A stretch of DNA of 64,000 bases from an uncultured Mesonia sp. (GTDB taxonomy: Bacteria > Bacteroidota > Bacteroidia > Flavobacteriales > Flavobacteriaceae), in the NCBI GenBank assembly GCA_958296185.1, contig CATQIB010000006.1, forward strand, positions 1 through 64,000, read 5' to 3'. Below the pieces are notes generated by a model, which was not told the DNA's origin, did not search any database, and saw only the letters and a program-made list of their open reading frames with translations. Made by a program: the position numbers and the translations under genes. Shown here one piece after another: positions 1-64,000 of this stretch. Every line of letters begins with the position of its first letter. Position 1 is the stretch's first letter.

Positions 1-35
1 AATCGTATTAAATCGTATTAAAGTTTAGGTGTTGG

Positions 36-327
36 ATGCGTCTATATTATGTTTATATTTTAGCGTGTAATGATAATTCTTACTATACTGGAATAACTTC
101 AGATATCAAAAAAAGAATGATTGAAACACAAAACAGTTAGTAAGCCAAATGCTTATACCGCTAAGCGATTGCCAGTTCAATTAGTTTATTTAACGAGTTT
201 TACAGAGGTAAACTTGGCAATAGCCAAAGAGAAACAAATTAAAAAATGGTCCAGGCGTAAAAAGATAGCTTTAATAAACTCTGAATTTAATGATCTGCGT
301 GATCTTTCGAAAAAGAAGTTTGAATAA
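36..327 (+). pseudogene. GIY-YIG nuclease family protein, frameshifted
   Basis: Small single-domain GIY-YIG protein of the UPF0213/YhbQ type, presumed DNA endonuclease fold. The ATG at 36 opens with MRLYYVYILACNDNSYYTG, which carries the YVYIL and YYTG signature. This frame stops after codon 34. The +1 frame continues from about 121 with the conserved tail EHKTVSKPNAYTAKRLPVQL and EKQIKKWSRRKK to a TAA at 325-327. One extra A in the GAAAC run near 123-125 explains the break; removing it gives a protein of about 96 residues, normal for the family. The stop lies 9 bp before the first A-type repeat. The gene is either a pseudogene or carries a sequencing error. A 10-bp direct repeat (AATCGTATTA twice) stands at 1-20. 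Confidence 0.8.
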
Positions 328-2080
328 AACCTACCTTGTCATGTCGAGTTTCGTATTTTTGGTGGTAAACCAAAAATACGAAGTATCGAGAACACGTCGA
401 AAAGTAACGAATACTTTTTTAGTTTCCATTAAACCACTTCTCGATACAACCCAGCGAGTCCAACTACGGCATTAAAAATGCCTGTTGGTTAAGCTGCGCC
501 ACTCGAAGTGACAGGCGTTAAAACCTGCCTTGTCATGTCGAGTGCGAATTTATGGCGAAAGCCATAAAAGCGTGTATCGAGACACGGTCGAAAAGTAATG
601 AATACTTTTATAGTTTCAATTCATTCACTTCTCGATACAACCCAGCGAGTCCAACTACGGCATTAAAAATGCTGTTGGCTAAGCTGGCCCACTCGAAGTG
701 GCAGGCGTTTAATACCTGCCTTGTCATGTCGAGTTTCGGATTTTTGGTGGTAAACCAAAAATACGAAGTATCGAGACACGGTAGAAAAGTAGCGAGTTTA
801 TTTATATTTTCAAAAGTTACTCTTTTACAATTCACCAATCTTGCTATGTCTTAATTTTCATTTTCTTTACTTGTATAAAGAAAACGAAACAAAAGAAAGT
901 ACACTTTTTTTGAGGTATTTTTCAGACAAGCTCAAAACCACTTGTATTTTGCTAAATTGGCTCCAAGGCCTCGCCAATTTTTCACGCAAAACACAAGTTA
1001 TACTGAAGAAAAAGAATACAAAGCCCTGCTTTGAATCGCTATTTGAATTGGGCTGCAGGCATGTAAAATAACCTTAATACCTACCTTGTCATACCGAGTG
1101 GAGTTTTTGACGATAGGCAAAAACTCTTGTATCGAGGTGCAGTCGAAAAGTAGCGAATACTTTTATAGTTTCCATTATTATTTACTGCTAATCGAAAACT
1201 TTAAATATCCATTTCTTAATCCTCTACTTTTTTCCATCGCCGAAAAAAGTAGCAAAAAAGTCTAGGCTTACGAAACTATGGCTAAATTGTATGTTTGCAA
1301 GCTAAATTTTAGGAACTCCCCCGATTTCCAATCGGTCTCAAACAGCCTAAAATTTTTAACGCTTACTGCACTGCCAATTTTACGCGCTATTTTCGATAGA
1401 CCGGGTTTAAAATGGTATGCCTATTTATTCTTTTATAAAATAGCCACGCTTGTCATGTCGAGTTTCGCATTTTTGGGCGGTTGAACAAAAATGCGAAGTA
1501 TCGAGACAAAGTCGAAAAGTAGCGAGTACTTTTTAGTTTCCATTAAATCACTTCTCGATACAACCCAGCGAGTCCAACTACGGCATAAATGCCTGTTGGC
1601 TAGGCTGGCCCACTCGAAGTGACAGGCGTTTAAAACCTGCCCTGTCATGTCGAGTGCGTTTTTTTGGCGAGAGCCATAAAAACGTGTATCGAGACACGGT
1701 CGAAAAGCAGCGAGTTTATTTCCGTTTTCATAACCTACTTTCTTACAATTCATCAATCTTGCTATGTCCTAATTTTCATTTTCTTTACTTGTATAAAGAA
1801 AACGAAACAAAAGAAAGAACACTTTTTCTGAGGTATTTTTCAGTCAAGCTGAAAACCACTTGTATTTTGCTAAATTGGCTCCAAGGCTTCGCCAATTTTT
1901 CACGCAAAACACAAGTTATACTGAAGAAAAAGAATACAAAGCCCTGCTTTGAAACGCTTTTTGACTTAGGCTGCTGGATATTAGTAACTCTACTTATTAT
2001 TTTTAATTAAAATCCCACTCCTTACCGTTAAACAGAAAAGCCAAAAAAACGCTTTCGATTTCCTTTAAACCTACTATCTT
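328..2080. repeat. Intergenic repeat block 1 (families A, B, C)
   Basis: No credible gene lies here. The block is a mosaic of structured repeats. Full A elements are at 337-513, 531-703 and 1451-1624; left-half A copies start at 722, 1087 and 1643. B elements are at 845-1057 and 1763-1974. A C element is at 1222-1408. Short open frames across these elements are translations of the repeats, recur wherever the element recurs, and are not called as genes. The last 100 bases lead into wecC and contain a weak promoter-like TATCTTAG at 2085-2092. Confidence 0.85.
337..513 (+). repeat. A-family element (exemplar), MITE-like
   Basis: Element of 177 bp with imperfect 13-bp terminal inverted repeats: TGTCATGTCGAGT at 337-349 and ACTCGAAGTGACA at 501-513 (11 of 13 pair). 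Next to the left end is a perfect 13-bp hairpin, TTCGTATTTTTGG (350-362) with CCAAAAATACGAA (370-382), loop TGGTAAA. Other full copies are at 531-703, 1451-1624, 21931-22105, 27646-27819 and 28358-28532. Copies differ in which hairpin they carry (see findings). No coding capacity; transposition in trans is possible but no transposase is present in the window. Confidence 0.8.
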
Positions 2081-2114
2081 AGCAGCCTGAAAATAAACCA
2101 AAAACACCCTATTT

Positions 2115-3326
2115 GTGAAACCTGCTGTAACCACAATCGGTTTGGGCTACATCGGCCTGCCTACCTCGCTTTGATCGCCCAAAATCAAATCCCCGTATGG
2201 GGCGTGGATATCAATCAGAAGTAGTTGAAACCCTCAACCAAGGGAAAATACATATTGTAGAACCTAGCTTGCAAGAGGTACTCGAACAGGCTGTACACAG
2301 CGGCTACTTTAAAGCCGGAACTCAAGCTCAAGCGGCCGATACCTACCTGGTAGTGGTGCCTACGCCTTTTAAAGGGAATCACGAACCCGATATCTCTTAC
2401 GTAGAAGCAGCTACCCGTAGTATTATTCCGCTGCTTAAACCAGGCGACTTATATATCATCGAGTCCACCTCACCGGTGGGAACAACCGAAAAAATGCAGC
2501 AGCTCATCATCGCCGAGCGTCCCGAACTGGCGCAGAGTCTACATATCGCTTACTGTCCCGAGCGCGTACTGCCGGGCAATGTAATGCACGAGTTGGTACA
2601 TAACGACCGCGTGATTGGTGGGGTAGATGAGGCGAGTACGCAAAAAGCCATGGCCTTTTATCGGCAGTTTGTGAAAGGGGACTTGCATGCGACCAACGCA
2701 CGTACGGCCGAAATGTGTAAACTAACCGAAAATGCTAGCCGCGATGTGCAAATCGCTTTTGCCAATGAGCTTTCGCTGATTTGTGATAAAGCCGATATCA
2801 ACGTGTGGGAACTCATACAACTCGCCAATAAACACCCTAGGGTGAATATCTTGCAACCCGGCTGTGGGGTAGGCGGACACTGTATTGCCGTTGACCCGTA
2901 TTTTATCACCTCCGAGTTTCCTATGGAATCGCAAATCATAGGTAAAGCCCGTGAGATCAATAATTATAAAAGCTTCTGGTGTGCCCAGCAAATCAAACAA
3001 GCCAAACACGACTTTCAGCTCAAGCACGGGCGTCAGCCGGCCATCGCTTTAATGGGACTGGCGTTTAAACCCAATATAGACGACCTGCGGGAGTCACCGG
3101 CCAAGTACATTGTACAAAAGGTATTGCAAGAAGCCCAAGACGAAACCTACTTTATTGTAGAACCCAATATAAAAGACCACCAGGTATTTAAAATAACCGA
3201 CTACCATACGGCCGCCCAACAAGCCGATATCGTCGCCCTACTGGTGGCACACCAAGAATTTAAAAACTTAAACCTCACCCCCAACAAGTGGTATTGGATT
3301 TTTGTGGTATTAAAAATGGGAAATAA
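2115..3326 (+). pseudogene. wecC: UDP-N-acetyl-D-mannosaminuronate dehydrogenase, three frameshifts
   Basis: Oxidises UDP-ManNAc to UDP-ManNAcA for surface polysaccharide. A GTG start at 2115 gives the Rossmann motif IGLGYIGLPTS. Single-base deletions near 2168 (TCG GCT expected) and 2220 (CAG AAA GTA expected) shift the frame into the long open stretch from 2197. That stretch carries VVVPTPF, IIESTSPVGTTEK, the catalytic-cysteine motif PGCGVGGHCIAVDPYF and GLAFKPNIDDLRESPA. A third deletion near 3288 shifts the end; corrected, it closes with VVLDFCGIKNGK and a TAA at 3324-3326, about 404 residues, normal for the family. All three defects are single-base losses in otherwise conserved codons, so base-call error is as likely as decay. 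The partner epimerase wecB is about 49 kb away at 52381-53523. Confidence 0.85.
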
Positions 3327-4067
3327 ATTAGGCATAGTTATACAGGCTAGATTAGGTTCTACAAGACTACCCCATAAACTCTTAATGCCTTTTTATGAAG
3401 ATAAGGGTATATGGAGGTAATTTTAGACCGTTTAAAGTTAAGTTATCTGAAATTGAATTAGTTGTAGCTACAACCACTAATCCTAAAGATGATGAAATAG
3501 TAAACTTATGTAAGAATAAGGGGGTAAAGTTTTTCCGAGGTTCAGAGCATAATGTTCTCAAAAGATTTATCGATGTTGCCGAATCCTATGATTTTGATTT
3601 TTTGGTAAGGATCTGTGCGACAATCCATTTTTAAATGTATTAGATTTAAAGAAATTGATAACGTATTATGAAAAAGAAGATGCAGATTATTTATCTTATG
3701 GGACCAGCCAAGGGGTTCCTGCTATTTTATCTCACTATGGTTTTTGGGCGGAAATAGTAAGTACCCAAACGTTAAAAAAGTTGCAAAATGTACGCAAGAG
3801 CAATTATTTATTGAACACGTTACAAATTTTATTCATACTCAGCCAGAGCGTTTCAAAATTAAATTATTGCCAATTGCGCCACAAATAGAAAAACATAAAA
3901 ATTTAAGACTGACAGTTGACACCAAAGAAGATTTGGAACTGACTAAAAAAATATATAAAAATTTGTCAGATTTAAATCAAAGACCAGAGAAATTAGTACA
4001 AAAAATAGTTCTAAATTCTAATTGGTTGAACGAAATGAAAATACAAATAGATAAAAATAAGAAATAG
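3316..4067 (+). pseudogene. SpsF-like cytidylyltransferase, four frameshifts
   Basis: Nucleotidyltransferase of the SpsF/acylneuraminate cytidylyltransferase group, expected to activate a nonulosonic-acid-type sugar with CTP. The ATG at 3316 overlaps the corrected end of wecC and reads GIVIQARLGSTRLPHKLL, the nucleotide-binding loop. Four single-base deletions (near 3412, 3435, 3619 and 3775, the last in a run of A) are needed to join the frames carrying ELVVATTTNPKDD, DFLVRICA, DYLSYGTSQGVPA and QLFIEHVTNFIH. Corrected length is about 252 residues, normal for SpsF. It sits directly before a NeuB-like gene, which fits the activation role. Decay or poor consensus; each of the four steps shifts the frame by the same one base. 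Confidence 0.75.
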
Positions 4068-4068
4068 A

Positions 4069-5109
4069 ATGGGTAAAACGTATGTAATTGGAGAGATAGG
4101 ACAAAACCATAATGGCTCTGTAGATATAGCCAAGTTGTTAGTAGATGTTGTCTCTAGACCCATCCACGATAAACTTTTTGATAATACATTGCCAACAATG
4201 GACGCGGTTAAGTTAACAAAAAGAGATTTAAATCAAGAGCTCTCGCAGTCACAAATGGATCGACCCTATAACACGCCAAATTCATTTGGTAAAACTTATG
4301 GGGAGCATAGAGAGTATTTAGAGTTAAGCGATGAAGAGCATTTTGAAGTATATAAATATGCTAAAGAAAAAGGTTTAGACTTTGTTGAAACCTTATGCGC
4401 AATTGGTTGTTTAAGTATGTTTAAGCTTTTTACACCAGATAAATTAAAAGTAGCCTCAAGAGATTTAACCAATTTGCCTTTGCTTGCTGCATTAGCTGAA
4501 ACAAAAGTACCGATGATTATTTCTACGGGGATGGCTGGTAAGAAAGAATTGGATGATGCTGTTAATGTAATTACAAAATACCATAGTGATTTATCTATTC
4601 TTCATTGTGTTTCAGAGTATCCAACCAAATATGAGAATGTAAATTTAAGAACGATAACCTATCTTAAAAATAATTATCCTCAATTTAAGATTGGTTATTC
4701 GGATCATACAATAGGAGTAGCAACGCCAATTGCCGCTGTTGGAGTTGGAGCTGAAATTATCGAAAAACATATTACCCTCGATAGAGGAATGAAAGGAACA
4801 GACCAAGCAGGTTCTTTAGCCATTGATGGTATTTATCGAATGATGCGAGATATTCGTAATCTAGATTTATCAATGGGAAAAGAAGAGATTTACATTGAAC
4901 CTTCGGTGGTTGCAGCCAGAGAAAAACTGGAAAGATCTATAGCTACCAAAGTAAATCTAAAAAAGGGTGATACAATAAAAGAAGAAAACCTTCACCTATT
5001 AAGCCCTGGAGATGGATTTAAATGGTCAGATAAAAATTTGCTAATAGGTAAAAAGGTTAAAGCGGATATTTCTAAAAATGAAATTATCTATAAAAATCAA
5101 GTAGATTAA
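4069..5109 (+). CDS. NeuB-family N-acylneuraminate/nonulosonate synthase
   Basis: Condenses phosphoenolpyruvate with an N-acylhexosamine to form a sialic-acid-like sugar. At 346 residues it has the usual NeuB layout: TIM barrel (about 1-265; VIGEIGQNHNGS at the N-terminus, IISTGMA, ILHCVSEYPT, GYSDHTIG, IIEKHITLDR) and a C-terminal SAF/antifreeze-like domain (about 280-345; SIATKVNLKKGDTI). The segment after the first strand is longer than in classic NeuB, with DAVKLTKRDLNQEL replacing the common DAVKFQ. Starts 1 bp after the SpsF-like gene and is followed 6 bp later by a phosphatase, a natural synthase-phosphatase-cytidylyltransferase set. The exact sugar (Neu5Ac, legionaminate, other) cannot be told. 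Confidence 0.88.
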   Translation: MGKTYVIGEIGQNHNGSVDIAKLLVDVVSRPIHDKLFDNTLPTMDAVKLTKRDLNQELSQSQMDRPYNTPNSFGKTYGEHREYLELSDEEHFEVYKYAKEKGLDFVETLCAIGCLSMFKLFTPDKLKVASRDLTNLPLLAALAETKVPMIISTGMAGKKELDDAVNVITKYHSDLSILHCVSEYPTKYENVNLRTITYLKNNYPQFKIGYSDHTIGVATPIAAVGVGAEIIEKHITLDRGMKGTDQAGSLAIDGIYRMMRDIRNLDLSMGKEEIYIEPSVVAAREKLERSIATKVNLKKGDTIKEENLHLLSPGDGFKWSDKNLLIGKKVKADISKNEIIYKNQVD

Positions 5110-5634
<525 letters not shown>

Positions 5635-5888
5635 TTTAAATTTGTAATTTTAATAGAATAACTATGTCTCATGGAAGTAATGCATTAAAGAAAGGAAATT
5701 CACAAGTTTAAAAATCAACGCCGCTAGTGCTATTATACGTGGTTTCCGGCTAACTGTACTTAGTAAACTTTCATTTTCGTGATTTCTAATTGTTATGCTA
5801 AAACATAAAATAGTTATTTGTTAGTTCTACAAAGTTTGAGTCTTATTAGAATTAGAAATGCTATTTCATTTACTAAAAGAATTTATTA

Positions 5889-7553
5889 ATGGGCATTAGG
5901 GTCTTAAAAAAAACAAAAAATAAAGTAGTTTATCAAAAATATAGTTTAGTAATGAATTTAAAAAACAGATTAAAAATATATATATTCCCTATATTAATTA
6001 GAGGGTTGCATAAATTAGGGTTTAGCTATGAAAAATTAGGAGGCTATTCATTTTTTGCAAAAAGCAATTTAATTGCACAGGCTAAAAGTTTAGGGGAAAT
6101 TTCTATAAATCAAAACTCAAATAGGCAAGATATTTATGTCTTGTTAATGCTTTCTGGCAGTAATTTTCATTTATATATTGAGTCTTTATTGGCTTTAGGT
6201 CTTAAGAAAAAAGGACATAATATTACATTTATAATGGATCGCAACATGTTACCAATTCATGAGTTGAAAAAAATTGGCAATGAAGAAAATTGGGATTCAC
6301 GAGCTGAAACAGATTTTATCTTCGCAACTAAATTCTTAGATGCTATTGGTTTAACGTATATAAGTATCGAGGAGTTTTTAAAAGATAGAGAATTATCGGT
6401 TTATGATGAAAAGTACAACTCTATATTAGAAGCAACTTTGTTAAAGCAATATAAAGTAGGTGTTATTTCCAGAGATTTACCACTATTAGACAAAAAAACT
6501 GAGCTTATAAAAACGGCTATAATGATTTCCGATGAAATCGGTAAAAAATTAGTAGAGATAAAACCAGATTCAGTTATTATGAGTCATGGTATTTACAGTA
6601 CCTGGGGACCATTATTTAATGTGTTAAACGATAATAAAATCCCCACCTTAGTACATGGTAGAGGAAAAAAAAGGCACTCTCAAGTATTTAATTGGAACAA
6701 GACAGGAGATTCCTGGGATGTTTCAGATGAATGGGCAAAGGTTAAGGACAAACCTTTAGAAAAAAAAGAATTAAACTCTATCAATGAATATTTAGAATCA
6801 AGGATTTCACACAAGGATGATGTTTTTGTTTATAACTTTGGAAAGGAAACGTCAACAAAAGAAACCATTAATTTTTTAGGTCTTGATGAGAATAAACCAA
6901 TTTATACACTATTCACTAATGTCCTATGGGATGCTGCTAGCGCACAAAGAGAAATAGCATTCAACAATCCCGTCGAGTGGGTGATTGAAACGATAGAATG
7001 GTTTAATAAACATCCCGAAAAACAGCTTATAGTTAAGATTCATCCGGCCGAAATTGTAATAGGAACTAATATGCCGTTTTATGAAATCATCATTAATAGA
7101 ATTACTCCAGAAAAAAACGTACGTATAATTAAACCTGACGCGAAAGTAAATAGTTGGAGTATTTATGCTATAAGTACGCTAGGTATAGTTCATACAACTA
7201 CTGCCGGAATGGAAATGCCTTTAGTTAATAAACCCTGTATGGTAGTATCGCAAACCCATTATAGAGAAAAAGGATTTACAATAGATATCAATTCTAAAGA
7301 AGAATACTTTACAACTTTAGCCAATTTTGATGAATCAATTATAGATTATGACAAAAATAGAGATCTTGCATTAAGATATTCCTATCTCTTATTTATTAGG
7401 TATCAGATACCATTCAATATGTTCTTTGAAGAAATTAGCGCTAGTATAAGTGGTTTTCGATATAATAATTTAGATGACTATTTTACAAATGCTCATTTTA
7501 GCAATATTGTTAAGGCCATTGAAAATAAAACTCCAATATTTAATAATTATTAG
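5889..7553 (+). CDS. Capsule-polysaccharide-type transferase
   Basis: 554-residue protein resembling capsule-synthesis transferases (KpsS/LipB-like, Capsule_synth fold). The C-terminal half has the nucleotide-sugar-binding style segments VKIHPAE (about 380), SIYAISTLGIVHTTTAGMEM (about 420-440) and NKPCMVVSQTHYREKGFT. The N-terminal half has RGLHKLGFSYEKLGG and a second Rossmann-like region. The ATG at 5889 gives the longest product; an internal ATG at 5952 (codon 22) is an alternative because the first 21 residues are basic and low in complexity. First gene of a compact run to 18756. Its stop overlaps the GTG start of the next gene by one base. Substrate unknown. Confidence 0.7.
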   Translation: MGIRVLKKTKNKVVYQKYSLVMNLKNRLKIYIFPILIRGLHKLGFSYEKLGGYSFFAKSNLIAQAKSLGEISINQNSNRQDIYVLLMLSGSNFHLYIESLLALGLKKKGHNITFIMDRNMLPIHELKKIGNEENWDSRAETDFIFATKFLDAIGLTYISIEEFLKDRELSVYDEKYNSILEATLLKQYKVGVISRDLPLLDKKTELIKTAIMISDEIGKKLVEIKPDSVIMSHGIYSTWGPLFNVLNDNKIPTLVHGRGKKRHSQVFNWNKTGDSWDVSDEWAKVKDKPLEKKELNSINEYLESRISHKDDVFVYNFGKETSTKETINFLGLDENKPIYTLFTNVLWDAASAQREIAFNNPVEWVIETIEWFNKHPEKQLIVKIHPAEIVIGTNMPFYEIIINRITPEKNVRIIKPDAKVNSWSIYAISTLGIVHTTTAGMEMPLVNKPCMVVSQTHYREKGFTIDINSKEEYFTTLANFDESIIDYDKNRDLALRYSYLLFIRYQIPFNMFFEEISASISGFRYNNLDDYFTNAHFSNIVKAIENKTPIFNNY

Positions 7554-8644
7554 TGGGAAAGACAAAAAAAATACTATTAACAGGCTATATCGGTCATAAG
7601 AACTTTGGAGACGACTTACTTTTTAAAATAGCCATTAGAAAAGTTAAAAAAATTTCAAATGCACAAGTTTATATAGCCCTAGTAGGGGAACAAAAATCGC
7701 CAGAATATTTATATGAATTTTATCCAGACTTAAAAATTATAAAATTTGAAAAAAAAATTCCTTTATTATTTAATAATAAATTTGATAAAGTATTTTTTAT
7801 TGGTGGAGGTGTATTTTTTGATTACAAAAAAGAAATTAGCAATAAATCGTATTTTTTAAGATTGTTTTCTAATTTTATCCGCTATTCTATTCCAAAATTA
7901 TTAGGTACACGTTTCGCGGGTATCGGTATAGGAATAGGACCATATTATTGTAACAAAACAAAAAAAATTCATTCTCAGATAATTAAAAACTTTGACATAT
8001 TAGGTGTTAGAGATAAAGTATCTTTTGATTTAGCTTTAACCATGAGAGCTAAAAATTTACACCTATCAAATGATCTTAGTTTAAGTTTGCACAAGGAATT
8101 AAATGTGGAAAACCATAACGATAAGCGAAATGATGAAATTATTATTTGTCCAAGGACTTATGGTCATAAAATTGAATACGAGAAGCATATAGGAGAACTT
8201 ATTGCATTTGCAGATCATGTGGAGAACAATGGTTTCAAAACGCATTGGATTTTTTTACAAGAAGACAAATTGGAACTACAAAACTTACTCGTTTCTAAAT
8301 TTAGGGTGACCGTATGGAACCCTTATAAAATGAGTATTTTTCAATTTATAGATTTTTTCAGAAAAGCTAAGGTCGTTTATACCAGTAGAATGCACACCAT
8401 ATTTATAGCAGGGATGGTAGAAACACCTATAATAACAATACCAGTTCATCAAAAGTTAATATATGCCAGTAGCCTCTTTTATGAAAAACCAATTATGATT
8501 GACCCGTTAAGTAGTGCAGATGCTTACATTAAAGCTTTCCAAAATTATAAATGTCACAAATTAAATTCACGAAATGTAATTAAGGAGGCGAAGATTTTGG
8601 AGGCACTCGATGCTAAAATATGCTCTTGGTTAGCTCAAAGCTAA
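7553..8644 (+). CDS. Polysaccharide pyruvyltransferase family protein
   Basis: 363 residues with the N-terminal motif GYIGHKNFGDDLL typical of CsaB/WcaK-like pyruvyltransferases, which add ketal-linked pyruvate to sugars. Further family features are FFIGGGVFFDY (about 80-90), GIGIGPYYC and the C-terminal TSRMHTIFIAGM (about 283-294). The GTG start at 7553 shares a base with the upstream TAG, indicating translational coupling. Decoration of the repeat unit with pyruvate is the likely role; some family members have other activities. Confidence 0.82.
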   Translation: MGKTKKILLTGYIGHKNFGDDLLFKIAIRKVKKISNAQVYIALVGEQKSPEYLYEFYPDLKIIKFEKKIPLLFNNKFDKVFFIGGGVFFDYKKEISNKSYFLRLFSNFIRYSIPKLLGTRFAGIGIGIGPYYCNKTKKIHSQIIKNFDILGVRDKVSFDLALTMRAKNLHLSNDLSLSLHKELNVENHNDKRNDEIIICPRTYGHKIEYEKHIGELIAFADHVENNGFKTHWIFLQEDKLELQNLLVSKFRVTVWNPYKMSIFQFIDFFRKAKVVYTSRMHTIFIAGMVETPIITIPVHQKLIYASSLFYEKPIMIDPLSSADAYIKAFQNYKCHKLNSRNVIKEAKILEALDAKICSWLAQS

Positions 8645-8693
8645 TATAAGGCATAAGATAAGTCTGTGAGTCTAAAATACTAGGTCGCCATAC

Positions 8694-10208
8694 ATGAAAA
8701 AAATAATCATCAAACTAACCGGTTTAAAACTTATAGCCTCTTTATTAGGTTTGGTTTATTCGATTCTTCAAGTTAGATATTTTGGTGCCTCAGCCGAAAT
8801 GGATGCCTATTTTGTAGCCATGTCTGCGGTTTATATGATTACCTCTTTAATTCAAGGCGGCCAACTTTCTGAGGTTTTCCTACCTATTTACCTAAAACAA
8901 AAATCAGAATTTGGGGCTCAAGCAGCGCACGACGTACTGTCATCTATATTAAACAGGATGATGATGGTAGTTGGGCTTATGCTTGCTTTGCTATATTTTA
9001 TTGCTCCCTATATTGTCAGTTTTATTGGACCAGGGTTAGATGATAAATATCAAGACCTGAGCGTACAACTTTTCTCCTTATCTTTAATTCTTATTTTTTT
9101 TACGTTAATTGGTTCTTTTGTGAATACCACCCTAAATGCCGAGCAAATATTTGGCCGCACCGAACTAACCGCTCTGATTAACGGTTTTGTTTCCATAGGT
9201 GTATTATTTTACTTTTATAAAGACTACGGTGTGTTCACCCTTATTTACGCTTTGTTGGCGGGTAAACTCATTGAATTTTTAATCAGTCTTTACTACTTAA
9301 AAAAAATAGATTATCGCTATAGATTGATTTGGCATTCAAAAGAATATAATGTTACTAATTTTTTTAAAGTTATGTTTACCACCTCTGGTTATGTGGGAGC
9401 TACTCAATTATATTCAGTCACCATTACAGCAATGACAAGTTTTTTACCTTCTGGGAGCCTTTCGATTTTCAACTATGTTAAACAATTGAGTACAAAGGCT
9501 TCAAACATTCTGATGGGCCCAATATCGACCGTGTTCTTTTCTAAATTTTCTGTCTTGGTCACCGAAGGAAAGCAAAACCTTGTTGATTATTTAAAAAAGC
9601 CGCTATCTTACATTTTTTTAATTACCTTTTTGATTTTCGCTTTAATCTATCTTACAGGATATGATCTTCTGAGCTTATTGTGGAGTGAAAAGAGTTTAAA
9701 TGCATCAGAATTAAAATTGGCTTACATTATGTTGTGTTTAAATTTTTTTGGATTTATATTTAGCTCAACCGGAGCGATTTTTCGTAAAGCAGCCGTAGCC
9801 TTAGAGAAAGCAAAACAATTATATAAAGGTTGGATAAAAGTGCAATTGTTTTGTGCATTGTATGCCTTAGCTTCCATATACTTTTTAGGAGTTTATGGAC
9901 TGGTATCTATTCTAGTAATTAATATGATTTTAATGGCATTTACATCTTTTTATGTTTCGGAAAAAAGCGGAATTAATTCAAAAAAACTGATTTATGAGTT
10001 TTTAACAAATAAAAAATTTGTTTCATTTCTCACGATAATATTAATTTCAACAATTCTATTTAGAATTTTTTTCGATATATTCTCAATCCTAAATATTTAC
10101 AGCATTCTTTTAAAAAGTATTGCTTTAGCTACTACCATTTTTATTTTAATTTCTCGTATGTATAAAACAGAACTAATGGAATTAATAATCAGCTTTAGAA
10201 AAAAATAA
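8694..10208 (+). CDS. Wzx/MurJ-like polysaccharide flippase
   Basis: 504-residue integral membrane protein with about 12-14 hydrophobic segments, starting MKKIIIKLTGLKLIASLLGL and containing RYFGASAEMDAYFVA, a sequence typical of MurJ/Wzx (MVF superfamily) proteins. It should move lipid-linked repeat units across the inner membrane in a Wzx/Wzy pathway, partnered with the polymerase at 12941. Follows the pyruvyltransferase by about 50 bp. MurJ itself normally lies outside polysaccharide loci, so a Wzx role is preferred. Confidence 0.85.
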   Translation: MKKIIIKLTGLKLIASLLGLVYSILQVRYFGASAEMDAYFVAMSAVYMITSLIQGGQLSEVFLPIYLKQKSEFGAQAAHDVLSSILNRMMMVVGLMLALLYFIAPYIVSFIGPGLDDKYQDLSVQLFSLSLILIFFTLIGSFVNTTLNAEQIFGRTELTALINGFVSIGVLFYFYKDYGVFTLIYALLAGKLIEFLISLYYLKKIDYRYRLIWHSKEYNVTNFFKVMFTTSGYVGATQLYSVTITAMTSFLPSGSLSIFNYVKQLSTKASNILMGPISTVFFSKFSVLVTEGKQNLVDYLKKPLSYIFLITFLIFALIYLTGYDLLSLLWSEKSLNASELKLAYIMLCLNFFGFIFSSTGAIFRKAAVALEKAKQLYKGWIKVQLFCALYALASIYFLGVYGLVSILVINMILMAFTSFYVSEKSGINSKKLIYEFLTNKKFVSFLTIILISTILFRIFFDIFSILNIYSILLKSIALATTIFILISRMYKTELMELIISFRKK

Positions 10209-10269
10209 AAATTATTATTTTGGTTATTTATAGCCTTTTAAAGACCATATTCCACTTAAATTATTAAGA

Positions 10270-11364
10270 ATGAAATCAAAAAAAGTGTTGCTTTTCCCAT
10301 TACTAAGAGATATTCAAGTTATACCTCCAACTATTGCAATTATAAATTTCTTGGCCGAACAGGGCTATAAGATTGTAGTTTATACCTATTTCACGAATGT
10401 CACCTTTTCACACCTAAATATTGAAGTTGTTAATTTTAGCGAAAAATCTTATCCTACGGGATTAATTGAAAGAGTTGTAGCTAAATGTGCTTTTCATCTT
10501 AATTTTTATAAATATTTTTTTGATAATAGAAGGGCAATTGAAGCTATATGGATGGGAGCTTGGGATATCTGGGGGATTAATTTAATTAGAGGTAACATTA
10601 AACTTGTATATCAGTACCATGAATACGAAGAGCACAATTTTTCTAATTGTAGAAAGGCAGATTATGTTGTTGTTCCCGAAGAAAATAGAGGATGGATTAC
10701 TTATTTTAAAGCAAAATTAAAAAGAAAGCCACTGTTATTGCCTAATATTCCGTATTATGGAGAGTTGGATATTCAAGTAGATCAAGAAATTTTAGAATTT
10801 CAGAATGAGGATAATATAGTAGTCCTTTATTCTGGTTTAATTGACAATAAAAAAAGAAATCTTTTTGAGTTAGTAGGAGCTTTTAATCATTTACCCGAAA
10901 ATTACATTTTGGCAATTATTCCTTCTTTTGTAAAGGTGAGAAACGATTTTCATGAATTGGTTAATTACATTCAAGAGAACGGCTTACGTGAAAGAGTGAA
11001 ATTTCTTGATCCAAGAACACCACCTTTACATTTAAATACCATTGCAACCGCCGATATTGGAATTGGTTTCTACAATGCCATATCTTTAAACAATGTGTAC
11101 GCAGCACCAAATAGATTGTATGAGTTTGTTAATTTTGGCACGCCAATTATCCTTCCTAATTATCCAAGTTTCAAAGCATTGTCAATGGCTTATCCGTATG
11201 CTGTAAATGTTGTAGAGTCTTTGTCGCCAAAAAGTATAGCAGAAGTTATTACAGAAATTAACACTAATAGTGATATTGCAAAAAAATCTATGGAATTATT
11301 TATATTAAAAGAAGGAAATTACAAACATTATGCTTCCAAACTAACTGAAAGAATTTTTAAATAG
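10270..11364 (+). CDS. Glycosyltransferase (GT-B fold)
   Basis: 364 residues, GT-B type. The C-terminal domain reads NIVVLYSGLIDNKKRNLFEL (about 180-200), RVKFLDPRTPPLHL, TIATADIGIGFY and NNVYAAPNRLYEFVNFGTP (about 275-293), the donor-binding region with the E-x(7)-E-like spacing seen in GT4 enzymes. The N-terminal acceptor domain has YQYHEYEEHN. Cytoplasmic or peripheral membrane; adds one sugar to the lipid-linked repeat unit. Specificity unknown. Confidence 0.8.
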   Translation: MKSKKVLLFPLLRDIQVIPPTIAIINFLAEQGYKIVVYTYFTNVTFSHLNIEVVNFSEKSYPTGLIERVVAKCAFHLNFYKYFFDNRRAIEAIWMGAWDIWGINLIRGNIKLVYQYHEYEEHNFSNCRKADYVVVPEENRGWITYFKAKLKRKPLLLPNIPYYGELDIQVDQEILEFQNEDNIVVLYSGLIDNKKRNLFELVGAFNHLPENYILAIIPSFVKVRNDFHELVNYIQENGLRERVKFLDPRTPPLHLNTIATADIGIGFYNAISLNNVYAAPNRLYEFVNFGTPIILPNYPSFKALSMAYPYAVNVVESLSPKSIAEVITEINTNSDIAKKSMELFILKEGNYKHYASKLTERIFK

Positions 11365-11440
11365 TTTCTTTCAAAAACACTTTGGATAAATTGGATTAAA
11401 TATCAATTTAGCAGTCAATTTGATATAATGTTATAGTAAT

Positions 11441-11821
11441 ATGCAAGAAAAAATAATCTATATTGATACTGTGTTAAATGACAGTGATTTTATAAAAAAT
11501 ATGCTAAAGAAAATAATATCTTATTCTATTAACAGGTTTATAGAAAACGATGAATTACAGTATTTTTATAAAGCTGCCAATGTAGTAGTATTGCCATTCA
11601 ATAAAGTTGAAAATTCAGGTTCTGTTATTTTGGCAATGGGCTTTAAAAAGACTGTTATTGCGCCAAAGATGGGTGTTTTGCAAAAAAGGCTGAAAAAACA
11701 GAATGATTTTCTATATGAAGACAATAAGCTTCAAGATAAAATGGAGTTTGCATATAAAGAAAGAGAGCTATTAATAGAGTATGGTGAAAAGAATTTTAAT
11801 GCATTAAAGGAAAATAGTTGA
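11441..11821 (+). pseudogene. Glycosyltransferase C-terminal fragment
   Basis: 126-residue open frame equal to only the last third of a GT4 glycosyltransferase. It contains NELQYFYK-like ENDELQYFYKAANVVVLPF, then VENSGSVILAMGF and PKMGVL, the donor-site region, with no N-terminal acceptor domain upstream. The first 30 residues are not recognisable. The gene may be a remnant from recombination at this locus, or a stand-alone domain of unknown use. Flanking gaps are 76 and 23 bp. Confidence 0.7.
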
Positions 11822-11844
11822 AACGATTTTAATAAGTTTTTTAA

Positions 11845-12954
11845 ATGAAAATAGCTTTCTTAACCACTACCATGTTTTCAAAAACAAATGGACCTGCAAA
11901 TTTCGCTGTAAATCTGTATAATTTCTATAAAAGAAAACCGCAAGAGATAGACATAGAATTCTTTACAGAAGACGTTAAAGCTTTCAAAACTGTTGTACAC
12001 GTTTCAACAAAATGGTCCACCATATTGCGACCTATTGGGATGATAATTAAATCTGTAGAATACTTTAACGCCATAAATAAAAAAAATTATGATATAAAAA
12101 TTTGGAATTTTAGTGTAATTGCTTGGTTTACTATACTGAAGAATAGAGGTAATTCTAAAAATGTAGTTTTTGTTAACGATAAGTTGAGCTTGGATTATTC
12201 TTTCAGTTTTACTTATTCGAGTATTAGGTACGGTATTTTTAGGTTATTTGAATCTTTTACGTGTAGAAATGCAGACTGCGTAATTACGAATTCTGATATT
12301 CTTAAAAGAAAGCTGATATCTAAATATGGAGTCAAGGATAAAAAAATAAAAGTATTGTTTAAAGGTATCACCATTCCTTTACTAAATCAAGTAAAGACGA
12401 ATTGGGAAATTAAAAGAGATAGTGTGATACAAGTAAGTTTTGTAAAAACCAATTATGTTGCAGGTGGTTTAGAAATGCTTTGTAATGCACTTTCAGAACT
12501 AAATGGTTTTGTTTTTGAAATTAAAGTTATAGGTCCAAGTAAAATTACTAATATTAGTTTGGAGTATGATAATATTACTATTAATTGTCTTGGTAGGCTT
12601 AAAAAAAATGAACTATTTGAAACTATTAGCCAAACAGATTTTTACTGTGTCCCTTGTAAAGAGGAGGCTTTTGGCCAAGCAAATATAGAAGCTTTAGCTT
12701 TGCAAATACCCACTATTATTTTACCTACAGAAATACAATTAAATATACATTCTGATGGGTACTGCTGGTTCCCTGATAAATGTGATACCAGTAGTTTAGC
12801 TAAGGAAATTTTACATTTGTTAGAGGCGCCTTCAAGTCAAAGAAAAGATAAGGCTTTGTTGGCTAGGCAAGTCATGCATACTGAGTACAGTTTCCAAATG
12901 ACGCTGGAAAAATTTAGACAAATATTAGAATATACTGTAGATGAAAAGTTTTAA
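11845..12954 (+). CDS. Glycosyltransferase family 4 protein
   Basis: 369 residues. Opens MKIAFLTTTMFSKTNGPANF, a GT4-type N-terminal strand and glycine loop; mid-protein ADCVITNSDILKRKL; C-terminal donor domain with QVSFVKTNYVAGG, LGRLKKNELFETI, DFYCVPCKEEAFGQANIEALALQ (about 270-292), where EAFGQANIEA is the E-x7-E motif. Its 3' end overlaps the polymerase gene by 14 bp, so the two are translated together. Confidence 0.85.
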   Translation: MKIAFLTTTMFSKTNGPANFAVNLYNFYKRKPQEIDIEFFTEDVKAFKTVVHVSTKWSTILRPIGMIIKSVEYFNAINKKNYDIKIWNFSVIAWFTILKNRGNSKNVVFVNDKLSLDYSFSFTYSSIRYGIFRLFESFTCRNADCVITNSDILKRKLISKYGVKDKKIKVLFKGITIPLLNQVKTNWEIKRDSVIQVSFVKTNYVAGGLEMLCNALSELNGFVFEIKVIGPSKITNISLEYDNITINCLGRLKKNELFETISQTDFYCVPCKEEAFGQANIEALALQIPTIILPTEIQLNIHSDGYCWFPDKCDTSSLAKEILHLLEAPSSQRKDKALLARQVMHTEYSFQMTLEKFRQILEYTVDEKF

Positions 12955-14101
12955 GGTTTGGTTACTTAGTATCTCGCTCTTGTCAATCTTTATTTTATAT
13001 GGTTCAAGCATTGGGGTTAGCCCTATTGTTTCTAATCTTTTTGTTTTTTTATCTTTAACTTACCCTTTTTTTAAATACAGCCTTTTTAAGGGCATAAAAA
13101 TTAGGTTTTTAAGCTCATATTTCATTTTAATTTTATCTTTAATATTAATTATAATAAATATCATCTTTTCGATTGATTTCTTTACCACACTGCAATATTG
13201 GTTAATTTATTTGATGTTGCTATGTGGATTGGGTTCTTGGATCAAATATTTTAAAGTTAAAGGGGAATTCAAATTACTAGTATCATACCTGTCCGAAAAC
13301 CTATCTATTTACTTTTTAGTCAATTTAATTATCATTTATCTTGGACTAATGATCGGTTTAGGAAATGCCAAAACATATAATAGTTTTGGTATTATTGCTG
13401 GTAGCGCACTACTTTACACTTGGTATGTGCCTTCCAAAAACAAAAGAAAAAAAATCTTGACAATAGTTTTGTTGCTGTATTTTATACTTTTAAGTCAAAG
13501 TAGAAGTAGTCTTATTTTTGCTGCAATTTCAATATTTGTGATAGAGTTTTTTATAATTAGAAAAAATTATAAAAATAAATTATATTTACTTGGTCTTTTT
13601 TTGATTATTTCCGGTCTTTTTGGAGGTAAACTTCTTTCTTGGTTTTCTGAGAAACAAACAGTGAATCAAACAAAAATAAATAGCCTTTCTGATCTAACTA
13701 ATTTGAATAATGACAGGATAGACTTAGTTAATCATTTTTTTGCGGTTTATACAGATAATTTATTTTCTGGCTATGGAGCTAATACGGTTTATCAAGATTT
13801 AAGAGAGTGGGATAGTGTAGATAATATTGGTGTTCATAATGGGATTTTAGAAATGGTTTTAACCATTGGTTTACCTTTATCGATTATTTTCTTATTTTAT
13901 TTTTTTAATGCATTCTTAAAATTAAAAAGAATTTCAATAAATCATCATCAATACTTAAGTCTCTTTGCTTTTTCTTTGTATTGTTTGTTCCGCAGTTATG
14001 GAGAGAGTTATTTTTTATTAAATATAGGAAACCAGATGTCAATTTTCTTTATTGTTTTTTTGTGTGTAGGTTATAATATAAAACTAGAGAAGGATGATTA
14101 A
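12941..14101 (+). CDS. Wzy/O-antigen ligase-like polymerase
   Basis: 386-residue membrane protein with about 10-11 hydrophobic segments and the signature of the O-antigen ligase/polymerase (Wzy_C) family: a large periplasmic loop about 240-300 (NDRIDLVNHFFAVYTDN, GYGANTVY, IGVHNGILEMVLTIGLP with the conserved His). SQSRSSLIFAA precedes the loop as usual. It should polymerise repeat units in the periplasm after flipping. Overlaps both neighbours (14 bp upstream, 8 bp downstream). Confidence 0.83.
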   Translation: MKSFKVWLLSISLLSIFILYGSSIGVSPIVSNLFVFLSLTYPFFKYSLFKGIKIRFLSSYFILILSLILIIINIIFSIDFFTTLQYWLIYLMLLCGLGSWIKYFKVKGEFKLLVSYLSENLSIYFLVNLIIIYLGLMIGLGNAKTYNSFGIIAGSALLYTWYVPSKNKRKKILTIVLLLYFILLSQSRSSLIFAAISIFVIEFFIIRKNYKNKLYLLGLFLIISGLFGGKLLSWFSEKQTVNQTKINSLSDLTNLNNDRIDLVNHFFAVYTDNLFSGYGANTVYQDLREWDSVDNIGVHNGILEMVLTIGLPLSIIFLFYFFNAFLKLKRISINHHQYLSLFAFSLYCLFRSYGESYFLLNIGNQMSIFFIVFLCVGYNIKLEKDD

Positions 14102-15206
14102 ATTTAAAATAGCAGCTCTTTTACCATATGCAAACCCTCACGTATTAGGATGGCTGTCTCTATTAAAAAATAAGAAAAGACAAAATTTGTTAATCGGTTG
14201 TGTAAACTCGGTTAGGGATTATCGTGATAACTATTTTTCTGAAGTTGATCAAATACCTGATATCATTTATTTTTTTAAAGAGAATCCTAAAATTGCTTTT
14301 TATAATAAATTAAGAAAAGTAGAATTTTTCATTAGTTTGGGGATGTTCAATTTTCAGTTTATTAAATCAATTTTCCATCTAAATAAAAATTGCCAAATCT
14401 TTATCTTATCTGAACCATATAGACAAGTATCTTCATCTAAACATTTTTTGCAACGTTTATTTAGGATTTTAGTTTGTAAAATAATAAAGCAAGAAAATAT
14501 TGTGTTTTTGGCTATGGGGGGTACAGGAGTAAAAGAACATTATATATCGATAGGTTTTACAAAATCAAAATTTTATAATTTCGGATATTTTCCTGATATG
14601 CAGGTGTTAAAAACTGTAGAAAAAAATAGTACTAATCAAAAAATTAAGTTTTTATTTGTTGGTCAATTGATTCCTAGAAAAGGAATAGATATTCTCATCA
14701 GGTTAATTGAATATTTAGATACAAAACACACCGATAATTTTCATTTTACAATTATTGGTGACGGCATATTGAGAGAGAAATTAGTTTTAAATATAAAAAA
14801 TAAATCGGCAGTGAAGTATGAAGGTTTAATTCAAAACAAAGAAGTTTTAAATTCTTTTTATTTAAATGCGGATGTCTTTTTTTTACCCTCCTACTTTGAC
14901 GGTTGGGGGGCGGTAGTTAATGAAGCATTGGCTTACTCCTGTTCATTACTTTTAAGTAAATATGTTTATTCATCACAAGCTTTACTATTAGATTCTAAAA
15001 ATGGATTTTTATTTGATCCATATGATTTTGTATCACTTTGCAATAAGGTAGATGAATATTTCGCAGATAGAAATCTATTAAAAGATCATTGTAATTTTTC
15101 TTCTGAGTTATATAAAGAGTGGAATGAGAACAATGCAGCGGCTTCCTTTCGTAAGCTTATAAATGGGGAGAAGTTATCAAATTTAACTTTATTAAGAGAA
15201 TTATGA
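14094..15206 (+). CDS. Glycosyltransferase family 4 protein
   Basis: 370 residues. C-terminal domain begins about 183 with IKFLFVGQLIPRKGIDILIRL, the standard GT4 phosphate-binding strand-helix. It continues IIGDGILREKL, KYEGLIQNKEVLNSFYLNAD and DVFFLPSYFDGWGAVVNEALA (about 260-280; donor E-x7-E region, here DGWGAVVNEA). N-terminal domain is divergent. Ends in ATGA overlap with the acetyltransferase gene. Confidence 0.85.
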   Translation: MIKFKIAALLPYANPHVLGWLSLLKNKKRQNLLIGCVNSVRDYRDNYFSEVDQIPDIIYFFKENPKIAFYNKLRKVEFFISLGMFNFQFIKSIFHLNKNCQIFILSEPYRQVSSSKHFLQRLFRILVCKIIKQENIVFLAMGGTGVKEHYISIGFTKSKFYNFGYFPDMQVLKTVEKNSTNQKIKFLFVGQLIPRKGIDILIRLIEYLDTKHTDNFHFTIIGDGILREKLVLNIKNKSAVKYEGLIQNKEVLNSFYLNADVFFLPSYFDGWGAVVNEALAYSCSLLLSKYVYSSQALLLDSKNGFLFDPYDFVSLCNKVDEYFADRNLLKDHCNFSSELYKEWNENNAAASFRKLINGEKLSNLTLLREL

Positions 15207-15652
15207 TTCCTTGTGTATTAGTATATAGAGTAGGTAATTGGTTTTATAAAAGGAAAATTAAAAGTGTTTCTAAACTAATTTCCTATCTAAATAGAATTAT
15301 ATTTTCTGTTTGGCTACCGTCTTCTGCCACAATAGGTAAAAATTTCACTGTTGGTTATTGGGGTTTAGGGATTGTCATCCATTCAAATACTGTTATTGGT
15401 GATAATTGTCAAATTAATCAAAATGTCACTATTGGAAGAAATTTTGGTGACAAATTAGTACCTGTTATAGGAAATGATGTATATATAGGTGCAGGAAGTG
15501 TAGTGTTTGGCGAGATTAAAATTGGTAATAATGTGATTATTGGCTCAAACTCTCTTATAAATAAAGATGTTCCTGATAACTGTACTGTCGTAGGTAATCC
15601 AATGAAAATAATTCAAACCAATCGGGTTTCTAAGTATTATGAATTAAACTAA
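15203..15652 (+). CDS. Left-handed beta-helix acyltransferase (CysE/WcaB-like)
   Basis: 149 residues with hexapeptide repeats from about 45 to 135 (SATIGKNFTVG, IHSNTVIGDNCQINQNVTIG, GNDVYIGAGSVVFGEIKIG, NVIIGSNSLINKDVPDN) and the closing CTVVGNPMKII, typical of serine-acetyltransferase-related sugar O-acetyltransferases. Start ATG overlaps the upstream stop by 4 bp. Probably acetylates a sugar of the repeat unit. Confidence 0.82.
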   Translation: MIPCVLVYRVGNWFYKRKIKSVSKLISYLNRIIFSVWLPSSATIGKNFTVGYWGLGIVIHSNTVIGDNCQINQNVTIGRNFGDKLVPVIGNDVYIGAGSVVFGEIKIGNNVIIGSNSLINKDVPDNCTVVGNPMKIIQTNRVSKYYELN

Positions 15653-15656
15653 TGTA

Positions 15657-17513
15657 ATGCTAAAAAAACTCTCCCTTATCCTCCCTATACTTCCTAAGCT
15701 TGGCTACTCGAATGTAGCCTATATGCTATGGTATAGATTAAGCTTAAAATGGGGCTGGCGTAAAACTATGTTTCCAAAAGCTGAGCCGATAAACGGAGTG
15801 TTTTTTAATGCGGTTGCACCCATAAATGATTATCCACCCCAATGGAAGGAACTAGCAGTAGAAAAAGCTGATGCTATTTTAGAAGGGAGGTTAACTTGGT
15901 TTCACTATCATTCATTTAAAGTAGGTAACCCGCCCAATTGGTTTTTAAATCCGTTTGATCATTCAATCCTTGCAAATCCAAACAAGCATTGGACAGATTT
16001 AAGTGATTTCGATTTGAACACTGGGGATATTAAGATTATATGGGAACCTTCTCGCTTTGATTGGGTAATCGACTTAGCCAGGGCTTATAGAGTAAGTGGA
16101 AGGAAAGAATATCTAAATACGCTGAACCAGTGGCTAATCGATTGGTCGCAACAAAACCCTTTAAACACAGGACCCAATTGGAAATGTGGACAAGAGGCAA
16201 GCATCCGGCTTATGAAACTCATCAGCGCGAGCCAGCTTTTAGGCCAAGACACCACGGCGACTCCGGCCTTGAAACGAATGCTTTATGAACATTTGGGGCG
16301 TATTCGAAATAATATTACCTATGCCTGTGCGCAAGATAATAACCACGGTACATCAGAAGCAGCAGCTTTATACATAGGAGCTGTTTTCTTACTTAAGCAA
16401 AGCCAGCCTAATGCGCTCAAGAAGCAGCTTTATAAATTTCGTAACAAGGGTAAACATATCCTGCTGAATAGAATTAATAAATTAATTACGCCACAAGGGG
16501 TATTTTCGCAGCGCTCGGTCAATTATCATCGAGTTGTAGTAGATACGATGAGTTGGGTTTTAATGAATATGCAGCGCTATGAAGAACCTAAGTTTTCAAA
16601 GTGGGTGCTAGCAAGACTAAAAAATCTAGGCGAACTGCAGTACCAGATGATTGCCAATTCGAAAGGGGAAGTGCCTAATCTAGGGAGTAATGACGGTGCT
16701 ATGCTGCTTAACCTTCACCATGCCAACTACCGCGACTTTAGGCCCTCAAGCCAATTGTTTTTTGCTGCTTTAAAGCAAGAGAAAAGATTTACTCCCGGCT
16801 TACACGATGAACCTTTATTTTGGTTTTATCCCGAATTGTTGGTGAAAAAGAATTCCCGTATAACGGATGAAAAAGTGATGATTAATGTAGATGATGAACT
16901 GATCATTCTACAAGATGCCGATATTAAAATATTCTTCAGGTTACCTCATGACCGATTCAGGTTTGCAACCTGTGATGCACTGCATTTGGATGTTTGGTAT
17001 AATGGCAAAAATGTTTTGGGAGATAGCGGAAGTTACTCTTATAATGCTAAAGAAAAGTCACAAGATTTCGAATCAGTTTCAGCGCATAATACAGTGCAAT
17101 TTGGGAATGAAGAGCAAATGCCAAAAATTAGCCGTTTTCTGTACGGTGCTTGGTTAAAAGCTCAATCCATAAATATATCCGAGTCAACGGCTGAGATTTG
17201 GTCTTGTGAAGCAAGTTATACAGATTACCGCAAGAACACCCATAAAAGGACGGTCCATTGGGAATCTAGTCTTAAGCGTCTTACGGTGATTGACCAATTA
17301 AATTCACCAAAACAAGAGAGCAAAAAGTTATTTTGGCAGGTTTTTGACGCATCTATAATCGATAAGATAACAGTGAAAACCGAAAAAGGAGCTGTTTTAA
17401 AACATGATTCGACTAAGGCTTTTCATAGTTTGTATTATTTACAACAAGCCGAACATATGCGATTGACTTACGAATCCAACACGCAACAATTCAAAACCAT
17501 AATTCAATTCTAA
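15657..17513 (+). CDS. Heparinase II/III family protein
   Basis: 618-residue polysaccharide lyase-like protein. An N-terminal alpha-toroid (about 30-390; WKCGQEASIRLMKLISA, NNHGTSEAAALYIGA, QRSVNYHRVVVDTM, LGSNDGAMLL) is followed by a beta-sandwich Heparinase_II_III domain (about 400-618; LHLDVWYNGKNVLGDSGSYSY, SAHNTVQFG). No obvious signal peptide, as in many polysaccharide-locus members of this family. Lyases in biosynthetic loci commonly trim, edit or release polymer, as AlgL does for alginate. Lies 4 bp after the acetyltransferase and 1 bp before the next glycosyltransferase. Confidence 0.85.
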   Translation: MLKKLSLILPILPKLGYSNVAYMLWYRLSLKWGWRKTMFPKAEPINGVFFNAVAPINDYPPQWKELAVEKADAILEGRLTWFHYHSFKVGNPPNWFLNPFDHSILANPNKHWTDLSDFDLNTGDIKIIWEPSRFDWVIDLARAYRVSGRKEYLNTLNQWLIDWSQQNPLNTGPNWKCGQEASIRLMKLISASQLLGQDTTATPALKRMLYEHLGRIRNNITYACAQDNNHGTSEAAALYIGAVFLLKQSQPNALKKQLYKFRNKGKHILLNRINKLITPQGVFSQRSVNYHRVVVDTMSWVLMNMQRYEEPKFSKWVLARLKNLGELQYQMIANSKGEVPNLGSNDGAMLLNLHHANYRDFRPSSQLFFAALKQEKRFTPGLHDEPLFWFYPELLVKKNSRITDEKVMINVDDELIILQDADIKIFFRLPHDRFRFATCDALHLDVWYNGKNVLGDSGSYSYNAKEKSQDFESVSAHNTVQFGNEEQMPKISRFLYGAWLKAQSINISESTAEIWSCEASYTDYRKNTHKRTVHWESSLKRLTVIDQLNSPKQESKKLFWQVFDASIIDKITVKTEKGAVLKHDSTKAFHSLYYLQQAEHMRLTYESNTQQFKTIIQF

Positions 17514-17514
17514 T

Positions 17515-18756
17515 ATGAGAATTTTACTTATTCATCAATACTTCCTCGAAAAGAATGATGGTGGCGGATCACGATTTAACGAAATGGTTAGGTACTGGTC
17601 TTCTCAAGGGCATCATATTACCGTATTGGCAGGTATGGTACATTATGCTACAGGTGAAAAACTTGAGAAATACAAAGGCAAGTTTAGCTATACCGATACT
17701 GATTTTTACCCAAATGTTGAGGTGATTCGTAGTCACGTCTCAGAAAGTTACAACGCTAACTTTTTGGGGAGATTATGGGCTTATTTCTCCTTTATGTTTT
17801 CTGCGATTTGGGTAGGTCTATTTAAAACCAAAGGCAAGTACGATATTATATTGGTTACCTCTCCTCCTCTTTTCGTTGGCGCATCAGCTTATACTTTGTC
17901 TCGCATTAAAAGAATCTCATTTGTTTTCGAAGTCAGAGATCTATGGCCAGAGTCAGCAGTAGATACTGGCGTTTTAACAAATAAGTATATAATTAAATTG
18001 GCTTATTGGTTTGAGCAATTTTTGTACAAAAAAGCAAAACGGATTAATGTATTAACACCGGCCTTTAGAGATAAATTAGTGCAAAAAAACGTGCCTGCAA
18101 ATAAGATTTGTTTTATTCCCAATGCAGCCGATTTTAGCTTAGCCGAAAAATTACAAGATGACTTTAATCCAGAAGCCTTTAAAGCACAACTAGGTTTAGA
18201 AAATAAGTTTGTGATAACCTACGTGGGAGCCCACGGTGTGGCTAATCATTTAATACAGCTAGTTGATGCCGCGAAATACCTTCAGCATACCAATGTAGTC
18301 TTTCAGCTCATAGGGGCAGGAATGAAAAAACAAGAACTAATCGATGAGGTGAATGCCCAAAAGCTTACAGAACAATTTGTTTTTAGAGATAGTGTTCCAA
18401 AGTCCGAAGTTTTCAAATACATTCTAGCTTCCGATATGGGCGCATCGGTACTTAAAAAAGTAGACACTTTTAAGACCATCTATTCTAATAAGACATTCGA
18501 CTATATGTCTTGTAAACGGCCAGTTTTATTAGCTATTGATGGGGTCTCTAGAACCTTAGTAGAAGAAGCCAACTGCGGCATCTATGTTGAACCTGAAAAT
18601 GCCAAGGCTATAGCCCAAGGGATCTTGGAAGTATATAAACAACCGGAACACCTAAAACAACTCGGAGAAAACGGATATGCATACGCTAGAAAACATTTTG
18701 ATAGATTTAAACTAGCAGATGAGTATCTAGAGGAATTAGAAAAAGCAACACGTTAA
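17515..18756 (+). CDS. WbuB-like glycosyltransferase family 4
   Basis: 413 residues, start MRILLIHQYFLEKNDGGGSRF, the pattern of WbuB-type enzymes (often N-acetyl-L-fucosaminyltransferases). Other markers are YDIILVTSPPLFVGASAY, FVFEVRDLWPESAVDTGVL (about 138-156), NVLTPAFRDKL, FIPNAADF, ITYVGAHGVANHLIQLVDAA and NKTFDYMSCKRPVLLAIDG. WbuB genes usually stand just before the initiating sugar transferase, as here (19438). Last gene of the compact run. Confidence 0.86.
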   Translation: MRILLIHQYFLEKNDGGGSRFNEMVRYWSSQGHHITVLAGMVHYATGEKLEKYKGKFSYTDTDFYPNVEVIRSHVSESYNANFLGRLWAYFSFMFSAIWVGLFKTKGKYDIILVTSPPLFVGASAYTLSRIKRISFVFEVRDLWPESAVDTGVLTNKYIIKLAYWFEQFLYKKAKRINVLTPAFRDKLVQKNVPANKICFIPNAADFSLAEKLQDDFNPEAFKAQLGLENKFVITYVGAHGVANHLIQLVDAAKYLQHTNVVFQLIGAGMKKQELIDEVNAQKLTEQFVFRDSVPKSEVFKYILASDMGASVLKKVDTFKTIYSNKTFDYMSCKRPVLLAIDGVSRTLVEEANCGIYVEPENAKAIAQGILEVYKQPEHLKQLGENGYAYARKHFDRFKLADEYLEELEKATR

Positions 18757-18758
18757 GC

Positions 18759-18854
18759 TCGTACGCCCGAAGTTTAATCACCACCCGCTATGAACGCCAA
18801 AAAGTTTGGGAAGCTTTATTGGAAGAGTATCAGGGGTTGGGAGTAAGGAGTTAG
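18759..18854 (+). pseudogene. Gene remnant: C-terminal tail of a polysaccharide-locus protein
   Basis: In frame from 18759 to a TAG at 18854 the DNA reads SYARSLITTRYERQKVWEAL then LEEYQGLGVRS. The TRYERQ-VW-ALLEEY pattern resembles the C-terminal helix of glycosyltransferases from Bacteroidota loci. No start or body precedes it, because the WbuB-like gene ends 2 bp upstream in another frame. It is read as the scar of a deletion or gene replacement. The family assignment is from memory and is weak. Confidence 0.4.
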
Positions 18855-18898
18855 GGACTAGGGACCAGGGACCAGGGACCAGGGACTAGGAGTTGGGA
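18838..18898 (+). repeat. Short heptamer-type tandem repeat
   Basis: Purine-rich degenerate tandem repeat with GGGACCA repeated about three to four times around 18858-18885, flanked by GGAGTTAGGGACTA and GGAGTTGGGAGTTAG variants. It runs straight into the 8-bp array that follows. Similar short heptameric repeats occur between genes in several bacterial phyla. Confidence 0.75.
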
Positions 18899-18905
18899 GT
18901 TAGTA

Positions 18906-19001
18906 AACCAGTAGACCAGTAAACCAGTAGACCAGTGTACCAGTCAACCAGTAGACCAGTGAACTAGTGAACCAGTCAACCAGTCAACCAGTAAACCAAT
19001 A
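18906..19001 (+). repeat. 8-bp tandem array, upstream arm (ACCAGT core)
   Basis: Twelve consecutive 8-bp units of the form nACCAGTn (AACCAGTA, GACCAGTA, AACCAGTC and variants), ending 3 bp before the start codon of the four-helix-bundle gene. The period is exact, with only point differences. The same unit resumes at the end of that gene (19352-19428). Confidence 0.9.
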
Positions 19002-19004
19002 AAT

Positions 19005-19361
19005 ATGAAAACACATAAAGATTTAGATGTCTGGAAGAATAGTATTAGTTTTGTTACCCAGCTTTATCAAGAAACTCAGCATTTTCCTTCTACTGAACGC
19101 TTTGGTTTGACCTCTCAATTAAGAAGAAGTGCTGTTTCCGTTCCGTCTAATTTAGCAGAAGGTTTTGCAAGGAGAGGAGTTAAAGAAAGAATTCATTTTT
19201 TGTACATTGCGTTGGGAAGTAATTCAGAAATAGAAACACAACTAATTATAGCTGAAAACCTTAGTTTTTTGTCCGAAAGAATAGCTACGGAATTAAAAAA
19301 CGAAAATCAAAAAATCGGAAAACAGTTGGTAAATTTGATTAGATATTTTGAGAATCAGTAG
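19005..19361 (+). CDS. Four-helix-bundle protein (23S rRNA IVP-like)
   Basis: 118 residues, member of the four-helix-bundle family related to proteins encoded in 23S rRNA intervening sequences (TIGR02436 type). Diagnostic stretches are KDLDVWKNSISFVTQLYQET, FGLTSQLRRSAVSVPSNLAEG and FLYIALGSNSEIETQL. Biochemical function is unknown for the family; members are frequent in Bacteroidota polysaccharide loci. The ATG follows the 8-bp array by 3 bp and the last codons (AAT CAG TAG) lie inside the same array, so the gene is embedded in it. Confidence 0.85.
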   Translation: MKTHKDLDVWKNSISFVTQLYQETQHFPSTERFGLTSQLRRSAVSVPSNLAEGFARRGVKERIHFLYIALGSNSEIETQLIIAENLSFLSERIATELKNENQKIGKQLVNLIRYFENQ

Positions 19362-19428
19362 ACCGGTAGACCATTGAACCAGTGAACCATTGAACCAGTC
19401 AACCAGTATACCAATCAACCAAGTAACC
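19352..19428 (+). repeat. 8-bp tandem array, downstream arm
   Basis: About nine 8-bp units with the same nACCAGTn-like core as 18906-19001, more diverged (GACCGGTA, GACCATTG, AACCAGTG, AACCAGTC, TACCAATC). It begins within the last codons of the four-helix-bundle gene and ends about 10 bp before the sugar transferase start. It lies in frame with an upstream TTG at 19390, which would add 16 repeat-encoded residues to the transferase. Confidence 0.85.
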
Positions 19429-19437
19429 CAATATTAC

Positions 19438-20043
19438 ATGTACAAACAATTCATCAAACCGCTTTTCGACTTCCTTGCAGCATTAATGGGCCTACTCTTA
19501 ATAAGTCCGGTTTTTGTGGTAGTGACTTTGGCGCTGGCCATTGCCAATAGCGGAAAGCCCTTTTTCTTTCAGCGCAGGCCAGGGAAGGGAGAACGTATTT
19601 TTACCATTGTGAAGTTCAAAACCATGAACGATAAAAAAGATGCTCAGGGTCGTTTACTTCCCGATGCACAACGACTCACTGCCGTAGGGCGCTTGGTGCG
19701 TAAAACCTCTTTAGATGAAATACCGCAGCTGATTAACGTACTCAAAGGCGATATGAGTTTTGTAGGTCCGCGGCCATTATTACCCGAGTACCTGCCCCTA
19801 TATAATGAAACCCAGCGCAAGCGCCACGAGGTAAAACCCGGCATCACCGGTTGGGCGCAGGTAAACGGCAGAAATGCCATATCTTGGGAGCAGAAATTCG
19901 ATTATGATGTGTGGTATGTAAAGAATCAAAGTTGGGCAGTAGACCTAAAAATACTTCTTTTAACCGCCAAAAAGGTGGTAGTGTCAGAAGGCATCAGCCA
20001 AAAAGGTCAGGCTACAGCCGAAGCCTTTAAAGGAAACAAGTAA
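19438..20043 (+). CDS. Undecaprenyl-phosphate sugar phosphotransferase
   Basis: Initiating bacterial sugar transferase (PglC/WcaJ-type catalytic domain), about 201 residues. It has one N-terminal hydrophobic reentrant helix ([20 protein letters not shown]), then [51 protein letters not shown] and [14 protein letters not shown]. It links the first sugar-1-phosphate to the lipid carrier. ATG 19438 is chosen over the in-frame TTG 19390 because the extra residues would be translated tandem repeat. Gene is short form, without the N-terminal membrane domain of WbaP. Confidence 0.88.
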
Positions 20044-20115
20044 AGCGGATTGGTTGATTGGTGGCTAAGCAATTGAAAAGCAATATTGATAACATATAAG
20101 AAAATTCTACTGGGT

Positions 20116-20146
20116 TTTGATAGCATAAAATCTTTCTCTAAATTCG
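20116..20146 (+). promoter_or_regulatory. Candidate promoter for the NeuD-like gene
   Basis: TTTG (20116-20119), 19 bp, then TAAATTCG (20139-20146), one mismatch from the Bacteroidota TAnnTTTG box. The start codon at 20165 is 18 bp downstream. By pattern only. Confidence 0.45.
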
Positions 20147-20164
20147 TTTAAATTCTATTTTCAT

Positions 20165-20782
20165 TTGAAAAAAATAAGTATTTATGGGGCCAGTGGCCAC
20201 AGCAAGGTGATTTTAGATTTGCTTTATGCGCAACAGCAGGGGCAATTGGGGTATTTACTAGATGATAATACAAGCATCACTTCTCATATGGGATTTCCTG
20301 TGCATAGCCCAAGTCCCGAACGTTTAAAAGCGCATCCGCTTATTTTGGGAATCGGAGATAATGAAACCCGCAGACGATTGAGTCAGACTTTAGCAGTTGA
20401 TTATGCGGCAGCGCTTATACATCCCAGTGCCATTTGCTCTCCCAGTTGCCAAATAGGGGAAGGCACGGTAGTAATGCCCGCTGCGGTGATCAATGCCGAT
20501 ACGAAAATCGGTCGGCACGCCATCATCAATACCGCTGCGGTGATCGAACACGACTGTCGTTTAGGCGACTTTGTTCATGTTTCACCCAATGCGGCTTTGG
20601 CCGGAGGTGTTGAGGTAGGTTCTGGAACGCATATCGGTATAGGGGCGCAGGTGATACAAGGCATAAGCATCGGCAAAAACTGTCGTATTGGAGCCGGAGC
20701 CGTGATTATTAAAGACGTACCCGATGGGGTAACCCTGGTGGGCAACCCGGGCCGTATTATTAAAAAAGACCACTCCTCATGA
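20165..20782 (+). CDS. NeuD/PglD-family sugar O-acyltransferase
   Basis: 205 residues. N-terminal PglD_N Rossmann-like half (KKISIYGASGHSKVILDLL) and C-terminal left-handed beta-helix from about 90 (HPSAICSPSCQIGEGTVVMP, IINTAAVIEHDCRLGDFVHV, GTHIGIGAQVIQGISIGKNC) closing with VTLVGNPGRII. The catalytic His is in VIEHDC. TTG at 20165 is taken as start because the fold begins there and no ATG is available upstream. It acetylates a nucleotide-linked or nonulosonic sugar. The stop overlaps the next start (ATGA). Confidence 0.87.
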   Translation: MKKISIYGASGHSKVILDLLYAQQQGQLGYLLDDNTSITSHMGFPVHSPSPERLKAHPLILGIGDNETRRRLSQTLAVDYAAALIHPSAICSPSCQIGEGTVVMPAAVINADTKIGRHAIINTAAVIEHDCRLGDFVHVSPNAALAGGVEVGSGTHIGIGAQVIQGISIGKNCRIGAGAVIIKDVPDGVTLVGNPGRIIKKDHSS

Positions 20783-21021
20783 AAAACTTTTTATTTCTTT
20801 TAGTATTTCTCATCAGTGCCCTAAGTCCGAGTTTTTCGGCGGTCAGTTTACCGGCAAAAGCAGAGCGCATACAGCCTATTACCGAAGTAGTTTATATTAC
20901 CAATACCGGTAAGAAGTACCACAAAACGAGTTGTAGGTATTTAAAAAGCAGTAAGATTAAAACCACTAAGGCTGAAGCTATAGCTGCGGGCTATACAGCT
21001 TGCAAGGTTTGCAAGCCGTAA
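20779..21021 (+). CDS. Small secreted protein with His/Cys zinc-site-like motif
   Basis: 80 residues. Signal peptide-like N-terminus (MKNFLFLLVFLISALSPSFS), then a compact domain YITNTGKKYHKTSCRYLK ending GYTACKVCKP. H48, C52, C75 and C78 form a plausible metal site, and the pattern is that of small Ada-like metal-binding proteins often found as secreted or nuclease-linked domains. Overlaps the NeuD-like gene by 4 bp. Function unknown; a role in the polysaccharide locus is inferred only from position. Confidence 0.75.
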   Translation: MKNFLFLLVFLISALSPSFSAVSLPAKAERIQPITEVVYITNTGKKYHKTSCRYLKSSKIKTTKAEAIAAGYTACKVCKP

Positions 21022-21049
21022 AATTGGAGTTTTTTAATCCTTTACTTTT

Positions 21050-22290
21050 TTAGTTCCAGCTAAACCACTTCTCGATACAACCTACCTTGTCATGTCGAGT
21101 TTCGCATTTTTGGTGATAAACCAAAAATGCGAAGTATCGAGATCTCCGAAGTGTCGGGACTCCCAAAAGCTCGCACTAAGTACTAGTATTTTAAAACCTA
21201 CCTTGTCATGTCGAGTGCGATTTTATGGCGAGAGCCATAAAAACGTGTATCGAGGTGCAGTCGAAAAGTAGCGAATTTATTTTCTTTTTCAAAACCTACA
21301 TCACAACAACACATCAATAGTACTATGTCCTAATTTTCATTTTCTTTACTTGTATAAAGAAAACGAAACAAAAGAAAGTACACTTTTTCTGAGGTATTTT
21401 TCAGACAAGCTGAAAACCACTTGTATTTTGCTAAATTGGCTCCAAGGCTACTCCAATTCTTCACGCAAAACACAAGTTATACTGAAGAAAAAGATTGCAA
21501 AGCCCTGCTTTGAAACGCTATTTGAATTGGGCTGCTGGTGTATAGAATAACTTTAAAACCTGCCCTGTCATGTCGAGTGCGATTTTATGGCGTGAGCCAT
21601 AAAACGTGTATCGAGACACATTCGAAAAGTAGCGAATACTTTTATAGATTCCATTATTATTTACTACTAATCGAAAACTAAAGCTATTTATTTTTTATTC
21701 CTCTACTTTTTTCCATCGCCGAAAAAAGTAGCAAAAAAGTCTAGGCTTACGAAACTAGCGCTAAATTGTATGTTTGCAAGCTAAATTTTAGGAACTCACC
21801 CGATTTCCAATCGGTCTCAAACAGCCTAAAATTTTTAACGCTTACTGCACTGCCAATTTTACGCGCTATTTTCGATAGGCCGGGTTTGTAAAGTAGTTTT
21901 AATTTTTCTTTTTAGGGAAATAACCTACCTTGTCATGTTGAGTATCGCATTTTTGGTGATAAACCAAAAATGCGAAGTATCGAGACAAAGTCGAAAAGTA
22001 CTGCACATGTTTATAGTTGCAATTAAACTCACTTCTCGATACAACCCAGCAAGTCCAACTACGGCAAAAATGCCTGTTGGCTAAGCTGGCCCACTCGAAG
22101 TGACAGCGAAGTGTCGGGACTGCCCAATGGTCGCACTAAGTACTAGTATTTTAAAACCTGCCTTGTCATACCGAGTTTCGGATTTTTGGGCGATAGAACA
22201 AAAATGCGAAGTATCGAGGTGCAGTCGAAAAGTAGCGAATTTATTTTTTGGCTCGTTTTTGATCAATCAAAAATGAACAGAAAGAAATGC
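21050..22290. repeat. Intergenic repeat block 2
   Basis: No gene. A-type left halves start at 21088, 21204, 21566 and 22164; a full A element is at 21931-22105; B is at 21323-21535; C is at 21701-21887. A further small module with a CCGAAGTGTCGGG hairpin and a GTACTAGTATTTTAAAACC tail lies at about 21146-21200 and 22108-22160. A palindromic TTTTTGATCAATCAAAAA at about 22254-22271 closes the block; a close variant closes block 4. The remaining 150 bp to the next gene show nothing recognisable. Confidence 0.85.
21701..21887 (+). repeat. C-family element (exemplar)
   Basis: 187-bp structured repeat. A 10-bp hairpin opens it (CTACTTTTTT 21703-21712 with AAAAAAGTAG 21722-21731). A second branch pairs TAAATTTTAGG (21782-21792) with CCTAAAATTT (21825-21834) and encloses a third hairpin, CCGATT (21800-21805) with AATCGG (21809-21814). 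Outer AGCGCTAAATTG and CAATTTTACGCGCT can pair imperfectly. Other copies: 1222-1408, 35638-35824, 36239-36425, about 36839-37024, 38056-38242; a 3' piece at 28276-28315. Confidence 0.75.
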
Positions 22291-22447
22291 TAGCTTTTAG
22301 TTTGAAGCTGGATTTTGATTGGGAAGGAGGGGGATATTTTTTAGTTGTTTTAGGAATTGAAAATGTAAGCAATTGATTGCAATAGGCTAAGAAGAACAAG
22401 AAGCGATTGCGCACCAGTGGGGGGTAATTAGGGTTTTACAAATACTA

Positions 22448-25400
22448 CTACTCAAACATTCTTTTAATTTTCTGATCAAGGCCTTTATGACTAATTTTTA
22501 AAATTTCCTGCAATAAATCTGTAGAAGTTGGCTTAGCCTTGGGATAGGCGTGTTTTGTTAAAAAACTGCGTAGAGCCAAATTTAATTTTTCCTCACCTAG
22601 TAATTCACTTAACTCTACAAAAACCATGGCTCCTTTAGAGTAAGAAATAAATGCATTGTCTTTTGAAGCTTTTAAAAGAGAAAGATCTTGACTAAAGCCT
22701 TTTTCAGCATCGTATATTTGCTTATGAACCTTCAAGCGTTCCAGCATTTTATCCTTGCCGTACATTTTTTTATAGATCATCATTTCTGTATACATCGCTA
22801 AGCTTTCGGTCAGTAGCGCATAGCCTTCCCGATAATCGGGATCAATTTGGTTAGTACCCCACCAAAAATGAGCCACCTCATGACCTGCCAATTCATTTAT
22901 GACATCTTGGTTGTGACTACCAGCCAAGTTAGCATTAAAAGTCATATGTTCTGTCATAAATATAACCCCGGGATAAGCTGTTCCTGCAAAACCTTGTGTA
23001 AACGATGAAACTTCTGCAAATTGAATTGAAGAAAAAGGATATGGACCAAAATATTTAGTGCAATAATCCAATGACAGTTTCGTGTTCTCAATAAGATGAT
23101 CCACATTGTTTTCGTGCATGGGATGATATAAAACTTCAATAGAAACATCTTCATGTTGTGTTTTCTTTACCTCATAATTAGCCGAAGCAACTGCAAACCT
23201 AAAGGGTATAGCCTCCGCTTGGTACTTGAAGTAATTTCTATCGGTTCCTTTCCAATGGGATACTAACTCACCAGTACCGACAGCAATTTGATTTTTATCA
23301 GTAGAAATTTGCATGTCTAACGCAATAAAATCGTCTATACTCGTCTTTTCAGCATCAAATGGTTTCAGGATTGTGGCTGCTCCCAAAGCCTGTTGTTTTC
23401 TAATAGTCTTGTCTGAAAGTTCCTGACTTGCATCATAACCCAATTGAGGAAAAAAACGACTAATTCGCATAAAAGAACCATCTTTTAAAATAGCATTAAA
23501 AGGATTGTGGCCATTTACAGCCTGCCATTCGTAAGTCAAATTAAATGTAAGTTTTGCCGAGTCTTGGGCTTGTAATGCCTGTTTTAATGATATTTCTGAA
23601 ATAGCCCTGTCTAGTTTTATGGTCTCATTTTTATAGCTAAATACAAGGGATTGTATCTCGAAATCCTTCGGCACACTGATCAGTATAGAATCTATAGCTT
23701 CTTCGTATTGATTTACCAACCAATACGTGCCTTTTATCCGGTAAGCTTGGTCTTCAGGAAACAAATCTATTGCTGTGTCAACTTTTTTTATGGTTGGCTG
23801 CGGAAGACTTTGGTATGCTCGATAATGCTTTTCGTAAGCTACGCGCTCTGCTATTTCAGTGTCTTTATCTTTTGAAAGATAACCATCTAAAAACGAGTAG
23901 CCGCTCACAATGCCTAGACATACGCAACTAACACTAGCAACAATCATGCGATGTCTTTTGGCTTTAGTTTTTATCAAATAGTATAAAGCGAAAACAAGTC
24001 CTACAAGAGAAAATCCAAAAACCAACCTGTAAATAAACGAAATTAAATAAGCACCGTAACCTATAAAATCGCTATAAGCACCTTTGTAACCAGATAAAAA
24101 ACGAAACAACGGATTTGTAAGAATGTTTTTTGAAATAGGAGTCACCAACAATAAGAATAACAAGAGCGATATACCCAATCCTACCGATTTACTTTTGCTC
24201 AGCTTATTTATAAAAAGCAAGAGTAAGGCAAAGAGTATAAGGGGCAGCGTATTAAAAACAAACACACCAAAATACGCTTCCCAATCAATAAAAGGGTACT
24301 TAAAAATAAGCTGAAAGATGATCGCTTCCAAAAGCATTAAACCGGAAAGAAAAACGCTTAAAAATACCATGCTTATACCATGTCCTATTAGTTGCTCTTT
24401 GGAATAATAACTCGTATTTTGAATAATGGAAAATCCACTAGCATTTGCCCGCCAAAACACATCGTTGGTAAAATAAACCACAACAAGTGCGCCTATAAAA
24501 TAAAATGTTTCATTAATGGTTTTAGCCAGTAACCCAGAACTAGCGTATTGCTGGGGTAGCCTTATACCCATATCTATATCGCCATACATTTCTACACCTA
24601 CATAAAATAATAGTAAAGCAGAAACCGAAATAAGGGGAATACTTTTGTACAAATAAATAAAATCGATTTTCACAAAAGAGAATAAGGCTTTCTGCTTTGT
24701 TTTTGAAGTAAATAAAGTGGTTGCCTTTGTAATAGGAATACTTGATAACTTGGTTTTTTTGAGGCTTGTTTTGGGCTGTTTCTTTGTGGATTTTTTTTTG
24801 AAAACAGGAAGAAATGAGAATGCATTGACACCTAATCTCAAAATAAATAATGAGAGTAATATAGTACTCAGACGGTTAATCAACAGTATATTATTAAACG
24901 ATACAATATTGTGGTTTCTTTTAAAAACACTAAAATCTTTGGCGTCATAAAAATAAGCCGACAACCCAAAAACATCCGTTATGGCAGAAATTTTTTGAGC
25001 CCATAAAGACTGCGGTAACGATTGTGCCATAAATGGTGCATTTGAAAACATAAGTACAACCATATAAATGATGTACAGCATTAAACCAGCAATGGCCACC
25101 AATAGTTTATTCTGAAATTTTTCAGCAAAGAAGAATAGGACACTGCATACCAATAAACTATTTACCACGCCAAAAATCAAATAAGGATATACATAATGCC
25201 ACAGATGAAAACCTGCAAGCGCTTCATCTGTTTGCATATACAATCCGATAACATAGCCAAGCATTAAAATAAAAAAACTGAAAGCAGTAAGTATAAAAAA
25301 AGACAAAAACCGGGCTAATGCAAAGTCGCCTTTCTTTATAGGTGTAGTAAAAACAATTAAATCAAAGTGAACATCACGTTCTTTGAACAACCCAGAAAAG

Positions 25401-25612
25401 GCGAGCAGTGTAGCTATCAAGATAATAATTAAGCTCAACAAGCCAGTCATAAATCCAACAGAGTAGGGCGCATTAGTGGCGATACCCTCGCCTACATTAA
25501 TATGAAACTTAAAGCCTGTAAAAAAACCAAGCACCAGATACGCCAGCAATGCGAATTGCGTTGCTATCTGTTTCAACTCGTTGTATATATCGTTTAGTAC
25601 AATGGTTTTCAT
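22448..25612 (-). CDS. ABC-2 permease fused to M1-family metallopeptidase
   Basis: 1054 residues. Residues about 1-590 hold two blocks of hydrophobic helices like ABC-2 permeases (start TIVLNDIYNELKQIATQFA). The C-terminal part about 600-1054 is an M1 aminopeptidase-like domain with the zinc motif HEVAH at 911-915 and a following LTESLAMY glutamate. The substrate-recognition GxMEN-type segment appears as FAGTAYPGVIFM. The peptidase is predicted to face the periplasm. Such fusions occur in Bacteroidota beside an ABC ATPase, as here (4-bp overlap). Substrate unknown; peptide export with processing, or signal sensing, are guesses. Confidence 0.85.
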   Translation of the reverse strand: MKTIVLNDIYNELKQIATQFALLAYLVLGFFTGFKFHINVGEGIATNAPYSVGFMTGLLSLIIILIATLLAFSGLFKERDVHFDLIVFTTPIKKGDFALARFLSFFILTAFSFFILMLGYVIGLYMQTDEALAGFHLWHYVYPYLIFGVVNSLLVCSVLFFFAEKFQNKLLVAIAGLMLYIIYMVVLMFSNAPFMAQSLPQSLWAQKISAITDVFGLSAYFYDAKDFSVFKRNHNIVSFNNILLINRLSTILLSLFILRLGVNAFSFLPVFKKKSTKKQPKTSLKKTKLSSIPITKATTLFTSKTKQKALFSFVKIDFIYLYKSIPLISVSALLLFYVGVEMYGDIDMGIRLPQQYASSGLLAKTINETFYFIGALVVVYFTNDVFWRANASGFSIIQNTSYYSKEQLIGHGISMVFLSVFLSGLMLLEAIIFQLIFKYPFIDWEAYFGVFVFNTLPLILFALLLLFINKLSKSKSVGLGISLLLFLLLVTPISKNILTNPLFRFLSGYKGAYSDFIGYGAYLISFIYRLVFGFSLVGLVFALYYLIKTKAKRHRMIVASVSCVCLGIVSGYSFLDGYLSKDKDTEIAERVAYEKHYRAYQSLPQPTIKKVDTAIDLFPEDQAYRIKGTYWLVNQYEEAIDSILISVPKDFEIQSLVFSYKNETIKLDRAISEISLKQALQAQDSAKLTFNLTYEWQAVNGHNPFNAILKDGSFMRISRFFPQLGYDASQELSDKTIRKQQALGAATILKPFDAEKTSIDDFIALDMQISTDKNQIAVGTGELVSHWKGTDRNYFKYQAEAIPFRFAVASANYEVKKTQHEDVSIEVLYHPMHENNVDHLIENTKLSLDYCTKYFGPYPFSSIQFAEVSSFTQGFAGTAYPGVIFMTEHMTFNANLAGSHNQDVINELAGHEVAHFWWGTNQIDPDYREGYALLTESLAMYTEMMIYKKMYGKDKMLERLKVHKQIYDAEKGFSQDLSLLKASKDNAFISYSKGAMVFVELSELLGEEKLNLALRSFLTKHAYPKAKPTSTDLLQEILKISHKGLDQKIKRMFE

Positions 25613-26481
25613 TTTGTGCTATTTAAATAAGTAAAATAGGCGTCTTCTAAATTGGGTGTTTCCGGTTTAAACCCAGTTGGACAAACATCAGCATACACGG
25701 TTACATGCATTAGCCTTTCAATATATTGCTTACTGATTATGTTGTGTTTTGACTCAAGTTGAGGCAGTTCGTCTTTGGTCGTGGCTTTTACCCATATTTT
25801 ACCTTGCAATGCTTCTACAAACTGATTTGGGCTACCCTTTGCTAAAATGCTCCCTTGTTTTATAATCGCCATATCCGAACAAAGATTTCGCACATCTTCT
25901 ACCAAGTGGGTAGATAATATAATGATAATATCTTCACCTATTTCGCTCAATAAAGCATTAAATCTATTGCGTTCTTCAGGATCTAAACCTGCTGTGGGTT
26001 CGTCTACAATAATAATTTTAGGTTCTCCTAATAGAGCCTGAACCACACCAAAACGTTGTTTCATACCGCCAGAGAACTTTTCTACCGCTCTGTTTTTAGC
26101 GTCTGTTAAATTTACTTTATCCAGTAAATACATAATTTGGTTATGACGTTCTTTACTGTTATAAATACCCTTCAATTTAGCTAAATGCTGCAATAAATTA
26201 TATGCTGAAACTTTTGGATAAACACCAAAATACTGCGGTAGAAAGCCTAACCGTTTTTGTATTTCTATTGGTCTTTTTACAATATTGCTCCCGTTAAAGA
26301 AAATCTTTCCTTCAGTTGGTTTTTGTAAACCTACAATGGTTTTCATAAGCGAAGATTTTCCTGCACCATTAGGTCCAAGTAAGCCAAAAACACCATTTGT
26401 AATTTCTAGATTTATAGCATTAAGGGCTTGGTATCCATTGTTGTATACAAGAGATACATCCTTTATTTTCAATGTATTCAT
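25609..26481 (-). CDS. ABC transporter ATP-binding protein
   Basis: 290 residues, complete ABC ATPase: Walker A GPNGAGKS (36-43), Q-loop LPQYFGV, signature FSGGMKQR (136-143), Walker B IIIVDEP (156-162), D-loop GLDP and switch His in STH (190-192). A C-terminal extension of about 70 residues (WVKATTKDELPQLESKHNI) is common in the NatA/CcmA-like group. Energises the adjoining permease/peptidase. Third gene of the - strand operon. Confidence 0.93.
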   Translation of the reverse strand: MNTLKIKDVSLVYNNGYQALNAINLEITNGVFGLLGPNGAGKSSLMKTIVGLQKPTEGKIFFNGSNIVKRPIEIQKRLGFLPQYFGVYPKVSAYNLLQHLAKLKGIYNSKERHNQIMYLLDKVNLTDAKNRAVEKFSGGMKQRFGVVQALLGEPKIIIVDEPTAGLDPEERNRFNALLSEIGEDIIIILSTHLVEDVRNLCSDMAIIKQGSILAKGSPNQFVEALQGKIWVKATTKDELPQLESKHNIISKQYIERLMHVTVYADVCPTGFKPETPNLEDAYFTYLNSTK

Positions 26482-26501
26482 AAGTTTATATTTAAGAAAA
26501 G

Positions 26502-26705
26502 CTAGTCTACATAGTCTATGATATCACCAGGTTTACAATCCAAGGCTTTGCATATTTTTTCTAAAGTTTCAAAGCGGATGCCTTTGGCTTTCCCATTTTT
26601 TAGTATGGATAAATTTGCCGCTGTAATGCCAATTTCCTTAACTAAATCCTTGCTTTTCATTTTACGTTTGGCCAGCATCACGTCTATATTTATTATAATG
26701 GGCAT
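26502..26705 (-). CDS. XRE-family (YozG-like) transcriptional regulator
   Basis: 67-residue Cro/C1-type helix-turn-helix protein: MLAKRKMKSKDLVKEIGITA, NLSILKNGKAKGIRFETLEK and ICKALDCKPGDIIDYVD. It is the usual partner of DUF2975 proteins and starts 3 bp after that gene. Probably binds the inverted repeat at 27237-27274 and controls its own operon. Confidence 0.92.
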   Translation of the reverse strand: MPIIINIDVMLAKRKMKSKDLVKEIGITAANLSILKNGKAKGIRFETLEKICKALDCKPGDIIDYVD

Positions 26706-26708
26706 AAT

Positions 26709-27218
26709 TTAGATATATAGGTCTTGTTCGTTTTGTAAATTCAATCCTTGGTTAAATATTTCAGACATAAAAAACACAAAGATGCCAAGTACAAAGTGTA
26801 AGATTATTATAATAGACAATTCACTATCAATGGACATAAAAAATGAGGTGAATATTGCCAGCATAGTGGGTAAAATTATATTAACCAGATAGAAACGTCG
26901 CAGGTGTGCAATGTTTACGCCGGTAAATAACTTGTCCTGATGAAAAACCATAAAGACCTGAGATAGCAACCAAAAAAACAAAGCATAGGCGAAAACAGGA
27001 ATCAGAAATGCAAAGATTAAATAGGTTGTATTGCTATCTAAAATTAGAAATGGTTGCTCTATAAAAGGATATGTGATTATTGTTTGCTTGTCTTTTATTT
27101 GGAGGTGTGTATGGGTAACCCAGCTAAATAACCCGTAAATTCCAATAATTAAATACAAGCCACCTAATATTCTTGAGATGTAGAATAATATTTTAGAGAT
27201 AATAATTGATTTGCGCAT
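26709..27218 (-). CDS. DUF2975 membrane protein
   Basis: 169 residues with four predicted transmembrane segments (ILFYISRILGGLYLIIGIYG; YLIFAFLIPVFAYALFFWLL; VNIILPTMLAIFTSFFM; ILHFVLGIFVFFM). Between helices 2 and 3 is VFHQDKLFTGVNIAHLRRF, typical of DUF2975. Function unknown; family members pair with a small XRE regulator, as seen directly downstream. First gene of the operon; start ATG at 27218 is about 18 bp from the predicted transcription start. Confidence 0.88.
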   Translation of the reverse strand: MRKSIIISKILFYISRILGGLYLIIGIYGLFSWVTHTHLQIKDKQTIITYPFIEQPFLILDSNTTYLIFAFLIPVFAYALFFWLLSQVFMVFHQDKLFTGVNIAHLRRFYLVNIILPTMLAIFTSFFMSIDSELSIIIILHFVLGIFVFFMSEIFNQGLNLQNEQDLYI

Positions 27219-27236
27219 GTGATAAGGTATAATTTG

Positions 27237-27274
27237 TTATTGCAAATATATATTAAATTATTGTTTTGCAATAA
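27237..27274 (-). promoter_or_regulatory. Promoter overlapped by a perfect inverted repeat (operator)
   Basis: On the - strand a TTG (27271-27269) is followed after 18 bp by TATATTTG (27250-27243), an exact TAnnTTTG box. A perfect 10-bp inverted repeat, TTATTGCAAA at 27237-27246 and TTTGCAATAA at 27265-27274, places one half-site on each promoter element. The upstream element and the -7 box would both be blocked by a bound dimer. The likely ligand is the operon's own XRE protein. Confidence 0.65.
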
Positions 27275-27640
27275 AAAATTATCAATTTAGGTGATATTTT
27301 GTAATAACTATGCTCAGGTGCAGAATGTGAATTGAACAGGTTGAATCTTGGTTTGTGTCCAACATTTTTGAGGCCGATTTGCTCGTAAATCCCGCTTCCC
27401 CCGCTCCCTAAGGATTGCAGCCTGAGGTTTTAGCAGCCTATGGTTATCTCTCACTTAGCAGATGGATAAATAAATACTATTTTTAAAATAGGAGCCGCAA
27501 TTTCAAGTTTTATTTTTCAGTAAGTCTTTAAATGGTGAACTTCGGTTTTATACTTGGTTTGTGAATCGAAGATTTGAGCAATTGATTGAAATAGGGTAAG
27601 GGGAATGCGATGCAATCGCGCACCAGCGGCGTTTAAAACC
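27275..27640. other. Intergenic stretch without a recognisable gene
   Basis: AT-rich leader region beyond the operator, then unique sequence up to the first repeat of block 3. No open frame with a family match and no hairpin terminator was seen. Around 27548-27628 the phrase GCGATGCAATCGCGCACCAG echoes 22390-22420 (AAGCGATTGCGCACCAG), so a short shared module precedes both blocks. Confidence 0.5.
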
Positions 27641-28600
27641 TGCCTTGTCATGTCGAGTTTCGGATTTTTGGTGGTAAACCAAAAATGTGAAGTATCGAGG
27701 TAAAGTCGAAAAGTAGCGAATATCTTTACAATTCCCATTAAACCACTTCTCGATACAACCCAGCGAGTCCAACTACGGCATAAATGCCTGTTGGCTAAGC
27801 TGCGTCACTCGAAGTGACAGCGAATACTCGAGACTCTCAAAAGATCGCACTAGGTACGTAGTAGTTTAATACCTGCCTTGTCACACCGAGTGGGGGTTTT
27901 TGCCGATAGGCAAATACCCTTGTATCGAGGTGCAGTCGAAAAGTAGCGAATTTATTTTCTTTTTCAAAACCTACATCACAACAACCCATCAATAGTACTA
28001 TGTCCTAATTTTCATTTTCTTTACGGTGTATTCCTCTCGCTGCGCTCGTCGGATACAGGAGAAAACGAAACAAAAGAAAGTACACTTTTTCTGAGGTATT
28101 TTTCAGCTTTGCTGAAAACCACTTGTTTTTCGCTAAATTGGCTCCAAGGCTTCGCCAATTCTTCACGCAAAACACAAGTTATACTGAAGAAAAAGATTGC
28201 AAAGCCCTGCTTTGAATCGCTTTTTGATGTGGGCTGCCGGATATTGTTATTTCTATATTCAGATCAATATAATTAGCACTGCCAATTTTACGCGCTATTT
28301 TCGATAGGCCGGTTTGAAAAGTAGTTATAATTACTCCTTTTGTAAAATAACCTACCTTGTCATGTCGAGTTTCGGATTTTTGGTGGTAAACCAAAAATGC
28401 GAAGTATCGAGACACAGTCGAAAAGTAGCGAATACTTTTTTAGTTTTAATTCATTCACTTCTCGATACAACCCAGCAAGTCCAACTACGGCATTAAAAAT
28501 GCCTGTTGGCTAGGCTGGCCCACTCGAAGGGATCCCGAAGTGTCGGGACTCCCTAAAGGTCGCACTAAATACTAGTATTTTAAAACACGCCTTGCCAGTA
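27641..28600. repeat. Intergenic repeat block 3
   Basis: Full A elements at 27646-27819 and 28358-28532 (the latter with an altered right end); A left half from 27879; B variant at 27998-28237 with an enlarged arm; C 3' fragment at 28276-28315; a CCGAAGTGTCGGG hairpin module at about 28536-28585. No gene. The block separates two divergently organised transcription units. Confidence 0.85.
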
Positions 28601-28706
28601 AGTAACTATCCTCTAGCCACATCATTTCCAATATTAAATACCAATGCTACGACCGCGCTCCATTGCGCAATAGACTAAATAAAAATGTAAAAAAATAAAA
28701 AAGTGC

Positions 28707-28738
28707 TTGGTTAGAATCATTATAAATAATTAGTTTTG
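28707..28738 (+). promoter_or_regulatory. Promoter of the iron-acquisition-type operon
   Basis: TTG (28707-28709), 21 bp, TAGTTTTG (28731-28738), an exact match to the Bacteroidota TAnnTTTG box. ATG of the first gene is 37 bp downstream. Confidence 0.6.
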
Positions 28739-28775
28739 CTATTTTAAATGAATCTAAATAAAACATAAAATACCC

Positions 28776-29966
28776 ATGAAAAAAATTATTTGTAGTGTAT
28801 TTATCGCCGCAGGCTTATTCACCTCTTGTTCTAGCGATGATGATAACGGAACCAATACGCCACTCAACCCCACCCCAGATGTTTATCAGTTTGAAAGAAA
28901 CGGAAAGTCTAGCGTGAGTTATGGCGGGCAAACCGATCGCTTGATGATGGGCGCCGAATTGGGTAGTGCACTAAAAGATCCTGCTAATACCCAAGCGGTT
29001 TTAGAGGGAATGTTTACCAATACTGGAAATCATTTTGAGAATGAAGCGCTTAACAGCTCTTCTAAAAATATCAGGAGTAAAACCGCGGCTTCTAAAGATT
29101 ACTTCGCGGCCAATACTACCGAATCTAATGTGTATAAAGCCGATTTTGATACTTGGATTGCCAATCAAGTAAATGAGGTATTTTCTAATTGGAATACTAC
29201 CGCTAGTCCGGGTGTGGCAGGAAAAATCGAAGAGGCTGGCGGCAAAGTCCGTTATGTAAATGCTAAAGGTTTAGAGTATGATCAGGCTTTTATGAAAGGC
29301 CTTATCGGTGCTTTGGTGACCGATCAGATACTTAACAATTACTTGAGTCCGGCAGTACTCGACGAAGCCGATAACCGCGAGCAAAACGATAACGAGCTGC
29401 TGGCAACCGATAAAAATTATACTACTATGGAGCATAAGTGGGATGAAGCTTTTGGTTACTTGTATGGTACCGATAATGCTGCCAATCCGCAATTGGGCGC
29501 CGATAGCTTTTTAAATAAATACCTGGGTAAGGTAGATGAAGACGAAGATTTTAGCGGAATCGCCGATAGTATTTACAACGCCTTTATCGCAGGTAGAGCT
29601 GCTATTGTGAATAAAGATTATGAGCTTAGAGATCAGCAAGTAGCCATTATCCGTGAAAAAATATCTATGCTAATCGGTATTCGTGCCGTGTATTACCTAC
29701 AGGCAGCAAAAGAAAGTTTGGGAACCGATCCGGCAGCAGCTTTTCACGATCTATCAGAGGCTTATGGCTTTATTTATAGCTTGAGATTTACGCGTATACC
29801 AGGCACCGAAACACCGTACTTAAGCGATGTTGAAGTACGCGATATACTAAGTGAATTGACAAAAAACAACGGATTCTGGGATGTAACCCCAGCTACTTTA
29901 GATCAAACGGCCAATGCTATTGCTAGTAAATTCAGTTTTACACTAGAGCAAGCCGCCACTAATTAA
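28776..29966 (+). CDS. DUF4856 lipoprotein
   Basis: 396 residues. Lipoprotein signal with lipobox ending FTSC (Cys 18), then SSDDDNGTN, an acidic stretch typical of surface-exposed Bacteroidota lipoproteins. Family-typical stretches are YQFERNGKSSVSYGGQTDRL, KGLIGALVTDQILNNYLSP, NYTTMEHKWDEAFGYLYG and IREKISMLIGIRAVYYLQ. DUF4856 genes regularly precede imelysin and TonB-receptor genes, as here, so a role in iron or haem handling is inferred, not shown. Confidence 0.88.
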   Translation: MKKIICSVFIAAGLFTSCSSDDDNGTNTPLNPTPDVYQFERNGKSSVSYGGQTDRLMMGAELGSALKDPANTQAVLEGMFTNTGNHFENEALNSSSKNIRSKTAASKDYFAANTTESNVYKADFDTWIANQVNEVFSNWNTTASPGVAGKIEEAGGKVRYVNAKGLEYDQAFMKGLIGALVTDQILNNYLSPAVLDEADNREQNDNELLATDKNYTTMEHKWDEAFGYLYGTDNAANPQLGADSFLNKYLGKVDEDEDFSGIADSIYNAFIAGRAAIVNKDYELRDQQVAIIREKISMLIGIRAVYYLQAAKESLGTDPAAAFHDLSEAYGFIYSLRFTRIPGTETPYLSDVEVRDILSELTKNNGFWDVTPATLDQTANAIASKFSFTLEQAATN

Positions 29967-29982
29967 TTTGATGGCCAACAAT

Positions 29983-30013
29983 GCATAAGCAAACCTAGGC
30001 GGTTTGCTTATGC
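29983..30013 (+). terminator. Strong hairpin after the DUF4856 gene
   Basis: GCATAAGCAAACC (29983-29995), loop TAGGC, GGTTTGCTTATGC (30001-30013): a perfect 13-bp stem. It is followed by TTATTTACC, only a weak T tract, so it may attenuate or protect an mRNA end rather than fully terminate. A TACCTTTG box (30019-30026) just beyond could restart transcription. Confidence 0.65.
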
Positions 30014-30043
30014 TTATTTACCTTTGCAAAAAAAATTGAAAAA

Positions 30044-31165
30044 ATGAAAAGAAGCATATTGATGTTCTGCTTGGCGCTAACCAGCTTGGCTTCTTGCAGT
30101 TCAACCGACGATTCCGATAAAAATACAAGCGATGGTTTTGATCGTACGGCTTTGCTGACTTATACGGCAGACCAACGCATTATTCCTATTTTTAAAGATT
30201 TGCAAGCCGAGTTGACGCTATTAGAAAGCACCCGAGCGGCTTTTGAAAACAATCCGAACAGCGCTCAATTAGAGCAATTAAGCGCAGCTTGGTTGTCGGC
30301 TTACAAAGTATGGCAACACTTGCAAATGTATAATTTAGGGCAGGCGGCAACTACTTCACTCGACGCTGAACGCGGATTTAGAACCTATTTCAACCGCTAT
30401 CCTGTAGATCAGCAACGTATAGAAGAGCTTGTAGCGGCAGGCGACTACGATTTTGAAGCCATTCCTACTTATAACGCACAAGGCTTTCCAGGATTAGACT
30501 TTCTTTTGCACGGCACTTCCACCGGTGATGCCCAAGCCATAGATAAGTTTACCAGCAACACCCTAGCTGCAAATTATCAGCAGTATTTAAAAAATTTAGT
30601 AGCGCATATGCAACAGGTGAATACCCGTTTGCTAAACGATTGGCAAAACGAGTACCGTGCTACTTTTATCAATAACACCCAAAACGGACAGGACGGCTCG
30701 TTTAACCAAATGGCAAACGATTTTGTTTTCTTTTATGAAAAAGGATTTAGAGCCGAGAAATTTGGAATTCCAGCTGGGGTATTCTCTAACCAACCTCTTC
30801 CCGATCGAGTAGAAGGCTTATACAAAAAAGATGTTTCTAAAGATTTGGCTCTAGCTGCACTCGATGCCATAGAAAACGCCTTTAACGGTAAAGCTTATCA
30901 GCAAGAGACAGAGGGTCCGGCTTTTAAACAGTACCTAGAATTTCTAGACCGTAACGATTTGGTGCAAAGCATCAACCAACAGTTTGAAGATAGCCGTGAA
31001 GCCATCAATCAGCTTGACGATAACTTTTACCTACAGGTGCAAAATAACAACAGTCAGATGACCCAAACCTATGATGTCATTCAGGCTGCCGTGCCCAAAC
31101 TCAAGGTGGATATGAAGCAAGCCCTCGACTTTAGCATCGACTACCAAGACAGTGACGGCGATTAA
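30044..31165 (+). CDS. Imelysin-family lipoprotein (IrpA-like)
   Basis: 373 residues. Lipobox SLASC (Cys 19), then two helical repeats of the imelysin fold (AYKVWQHLQMYNLGQ about 95; GFPGLDFLLHG about 155-165, the position of the GxHxxE motif in classic imelysins). The classic His and Glu are not conserved, as in many Bacteroidota members. Imelysin-like proteins are iron-regulated surface or periplasmic proteins thought to act in iron uptake. Middle gene of a conserved-looking set. Confidence 0.85.
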   Translation: MKRSILMFCLALTSLASCSSTDDSDKNTSDGFDRTALLTYTADQRIIPIFKDLQAELTLLESTRAAFENNPNSAQLEQLSAAWLSAYKVWQHLQMYNLGQAATTSLDAERGFRTYFNRYPVDQQRIEELVAAGDYDFEAIPTYNAQGFPGLDFLLHGTSTGDAQAIDKFTSNTLAANYQQYLKNLVAHMQQVNTRLLNDWQNEYRATFINNTQNGQDGSFNQMANDFVFFYEKGFRAEKFGIPAGVFSNQPLPDRVEGLYKKDVSKDLALAALDAIENAFNGKAYQQETEGPAFKQYLEFLDRNDLVQSINQQFEDSREAINQLDDNFYLQVQNNNSQMTQTYDVIQAAVPKLKVDMKQALDFSIDYQDSDGD

Positions 31166-31185
31166 TTTAAAACCAAAACTAAACA

Positions 31186-31215
31186 ACAGGCTATCTTAAT
31201 GGATAGCCTGTTTTT
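31186..31215 (+). terminator. Hairpin with T tract directly before the HTTM start
   Basis: ACAGGCTATC (31186-31195), loop TTAATG, GATAGCCTGT (31202-31211) then TTTTGGG. It has the form of an intrinsic terminator, yet the ATG of the next gene is at 31221, only 9 bp beyond the stem. Confidence 0.7.
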
Positions 31216-31220
31216 GGGTT

Positions 31221-32585
31221 ATGCGAAACAGCCTCTCATCATACTTACAGCAACAAACCAGTGCAGCACCCTTGGCGGTTTTTCGCATCGGTTTCGGACT
31301 CATGATGTTTTATAGCATCCTGCGTTTTGCTTTTAAGGGATGGATCGAGCAATTGTACATCGCCCCCCAATTTTATTTTCCCTACTATGGTTTTGAGTGG
31401 ATTAAACCCCTTGGTACCTATACCTACCTGCTTTTTGCCCTTTGCGGATTAAGCGCGTTCTTAGTGGCCATCGGCTACAAATACCGGCTGACTATCCTGG
31501 TTTTCTTCTTGAGTTTTAGCTATATCGAATTGATGGATAAAACCAACTACCTGAACCATTATTATTTTATTTCGGTACTGAGTTTTTTAATGCTCTTCCT
31601 TCCGGCAAACGCATACTTTTCAGTAGATGCCTATCAGCGTAAATATCATTATCCAAAAATCCCTCGCTGGACGATAGACAGCATCAAACTTTTGTTGGGA
31701 ATGGTGTATTTTTATGCGGGTCTAGCCAAAATCAATAGCGATTGGCTGCTAAAAGCCATGCCGCTTAAAATTTGGTTACCCTCTAAATACGACCTGCCGC
31801 TAATCGGCGAAAGCTTAATGCATAAAGAATGGTTTCACTATGCCATGAGTTGGTCGGGGATGCTGTACGATTTAGCCATTCCCTTTTTACTGCTCTACCG
31901 TAAAACCCGTTGGTTGGCTTTTATTTTGGTACTTGTTTTTCACATTTTTACCCGGGTACTCTTTCCTATTGGGATGTTTCCCTACATCATGATTGTCTCT
32001 ACTTTGATATTTTTTGATGCCCAATTACACGAAAAAATTTTAAATGGCTTTCGCCGATTTACCCGGGCTTTTAAAAACAAAACGAAGGCGCTGAGCTATC
32101 CGCTTCACACCTCCGTAAAGCAAAAGATCAGTTACAGCATTTTAGTGGTATTTTTCGCTTGGCAACTGCTATTCCCTTGGCGCTATTTGCTATATCCTGG
32201 GGAATTGTTTTGGACCGAGGAGGGCTACCGTTTTTCTTGGCGGGTGATGCTGATGGAAAAAGCCGGCTACGCCCAATTTAAAATTGTAAACCCACAAACT
32301 CAGGAATCGTTTTATGTAGATAACACTCGGTTTTTAACGCCACGACAAGAAAAGCAGATGAGCTTTCAACCCGATTTTATATTGGATTATGCCCATTTTT
32401 TAGGCGATTACTATAAAGCAAAAGGAATGCCCGCCGTTGAGGTATATGTAGATTGCTTTGTGGCGCTTAACGGAAGACTGAGCAAACGCTATATTGACCC
32501 CAAGCTGAATTTATACCCTATTAAAGATACTTTTAAGCATAAAGATTGGATTTTACCCCTAGATGATGAGATTAAAGGATTATAG
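31221..32585 (+). CDS. HTTM domain (vitamin K-dependent gamma-carboxylase-like) membrane protein
   Basis: 454 residues. Four to six membrane helices in residues about 15-265 (VFRIGFGLMMFYSIL; YTYLLFALCGLSAFLVAIGY; LMDKTNYLNHYYFISVLSFL with the HTTM NHYY signature; LLLGMVYFYAGLAKINSDW; MLYDLAIPFLLLYRKTRWLA). A soluble C-terminal part of about 190 residues follows. HTTM proteins are related to gamma-glutamyl carboxylase, but bacterial activities are mostly unproven. Overlaps the receptor gene by 23 bp. Confidence 0.87.
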   Translation: MRNSLSSYLQQQTSAAPLAVFRIGFGLMMFYSILRFAFKGWIEQLYIAPQFYFPYYGFEWIKPLGTYTYLLFALCGLSAFLVAIGYKYRLTILVFFLSFSYIELMDKTNYLNHYYFISVLSFLMLFLPANAYFSVDAYQRKYHYPKIPRWTIDSIKLLLGMVYFYAGLAKINSDWLLKAMPLKIWLPSKYDLPLIGESLMHKEWFHYAMSWSGMLYDLAIPFLLLYRKTRWLAFILVLVFHIFTRVLFPIGMFPYIMIVSTLIFFDAQLHEKILNGFRRFTRAFKNKTKALSYPLHTSVKQKISYSILVVFFAWQLLFPWRYLLYPGELFWTEEGYRFSWRVMLMEKAGYAQFKIVNPQTQESFYVDNTRFLTPRQEKQMSFQPDFILDYAHFLGDYYKAKGMPAVEVYVDCFVALNGRLSKRYIDPKLNLYPIKDTFKHKDWILPLDDEIKGL

Positions 32586-34992
32586 TATGATGTTGTGCCT
32601 ACTGCTATTAAGCGTAGGATTGCAAGCACAGCAACGCGTGAGCGGAGTAGTGGAGAATGAGCATGGCGAACCTTTGCCGCAAGTAGAGTTGTATGAGAAA
32701 TCTTCGGGTAAATTGGCAGAGACCAATGCCCAAGGAGAATTCGCTTTTGAAACCCAAAAACAGCGAATCGATGTGGTGGTGTTTTCTTATGATTATGCCA
32801 TTAAAGAGCTGCAATTATCGGCTAATGCAACCCAGCCCCTGCGCATTCAACTCCAACCGCTGGGCGAGGAGCTCTCTGCCGTGCAAATCACCGCCCGCAA
32901 AGCCAAAGTCTTTGCTTTAAGTCGGCTGCGAGATGTTGAAGAAACCGCCATATATGCGGGCAAGAAAACCGAGGTGATTTTAATTGACCAATCTATGGCC
33001 AATTTGGCGAATAATAATGCGCGCCAACTGTACAGTCAGGTAGCCGGACTCAATATTTTTCAGAATGATGATGCCGGTTTGCAACTGAATATCGGCGGCC
33101 GTGGGCTTGATCCTAATCGTACGGCCAATTTTAATACCCGCCAAAACGGCTATGACATCAGTGCAGATGTGCTGGGCTATCCCGAGAGTTATTATTCTCC
33201 GCCTGCCGAAGCACTCGAGCAAATTCAGGTGGTGCGCGGAGCGGCCTCCTTACAATACGGCACCCAATTTGGCGGATTGGTGAATTTTGTTTTTAAGCAG
33301 CCTAAGAAAAATAAGACGCTAGAAATTTTAAGTCGGAATACCTTAGGCAGCAATGCCTTGTATACCAATTTTACCAGTTTGAGCGGTACGCACAAGCAAT
33401 GGAGTTATTATGCATATTTCAATTATAAAAAAGGCGATGGCTTTAGACCGCATAGCGAGTTCGAAAGCAAAAATGCCTTTGCGCATTTGGGGTATCGTTT
33501 TTCAGAGAAAACCAAAGTCACTACCGAGGTAACCTATATGCGCTACTTGGCGCAACAGGCAGGAGGTTTGAGCGATCGTATGTTTGAAGAGGATGCCTAC
33601 CAAAGTACCCGTGCACGGAATTGGTTTCAGGTAGACTGGCTGCTGCTGAACTTAAAATTGGCGCATCAATTTTCAGACAAAACCAATTTTACGCTGAATT
33701 TCTTCGGATTAGATGCCGAACGCAATGCTTTAGGTTTTCGTAGCAATCGACGAGATATTCCCGATAACCAAAGCGAACGCGATTTGATAAAAGGCGATTA
33801 CCATAACTTCGGCTTTGAAGCCCGACTGCTGAACGAGTACCAACTGGCGGGTAAAAAATCGATTGGCCTTTTAGGGACTAAATTCTATAAAGCCAATAAC
33901 AGCTCGGTTCAAGGTCCCGGAAGTGCCGGTACTGGTCCCGACTTTAAATTACAAACCCAGCGATACCCCAATTATGCCAATCAATCTGATTTTGATAATC
34001 CTAACCTCAATTGGGCGGTCTTTGGTGAGAATGTATGGTACCTAAACGAGCGTTGGTCGATTACCCCAGGTTTCCGTTGGGAATATATCAAAACCGAAAG
34101 TGAAGGTTTTTCAAAACGTATCAACCTAGACGGGGCGGGGAATGTTATTTTAAACGAAACCGTGTATAGCGACAATAGTAACGAGCGTAATTTTGTGCTA
34201 TTGGGGCTAGGCGCAAGTTTTAAACCCAATGCGCAAACCGAATACTATGCCAACGCCTCGCAAAACTACAGGTCGGTTACCTTTTCGGATATCAACTTGG
34301 TGAATCCCAATTTTGCTGTAGGCGAATTAAAAGACGAAACCGGAATGACCACCGATTTGGGACTACGCGGAACTTTTGAAATATGGATCAACTACGATGT
34401 GAGTGCTTTTGGTCTTTTTTATAATGACCGTATAGGAATAACCTTGGAAACCCAAAACGACAACAGCGTTCGTAAACTGCGCGCCAATATTGGCGATGCT
34501 TTTATTTACGGATTGGAGAGTTTAGTCGATTTTGATCTGGGTAAACGCTGGATCAAAGACAAAGACTTTAATGCCAATTACTTTATTAACTTTTCGGCCA
34601 TACGTTCCAATTACGTCTCTTCCGATGAATCGGGTATCGAAGGCAATCGCGTGGAATTTGTGCCACAGGTAAATTTAAAAACTGGTTTCCGATTCGGGTA
34701 CAAGAACTTTCAAAGCAGCATGCAATACACCTATGTAGGCGAGCAGTACTCAGATGCCACCAATACCCAAACCGATCCGCTAGGAAGTTCTGGTGTAATT
34801 GGTGTAATTCCCGCCTATGGTATTTTAGATATGTCGCTAGCCTACACCTATAAGCGCTTTAAATTAGAAACCGGAATCAATAACTTGTTAGACAATACTT
34901 ATTTTACCCGTCGCGCTACAGGATATCCGGGACCGGGAATTATTCCCTCTCCACCACGGAACTGGTATGTGAGTTTGCAAGTAAAGATTTAG
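32563..34992 (+). CDS. TonB-dependent receptor (FecA-like)
   Basis: 809 residues. Signal peptide after MMRLKDYS; an in-frame ATG pair at 32587 gives MMLCLLLLSVGLQAQ and may be the real start. Then a carboxypeptidase-like regulatory domain (about 25-100; VSGVVENEHGEPLPQVELYE), a plug (about 130-250; ARQLYSQVAGLNIFQND, LNIGGRGLDPNRTANF, IQVVRGAASLQYGTQFGGLV) and a 22-strand barrel ending in YVSLQVKI. Outer-membrane importer, probably for ferric siderophore or citrate given the imelysin neighbour. The start overlaps the HTTM gene. Confidence 0.93.
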   Translation: MMRLKDYSMMLCLLLLSVGLQAQQRVSGVVENEHGEPLPQVELYEKSSGKLAETNAQGEFAFETQKQRIDVVVFSYDYAIKELQLSANATQPLRIQLQPLGEELSAVQITARKAKVFALSRLRDVEETAIYAGKKTEVILIDQSMANLANNNARQLYSQVAGLNIFQNDDAGLQLNIGGRGLDPNRTANFNTRQNGYDISADVLGYPESYYSPPAEALEQIQVVRGAASLQYGTQFGGLVNFVFKQPKKNKTLEILSRNTLGSNALYTNFTSLSGTHKQWSYYAYFNYKKGDGFRPHSEFESKNAFAHLGYRFSEKTKVTTEVTYMRYLAQQAGGLSDRMFEEDAYQSTRARNWFQVDWLLLNLKLAHQFSDKTNFTLNFFGLDAERNALGFRSNRRDIPDNQSERDLIKGDYHNFGFEARLLNEYQLAGKKSIGLLGTKFYKANNSSVQGPGSAGTGPDFKLQTQRYPNYANQSDFDNPNLNWAVFGENVWYLNERWSITPGFRWEYIKTESEGFSKRINLDGAGNVILNETVYSDNSNERNFVLLGLGASFKPNAQTEYYANASQNYRSVTFSDINLVNPNFAVGELKDETGMTTDLGLRGTFEIWINYDVSAFGLFYNDRIGITLETQNDNSVRKLRANIGDAFIYGLESLVDFDLGKRWIKDKDFNANYFINFSAIRSNYVSSDESGIEGNRVEFVPQVNLKTGFRFGYKNFQSSMQYTYVGEQYSDATNTQTDPLGSSGVIGVIPAYGILDMSLAYTYKRFKLETGINNLLDNTYFTRRATGYPGPGIIPSPPRNWYVSLQVKI

Positions 34993-35493
34993 GTTTTTTA
35001 TAAGTCTTTTTTAATTATAACCCGCCTTGTTATGTCTAGTCCGTTTTTATGGCGAGATCCATAGGGATGTGTATCGAGATCCCGAATACTCGGGACTCCC
35101 GGAAGGTCGCACTAAATACTAGTATTTTAAAACCTACCTTGTCATGTCGAGTGCGTTTTTATGGCGTGAGCCATAAAAACGTGTATCGAGACACGGTCGA
35201 AAAGTAGTGAATTCATTCATTGTTTCTTAATCTATTTTCTTAAAATTCATCAATCTTACTATGTTCTAATTTTCATTTTCTTTACTTGTATAAAGAAAAC
35301 GAAACAAAAGAAAGTACACTTTTTCTGAGGTATTTTTCAGGCAAGCTGAAAACCACTTGTATTTTGCTAAATTGGCTCCAAGGCTTCACCAATTCTTCAC
35401 GCAAAACACAAGTTATACTGAAGAAAAAGAATGCAAAGCCCTGCTTTGAAACGCTTTTTGATGTGGGCTGCTGGTGTATAAAATAACTTTAAA

Positions 35494-36694
35494 ACCTACC
35501 TTGTCACACCGAGTGGGGGTTTTTGCCGATAGGCAAATACCCTTATATCGAGGTGCAGTCGAAAAGTAGCGAATATCTTTATAGTTACCATTAAAATACG
35601 CTACTAATCGAAAACTAAAAGTACCCATTTTTTAACCCTCTACTTTTTTCCATCGCCGAAAAAAGTAGCAAAAAAGTCTAGGCTTACGAAACTAGCGCTA
35701 AATTGTATGTTTGCAAGCTAAATTTTAGGAACTCACCCGATTTCCAATCGGTCTCAAACAGCCTAAAATTTTCAACGCTTACTGCACTGCCAATTTTACG
35801 CCCTATTTTCGATAGGCCGGGTTTAAATGATATTTCTATTTATTTTTTTTAGAAGAAAACCACGCCTTGTCATGTCGAGTTTCAGATTTTTGAGCGGTAG
35901 AACAAAAATGCGAAGTATCGAGAACACGGTCGAAAAGTAGCGAATACCTTTACAATTCCCATTAAACCACTTCTCGATACAACCCAGCGAGTCCAACTAC
36001 GGCATAAATGCCTGTTGGCTAAGCTGCGTCACTCGAAGTGACAGCGAATACTCGAGACTCTTAAAAGATCGCACTAGGTACGTAGTAGTTTAATACCTAC
36101 CTTGTCATACCGAGTGGAGGTTTTTGACGATAGGCAAAAACTCTTGTATCGAGGTAAAGTCGAAAAGTAGCGAATATCTTTATAGTTACCATTAAAATAC
36201 GCTACTAATCGAAAACTAAAAGTACCCATTTTTTAACCCTCTACTTTTTTCCATCGCCGAAAAAAGTAGCAAAAAAGTCTAGGCTTACGAAACTAGCGCT
36301 AAATTGTATGTTTGCAAGCTAAATTTTAGGAACTCACCCGATTTCCAATCGGTCTCAAACAGCCTAAAATTTTCAACGCTTACTGCACTGCCAATTTTAC
36401 ACGCTATTTTCGATAGGCCGGGTTTAAATGATATTTCTATTTATTTTTTTTAGAAGAAAACCACGCCTTGTCATGTCGAGTTTCAGATTTTTGAGCGGTA
36501 GAACAAAAATGCGAAGTATCGAGAACACGTCGAAAAGTAGCGAATACCTTTACAATTCCCATTAAAGCACTTCTCGATACAACCCAGCGAGTCCAACTAC
36601 GGCATAAATGCCTGTTGGCTAAGCTGCGTCACTCGAAGTGACAGCGAATACTCGAGACTCTCAAAAGATCGCACTAGGTACGTAGTAGTTTAAT
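35494..36694 (+). repeat. Two tandem 600-bp composite units
   Basis: Units 35494-36094 and 36095-36694 are nearly identical by eye, each ordered A-left-half (GTGGGGGTTTTTGCC-type hairpin), C element, full A element and the GCACTAGGTACGTAGTAG tail. A third unit starts at 36695 with the same period but switches sequence after its C element. The junction repeats the phrase TAATACCTACCTTGTCATAC at 36091 and 36691. Confidence 0.85.
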
Positions 36695-38408
36695 ACCTAC
36701 CTTGTCATACCGAGTGGGGGTTTTTGCCGATAGGCAAAAACTCTTGTATCGAGGTGCAGTCGAAAAGTAGCAAGTACTTGTATAGTTTCCATTATGATAA
36801 ACTACTAATCGAAAACTAAAAGTACCCATTTTTTAACCCTCTACTTTTTTCCATCGCCGAAAAAAGTAGCAAAAAAGTCTAGGCTTATGAAACTAGCGCT
36901 AAATTGTATGTTTGCAAGCTAAATTTTAGGAACTCACCCGATTTCCAATCGGTCTCAAACAGCCTAAAATTTTTAACGCTTACTGCACTGCCAATTTTAC
37001 GCGCTATTTTCGATAGGCCGTTTTTAAATTGTACTTTTATTTATTATTCTTTGGTGAAAAAACCTGCCATGTCATGTCGAGTGCGATTTTATGGCGAGAG
37101 CCATAAAAACGTGTATCGAGACACGGTCGAAAAGTAGCGAATTTATTTTCTTTTTCAAAACCTACATCCTAACAACACAAGAATCTTGCTATGTCCTAAT
37201 TTTCATTTTCTTTACGGTGTATTCCTCTCGCTGCGCTCGTCGGATACAGGAGAAAACGAAACAAAAGAAAGTACACTTTTTCTGAGGTATTTTTCAGCTT
37301 TGCTGAAAACCACTTGTTTTTCGCTAAATTGGCTCCAAGGCTTTCCCGAATACTCGGGACTCCCTAAAGGTCGCGCTAGGTAGATAGAGTTATATAATTT
37401 ACCTTTAATACTATTGTCCTGCCTAATTTATGCGCAAAACACAAGTTATACTGAAGAAAAAGATTGCAAAGTGCTGCTTTGAATCGCTATTTGAGTTGGG
37501 CTGCTGGTGTATAGAATAACTTTAAACCCTACCTTGTCATGTCGAGTGCGATTTTATGGCGTGAGCCATAAAAAAGTGTATCGAGGTGCAGTCGAAAAGT
37601 AGCGAATATCTTTATAGTTACCATTAAAATACGCTACTAATCGAAAACTAAAGCTATTTATTTTTTTTAGAAGAAAACCACGCCTTGTCATGTCGAGTTT
37701 CGGATTTTTGAGCGGTAGAACAAAAATGCGAAGTATCGAGACACAGTCGAAAAGTAGCGAATACCTTTACAATTCCCATTAAACCACTTCTCGATAAAAC
37801 CCAGCGAGTCCAACTACGGCATAAATGCCTGTTGGCTAAGCTGCGTCACTCGAAGTGACAGCGAATACTTGAGACTCTCAAAAGATTGCACTAGGTACGT
37901 AGTAGTTTAATACCTGCCTTGTCACACCGAGTGGGGGTTTTTGCCGATAGGCAAAAACTCTTGTATCGAGGTGCAGTCGAAAAGTAGCAAGTACTTGTAT
38001 AGTTTCCATTATGATAAACTACTAATCGAAAACTAAAAGTACCCATTTTTTAACCCTCTACTTTTTTCCATCGCCGAAAAAAGTAGCAAAAAAGTCTAGG
38101 CTGACGAAACTAGCGCTAAATTGTATGTTTGCAAGCTAAATTTTAGGAACTCACCCGATTTCCAATCGGTCTCAAATAGCCTAAAATTTTTAACGCTTAC
38201 TGCACTGCCAATTTTACGCCCTATTTTCGATAGGCCGGGTTTAAATGGTATTTCTATTTATTTTTTTTAGAAGAAAACCACGCCTTGTCATGTCGAGTTT
38301 CGGATTTTTGAGCGGTAGAACAAAAATACGAAGTATCGAGACACAGTCGAAAAGTAGCGAGTTTATTTTCTTTTTCAAAACCTATATCACAACAACACAT
38401 CAATAATA

Positions 38409-38621
38409 CTATGTCCTAATTTTCATTTTCTTTACTTGTATAAAGAAAACGAAACAAAAGAAAGTACACTTTTTCTGAGGTATTTTTCAGACAAGCTGAA
38501 AACCACTTGCATTTTGCTAAATTGGCTCCAAGGCTTCGCCAATTCTTCACGCAAAACACAAGTTATACTGAAGAAAAAGAATGCAAAGCGCTGCTTTGAA
38601 TCGCTATCTGAATTGGGCTGC
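38409..38621 (+). repeat. B-family element (exemplar), multi-branch fold
   Basis: 213-bp element made of nested inverted repeats. Outer arm CTTTTTCTGAGGTAT (38469-38483) with ATACTGAAGAAAAAG (38565-38579); hairpin TTTTCAG (38484-38490) with CTGAAAA (38496-38502); arm ACTTGCATTTTGC (38505-38517) with GCAAAACACAAGT (38551-38563) enclosing AATTGGC (38520-38526) and GCCAATT (38538-38544). A hairpin TTTTCTTTA/TAAAGAAAA precedes it. Other copies: 845-1057, 1763-1974, 21323-21535, 27998-28237, 35259-35471, 37189-37505 (interrupted). Confidence 0.75.
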
Positions 38622-38993
38622 TGGTGTGTAAAATAAATCTAAAACCTGCCTTGTCACACCGAGTGGGGGTTTTTGCCGATAGGCAAAAACTCTTGTATCG
38701 AGTCCCCGAAGTATCGGGACTACTGCGTAACGAAGTAGCGAATTTATCTTTCGGTTCGTTTTTGATCAAGCAAAAATGAACAGAAAGAATTTATAGCATT
38801 TGGTTTGAAGATGGATTATCGAATAGACATTGGATGTAGAGGGAGAGGTTATACGCTATTAATGATTTGATAATGATGTGTGATTTTGATGTTGCAAAAA
38901 GACTGATTTATTAAAAAACATTGAATAGATAAAAATTAACCTTGCACTTAATCGACAAATTATGTCGATTCAACAAATATTTGAGGGATTCGT

Positions 38994-39023
38994 TTTGGGT
39001 AACATGCTTATCGTCTAGTTTTG
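38994..39023 (+). promoter_or_regulatory. Promoter of the PID-CTERM/T9SS gene pair
   Basis: TTTG (38994-38997), 18 bp, TAGTTTTG (39016-39023): an exact Bacteroidota-type promoter. ATG of the small gene lies 40 bp downstream. Confidence 0.65.
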
Positions 39024-39063
39024 CCGGCTGAAACAGCTAAACACCTTTAAAACCAGCTTTGTA

Positions 39064-39258
39064 ATGCGCAAATTTATTTTACTTTTTAGTCTTATTGTTT
39101 TAGGAAGTTTTTTTTCAAACGCCAGTGCTCAAAATCTAGGTCCTATAGATTTTGATGGTGATGTAAATGATGAAACTCCCGCAGCGCCTATTGACTCGCT
39201 TTTGGCTTTTGGTTTATTGGCGGGTACAGCTTACGGCATTCGTAAAATTAAAAAATAG
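39064..39258 (+). CDS. Small PID-CTERM-like sorted peptide
   Basis: 64 residues. Signal peptide MRKFILLFSLIVLGSFFSNA-SAQ, then a mature stretch of only about 15 residues before DETPAAPIDSLLAFGLLAG and a basic end RKIKK. APID, a hydrophobic helix and a lysine-rich tail match the PID-CTERM type of protein-sorting signal of Bacteroidota. A second copy of the same design is at 62718-62915 on the other strand, sharing the DETPAAPID core. The mature product is almost nothing but the sorting signal. Sits 47 bp upstream of a large T9SS cargo gene and shares its promoter. Confidence 0.8.
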   Translation: MRKFILLFSLIVLGSFFSNASAQNLGPIDFDGDVNDETPAAPIDSLLAFGLLAGTAYGIRKIKK

Positions 39259-39305
39259 CGCTTAAAACGCTTTATCTATACAATTTATTAATTAAGTTTT
39301 TTCTT

Positions 39306-42257
39306 ATGAAAAGAAGTTTACTTTTTCTCGTACTTATTTCCTGTGCCTTAATGTCAAATGCGTTACAGGCGCAAAATTGTGTTCCTACGGGGGCAAATCA
39401 CCCCAGCGAAGGTACTTATACTCAAGATGTATGGACGGCCTATGTGTATGATGGGTCAATTAATTACGCAGGATATTACGAACATAGTCAAGGTACAGGT
39501 ATGTTTGCTCAAGGTTTTAATTCTGAGGACTATTGGAATAAAGCTAAAAACCCAAAACATCATAATGCTGCTTATGTAGGCTGTGGTGTAGGGAATAATG
39601 ATTTTTTGGTAGACTATAGGAGAAAAGGTTTTGTACCTGGTTATTACGAGTTAAAGTTTTCTCACATTGATTGGAATGCAGAAATTTACTTGGACGGGGT
39701 GAGAATATATGATAGCTATGGTCCTGCGCAAAATAAAAAGTTAACACAGCAGTACTTTCTTGATGGGAACTCTGAAATAAGTTTTGTTTGGTATGATATT
39801 CTTTTTGATTCAAGGGCGTCCCTAGAATTGAATCTTGTTACCCCAGTATTTGGTCAAGACGAGTGGATAACGGCTGTTTTTTCTGATGATTCATTCACCA
39901 ATTACGCAGGGCAATTCAGCCAAAGCGGTCTAGATTTTACGAGTCCGTGGTCTTCCACTCAGACTCCCTCAGATGCTCCTGGTTATACCGGTACTAGCAT
40001 ATCAAACAATACTTCTTATATTTACCGTCGTCGCGGATTTGATTGCGGATTTTATAGCATAGATGTTAGCGAATATGACGATGATACCGAGATCATAATT
40101 GACGGACAAAGCGTTTGGTCAAAAACCGGTTATAACCTAAATGGTGAAACTGGGGTGTGGACCGGCGTGTTGGGTGCCGATACCGAGATGGAGGTAAAGG
40201 TACGCAACAATGGTAGCGGGCCTACCAGTATTGGATTGCAATTCAATCGACTGGATCAGGCTCCAGCTGGAACCGTGGTTTGGACAGGGAAGCAGAACAA
40301 TCGCGCCAATAATGCCGCCAACTGGTGTCCGGCTTTACCTGGACCTAACGACCAGGTGTATATCCCAAAACAAAGCCTTACCCCCTACAACCTAAAATTA
40401 AATGTAGATGCCGAAATCGGTTCGCTTTATATTGCCGATTCTGCAATAGTAGATTTGCAAGATCACCAATTAACGCTAAACGGAGATTTTGAATTGCAAG
40501 GAACTCTGGTCAATAACCAAATTGGATTCTTAGGATTTGCGGGCAATCAAGCCAGTATCAAAGGAAAAGCTTTTGAAGTAGATCAACTGCAGATTTCGGG
40601 ACAAAACGTCAACATCGCTACCTACCAAAATATAAGCGTAAGGCAGTGGGTACGCTTGACGGCGGGTAGTCTAAATACCAATGATAAGCTCACCTTAAGT
40701 TGCGCTTTTGTAAACGGAGGAACCGAACTGGGACAAATCGATGAGATTCCTAACGGTAGTGCGATTAATGGTGAGGTTTTAGTAGAACAATGCATGCCTG
40801 CACGTCGTGGTTTTAGGTTGGTGACTTCGCAAGTGACCACCAGTACCTCTATTCACGATAACTGGCAAGAAGGAGCAAACGCCTGGAATAACGACCCCAA
40901 CCCTGGATATGGAACGCATATTACGGGTACCACGAGCGATCAAACCAATGGTTTTGATCTAACAGCAAGCGGAAACCCGTCTATGTTTCAATTCAATAAC
41001 GCGAGTCAGACCTGGAGTCCGATTGCCAATACCGATGCCACGAACTTAACTGCAGGGCAGCCTTGGCGCTTGATGGTACGCGGAGATCGATCTACCGATA
41101 TTACTTCAAATGCAGCTGCGCCTACCAACACCATTTTACGCGCCCAAGGAGATTTGGTTCAGGGCGATATCGATATGGCAACCAACTTTAATGCTACGGC
41201 AGGAGCTTTTAACCTGGTAGGAAACCCTTATGCCGCCGCTATAGATTTAAGGCAATTGATGCTTAATAGTAAGCATATCAGTAAACTACAGGTATATATG
41301 TGGGATGTGACCGAAGGAGGATTACCCATTGTAGGGCAGCCCGGCGGTAGAGGAGCTTTTGTGACGATTGATTTAGAAAATCCCATAGGAAGTATTGTAG
41401 GCTCCTTGTTAGGTAAACAATACATACAACCTGGCCAAGCGGTATTTATGGTGGCCAGAGGTACAGGTACTCCCGAACTTATTTTTAAAGAGTCTTATAA
41501 AGAGGTAGAAGCGCCAAAAGCGGATGTTTTCCGTGCCCCAACAGCTGCCTTTATGGATATACAATTATTTGATCAGAACAGTTTGTTGAATGGCGGATCG
41601 ACTTTAGATGCCTTACGCTTGAAATGGAAGGATACCTATACTAGTTTGGCAGGAGAAGAAGATGCACCTAAAATGGGTAACTTAGATGAGAACTTAGCCG
41701 TAGTGAATAATCAAAACTATTTGAGTATTGACCGTAGGGCTTTCCCGCAGCAAGAAGAAATACTGCCTTTATTCATCAACCAATACCGTCATAAGGATTA
41801 CGTGTTGCGTTTTAATAATAAAAACAGTTTTGAGCACGAAGTATATTTAATCGATTATTACTTGAATACCGAAACGCCTGTTCAAGGAGATGTATTTACC
41901 CATGCTTTTCAAGTAGACCCAGATGTAGAGGCCAGTACCGACCCCATGCGATTTGCTTTAAAATTTACACCTCAAGGAAAATTAAATACCGACACTTTGC
42001 AAGACAAGAAATGGAGTATGTACCCCAATCCGCTGCGCGGGGATCAGTTGCAAATTCAATTATCTCAACAAGCTACTGGTAAGCAAGTACAGATACGAAT
42101 TAGCGATATGTTAGGAAAAGTGGTATGGAGCAACACGCAAAAGGTGGAGCACCAAAAGCTAGCCTTAGAAACACTTTCTTTAAAAGCGGGCATGTATTTG
42201 GTGAGTCTGCAAACCACTGAAGGACAATACCATACTCAGAAGTTGATAGTAGAGTAA
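39306..42257 (+). CDS. Large T9SS-sorted surface protein, paralogue 1
   Basis: 983 residues. Signal peptide MKRSLLFLVLISCALMSNALQAQ. Two tandem beta-rich modules (about 33-170 and 175-315) share W-x-VY/F...Y-AG-Y/Q, RR-GF-CG-Y and D-x-IYLDG/IIIDG signatures. A WTGKQNNRANNAANWCP repeat leads into a core shared with the other four cargo proteins (about 495-880: ARRGFRLVTS, DPNPGYGTHITGT, RLMVRGDRST, GNPYAAAIDL, KMGNLDENLAV, PLFINQYR). C-terminal type A T9SS domain about 905-983 (SMYPNPL, ISDMLGKVVW, LKAGMYLVSL, QKLIVE). Secreted through the outer membrane and anchored or released. Possibly an adhesin or surface-layer protein; no catalytic motif seen. Confidence 0.88.
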   Translation: MKRSLLFLVLISCALMSNALQAQNCVPTGANHPSEGTYTQDVWTAYVYDGSINYAGYYEHSQGTGMFAQGFNSEDYWNKAKNPKHHNAAYVGCGVGNNDFLVDYRRKGFVPGYYELKFSHIDWNAEIYLDGVRIYDSYGPAQNKKLTQQYFLDGNSEISFVWYDILFDSRASLELNLVTPVFGQDEWITAVFSDDSFTNYAGQFSQSGLDFTSPWSSTQTPSDAPGYTGTSISNNTSYIYRRRGFDCGFYSIDVSEYDDDTEIIIDGQSVWSKTGYNLNGETGVWTGVLGADTEMEVKVRNNGSGPTSIGLQFNRLDQAPAGTVVWTGKQNNRANNAANWCPALPGPNDQVYIPKQSLTPYNLKLNVDAEIGSLYIADSAIVDLQDHQLTLNGDFELQGTLVNNQIGFLGFAGNQASIKGKAFEVDQLQISGQNVNIATYQNISVRQWVRLTAGSLNTNDKLTLSCAFVNGGTELGQIDEIPNGSAINGEVLVEQCMPARRGFRLVTSQVTTSTSIHDNWQEGANAWNNDPNPGYGTHITGTTSDQTNGFDLTASGNPSMFQFNNASQTWSPIANTDATNLTAGQPWRLMVRGDRSTDITSNAAAPTNTILRAQGDLVQGDIDMATNFNATAGAFNLVGNPYAAAIDLRQLMLNSKHISKLQVYMWDVTEGGLPIVGQPGGRGAFVTIDLENPIGSIVGSLLGKQYIQPGQAVFMVARGTGTPELIFKESYKEVEAPKADVFRAPTAAFMDIQLFDQNSLLNGGSTLDALRLKWKDTYTSLAGEEDAPKMGNLDENLAVVNNQNYLSIDRRAFPQQEEILPLFINQYRHKDYVLRFNNKNSFEHEVYLIDYYLNTETPVQGDVFTHAFQVDPDVEASTDPMRFALKFTPQGKLNTDTLQDKKWSMYPNPLRGDQLQIQLSQQATGKQVQIRISDMLGKVVWSNTQKVEHQKLALETLSLKAGMYLVSLQTTEGQYHTQKLIVE

Positions 42258-42276
42258 AGCTATTTTCATTTCATCT

Positions 42277-42306
42277 AAAACCCGACAAATTTTGTCGGGT
42301 TTTTTA
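42277..42306 (+). terminator. Intrinsic terminator
   Basis: AAAACCCGACA (42277-42287), loop AATTT, TGTCGGGTTTT (42293-42303), then further T residues. It ends the PID-CTERM/T9SS pair. Confidence 0.85.
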
Positions 42307-42522
42307 TTTTATAAATGTTAACAAATTTTAACTTTGAATTAATATTAAGATTAAAGTTTGTTTTATAAGGATTAAAATTATTAATTTTATCATCTGAATT
42401 AGCGTCAGCTTTTAGAAATTTGCAATCTTTTTTTAGTGAGGAAGAAAGGCTATCAAATGCGTTTTATGTATCCGTTTTGTTAAGCCAATGAGAAAAGAAG
42501 ATTACAAAAATGCGTCGCCCCT

Positions 42523-45500
42523 ATGCATGAATTTAAAGTTAATCAAGAAATATTAGATGATTTACCCGATTTAATTTGGGTGGTCGATACCAAGATGTGC
42601 TTGGTTTATGCCAACCATGCTTATCATCGGGCAATCCGCCAAGCTATTGGTAGGTCTTTTGATTACGGCGAGTCTGTTCTGGCGCACGAATATGATGAAG
42701 AATCACTTAAAGTTTGGCGAGCTCATTATAAAAAAGCTTTAGAGGGGGCTGCTTTTGAAGTAGAGGATGAGTTTTTTGACCCTAAGCAACATCAAATTGT
42801 TTACAATCATATTACACTTAAATCTATTCAACAGGATGGGCAAACTTTTGTGTTTTGTTCTGGCAAAGATATAACCCAACTAACCAATCAATGCTTTCGC
42901 GTAAACAACTTGTTGAATGCCTCTTTAGATGTTTTCTGTACTATAGATCGTGAAGGGATAATTCAATTCATCAGTTCGGCAGCCAGTCTTCAGTGGGGGT
43001 ATTCGCCATCAAGCTTGCGTAGTTCCCAGCTATTGAACTTGGTGCGTTCTGCCGATCGTGAGGCTTCGCATCAGATGGCAAAGAATATCATCCGTAAAGG
43101 AACCGAGGTACGGCATTTTCTAAATTATATTTTACATAAAGATGGCCGAGAGATCCCTTTCTACTGGTCGGCTCGTTGGGATGAAACCCAAGAATTAATG
43201 TATTGTGTGGCACGGGATGCTAGCGATTATTTGCTTCAGGAACGTAAATTGCAACAACGCGAACAGCATTTTAAATCACTTGTACAAGAAGGAGTAGATT
43301 TGATGTTGGTATTGACTGCTGATGCTCGTTTTTCCTATATAAATCAGAATAATTGGTTTCCGGGATCACATGTGCAAGATACGCTTCAGGGTAAGAATGC
43401 TTTAGCCTTAACTCACCCGCAAGATCGTGAGGTTTTAGCAAAAGCAATGAGCTCGTTAAAGCCTGGGGAACGCAAACAATTAAAGCCTTTTAGGATTCGC
43501 TATAATAAGGAGGAATGGCGTTGGTTGTCTGGCGTACTTACCAATATGCTAGAGAATCCGGCTGTTCAAGGTTTGGTACTCAATGCTCAAGATATAACCC
43601 AACGCATTGAAGAAAGAGAGCATTTAGAGCTGTTATATACGGCGATCAATAGTATTAGCGATGCGGTATTTATCACACGGGCTACGCCTCTTGATGCACC
43701 TGGACCAGAAATTATTTATGTTAATCAGGCTTTTACCAACCTAATGGGGTATCAACCTGAAGAGATTATAGGAAAGCAGCCTTGTATCCTTCAAGGTAGT
43801 AACACCGATACTGCCAGTTTACAGTTGATTAGACAGCATCTCGAACGCCAAGAACCCATTACTGTAGAATTGCTTAACTATACTCAGGAGGGCAATGAAA
43901 TTTGGGTGGACTTGCAATTTAGCCCTATACGTAATAACCGGCAAGAAGTCACTCATTTCATCGCTATTCAACGGGATATTACCCACGAGAAAAGAGCCCG
44001 TTTAGAGAAAGAATTGCTTGCCGATATTAAACAAAGTTTTAGTTCAGCCGATAATCTATTGACAGCCAGTCAGTCTTTATGCGAAAATATATATGATTAT
44101 GGATATTTTGAATTTGTAGAGCTTTGGATGCCTACCCAAAGTAAGGAGCATATTCAGTTATTTGCTTATCACGCTCAGATGACGGAATTGTACGAGCGCT
44201 TTGGACGGTTGACAACTTTTAGGAAAGATGAAGGTTTGCCAGGAAAGATTTGGCGGGAGCAGTCGACTTTAATTTGGGACGAGGATGAAATTCAAAAACA
44301 TTTCATACGGAGAGAAGCCTTATCAGCCGAGCAAATAAAATATGTGATGGCTGTGCCCATATTTTATCAAGCCGAATTCTTAGGTTGTTTAGTTTTGGCT
44401 AGCAAGCGTAATCGTAATTATATAGAACGCTACCGGGAAGTTGCCGAGCGCTTGCAACAACCAGTGGCTGCCGAATTGCAACGTAAAATACTAGAAGATA
44501 CCTATAAGAATCTATATAATACCCTACCCGAGTTTGTCTGTATGCTCGATATACAGGGAAGAGTGCTAAACGTTAACCCAGCCGGTCTGGAGTTGATGGG
44601 CTATACGGCCGCCGAAATAGAAGGCAAAGATTTCTCTCAATTTATTTATCCACCCGATTTAGAAGAAACAGCAACTTTGATTCAATCGGTTTTTGAGGGA
44701 CAAATCGCCCATGATTTTCAAAATCGCTATTTCAAAAAGAACGGTGAGTTGATTTGGTTCAGCTGGAGTTGTCGAAGAGCTTTAAGCGGCGAAGTGATTT
44801 TTGCGGCTGGAAAAGACATAACTCAAGAAAAGCTGTTGCAAGAAAGCAATCAGCGTGCCTGTGAAATGGCTCAATTGGCTTTTTGGGAGTTAGATTGTGA
44901 AGAAAAGCAAATGCATTGGTCTAAGGATGCCATACGACTTTTAGATTCCCCCTCAACAAATCAATATGAATCTATAGCCGAGGTACTGGGGCATTTTGAG
45001 CATTATTTTGGCCGTCAAATCACAGAAAAAATTATATTGGCTTGCAAAAAGCAAGCAACTTTTGAACTGGAGGTACAGCTTAGCCAATCGGAAGGCGAAA
45101 AGCGCTGGATGCGCTTGCAAGGAGGTCCGAAACCCTATTCCACAACCTCTAGGAAAATCAGCGGAAGCATACAAGATATAAGTGAATCAAAGCGTTTGCA
45201 ATTACAAATTGAAGAGGTATTAGGCAGTATTTCAGATGCTTTTTACGCCTTCAACACCCAGTGGGAATTCACCTACTTTAACCGTATGGCCGAAGAGTTG
45301 TTAGACCGGAAAACCGAAGAAGTGCTGGGTAAATCCATTTTTGAGGTTTTCCCTTTAATTGAAGACAGTTGGCTGTTCGAGCAATTTTTAAATGCGGCGC
45401 AGAATCAAGAAAGCTGTAGCTTTGAGTATCATTACCCCGAAGACCAACGCTGGTACGAAATCAATGTATATCCTTCGGCATCTGGTCTTTCGGTTTATTT

Positions 45501-47010
45501 CAAGAATATAGACGAGCGTATACAGACTGCCCAGGCGTTAGAGCAGGCTTTTGCCGAAAAGAGTCAGATACTCGAAAGTATAGGCGATGCTTTTTTTGCT
45601 TTAGATCCATCCTGGAACATCACCTATTGGAACCAGCAAGCGGCGGTTATTACAGGTGCAACCAAAGAACAAGTGCTGGGTAAATCGATTTGGAAAGTAT
45701 TTCCAGAAGCTTATCAAAGTATCTTTCATAAAAAATATAAACAAGCTTTAGTTACTCAATCGGTTTTGCGTTTTGAAGCCTATTATGAACCTGTCGAAGC
45801 CTGGTTTCAGGTAGCTGCATATCCCGCCAATCAAGGTCTTTCGGTTTATTTTAGCGATATTACAGAGAAGAAACAAGCCGAAGAAGCCCTTAAGCAGGCC
45901 AATGAACGCTTTGAAAAAATAACCCAAGCCACCCAAGATGCTATTTGGGATTGGAACTTGGAAACCAATGAGATTTATTTAGGTGAAGGCTTTAATAAAT
46001 TATTTGGGCATGATACCAGTTATGTGCATCCCAATCTTTCGGCTTGGACCGAGCGCATACATCCCGATGACCTCGAGGAAGTGAATGCAAGTCTAGAAGA
46101 AGTCATTGGTAGTGATCAAGATTTATGGGTAAAAGAATACCGTTATAGATTGGCTGATGGGAATTATGCGCAAATTATAGATCGCGGATTGCTGATGCGT
46201 ACCCCTCAAGGTAAAGCCTATCGTATGGTAGGAGTGATGATCGATATTACAAAACAAAAGCAATACCAACAGCACCTCAAGCAATTGAATGTGGATCTTA
46301 AGAAGCGGGCAGAAGAGCTAGAACGCTCTAACGAGGAACTGGAGCAATTTGCATTTATCATTTCGCACGATTTGCAGGAACCGCTGCGAATGGTGAATGC
46401 CTTTATGAATCAATTGCAGAGACGCTATGGCGATCAATTAGATGAACGCGCCAATCAATATATTCATTTTGCAGCCGATGGCGCCCAACGCATGAAGCAT
46501 ATTATTTTAGACTTATTGGCTTATTCTAGAGTGGGGCGCCCTACCGAAAAGCTTGAGCTAGTAGATTTAAATGAGGTGATAGCCGATTTTAAGCATCTTA
46601 GACGTAAATTGATACAAGAAAATAAGGCCCAATTACAGTTAGCTGATTTGCCTAGCATACCTACCTATAAAGCGGTAATTACCCAAATATTTCATGGGCT
46701 ATTAGACAATGCGCTTAAATACAAGCAACCCGGGAAGCCAGCCATAATAAAACTGACTTGCGAAGAGGAGGCTCAACAATTTGTATTTGGCGTACACGAT
46801 AAGGGGATAGGTATAGCACCTCAATTTTTTGATAAAATTTTTGTAATTTTCCAACGGCTGCACAACCGCGAAGAATATCCAGGTACAGGAATTGGCTTAG
46901 CAATGGTGAAAAAAGGGGTGCAGTTTTTAGGCGGAAACATATGGTTAGCGTCCACTCCAGGTCAAGGCACTAGCTTTTATTTTACCTTAAAAAAGAATAT
47001 TCAAGCATGA
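42523..47010 (+). CDS. Multi-PAS/GAF hybrid sensor histidine kinase (no receiver)
   Basis: 1495 residues without membrane helices, so cytoplasmic. Eight or nine PAS domains: about 1-120, 122-240, 240-365, 366-490 (LOV-like), then GAF about 500-650, PAS about 665-770, 780-885, 897-1010, 1020-1135 and 1140-1260. Phytochrome-type kinase core: HisKA FAFIISHDLQEPLRMV with His 1282, N-box DNALKYK (about 1395), G1 DKGIGIAP (about 1426), G2 GTGIGL (about 1454). It senses several small-molecule, redox or light-type cues by inference. The following response regulator overlaps by 4 bp, indicating one phosphorelay operon. ATG at 42523 follows a 265-bp gap that holds a terminator and AT-rich DNA. Confidence 0.9.
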   Translation: MHEFKVNQEILDDLPDLIWVVDTKMCLVYANHAYHRAIRQAIGRSFDYGESVLAHEYDEESLKVWRAHYKKALEGAAFEVEDEFFDPKQHQIVYNHITLKSIQQDGQTFVFCSGKDITQLTNQCFRVNNLLNASLDVFCTIDREGIIQFISSAASLQWGYSPSSLRSSQLLNLVRSADREASHQMAKNIIRKGTEVRHFLNYILHKDGREIPFYWSARWDETQELMYCVARDASDYLLQERKLQQREQHFKSLVQEGVDLMLVLTADARFSYINQNNWFPGSHVQDTLQGKNALALTHPQDREVLAKAMSSLKPGERKQLKPFRIRYNKEEWRWLSGVLTNMLENPAVQGLVLNAQDITQRIEEREHLELLYTAINSISDAVFITRATPLDAPGPEIIYVNQAFTNLMGYQPEEIIGKQPCILQGSNTDTASLQLIRQHLERQEPITVELLNYTQEGNEIWVDLQFSPIRNNRQEVTHFIAIQRDITHEKRARLEKELLADIKQSFSSADNLLTASQSLCENIYDYGYFEFVELWMPTQSKEHIQLFAYHAQMTELYERFGRLTTFRKDEGLPGKIWREQSTLIWDEDEIQKHFIRREALSAEQIKYVMAVPIFYQAEFLGCLVLASKRNRNYIERYREVAERLQQPVAAELQRKILEDTYKNLYNTLPEFVCMLDIQGRVLNVNPAGLELMGYTAAEIEGKDFSQFIYPPDLEETATLIQSVFEGQIAHDFQNRYFKKNGELIWFSWSCRRALSGEVIFAAGKDITQEKLLQESNQRACEMAQLAFWELDCEEKQMHWSKDAIRLLDSPSTNQYESIAEVLGHFEHYFGRQITEKIILACKKQATFELEVQLSQSEGEKRWMRLQGGPKPYSTTSRKISGSIQDISESKRLQLQIEEVLGSISDAFYAFNTQWEFTYFNRMAEELLDRKTEEVLGKSIFEVFPLIEDSWLFEQFLNAAQNQESCSFEYHYPEDQRWYEINVYPSASGLSVYFKNIDERIQTAQALEQAFAEKSQILESIGDAFFALDPSWNITYWNQQAAVITGATKEQVLGKSIWKVFPEAYQSIFHKKYKQALVTQSVLRFEAYYEPVEAWFQVAAYPANQGLSVYFSDITEKKQAEEALKQANERFEKITQATQDAIWDWNLETNEIYLGEGFNKLFGHDTSYVHPNLSAWTERIHPDDLEEVNASLEEVIGSDQDLWVKEYRYRLADGNYAQIIDRGLLMRTPQGKAYRMVGVMIDITKQKQYQQHLKQLNVDLKKRAEELERSNEELEQFAFIISHDLQEPLRMVNAFMNQLQRRYGDQLDERANQYIHFAADGAQRMKHIILDLLAYSRVGRPTEKLELVDLNEVIADFKHLRRKLIQENKAQLQLADLPSIPTYKAVITQIFHGLLDNALKYKQPGKPAIIKLTCEEEAQQFVFGVHDKGIGIAPQFFDKIFVIFQRLHNREEYPGTGIGLAMVKKGVQFLGGNIWLASTPGQGTSFYFTLKKNIQA

Positions 47011-47432
47011 GAAAAGTAAATGTATTATTAGTAGAAGATAATGAAGGCGATATTCTATTGACCCGAGAGGCTTTTGAAGAAAGCAAAGTGCAGGCCGATT
47101 TATCGGTGGTGAGAAACGGCCAAGAGGCTTTAGATTTTTTGTTTAAAAGGAAAGACTATGAGGACGCCCAAAAACCCGATATCATCTTGCTGGATATCAA
47201 TATACCGATTTATAACGGGCACGAAGTCTTGCAGCAGATTAAAACCGATGAGCAGTTAAAAACCATCCCGGTTATCATGCTCACCACTTCCAACAGCCAA
47301 GAAGATGTGAAAAAGAGTTATGAACAGCACTGTAACACCTATATTGTAAAACCGCTCAATATGGATGAGTTTTTAAAAGTAATTTTAAAAATAGACGAGT
47401 TTTGGTTACAGCTCTCGGTAATTCCCGACTAA
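47007..47432 (+). CDS. Rcp1-type single-domain response regulator
   Basis: 141-residue receiver domain: acidic pair E10/D11, phospho-acceptor D63 in LLDINIPIYNG, Thr 93/94 in MLTTSNSQEDV and Lys 115 in IVKPLNM. The RKDYEDAQ insertion before the Asp strand is typical of Rcp1, the partner of phytochrome-like kinases. No output domain. ATGA overlap with the kinase gene. Confidence 0.93.
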   Translation: MRKVNVLLVEDNEGDILLTREAFEESKVQADLSVVRNGQEALDFLFKRKDYEDAQKPDIILLDINIPIYNGHEVLQQIKTDEQLKTIPVIMLTTSNSQEDVKKSYEQHCNTYIVKPLNMDEFLKVILKIDEFWLQLSVIPD

Positions 47433-47436
47433 ACCT

Positions 47437-48432
47437 ATGCTTTCGAATAAAACCAAACCCTTAAATGTATTGGTTATCGAAGATAACTTGGGCGATTATA
47501 TACTCCTTGAAGATTACTTGTTAGAAAAAAACAAGGAGATTCAAATCGAGCATGCCCAGAATTTGAGTCAAGCTCAAGATATTCTAAACTTTAAACTTGA
47601 GATCAATTTAATTTTTTTGGACTTGATTTTGCCCGATGCTAGTGGGATAGAATTAGTGCAGGCTTGTTTGAAAATGGCCGATAAAATACCGATTATTATT
47701 TTAACCGGATATAGTGATTTGCATTGGGCAAAACGCAGTTTGCAATTGGGGGTTTATGATTTTTTGGTGAAAGATGAACTCAACCCCAATTTATTGGGAA
47801 AGAGTATGGCTTTTACACTCAACCGTCACTTTTTTATTCAACAGGTGGAGAGGGAGCGACAGAACTTTGCACAGCTATTTAACTTAAGCCCGCAACCCAT
47901 GTGGTTGCTCGAACCTCAAAAATTAACGATTACCCATGCCAATCAAGCGGCTTGTGAATTATATATAGAAAATAGCAAAGCATACGAAAATATTAGCTTC
48001 TTAGCGCTATTTGCTGAAGAAGATCGTGTTGCGATTCAGGAGTTGATCCAGATGAAAAACACTAGCCGGGGGCAGCATTACTTTGTACAGCCAAACACAA
48101 TAACAGGGGATATTCAAGTAGAATTGCATTTTACCCGTGTGCCGGATATACACGAAGGCGAAGCCATACTCATGCAAGCTAATAATGTAACCCATACTTT
48201 AGAATACATTAAAACCATTGAGCGTCAGAACGAAAAATTGCGAAAAATAGCTTGGGACCAATCGCACCGACTGCGGGCCCCTTTGGCGCGAATTATGAGT
48301 ATTGTAAATTTAATACAAGCCCACCCCGAAAGTGTAGAAGATTTAGTATCTTGGTTAAATGAACTTAAATATTCGTCTGAAGAGATGGATGCGGTTTTGA
48401 AACAATTAGTAAATGAAACAAAGAAAGGCTGA
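47437..48432 (+). CDS. Receiver-PAS-DHp protein lacking a kinase ATPase domain
   Basis: 331 residues. Receiver about 8-125 (E15/D16, D62 in FLDLILPDASG, T90 in ILTGYSD, K112 in FLVKDEL), PAS about 135-255, and a helical hairpin with WDQSHRLRAPLARIMSIVNL, a HisKA-type helix with His 277. The protein ends about 54 residues later, so no N/G1/G2 ATPase boxes follow. It could pass phosphate between its own receiver, its His and the next receiver. 4 bp after the Rcp1-type gene. Confidence 0.85.
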   Translation: MLSNKTKPLNVLVIEDNLGDYILLEDYLLEKNKEIQIEHAQNLSQAQDILNFKLEINLIFLDLILPDASGIELVQACLKMADKIPIIILTGYSDLHWAKRSLQLGVYDFLVKDELNPNLLGKSMAFTLNRHFFIQQVERERQNFAQLFNLSPQPMWLLEPQKLTITHANQAACELYIENSKAYENISFLALFAEEDRVAIQELIQMKNTSRGQHYFVQPNTITGDIQVELHFTRVPDIHEGEAILMQANNVTHTLEYIKTIERQNEKLRKIAWDQSHRLRAPLARIMSIVNLIQAHPESVEDLVSWLNELKYSSEEMDAVLKQLVNETKKG

Positions 48433-48437
48433 AAGGC

Positions 48438-48836
48438 ATGGAGAGCAGCAAAAAGCACATTGTGATTATTGATGATGATCCGATTTACCAACGAATCATT
48501 AAATTTTTGGCTCAACGCATGGTGCCCGACTATGAACAGCATGCACTTTTAAACGCCGCAGGCGCTTCCCAAATATTAAAAAAACTATTAAAGCGCGGAG
48601 AACAGATTTATGTGCTCCTTGACTTGAATATGCCCGAATATGACGGCTGGCGTTTTTTAGATCTAACAGAAAATGCCGACTGGGCAGCTTGTTCTCAATT
48701 AAAACTTTTTGTGGTTTCCTCAACTACAGATACCCGCGAAATTGAAAGGGCAAAAGAATATGCCTTGGTGAAGGATGTCATTACAAAACCTTTCACCAAA
48801 GAAAACTTAAACTACATTCTTGGTTACGCCTCTTAA
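48438..48836 (+). CDS. Single-domain response regulator
   Basis: 132-residue receiver: DDD at 12-14, phospho-acceptor D62 in VLLDLNMPEYDG, SST 94-96, K117 in VITKPF. Last gene of the phosphorelay operon (5-bp gap). No DNA-binding domain, so output must go through protein contact or another gene. Confidence 0.92.
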   Translation: MESSKKHIVIIDDDPIYQRIIKFLAQRMVPDYEQHALLNAAGASQILKKLLKRGEQIYVLLDLNMPEYDGWRFLDLTENADWAACSQLKLFVVSSTTDTREIERAKEYALVKDVITKPFTKENLNYILGYAS

Positions 48837-49226
48837 AAAGGAGATCACCAATATTGGTTTTCTCGTGCTTGACCGATAATACGCTCTTTACCCTCCAATA
48901 CTTAGTACTTATATCAATCAATTTGCTTAAAGATTTAAGGGGTAATCTTTAGGTTATCAAGGACTAAAAATGAGCTGCTTAAAAAAATATTAAAAATTCT
49001 CCTAATTTTTAGTTAAATTTAGATTAAAGGTATAAATTTGTCTTTAAAAGGTATTTAAGGCCTTTAAAACGAATGACTTGTCGGTTATTTTTTTCTATTG
49101 AACGAAGATTTTGCTAGACGTATTGGTATTTTTCAATGAACGGCTAAAGCTTTTCTAGTCTACGCCTCTAGCTGTTATGCCGATAAATTTATTGGTATGT
49201 ACAAGAGTAACCTAAATCCAATTTAT
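48837..49226. other. Intergenic leader before T9SS gene
   Basis: 390 bp without a gene. A short ACCAATATTGGT dyad at 48847-48858 is followed by TTTTC, a possible weak terminator for the phosphorelay operon. A TAAATTTG box at 49033-49040 is a promoter candidate, but its upstream element (TTTAG) is off-consensus and the leader would be about 180 bp. Confidence 0.4.
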
Positions 49227-52200
49227 ATGAGAAAACTTTTCTTTTTGATTTTATGTCTGTTTTTAATGGCTTTAACAGCCGATTCCTGGGCGCAGTGTAC
49301 CAATCCGCCTAGTTCACTTGCTGTGCTTAGTGCAGTAGAAGGGGAGTGGCGCGCTTATGCTTATGATGGAACCAATACCAGCCCCAACAATAATGACTAT
49401 TACGGTTATTATATCGATGCGCATGCGTATGGACCGGGAAAATTAAGTTTCGATTCCAGTTTATCCTATACCGTAGCAGGAAATCCCAGTGATGCGCCAG
49501 GATTTGATGGTTGTACCACGCTAGGCAATAACAATCACTCTTTGGTGTATACGACTATTATTCCTAAAACTGGGAACTACAAAATGAGAATACAACACAA
49601 TAATACGGCTCAAGTGTTTAAAAATGCTGGATCAATCTTTGACGGTACCAGTAATCAAAACAGCTTTGCGAATATTCCAGCGGTGACTTTTACCCAAGGC
49701 GATAAAATTGAAGTGCGAATGCAGGATACCTCAGGCGATTCTTTTGTGCAATTTGAAATGATACCAGAATTCGATTTTGCAGGAGTAGGAGATGGTTTTT
49801 GGGAGTGTTCGGTGTATAACACCAGTAATTTCACCAGTTACCAAGGCGGCTTTATTACGAATGAGCTTAATTTTAATTATCAATATGCGGCTAATGAAAT
49901 TATTTTCTCAGACTTGCATGGTGAAAATAAATATGTAGGGGAAGCTTTGCAGCGTTCAGACGTTAATGGTGTTTTTCATTCTTATTCTTTTAAGCGTGAG
50001 GGATTTGATTGTGGTTATTACCAAATCGATTTAACGCGGCACGACGACGCCTATGAGTTGCTTATCGATGATGTGCAAGTGAATACTGCAACTGGCAGGA
50101 GTGATAATCCAATCCCAAATATTTATACGGGATTTCTCGGTGAAAATACTAAAATAGAATTTAAAATTTCTAACAGCGGTAGCGGTTCAAATCCACCAAA
50201 CGGAGGAGCCACCGGTGGAGGTCTTACTTTAACTCGCTTAGACGCTGGCTCAAATGAAACCATATGGACCGGTGAGGTGAGTACCAATACGAATAATCCG
50301 GCCAACTGGTGCCCAGGGTTACCTGATGCTACTACTGACGTGTATATTCCAGATCCTGCTTATACCACTAATAGTCCGGTGATGATTGCAGATTTAAGTG
50401 TTGCTAACTTGCGTTTTCATGCAGATGCTAGCTTAGATGCTCAAGCGGCCTTTAGATTAAATGTAAACGGTACCCTAACCACCACTGACTCTCAACTGGT
50501 TGGGGGTAAAGTAAACGAATTGTATTTAGGCTCAACAAATGCACGCCTTGAAGGCGAAGGTTTTGAGGTTACTACTTTAATTGTTAATGGCACTGCTACT
50601 TTAGCCTTAAATGCCAATCAAGAAATCGGTATAACCGATTTGGTACAAGTAAACAGCGGCAGCTTGAACACCAATGGGCAACTGCGTTTAAAATGCCAAT
50701 TCGCAGATTTAACTCAGCGTGTAGCCCAGATCGATGATTTGACCAATGGCAGCATCACGGGAGATGTGATTACCGAGCAATGCATACCCGGCCGTCGTGC
50801 CTTCCGCTTGGTAACGCCGCCGGTAACCACCAGCACTACGATTCACAATAATTGGCAACAAGGAGCCACTGCCGTAGGTGATAACCCTAAGTCTGGTTAT
50901 GGTACGCATATTACCGGCTCCCAAATGGATCAAACCAATGGTTTTGATGCTACCCCTAGTGGTAACCCCTCATTATTCCTTTTTGATAATAGCAACCAAC
51001 AATGGTCGCCTATTGCTAATACCAATGTCAATACCTTAACGGCAGGTCAAGGCTATCGCTTAATGGTACGTGGAGATCGCAGTCTTGATATTAGTGTCAA
51101 TACTGCTTTATCTAATAATACCATTTTAGAGGCCACTGGTAGTGTTCGTCAAGGAAATGTTAACCTGGCTAGTGAACTTAATTTTAGCAGTACGGCAGAT
51201 GATTTTAACTTTTTTGGTAATCCGTATCCAGCCGCTATTGATATGCAGGCGGTATTGCAAAACGCTACTAATTTGGCTAGCGATTACTACATCTGGGACC
51301 CGAATTTAGGTGGAACAAACGATAATAATCAGAATTCTTCTGATTTAGGTGGACGAGGAGCTTTTGTTACGGTAGATACCGAACAAAACACAAACACGGT
51401 TGCACCAGGCACTTCAGGTTTTACCACTTCGGCCGCCAATCGCTATTTGCAACCGGGGCAGGCTGCCTTTGTAAAAAGTACTGGAGGAGTGCCCAATATG
51501 AGTATTCAAGAAAGCTATAAACGCGTGAGTGAACCCCAAACCGATGTTTTTAGACCAGGGGCACAAACGAGAACTTATGTAGATTTGATCCTTTATGAAG
51601 CGAATCAGTTGCAAAATGGCGAAACTTATCGCGATGCTTTGCGCCTGAAATGGAACAGTAGTTATACTACATTAGCCGGAGTAGAAGATGCTTCTAAAAT
51701 GGGTAATTTAGATGAAAACCTTGCTGTGGTTAACAATGGGAAGTATTTAGCGATAGACCGTCGTAATTATCCAAGTCAAGAAGAAATAATTCCTCTTTTC
51801 ATCAAACAATACCGTCACCAGATTTACACTGTGGTGGTAAAACGAACCGAATGGGAGAATATGGAGTTGTATTGGGTAGATAACTATTTGAATACCGAAA
51901 CTTTAATCGATAATGATATACAGTTTATTCACTTTAGTGTAGACGCTAACTTGCCTGCAAGTATTGCTGCTCAACGCTTTGCATTGAAAGTTAAACCTAG
52001 TAGTTTAGGTATTAGCGATATGCCAGCTGAAGGATTTAGTATGTACCCGAATCCGCTAAATCAAGACTATCTGAACTTTGTTCTGCCAGCTCATTTAGAC
52101 GCTGCGTGGACGGTGAAAGTTTTTGATATGCTCGGTAAAAAAGTTATGGAAGAGCATGCAACAGCAAAGGATCAAAAGTTTAGTATGCCAGCCAATCAGC

Positions 52201-52280
52201 TAAAGACTGGTGTGTATTTGATTCAGCTTCAGCATACTTCGAGCCAGAAGCAATTCACCCAAAAATTAGTAGTACACTAG
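49227..52280 (+). CDS. Large T9SS-sorted surface protein, paralogue 2
   Basis: About 1017 residues from the ATG at 49227, which starts a clean signal peptide (MRKLFFLILCLFLMALTADS); an upstream ATG at 49197 would add ten hydrophilic residues before it. Two N-terminal modules as in paralogue 1 (EGEWRAYAYDGTNTS and FWECSVYNTSNFTSYQGGF...KREGFDCGYYQIDLTRHDDA), linker IWTGEVSTNTNNPANWCPGL, then the shared core (IPGRRAFRLVTPPVTTSTT, GYGTHITGS, YRLMVRGDRS, NFFGNPYPAAIDM, KMGNLDENLAVVNN, IKQYRH) and C-terminal T9SS domain (SMYPNPL, KVFDMLGKKVM, LKTGVYLIQL, QKLVVH). No PID-CTERM peptide precedes this copy. Confidence 0.87.
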   Translation: MRKLFFLILCLFLMALTADSWAQCTNPPSSLAVLSAVEGEWRAYAYDGTNTSPNNNDYYGYYIDAHAYGPGKLSFDSSLSYTVAGNPSDAPGFDGCTTLGNNNHSLVYTTIIPKTGNYKMRIQHNNTAQVFKNAGSIFDGTSNQNSFANIPAVTFTQGDKIEVRMQDTSGDSFVQFEMIPEFDFAGVGDGFWECSVYNTSNFTSYQGGFITNELNFNYQYAANEIIFSDLHGENKYVGEALQRSDVNGVFHSYSFKREGFDCGYYQIDLTRHDDAYELLIDDVQVNTATGRSDNPIPNIYTGFLGENTKIEFKISNSGSGSNPPNGGATGGGLTLTRLDAGSNETIWTGEVSTNTNNPANWCPGLPDATTDVYIPDPAYTTNSPVMIADLSVANLRFHADASLDAQAAFRLNVNGTLTTTDSQLVGGKVNELYLGSTNARLEGEGFEVTTLIVNGTATLALNANQEIGITDLVQVNSGSLNTNGQLRLKCQFADLTQRVAQIDDLTNGSITGDVITEQCIPGRRAFRLVTPPVTTSTTIHNNWQQGATAVGDNPKSGYGTHITGSQMDQTNGFDATPSGNPSLFLFDNSNQQWSPIANTNVNTLTAGQGYRLMVRGDRSLDISVNTALSNNTILEATGSVRQGNVNLASELNFSSTADDFNFFGNPYPAAIDMQAVLQNATNLASDYYIWDPNLGGTNDNNQNSSDLGGRGAFVTVDTEQNTNTVAPGTSGFTTSAANRYLQPGQAAFVKSTGGVPNMSIQESYKRVSEPQTDVFRPGAQTRTYVDLILYEANQLQNGETYRDALRLKWNSSYTTLAGVEDASKMGNLDENLAVVNNGKYLAIDRRNYPSQEEIIPLFIKQYRHQIYTVVVKRTEWENMELYWVDNYLNTETLIDNDIQFIHFSVDANLPASIAAQRFALKVKPSSLGISDMPAEGFSMYPNPLNQDYLNFVLPAHLDAAWTVKVFDMLGKKVMEEHATAKDQKFSMPANQLKTGVYLIQLQHTSSQKQFTQKLVVH

Positions 52281-52303
52281 CCTAATAATGTTAGTATAAA
52301 CAT

Positions 52304-52337
52304 AAAAAGAATCCACCAAGCGGTGGATTCTTTTTTT
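52304..52337. terminator. Bidirectional intrinsic terminator
   Basis: AAAAAGAATCCACC (52304-52317), loop AAGC, GGTGGATTCTTTTT (52322-52335), continuing T to 52337. It lies between convergent genes and has A and T tracts on both sides, so it can serve both. Confidence 0.88.
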
Positions 52338-52380
52338 ATAGGTGTTTACTTTTTGATAAACAATGGGTTAATTCAGTTTT

Positions 52381-53523
52381 TTATGCTTTTGGTGTTTGCT
52401 CACGCATAAAAGTTACAATGCGATTGGCCGCTTTACCATCCCCGTAAGGGTTATGCAGTTTACTCATGTTAGCATAGCTTTCGGGATTGGTTAATAGTTT
52501 TTGTGCTTCGCTTACAATTTTATCTTCTTCTGTGCCCACTAGTATAACGGTGCCGGCTTCTACCGCTTCTGGACGCTCTGTAGTGTCACGCATCACCAAA
52601 ACCGGTTTACCTAAACTAGGCGCTTCTTCTTGTACGCCACCGCTATCGGTAATAATTAAATAAGACCGATTCATCAACCATACAAATGCCGGATAGTCTA
52701 GCGGCTCTATCAATAAAATATTGGGTATTTCTCCTAAAAGTCGGTGTACGGGTTCTTTTACCTTTGGGTTGAGGTGTACCGGATAAACCAGTTGGATGCT
52801 GTCTGAAAATTCTTGAGCTAAAGATTTTAAGGCTTTACAAATGTTCTCAAAGCCTTGACCGTGATTTTCTCGGCGATGGCCGGTGATTAAAATACATTTT
52901 TTGTTTGGGTCTAGCCAAGCGGCAAGTTGTTGAATGTGCGCATCGCTATAGCTTTTCACCTGCTCTGTACTCATCAGCAAAGCATCGATTACGGTATTTC
53001 CTGTGACACAGATCTGACTTTCGGCAATATTCTCTTGCAATAAATTAGCCTTAGAAGTTGGGGTAGGAGCAAAATGGAAATCGGTTAAGCGGCCAGTCAA
53101 TTGTCGGTTCATTTCCTCTGGAAAAGGCGACCATTTGTTATGTGTTCTCAGCCCCGCTTCGATATGGCAAACCTCAATCCCTGCATAAAAGGCGGCGAGT
53201 GCAGCGGCCATACTCGTGGTAGTGTCTCCGTGCACATACACATAATCGGGTTTAAAATCTTCAAATACAGCTTGCATTTGGGTGATGATATCGGCGGTTA
53301 AACCGGATAGGTTCTGATTGGGTTTCATGATATCCAAATCGTAATCGGCTTGAATCTCAAAAAACTGCAATACTTGATCGAGCATTTCTCGATGTTGTGC
53401 GGTTACACATACCTTGGTGATGAAGTGCTTTTCTCCTTGTAGGGCTTTTACTACAGGGGCCATTTTAATGGCTTCGGGGCGGGTACCAAATACCACCAAA
53501 TGTTTGGGTGAAGCAGAAGGCAT
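52381..53523 (-). CDS. wecB: UDP-N-acetylglucosamine 2-epimerase (non-hydrolysing)
   Basis: 380 residues, complete WecB. HLVVFGTRPEAIKMAPV at the N-terminus, VHGDTTTSMAAALAAFYAG, HIEAGLRTHNKWSPFPEEMN, GNTVIDALL, TGHRRENHGQGFENI, TDSGGVQEEAPSLGKPVLVMRDTTERPE. Makes UDP-ManNAc, the substrate of the wecC product near the other end of the window. Stands with an OmpA-family gene rather than in the polysaccharide locus. Confidence 0.94.
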   Translation of the reverse strand: MPSASPKHLVVFGTRPEAIKMAPVVKALQGEKHFITKVCVTAQHREMLDQVLQFFEIQADYDLDIMKPNQNLSGLTADIITQMQAVFEDFKPDYVYVHGDTTTSMAAALAAFYAGIEVCHIEAGLRTHNKWSPFPEEMNRQLTGRLTDFHFAPTPTSKANLLQENIAESQICVTGNTVIDALLMSTEQVKSYSDAHIQQLAAWLDPNKKCILITGHRRENHGQGFENICKALKSLAQEFSDSIQLVYPVHLNPKVKEPVHRLLGEIPNILLIEPLDYPAFVWLMNRSYLIITDSGGVQEEAPSLGKPVLVMRDTTERPEAVEAGTVILVGTEEDKIVSEAQKLLTNPESYANMSKLHNPYGDGKAANRIVTFMREQTPKA

Positions 53524-53562
53524 AGTATTTAATTTAAATTATAATAAAGTAGCGAATATAAA

Positions 53563-53593
53563 AAAACAGCTCCTAAATTGGAGCTGTTTTTTT
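53563..53593 (-). terminator. Intrinsic terminator after the OmpA-family gene
   Basis: CAGCTCC (53567-53573), loop TAAATT, GGAGCTG (53580-53586), bounded by A and T runs. On the - strand it lies just after the OmpA-family stop and before wecB. Confidence 0.82.
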
Positions 53594-53617
53594 ATTTATA
53601 AGCTAAAGCGATTAGGC

Positions 53618-54907
53618 TTAGTGTAATTTAAAGGTTACGCGACGTACCAATTGTCTTGCTTCTGAAGAAGCCTTATCAACTGAATCGTCAATTCCCTCAC
53701 CGTCGTGGCTTAAGCGATCTTCGCTTATTCCAGAAGCTACTAAAATATCATAAACCTTCTTGGCTCTTCGCTTAGATAAGTCTAAGTTGTATTGAGGATT
53801 ACCAATTTCATCGGCATATCCTGTTAAGCTTGCTTTTGCAGAAGGATTCTGACGCATATAAGTAATCAAATAATTGATAGCCTCATACGAATAAACTTCT
53901 GGGTTGGTGCTGTTGAATTCGAAATATACGTTTACATAACCATCGTTGATCAAAGACTTGATAGTTCCTGAACCAGCGTTCATCGCCGCAGCTTTCTCTT
54001 TGGTCATATAACGCTTTTCTAAAGAAGCTTCTAATTCATCTGGAATACCATTGCTGTTGGTGTCTACCGCTCTACCGTTAGAATCTACGGCTACACCATT
54101 GGTAGTGTTAGGCTCACGATCTAAGTAGTTAGGTACACCATCCATATCTGAATCTAACATATCGTCTTCGATTTTACTCAAACGATTCTGGATGCTGTCT
54201 AATTCTTGGGTTAGTTCTTTCTGGTTGATGATATCTACCCAGTCAGCATGTTTGCTGTGTTTTCCTAAGTATACTTGAATACCAAGCGATGCGGTTAAAG
54301 CTTCCGATTCAAAAGAACGGATAGTGTTCACTTGTTGATTACCTTCCCAAGTGTAGGTTTGTCCTAGGTGCCCAGCATAAGTTACATCGGCATAAAGAGC
54401 TACACGATCGCTTAAACGGATTTGAGGGGTAATACCGGCCATAAATACAGGAGAAGAGTCGTTTTCATCGGCGTAGATGGCATCGTCACCAAATTGGTAA
54501 AAAGCAACCCCACCCCCAGCGTGGAAAAGTAAGTTGAAACCGTTTGTCCACTCTCTAAAGCCTAATACAGAACCTAAATTGGCAACAGCTTCCAAAGTGG
54601 CACGGGAGTAAGTGGTTTCGAAAGGAAGAGATTCATCGTCTTCACTAATCTTACTGTAGTGACCTCCTAGTTTAAGACCGAACTTATCGTTGATCATATA
54701 ACGTACTGCTAGTTCACCGCCTAAAGAGTTGGTAAAAGAGGAGTTATAGGCTGCCCCAGCGTTGTCATTTTCAAAACCTCTACCAGGTTCGGTCATACCA
54801 AAACCTGCTTCTATCGACCAATGGTTATAATCTTGGTCTTTTGTTTCTTGTGCTTGTGCTTGTGTGCCCAATAAGGCCAAAGCAAATAATAAAGTAATTT
54901 TCTTCAT
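53618..54907 (-). CDS. OmpA-family outer membrane protein
   Basis: About 429 residues from the ATG at 54907, which begins MKKITLLFALALLGTQAQAQ, a clear signal peptide; an ATG 30 bp upstream would prepend ten residues. N-terminal beta-barrel about 25-215 (WSIEAGFGMTEPGRGFEND, GLKLGGHYSKISEDDE). Calcium-binding type 3 thrombospondin-like repeats about 250-285 (DSDMDGVPNYLDREP, DTNSNGIPDELE). C-terminal peptidoglycan-binding OmpA domain about 310-429 (YFEFNSTNPEVYSYEAINYL, LTGYADEIGNPQYNLDLSKR RAKKVYD). Anchors the outer membrane to the cell wall. Confidence 0.92.
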   Translation of the reverse strand: MKKITLLFALALLGTQAQAQETKDQDYNHWSIEAGFGMTEPGRGFENDNAGAAYNSSFTNSLGGELAVRYMINDKFGLKLGGHYSKISEDDESLPFETTYSRATLEAVANLGSVLGFREWTNGFNLLFHAGGGVAFYQFGDDAIYADENDSSPVFMAGITPQIRLSDRVALYADVTYAGHLGQTYTWEGNQQVNTIRSFESEALTASLGIQVYLGKHSKHADWVDIINQKELTQELDSIQNRLSKIEDDMLDSDMDGVPNYLDREPNTTNGVAVDSNGRAVDTNSNGIPDELEASLEKRYMTKEKAAAMNAGSGTIKSLINDGYVNVYFEFNSTNPEVYSYEAINYLITYMRQNPSAKASLTGYADEIGNPQYNLDLSKRRAKKVYDILVASGISEDRLSHDGEGIDDSVDKASSEARQLVRRVTFKLH

Positions 54908-54934
54908 AGTGTTTAGGTTACTTGTAAGATAGAG

Positions 54935-54942
54935 CAAAGATA
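54935..54942 (-). promoter_or_regulatory. -7 box of the OmpA-family gene
   Basis: TATCTTTG on the - strand, an exact TAnnTTTG box 28 bp upstream of the start codon. No good TTTG upstream element at 17-23 bp. Confidence 0.5.
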
Positions 54943-55061
54943 ATATAGTTTTTAGAGTGTTAAAATTATTTGCCCTTTTATTAAAGGAAACTTACATCTT
55001 ATCGAACAAATCTAGATAAATCTGTTTTATTTAATTTAAAATTTTCGTTAAATATCTTATT

Positions 55062-58000
55062 TTAATTTTTTATAAATTGCTCACGGTATAGGTTTTGGCC
55101 GCTAGCATCAATCAATACCAGTACATAATTTCCTGTTTGTAGTTTGCTTAAATCTACTACATAAGTGGACTGCTTGTTATCGATAGTCTGTTGGATTAAT
55201 TTTTGTCCTAGCATATTATACACCTGTACTTGACGGGCTTGGTTTTTACCTGGATCTAGTTGCAAGTTCAATAGGTTTTGTGCTGGTACTGGGTAGATTT
55301 GGTATAGGCCTGCAGTCTCTTCACCAATTCCCAATTGGCTACCCCATTTAAAATAGAACCTATCCTGAGCGATACTTCCGGGTAAACTTTGGTCAACACT
55401 AAAATTATAAACCTGGTCGTTTTTGCTCACCAGAATCTCCTTGTTTTTATACTGGTCTACTAAATACAGGTTTAACCCTGGTAAACTTTCGAAAGTAAAT
55501 TGAAGACTGTACTGGTTTTCTCGGTATTGATTCACAAATAACGGAATGGTCTCTCCGGTTTGTGGCATGCTTCTACGATCGATACTTGTGTAGGCTTGTC
55601 CATTTACAACCGCTAGATTTTCATCTAAATTCCCAAACTTAGGCAAATCCTCTCCCGCGTAAGCATTACTAAATTGACTATCCCATTTGATGCGTATGGC
55701 ATCGCTGGGTTTTTCTTGATTCAAGAATTGATTTTGGGTATAGAGTTGTAGTGTTAAACTCGGTATATTATTTCCTGTGCTAAACACGGCGGTCTGTGCC
55801 TGATTTATATTTTTATAAGCCTCTTTAAACATCATTGTAGGAGTAACCCCTGTTGTTTGAGTGACCACAAAAGCGGCTTGCCCTGGCTGTAAGAATTGAT
55901 TGGCAGCAGAGCCAGTAGCTCCATCAATTGCTGAACCGTCATCCATATCAATAGATACAAATGCTCCGCGTACTCCCATCTGAGCATCCCAAACAATATA
56001 ATCTTGCTTTAAGTTAGTGGTAGCAGCATCATTCAATACCATTCCCATATCTACGGCCGCAGGGTATGGGTTACCAAAGAAATTAAATGCATCAGCATTT
56101 TGGTTAAATTGAGTGTTGTAGAGCACATCTCCGCTTAATATAGTACCGGTAGCCCGTAAGATCGTATTACTAGGAGCGGCGGCATTACTTTTTATATTTG
56201 TCGAACGGTCCCCACGTACCATTAAACGCAAAGGTTCTCCTGCACTAAGTGTATTGATGTCGGTATTGTCTATAGCCGACCATTGTTGACTGGTATTGTT
56301 GAATAAGAATAAGGAAGGATTCGCACTTGGTGTAAGATCGAAACCATTGGTCTGATCTGAATTGGTTCCTGTGATATGCGTTCCATAACCAGGATTAGGG
56401 TCATTGGTCCAAGCATTGGCTCCTTCCTGCCAGTTATCGTGAATACTCGTGGTAGTGGTTACAGGAGAACTTACTAATCTAAAGGCGCGACGTGCAGAAA
56501 TACATTGTTCGGTTACCACATTCCCAGTGATACTGCTACCGTTTACTAATTCTCCGATTTGAGCTACACGATTGGCAGCATCATTAAAACGACAAGCCAA
56601 TACCAAATTATCATTAGTGGCTAGGTTCGCCGTATTGGTGAAAGTCATATTATTTAACAAGCGAATAGGAGTGGTTGTGCTTAGGTTAAGATCTCCCGCT
56701 AAGTTGATTGAGCCTATTTCAAAACCAGCACCATTTATATTTTGAGCAGCAGCATTCCCTGCATCATTAAAATTTAATTGTCCACTTTCAGAATTGATAA
56801 TACCCCCTTCATTATTAACATTCCCCGACAGGGTCAAGGTATTAGTAATGCTCATGTTTGCCCCAGAATAGATATTAATATCTTTAGCATTAAAATTCAC
56901 ATTGAAATTAGGAAAATTGGGCACATTAGCCGGTATATGTAATTCTGGTTCGGTTACGGATGAAGGATCATCTACACACCAGTTTCCAGCATTCGCGACA
57001 TCGCTATCGATGGCACCGGTCCAAATAACTATATTGTTGCCGCTACTTGGCACCGCTATGGGTACAAAGCTTAGCGCACCTCTTGATTCTCCTGCATCCT
57101 CAACAATAGAAAAGGAAATTTTAGAATTAGTGCCTAGATAACCTTGCCAAACGTTGGGAACACCATTGCGGTTATCCCAACTATTGCTGCTATACACCAA
57201 CTCGCCGTCTACAATTAAACGCACATCATCGTCGTGACGTGTAATGTCAATTTGATATATGCCGCAAGGAAATCCCTCACGTGCATAGGTATAGGAATGG
57301 TTGTCATTGCTTACGGGATCACCTGAATAGGGTGCACCACTGGTAGCATTTGCATTAGATGGGGTGTTGTTATCTGTCCAACGGTCGGCGGTGTCAAAGC
57401 TTAGATTGGTCTCTGTGTAATAACCTTCTAATACACTAAAAGCTTTGTCGCTATAAACGCTTACATGCCATTCGTCAGTGCCATAAGTTAAGCTAGGATT
57501 GCTTACGGGTTCAACCTGTAAAGCACCGTACGAATTTCCTGGGCGTTCTATCCAAACGTATTCTACTTCAGAATTTGCATCTAAATTACCAGTCCATACA
57601 TTGGCGTGGGTATCACAGCATCCATCGTGTTGAAAAACAACGATGCCATCTATTATTATCCATACATTATCATCATGGGCTTGCCCAGAAGCTTGGCCCG
57701 GGGCACTTGCGATAGATAGGGTATAGGTGTCATTTGGAAAGCCTTTACGCTTGTAACTTACCATATGATTATTTGACGTAACATTACAACCTGTATAACC
57801 TGTTACATTACTGGGACTTTGATTAGCGGCAAAGGACTGGCGTGAGTCAAAGCTCAAATTACCCGTGCCATAACCCACGTCTATATAATAGCCGCGGTAA
57901 TCGTTGTAATCTCTTTGGTCAAAAGCCGCATCGCTACTGCCTACTGGAACTAGGTTGTAAGCATAGACAGTCCATTGATTGTTGATAAAATCTCCCGGTG

Positions 58001-58094
58001 TGGGGTCGGTCGTGTTGTCTGCACATTGCGCGTGCAGACCTATCGACCAAGTTGTTGTAAGTAAAAAACTGAGGAGTAAACCAAGTTTTCTCAT
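55062..58094 (-). CDS. Large T9SS-sorted surface protein, paralogue 3
   Basis: 1010 residues. Signal peptide MRKLGLLLSFLLTTTWSIGL. Two N-terminal modules (NQWTVYAYNLVPVG...YKRKGFPNDTYTLSI...IIIDGIVVF and DEWHVSVYSDKAFSVLEGYY...REGFPCGIYQIDITRHDDDV). Linker VIWTGAIDSDVANAGNWC, then the shared core (ISARRAFRLVSSPVTTTTS, NDPNPGYGTHITGT, LRLMVRGDRST, GNPYPAAVDM, KFGNLDENLAV, PLFVNQYR) and C-terminal sorting domain (YQIYPVPAQNLLNLQL, VYNMLGQKLI, LQTGNYVLVL). Lies 9 bp after the 1527-aa paralogue and is probably co-transcribed. Confidence 0.88.
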   Translation of the reverse strand: MRKLGLLLSFLLTTTWSIGLHAQCADNTTDPTPGDFINNQWTVYAYNLVPVGSSDAAFDQRDYNDYRGYYIDVGYGTGNLSFDSRQSFAANQSPSNVTGYTGCNVTSNNHMVSYKRKGFPNDTYTLSIASAPGQASGQAHDDNVWIIIDGIVVFQHDGCCDTHANVWTGNLDANSEVEYVWIERPGNSYGALQVEPVSNPSLTYGTDEWHVSVYSDKAFSVLEGYYTETNLSFDTADRWTDNNTPSNANATSGAPYSGDPVSNDNHSYTYAREGFPCGIYQIDITRHDDDVRLIVDGELVYSSNSWDNRNGVPNVWQGYLGTNSKISFSIVEDAGESRGALSFVPIAVPSSGNNIVIWTGAIDSDVANAGNWCVDDPSSVTEPELHIPANVPNFPNFNVNFNAKDINIYSGANMSITNTLTLSGNVNNEGGIINSESGQLNFNDAGNAAAQNINGAGFEIGSINLAGDLNLSTTTPIRLLNNMTFTNTANLATNDNLVLACRFNDAANRVAQIGELVNGSSITGNVVTEQCISARRAFRLVSSPVTTTTSIHDNWQEGANAWTNDPNPGYGTHITGTNSDQTNGFDLTPSANPSLFLFNNTSQQWSAIDNTDINTLSAGEPLRLMVRGDRSTNIKSNAAAPSNTILRATGTILSGDVLYNTQFNQNADAFNFFGNPYPAAVDMGMVLNDAATTNLKQDYIVWDAQMGVRGAFVSIDMDDGSAIDGATGSAANQFLQPGQAAFVVTQTTGVTPTMMFKEAYKNINQAQTAVFSTGNNIPSLTLQLYTQNQFLNQEKPSDAIRIKWDSQFSNAYAGEDLPKFGNLDENLAVVNGQAYTSIDRRSMPQTGETIPLFVNQYRENQYSLQFTFESLPGLNLYLVDQYKNKEILVSKNDQVYNFSVDQSLPGSIAQDRFYFKWGSQLGIGEETAGLYQIYPVPAQNLLNLQLDPGKNQARQVQVYNMLGQKLIQQTIDNKQSTYVVDLSKLQTGNYVLVLIDASGQNLYREQFIKN

Positions 58095-58103
58095 ATAGAT
58101 TTA

Positions 58104-61100
58104 TTATTCTTTAATTAATTTTTGTACCCATTGTGATTGACTAGCTTGATGTATCACGCGAACTAAATAAATACCTGCAGGTAAACTTTGAACCGAAACT
58201 TGTGCTTGATTTTCATGAGTTTCTAAGTTTCGTACTAGTACTATTTTACCAAGTATATCGGTTACTTCAACTTCTAAGTTGCCAGATAAATTGTTAGGTA
58301 AAAGCAGGTTTAGGTTTTCGCCGTTTACCGGATTAGGATACATACTTAAATCAGCTTGTGTAAGGCTTATATCGCCTAGTGTACGACCAAATTGCAATTC
58401 AAAGCGATTGGCATCTATACTTGCTGGTAAATTGCTATCTACCGTGAAAGCATATATTTGTCCGTTTTGCTGAATGCTGATTTGTTTGTTCTTATAATGA
58501 TCGATCAAGATTAACTCACGTTGTGGTAAATTCTCAAAGTCAAATCTCAAAACGTAGTTAGATTGACGGTATTGATTGATAAACAAAGGAATGCTTTCAC
58601 CTTGTTGAGGTAAATCTCTACGGTCGATTGCCGTATAATACTGCCCATTGATTACGGCTAAATTTTCATCTAAGTTTCCAAACTTAGGTAAATCTTCAGT
58701 ACCATAGCCACTCGAGTAGTTAACGTCCCATTTGATACGGATCCCATCACTTGCGGTGCTTTGGTTGAGGTAAGCGTCTTGAGCAAATAGGTTGACGTCT
58801 AAACTAGACGCAGCATTGGTAGAACTGAATACCGCAGTTTGTGCAGCCTCTACATTTTTATAGCTTTCCTTGAACTGTAAGCTTGGGGTTGTATTTTGGT
58901 TACTGGTTACCACAAAGGCAGCCTGACCCGGTTGTAAAAACTGGTTGGCTTGTGAGCCAGCTGTTACTGTGCTTCCGTTATCCGTATCGATGGTTACAAA
59001 AGCTCCACGTCCATTATCTCCATTCAATTGAGGATCCCAAATATAATATCCATTTTTAAGGTTGGTTGTATTTATGTCATCGAATACAAGCATCATATCT
59101 ACAGCGGCAGGATATGGATTACCAAAGAAATTGAAAGCATCTAAAGTATTGTTGAAATCGCTTCCGTGAGTATAATCTCCAGCATTTATCGTTCCTTTTG
59201 AACGCAATATAGTATTGCTAGGAGCTGCGGCATTTATAGTGATGTCTGTGCTTCGGTCACCGCGTACCATCAAGCGTAAAGGCGCTCCCGCAGTAAGTGT
59301 ATTGGTATTGGTGTTGCCTATTGCTGCCCATTGCTGACTGGCGTTATTGAACAGGAACAACGACGGATTTCCACTTGGTGTAACGTCAAAACCATTGTCT
59401 TGATCAACAAGAGTTCCTGTTATATGCGTACCATAACCAGGGTTGGGGTCGTTATTCCAAGCGTTGGCACCTTCTTGCCAATTAGCATGAATGCTTGTAG
59501 TGGTAGTCACTGGTGAAGTAACTAATCTAAAAGCACGTTTTGCAGGAATACATTGTTCCGTCATAATTTCACCGGTTATACTACCGCCAGATAAATCGGC
59601 TATCTGAGCTACACGCTGAGAAAGGTCTGTGAATTGGCAAGCTAAAACCAATTTTCCATTGGTTGCTAGGTTACCTTGATTGATGCGCAATACCTCTTGA
59701 ATACGCACTTCTAGGTTTAGATCGTTGGCAATCTCAACTCCGGCGGTATTGTTGATGCTTAGCTCACCCGCGCTTAAGCTTTGATTACCGCTGATTACCT
59801 GTAGATTTTCGCCATCGAAACTTAAACTGGCTTCATCAGCGTTTAAGCTTCCTTGGTTGTCAACATTTCCTGTAAGGGATAAATTTATTCCATTAGCCAC
59901 GGTTAGGTTTGCTCCGCTAACAATACGCATGCAACCCACTTGTGCATCTTGGTTAAGGCTGGCTGTACTTCCTGCTTGCACCACAAATTTACGTCCAGCA
60001 TCTTGTAGGCTTGGGGCCTGATTTAAACCTGATCCGTAAAGGTATTGTGTGCCGTCCCAAGTAATCGGCTCTAGACCGTTAATACGGAAAGTGAAATAAT
60101 TAGCATTACTAAAGTTTACACCGCTAAAGCTTACTTGTGAACAATTTGAGGTGGTGGCGCTTATGCTTGTAGGACTGGTAAAAGCGGCGTCGCTACTGAT
60201 TAACAATTCAATAGTTGAATAACCATTAGCCGGTAAAGCTAAGTTGCTTAGATCTAAATTTAAATCTACCGTACCCACATTACCTAGTTCGCTTACGCGC
60301 CATAAGGTGTTTAGTCTCTGATTATCTGCGGTATTGGAGTTACAAGCTAAATCGGATGTATTTAATGCACTATAATCATTACTGTTAGCAGCAATTAGTA
60401 AAAATTCATTTGCGCTTAAAGCGGATGGGTTGTTGATTTGTACAATACCCGTACCGAATTGACTATCGGTTTTTGTTTGGGTTACGTTGTAAATACCTAC
60501 TAAATCATGATCAAAATCACCGTTAGCAGATGTATCAAATGCATAACCATCGTTAGCGCTTAGATTAATATCGTATTTTGAAGATAAGTAATTGTGCAGC
60601 AATAAAATAGAGTTAGAAAATAAATCGCTTGCGTGAATAGCAAATTCTGCAATTTTACCAGTAAAATAGTTGCCAGAACCATTGCTTCCATTCATTCTAA
60701 TAGTGTCTGTATGACCACCAATACTAATGTTACCGGAGTGCTCATAAATTAGTCCTACTCCATTCACACTATTGATCAATTGGCCGTTCAAATACATTCT
60801 AAAAATTCCGTTTGCATTGCCACCACCATTATGACCCCCGGCATAAACAAAGCTAACCACATAACGGGTGTTAGCAGCAATAGCAGTGCTAATCTGCTTG
60901 TCTACCCAGTTGTCTCCCGGTCCGTCGCTGTTACTATTATTAAATCCACCTACAATTAAGTTTCCAGCATCGATAAGCATATGTAGGTTTCGGGTATTTC
61001 CACCTTCTTCATATAAAACTTGACGACTGCTGACATCACTTCCGGTTTCAAAAGCCATAGTAAAGGTACGCTCATTAAAAGGACCTCCTAAATTGATGTC

Positions 61101-62687
61101 GCTATTGTTAGGGATGTTCAAATAAGTATTAGTGTTTCCAAAATCAACGGCAGGGTAAGCGTTCATTTGGTTGATTCTGTACTGTGGCCTATTGGTAGCA
61201 TTGTTTTGCTCGGCATCTTCATTATTGCTTCCTTCGTTTGTCCAAGAAGCAACAGGGGTATTGTTTGCTTGATCAATGCTGCTGGCTCTCCACCAAAATT
61301 TGGTAGTAGCCAAATTGGATACCCCACCGGGTAAAGCCGCTCCCATAGTTTCGGAAGGTAGAACAAACTTCACATACTCTCCATCATTCAAACTGATGTT
61401 GTTGAAAGAAATAATGTTAGCATTAGACCCACTGGCAGCATAAGTAGTTGAACTGCTGAAAGACGCATTGGTTGACACTTCAAGTTGAATATCGTTCACC
61501 GGATCGAATCCGTAAAGGAAATCGGTCACATCAATTTTAACCGTGGTGTTATTGAAACTACCATTCTTACTAACGCGCCAAGTGGCTTGTGTTCTGTATA
61601 AATCTCTGCTTTGAAGGCTACAACCTTGGCTGCTGTTCTCTAAAGCTAAATTGTCTATTTGATCGCTACTTAAGATCAAGTAGTCGCCATCAGTCAAGGT
61701 GTTATTTTCTAACAAAACAATTCCTGTTCCTCGGTTCGAGCTTAAAGAAGTCGCGGTAGCGTTGATGCGTGCAATACCTACCGAATGAAAGTCGAAATCT
61801 CCATTAGCAGCTAAATCGTTGTCGTTGTAGTTGTTGGCGCTTAGGTTAATGCTGTATTTCGAAGCCAAGTAATTTTCAACCAAGCGACGCTCGGCTTGGT
61901 TAAGTGCCTTATTGTAAATGATGAACTCAGCCATTAAACCGGTAAAGAAATTGGTGCTATTGGCAGTGTCTGAACCATCATGGTAGTAACTATCGTTAGC
62001 TTGACCCCCCAATACTGCAGGGTTATGGTCGTATAATCTACCGATATTATTCATGGTGCCCACTAAACTTCCATTAACATAGGCCTCAAGCGTTCCTGTT
62101 TGTGAGGTGTTACCAGCAAAACGAAAACTGATTACATAATTGGTGTTGGCTGTAATGCTTGTTTTGGTAGAAACAAACCCCCAAGGTGCATCGGTACCAT
62201 CATTGTTTACATTCCATCCGCCAAAATATAATTCACCGTTATCTATATAAATGTTTAAACCGCGTACCGTTCCTCCTTCTTCATAAATCACTTGACGGGC
62301 GGTTACATCACTTCCTGTGCGTACAACCAATGAAAAAGTACGACTACTAAAGGGACCATTTTGGTTAAGCGAATTGTTATCGGCTATATCTAAATAATCA
62401 TTAGTAGCAAAAGAAAGTGCAGGCAAACCATTGATCTGGTTGATCAAATAGCTAGGACGTCTATTTGCGTTAGATTGAGCTGCTACTTCGGGATCGCCAC
62501 CTAAGTTAGACCAACTGGCTACTGGGTCACTATTGTTTAATCCTTCAATTGCATCGGCAGCAAACCAAAATGGGTTGCTTAAGGCATCACCTACCCCACC
62601 AGGGCCTTCTTGAGCCTGTGCGGTCAAGCCGATAAACAAAAGCGTATGGGCGAGTATAAATAAATGTTTGGGTAAATATTTCTTCAT
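58104..62687 (-). CDS. Giant T9SS-sorted protein with duplicated LamG-like domains, paralogue 4
   Basis: 1527 residues. Signal peptide MKKYLPKHLFILAHTLLFIG-LTAQAQ. Two tandem segments of about 430 residues (about 26-455 and 460-890). Each has a concanavalin/LamG-like fold (PFWFAADAIEGLNNSDPVAS, RTFSLVVRTGSDV, RQVIYEEGG, FTGLMAEFIIYNKAL) and then a NYLASKYSINLSAN and GDFDFHSVGI tail found in other Bacteroidota surface proteins. The shared core follows (about 1080-1420: IPAKRAFRLVTSPVTTTTS, NDPNPGYGTHITGT, RLMVRGDRST, KFGNLDENLAV), then a T9SS domain (LSMYPNPVNGENLNLLL, DILGKIVLVRN, LPAGIYLVRV). Follows the PID-CTERM-like gene by about 30 bp. Confidence 0.87.
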   Translation of the reverse strand: MKKYLPKHLFILAHTLLFIGLTAQAQEGPGGVGDALSNPFWFAADAIEGLNNSDPVASWSNLGGDPEVAAQSNANRRPSYLINQINGLPALSFATNDYLDIADNNSLNQNGPFSSRTFSLVVRTGSDVTARQVIYEEGGTVRGLNIYIDNGELYFGGWNVNNDGTDAPWGFVSTKTSITANTNYVISFRFAGNTSQTGTLEAYVNGSLVGTMNNIGRLYDHNPAVLGGQANDSYYHDGSDTANSTNFFTGLMAEFIIYNKALNQAERRLVENYLASKYSINLSANNYNDNDLAANGDFDFHSVGIARINATATSLSSNRGTGIVLLENNTLTDGDYLILSSDQIDNLALENSSQGCSLQSRDLYRTQATWRVSKNGSFNNTTVKIDVTDFLYGFDPVNDIQLEVSTNASFSSSTTYAASGSNANIISFNNISLNDGEYVKFVLPSETMGAALPGGVSNLATTKFWWRASSIDQANNTPVASWTNEGSNNEDAEQNNATNRPQYRINQMNAYPAVDFGNTNTYLNIPNNSDINLGGPFNERTFTMAFETGSDVSSRQVLYEEGGNTRNLHMLIDAGNLIVGGFNNSNSDGPGDNWVDKQISTAIAANTRYVVSFVYAGGHNGGGNANGIFRMYLNGQLINSVNGVGLIYEHSGNISIGGHTDTIRMNGSNGSGNYFTGKIAEFAIHASDLFSNSILLLHNYLSSKYDINLSANDGYAFDTSANGDFDHDLVGIYNVTQTKTDSQFGTGIVQINNPSALSANEFLLIAANSNDYSALNTSDLACNSNTADNQRLNTLWRVSELGNVGTVDLNLDLSNLALPANGYSTIELLISSDAAFTSPTSISATTSNCSQVSFSGVNFSNANYFTFRINGLEPITWDGTQYLYGSGLNQAPSLQDAGRKFVVQAGSTASLNQDAQVGCMRIVSGANLTVANGINLSLTGNVDNQGSLNADEASLSFDGENLQVISGNQSLSAGELSINNTAGVEIANDLNLEVRIQEVLRINQGNLATNGKLVLACQFTDLSQRVAQIADLSGGSITGEIMTEQCIPAKRAFRLVTSPVTTTTSIHANWQEGANAWNNDPNPGYGTHITGTLVDQDNGFDVTPSGNPSLFLFNNASQQWAAIGNTNTNTLTAGAPLRLMVRGDRSTDITINAAAPSNTILRSKGTINAGDYTHGSDFNNTLDAFNFFGNPYPAAVDMMLVFDDINTTNLKNGYYIWDPQLNGDNGRGAFVTIDTDNGSTVTAGSQANQFLQPGQAAFVVTSNQNTTPSLQFKESYKNVEAAQTAVFSSTNAASSLDVNLFAQDAYLNQSTASDGIRIKWDVNYSSGYGTEDLPKFGNLDENLAVINGQYYTAIDRRDLPQQGESIPLFINQYRQSNYVLRFDFENLPQRELILIDHYKNKQISIQQNGQIYAFTVDSNLPASIDANRFELQFGRTLGDISLTQADLSMYPNPVNGENLNLLLPNNLSGNLEVEVTDILGKIVLVRNLETHENQAQVSVQSLPAGIYLVRVIHQASQSQWVQKLIKE

Positions 62688-62717
62688 AATAATCGGTTTA
62701 AAAGGTTAGGTGATTAA

Positions 62718-62915
62718 TTACTTGCGTAATTTTTTAAAGCCCAAATAGCCACCGGCTATAAATCCGAGAGCTACTAGACCATCTATGGGAGCTGCAGGTG
62801 TTTCGTCGTCTACATTATCAACGAAACCGGGAAACTGAGCTGCTGCCTCAAATGAAGTAAGGGATAAAATGGCAAAGGCCAATATTGCGGTGGTTTTTCT
62901 TAAGGTGTTTTTCAT
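62718..62915 (-). CDS. Small PID-CTERM-like sorted peptide, second copy
   Basis: 65 residues: signal peptide MKNTLRKTTAILAFAILSLT, short mature part, DDETPAAPIDGLVALGFIAG and basic tail KKLRK. Shares the DETPAAPID core and overall design with 39064-39258. First gene of a - strand unit with two giant T9SS cargos. A TAATTTTG box on the - strand at 63026-63019 could be its promoter (no clear upstream element). Confidence 0.8.
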   Translation of the reverse strand: MKNTLRKTTAILAFAILSLTSFEAAAQFPGFVDNVDDETPAAPIDGLVALGFIAGGYLGFKKLRK

Positions 62916-63151
62916 AGGTCAAATGGTGTTAGGTGTATTTTGTAAACCTAAACGATTAGTATCTCAATAGTAATAAGTTAGAATTAAAATGCTAATGGTT
63001 CTCTAATACTTGTCTTAGCAAAATTAAGGGCAAGTGTTTGTAAATGAAACTTAAACGCCGATAATTCGTTAAATCGGCTTTTTTACTCGTTGAAAGGTTC
63101 TCTGCTTATCGATAAAGGGAATAAAGTGCTTTTAGTCGATTAATAAAAACT

Positions 63152-63189
63152 AAAAAACCGCTTACCACAAAGGGGTAAGCGGTTTTTTT
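63152..63189 (-). terminator. Intrinsic terminator after T9SS paralogue 5
   Basis: CCGCTTACC (63158-63166), loop ACAAAGG, GGTAAGCGG (63174-63182), with A run before and T run after; works on either strand. Ends the partial gene at 63213. Confidence 0.85.
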
Positions 63190-63212
63190 AAAGCCAAATA
63201 AGCTTTTCTACA

Positions 63213-64000
63213 CTAGTTTTTAAGCAGTTTGATTTGCTGTTTACTTTGCTTTTCTATATCTAAAATTTCTATCAAGTATAAACCAGACGTAAGCTTTAAA
63301 TTGCTTAGGCTTACTTTACCAGAATGTTGGTTAAGCTGTTGCTGATAAATACGCTGACCCAGTAAATTATAAATTGCAATATTTACAGGGGTAGTGCTAG
63401 GTTGATCAAAATCTATCTGGAGTATATTTCCGTTTAAAGGATTTGGATAAACACATGGCGTTTGTTTCTCGATAAGATTTGTTCCTAGACGTTTATCGGT
63501 AACCAAAGCAAAACGCAAAGGGTCTGTACTAGCTGCAACCTGATCGTCTACTTGAAAAGCAATAGTATTTTCGCCTTTCTGCAAGATTTGTTGGGTGCCT
63601 AAATAACTGTCCTCTAAATACACGCTCTGATTAAGCTCTCCCACATGGATTTGCAATACATAGTGCTTTGCACGGTAATTCGTAAGCGCTAAACTCAGGT
63701 TTTCTTGAGCTGTTGGTAAGGCTCTACTTTCTATAGCAATATATTGGCCTTGTTCAAAACGTGAAATGCTTTCATCTAGATTAAATAATTTTGGTGCATC
63801 ATAAGCATCGATGGGGTTGTTGAAGTTGGTGCCAAACTTAATTTTCAATCCGTCTAGCGGAGTTTCTCCATTTAAGAAAGCTTGTTGACGGTATAAATTT
63901 ATTTGTATGCTGCTGTGAGAAGCCGCTGGTCGAAATACGGCGGTGGCAGGCTCGTCGACTGCTTTAAAAGACTCTTGAAAATTTAATTCGGGAGCTGTGC
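63213..64000 (-). CDS. T9SS-sorted surface protein, paralogue 5 (cut by window edge)
   Basis: C-terminal 262 residues visible; the frame stays open to base 64000 without a start. The edge reads TAPELNFQESFKAVDEPATA, equal to the ESYK...TAVF segment of the shared core. KLFNLDESISRF replaces GNLDENLAV, then IESRALP, LALTNYRAKHY, and the sorting domain (VYPNPLNGNILQIDF, IYNLLGQRIY, LTSGLYLIEI, QIKLLKN). More diverged than the other four. N-terminal modules lie outside the window. Confidence 0.88.
   Translation of the reverse strand, partial: TAPELNFQESFKAVDEPATAVFRPAASHSSIQINLYRQQAFLNGETPLDGLKIKFGTNFNNPIDAYDAPKLFNLDESISRFEQGQYIAIESRALPTAQENLSLALTNYRAKHYVLQIHVGELNQSVYLEDSYLGTQQILQKGENTIAFQVDDQVAASTDPLRFALVTDKRLGTNLIEKQTPCVYPNPLNGNILQIDFDQPSTTPVNIAIYNLLGQRIYQQQLNQHSGKVSLSNLKLTSGLYLIEILDIEKQSKQQIKLLKN

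Follow-up and report, generated by a model that had tools for sequence, protein, structure and literature searches.

The window, the whole stretch of 64,000 nucleotides analysed here, contains four arrays of repeated modules. They lie on the forward (+) strand, as do the B copies with their parts and the D module example for which coordinates are given below. Array 1 (335..1977) has the module order At C Ag C At B Ah D At C Ag B, array 2 (21064..22315) the order (C) At E Ag B Ag D At C At F, and array 3 (27644..28532) the order At C E Ah B (D tail) At C. Array 4 (35032..38817) has the longest run of A hairpins in alternation with B, C, C-E, D and F modules. Module A is a hairpin of about 80 bp with three interchangeable kinds of tip; the modules B, C, C-E, D and F sit between A copies, and E is a short module of the Mesonia arrays. 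An example of the D module, one of several, is located at 35594..35822, and its portion 35640-35822 yields a z value of -3.7 when folded as DNA. Apart from the arrays, two 8-bp tandem repeat tracts of the CAGTNAAC type (18869-19021 and 19332-19428) were observed between genes of a polysaccharide region. Several large, probably secreted proteins are encoded at 39306-63848; by eye they have similar C-terminal ends, and DNA repeats are shared between their genes.

The arrangement of the modules was counted in 16 stretches from three Mesonia genomes, with E ignored, adjacent pieces of one module merged and neighbours accepted within 200 nt. An A module stood next to a different module (A-X or X-A) in 177 of 207 neighbouring pairs. 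The remaining pairs were 20 of the X-X type, 12 of them B followed by D (mostly a D tail), and 10 of the A-A type. All 207 pairs had the same orientation. In Mesonia, the core of B is a module of same-orientation arrays, in which it alternates with A hairpins. The module content varies at loci whose outer flanks are common to the genome of the window and two other Mesonia genomes.

Seven copies of an element of about 213 bp had been claimed for the window from the sequence alone, and seven copies of B were found, five of them 216-217 bp long and two being longer variants. The simple copies are the reference copy at 38409..38625, which comprises the core (38421-38580), flanking linker and the terminal hairpin P6, and the copies at 844..1059, 1762..1977, 21323..21539 and 35259..35475, all five detected with both BLAST and the covariance model. 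The longer variants at 27998..28240 and 37189..37508 were detected with the covariance model. The tip of the first hairpin (P1) is swapped for a longer sequence in both, and the inner hairpin region (P5) is additionally replaced in the 37-kb copy. The change of the loop from CAGACAAGCTG to CAGCTTTGCTG described for the 28-kb and 37-kb copies is present in the sequence. Across the genome, the covariance model yielded 15 copies with 66.5-172.5 bits and two further weak matches of 30 and 27.6 bits. A BLAST search with 38409-38621 against the same genome returned 24 pieces, of which 23 are on three contigs and one weak piece is located elsewhere. Compared to dinucleotide shuffles, the 38409 copy had z values of -2.2 (+ strand) and -3.1 (- strand) when folded as RNA. 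Folded as DNA, the + strand gave a z value of -3.5, the clearest of the three tests.

From 5' to 3', the core is composed of P1, a linker, the 3' side of a pseudoknot, P2, P3, P4 enclosing P5, and the end of P2. The order claimed earlier (long arm, hairpin, second arm with an inner hairpin, closing arm) is borne out by the B sequence. P1 (38421..38454, supported by counted pairs and the linker register) is a 13-bp A/T-rich hairpin. Its foot TTTC/GAAA pairs 38421-38424 with 38451-38454 and is topped by an A x C mismatch (38425, 38450), which is frequent among the copies. The stem (38426-38434 with 38441-38449) carries a loop at 38435-38440, of which the bases TGTA (38437..38440) pair with TACA at 38465..38468 as the two sides of the pseudoknot, both supported by pair counts. 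Between P1 and the 3' side of the pseudoknot lies the A-rich linker (38455..38464, CAAAAGAAAG), the proposed third strand along P1. The closing arm P2 (38469..38579) surrounds a three-way junction and pairs 38469-38476 with 38572-38579 and 38479-38483 with 38565-38569. It encloses the hairpin P3 (38484..38502, TTTTCAG...CTGAAAA) and the arm P4 (38505..38563), in which 38505-38509 pair with 38559-38563 and 38512-38517 with 38551-38556. P2, P3 and P4 are supported by the predicted fold and by pair counts, and the inner hairpin P5 (38520..38544) additionally by the alignment: its loop TCCAAGGCTTC at 38527-38537 is near-invariant across the aligned copies. The hairpin P6 (38584..38598, CAAAGC-GCT-GCTTTG) was obtained from the fold; judged by eye, P6-like hairpins follow some copies in other genera and are absent behind others. 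The stretch 38409-38621 matches its description in the sequence-only reading, in which the P1 hairpin with its pseudoknot and linker, part of the same unit, had not been singled out.

The fold varies among copies. Pseudoknot mates identified by eye include CATC/GATG, CGTC/GACG, TGTA/TACA and GCCC/GGGC. A second subtype of B features a different P4/P5, and some copies from Leeuwenhoekiella and Kordia contain extra sequence within P2, by eye an extra arm. At L316, L027, L109 (1864) and L160, the P1 tip or the linker of B copies has been replaced by another palindromic repeat or has received one as an insertion. The hairpin tips of B look as if they were preferred landing or swap sites for other palindromic repeats.

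In a sample of 299 genomes of the family, BLAST with a window copy yielded matches in 58 genomes and the covariance model in 109. Matches to the model were also obtained in 18 of 296 genomes of a phylum-wide sample, 12 of the 18 being from outside the family and reaching at most 56 bits. In both surveys with the model, the filters were strict and only few candidates were taken per genome. At least 114 stretches were returned when named genomes were scanned with a pattern. Among the 80 listed, most belong to Flavobacteriaceae (including Kordia, Leeuwenhoekiella, Gillisia, Mesonia, Salinimicrobium, Zhouia and Lutibacter) and some to Saprospiraceae and Lentimicrobiaceae. The model search covered 98 of those 114 loci, with L171-L186 left out. 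Single pattern matches in a Clostridium (L090) and an alphaproteobacterium (L118) were not supported by the covariance model and were discarded, as was the single locus of a viral pattern scan (L187), which the model did not support at an E value of 1e-6. A search of phage and plasmid collections with one relative copy as query gave no match.

The window copies are near-identical and say little on covariation, so that copies from other genera were needed; since B was present in 109 of the 299 sampled family genomes, the fold could be tested. The alignment consisted of 17 sequences, namely the window copy and 16 copies from relatives, trimmed from P1 through the end of P2. Second-subtype copies, partial copies and two near-duplicates among the 19 trimmed sequences were left out. 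A single structure of 55 pairs, four of them in the pseudoknot, was scored. In this alignment 88.3% of the cells pair, a value favoured by the derivation of the structure from the window sequence and the same alignment, and 39 of the 55 pairs change on both sides. Double-change cells numbered 152, compared to a mean of 47 after shuffling. The covariation score was 0.408, against 0.136 for shuffles (0 of 500 reached the observed score) and 0.075-0.124 for slid partners. All six helices covary, including the pseudoknot helix, in which four of four pairs change on both sides and 91.2% of the cells are paired. Double changes in all six helices are not a consequence of deriving the structure from the same alignment. 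A larger alignment of 92 distinct rows, which was fitted to the model and thus leans to the structure and does not include the pseudoknot, gave 93.3% paired cells, 47 of 51 pairs changing on both sides and a covariation of 0.373 versus 0.099.

These values indicate that the B fold is real and selected, in agreement with the main interpretation of the sequence-only reading. Neither the lack of covariation nor the independently mutating arms named there as counter-evidence occurred, and B is, as described there, far more ordered than a REP hairpin. Across genera, mates change together, and the constraint on the sequence of B is such that a single strand is able to form a pseudoknotted hairpin and a three-way junction with two arms.

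The linker repeats the T/C runs of the 5' strand of P1 as A/G runs in the same direction. Examples are TTTTCTTT in P1 with AAAAGAAA in the linker, TTTCTTT with AAAGAAA, and all-T with all-A. A set of 64 non-redundant copies, clustered from 176 of 226 rows (the 50 weakest rows were unused and rows with N were dropped), was used for counting. The register was parsed in 54 of the 64 copies, the other ten being unparsed in some cases because a different hairpin replaces P1, and it is parallel in 53 of the 54. Asymmetric cores were parallel in 37 of 37 cases and antiparallel in none. When linkers were shuffled among copies, a mean of 23.8 and a maximum of 33 parallel cases were obtained in 2000 rounds. 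A pyrimidine arm, a complementary purine arm and a directed second purine arm, the sequence features of a purine-motif intrastrand triplex (class II), are all found in B. As far as can be judged from these features, P1 and linker follow the pattern of a purine-motif intrastrand DNA triplex with C-G.G and T-A.A triads, which the pseudoknot would lock at the top of P1.

P1 and linker read as an A/T-rich case of a known class of purine-motif intrastrand triplexes (PMC4666352). According to the available part of that paper, the TMECO/PIT motifs resemble B in consisting of a pyrimidine arm, a loop, a purine arm, a short spacer and a second purine arm, and in being DNA-level motifs with stems of 8-9 nt and many copies per genome (PMC4666352). 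In the same text, TMECO is G/C-rich, occurs in 262 proteobacterial genomes and is given without a larger fold (PMC4666352), whereas B is A/T-rich. Unlike in TMECO, the loop of B pairs with bases after the third strand, and the hairpin is the first part of a conserved fold of about 160 nt. The paper also counts A/T-only triplexes in some genomes, among them Flexibacter litoralis, and states that a stable in vivo triplex of the E. coli motif found no support in footprinting (PMC4666352). The footprinting result weighs against the triplex reading of B. The terms Flavobacter, Bacteroidetes, Kordia and pseudoknot are absent from the main text of PMC4666352. The sequence-only reading had known of no named element with this architecture. 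For the element as a whole, no earlier description was recognised from titles and abstract openings in a literature search of openly accessible papers. The triplex-type hairpin belongs to the class mentioned above, a point that goes beyond the sequence-only reading, as does the mobility in Kordia.

In an RNA helix, G.U would be expected to outnumber A.C on the transcribed strand. In the 64 copies, one fixed position is G.T in 54. Outside this position, 33 G.T and 84 A.C cells were counted; with the fixed position included, the two counts level out (87 and 84). Of the 33 G.T and 84 A.C cells, 15 and 36, respectively, come from P4, the arm with the poorest pairing. As a control, five tRNAs from the same loci showed 7 G.U and no A.C in 106 cells, and the wobble counts of B and tRNA differ with a Fisher p value of 0.0002, the control being small. 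There is no overall preference for G.U over A.C on either strand, unlike in tRNA, which favours DNA. The counts are to be read as absence of a G.U preference and not as a preference for A.C. The conserved G.T, which would be a wobble pair in RNA, counts against the DNA reading. From sequence evidence of this kind, the constrained molecule is probably DNA rather than RNA. The earlier wording of an RNA or DNA structure is supported as to the selected structure and narrowed by the G.T/A.C counts and the linker register, which favour DNA.

HEARO/omega RNA, retrons and other structured mobile RNAs combine, like B, a multi-branch fold with a pseudoknot on a mobile element. B could be a structured RNA with a mobile element as its carrier, be it a small RNA, a cis element or a ribozyme, and the size of the fold, the pseudoknot with its A-rich third loop, the three-way junction and the conserved loop TCCAAGGCTTC do resemble RNA motifs. 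The conserved G.T position and the persistence of the fold in many genera fit this reading as well. We nevertheless regard it as unlikely. Besides the missing G.U preference on both strands, which distinguishes B from HEARO/omega RNA and retrons, no match was found in Rfam 15 at the gathering threshold for the window element or 18 relative loci, again unlike those RNAs. The by-catch was one tRNA elsewhere in L035, and an Rfam search of the array gave only four hits with E values of 3.3-6.9. No consistent gene arrangement was found around the examined copies; genes downstream (3') of the element are in mild excess on the opposite strand (27 of 40). The linker register, finally, fits the triad rule of purine DNA (G with C-G, A with T-A). 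An explanation without any function would be that the fold is passive, its arms being kept matched by template switching of replication at palindromes, so that B would be neutral transposon debris. Watson-Crick matching without a G.U preference, freely swapped hairpin tips and the location of copies in arrays of other palindromes are what such a process would leave behind. It is, however, improbable in view of the P2 and P4 arms, which covary although they are about 40 to 95 nt apart, and of conserved unpaired motifs (TCCAAGGCTTC, CTAAAT and the A x C mismatch of P1) that are no palindromes. Nor does palindrome correction explain the pseudoknot and the parallel register of the linker.

The mobility of B was studied in Kordia, where all 11 genomes match and six have more than 50 matches; these numbers were obtained with a five-copy query, for which one place can count more than once. 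Forty copies were taken, 21 from G598 and 19 from G597, both of them single-contig genomes. The core is present in all 40, and in most of them the conservation extends by about 85 nt to the left and 38 nt to the right. The resulting units of about 293 bp end in imperfect inverted repeats, the left end being ACGT(G/C)AGTTCGATATAA. Both inverted repeats were found in 34 of the 40 copies when up to five errors were allowed. Perfect target duplications of at least 5 bp at the fixed boundary were observed for 27 of these 34, compared to 78 of 1122 mismatched flank pairs; 16 are 6 bp, nine are 7 bp and two are 5 bp long.

Sixteen sites were suitable for a search of empty sites within the genus. The joined flanks of eight of them were tried as queries, and at four of the eight one or more relatives match straight across the junction. 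At the only clean one, L262 of G597, the B unit lies within a frame that is uninterrupted in two relatives, which have one copy of the target there and in which the frame is open for 127 and 132 residues across the site. The three intergenic empty sites align loosely. Because these units, with the core inside, end in inverted repeats and inserted with target duplications of 6-7 bp, the core was moved by a transposase acting in trans. The target duplications and empty sites show the unit to be mobile in Kordia.

The left end occurs 36 times in G597, and the reversed pattern was not found in this genome with up to two mismatches. Nineteen further left ends were fetched, of which 13 enclose B, five a different REP-like interior and one a truncated B copy. 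The 18 closed units among them are 190-414 bp long and leave no room for a transposase. An autonomous partner with the same ends was not seen among the 19 further left ends of G597 (up to two mismatches). As the same inverted repeats enclose a different interior, movement in Kordia does not depend on the B fold. In L300-L304 (G597), the inverted repeats of the B unit bound this second interior, which has a palindrome TGTCA...TCGAGC / GCTCGA...TGACA, and three of these five units (L300, L301 and L304) have, by eye, perfect target duplications of 6-7 bp.

With terminal inverted repeats, target duplications and empty sites, the Kordia units are a MITE-type family, for which B is the usual but not the only interior. 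The bacterial MITEs MITEAba12 (PMC6382973) and that of Porphyromonas (PMC4596501) are, in the available text, likewise shorter than 500 bp, with no transposase seen, inverted repeats, target duplications and many copies. B in Kordia differs from these in that its conserved part is an internal fold, which occurs in many genera without the Kordia ends, and in that another interior is found between the same ends as well.

Only Kordia yielded inverted repeats with target duplications, and the mobility of B is therefore shown for this genus only. In the flanks of Mesonia copies that were read, neither the Kordia repeats nor any other inverted repeats or target duplications around B were noticed. 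No shared ends were found among ten copies of G253, G211, G250 and G097. Eight copies from a single genus (L280-L287 of G033/G259) have roughly 60 nt to the left and 40 nt to the right in common, which differ from the Kordia flanks and suggest another set of outer ends; some of them have short inverted ends (TCAAATTCT and AGAATTTGA), and clear ends or target duplications were not found in these eight copies. Since these flanks differ from those of Kordia, the core may ride in units with different ends per genus.

TnpA-REP genes of subclass 2.6 in Bacteroidetes are reported to be flanked by atypical secondary structures in the available part of PMC6006769, and an association with RAYT was tested for this reason. 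REP/RAYT elements are, as B, dispersed intergenic palindromic DNA repeats according to the available text of PMC6006769 and PMC3733652. Both the taxon and the wording of the former paper would fit a REP-type element mobilised by a RAYT/Y1 (TnpA-REP) transposase of subclass 2.6, as would the DNA-level structure of B and the presence of Y1 genes in 116 of the 299 family genomes. B and Y1 are, however, independent in these genomes (Y1 in 46 of 109 with B and 70 of 190 without B, p 0.39), and no Y1 gene was found in the genome of the window, which is 90% complete. Thirty Y1 loci had no convincing B nearby (best 15.5 bits), and at 30 loci from 25 B-carrying genomes the best value was 21.1 bits (E 0.0015). 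One locus was shared between both sets, and the 59 distinct loci are fewer than all Y1 matches. Flanks of several of 11 Y1 genes carry, by eye, a different short repeat. The Kordia copies move with inverted repeats and target duplications, which elements of the Y1 type are not known to do. B is also several times longer than REPs and has a multi-branch fold. With no co-occurrence at the genome level and no convincing B at the 59 Y1 loci, mobilisation by RAYT was rejected and is considered very improbable.

The Mesonia arrays might alternatively be a recombination system in which A hairpins serve as sites for the exchange of the non-coding cassettes B, C, D and F, in loose analogy to attC sites and the cassettes of integrons. 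Alternation in a single orientation (177 of 207 neighbouring pairs) and the differing module content at sites with an outer flank shared with two other Mesonia genomes are in line with this. Homologous recombination between A copies would yield the same arrays, though, and inverted repeats, not A modules, flank B in those Kordia copies that were read; a dedicated system is considered improbable. Recombination between A copies would explain the Mesonia arrays. BIMEs are also mosaics of palindromic modules between genes, but their REPs alternate in orientation (PMC2817692), whereas all 207 Mesonia pairs share one orientation and A alternates with several unlike modules.

Taken together, B is best explained as the structured core of a non-autonomous mobile DNA element of Bacteroidota, the core being a conserved fold of single-stranded DNA; we assign this reading a probability of about 0.55. 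Under this explanation, the A-rich linker would occupy the P1 groove as a third, purine strand, and the fold would form while the strand is single, e.g. behind the replication fork. Our best guess is that a putative protein would recognise the folded single-stranded DNA and help the element to spread or persist. The Mesonia arrays would have grown by recombination between A copies. In kind, B would be a non-autonomous mobile repeat that contains a triplex-type motif, and the chances are fair that its DNA fold is new in its own right. A further-reaching proposal, to which we give somewhat less than even odds, is that B is the DNA counterpart of a structured RNA. Its single-strand tertiary fold of about 160 nt, a triplex-capped pseudoknot hairpin with a three-way junction, would then be the conserved functional molecule, recognised in its folded ssDNA form and passed between genera, and between different transposon ends, across much of Bacteroidota.

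Complex conserved folds are almost always found as RNA, and here the evidence points to selection on a DNA fold. The movement of B can be read from target duplications and empty sites, in an element that shows signs of selection on the fold of its DNA. For the role of intrastrand triplex repeats in bacteria, B would then provide a testable model with many natural variants, a defined fold and a genus in which the element has moved.

Two groups of repeats were observed in addition. Several Flavobacteriaceae genes of the Y1 (RAYT) type, at L362, L369, L373 and other loci, are flanked by a short palindrome like GCGCGGATTTGCAATCCGTGC, which also precedes two B copies of G211 (L294 and L295). The D module likewise begins with a hairpin and an A-rich linker, has a possible loop pairing and folds strongly as DNA. 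In D-like repeats of Leeuwenhoekiella (L093, and L167 on the reverse strand), an 8-base loop complement, GCCTTGAT/ATCAAGGC, was recognised by eye. D and its relatives may be sister families of B within the same superfamily.
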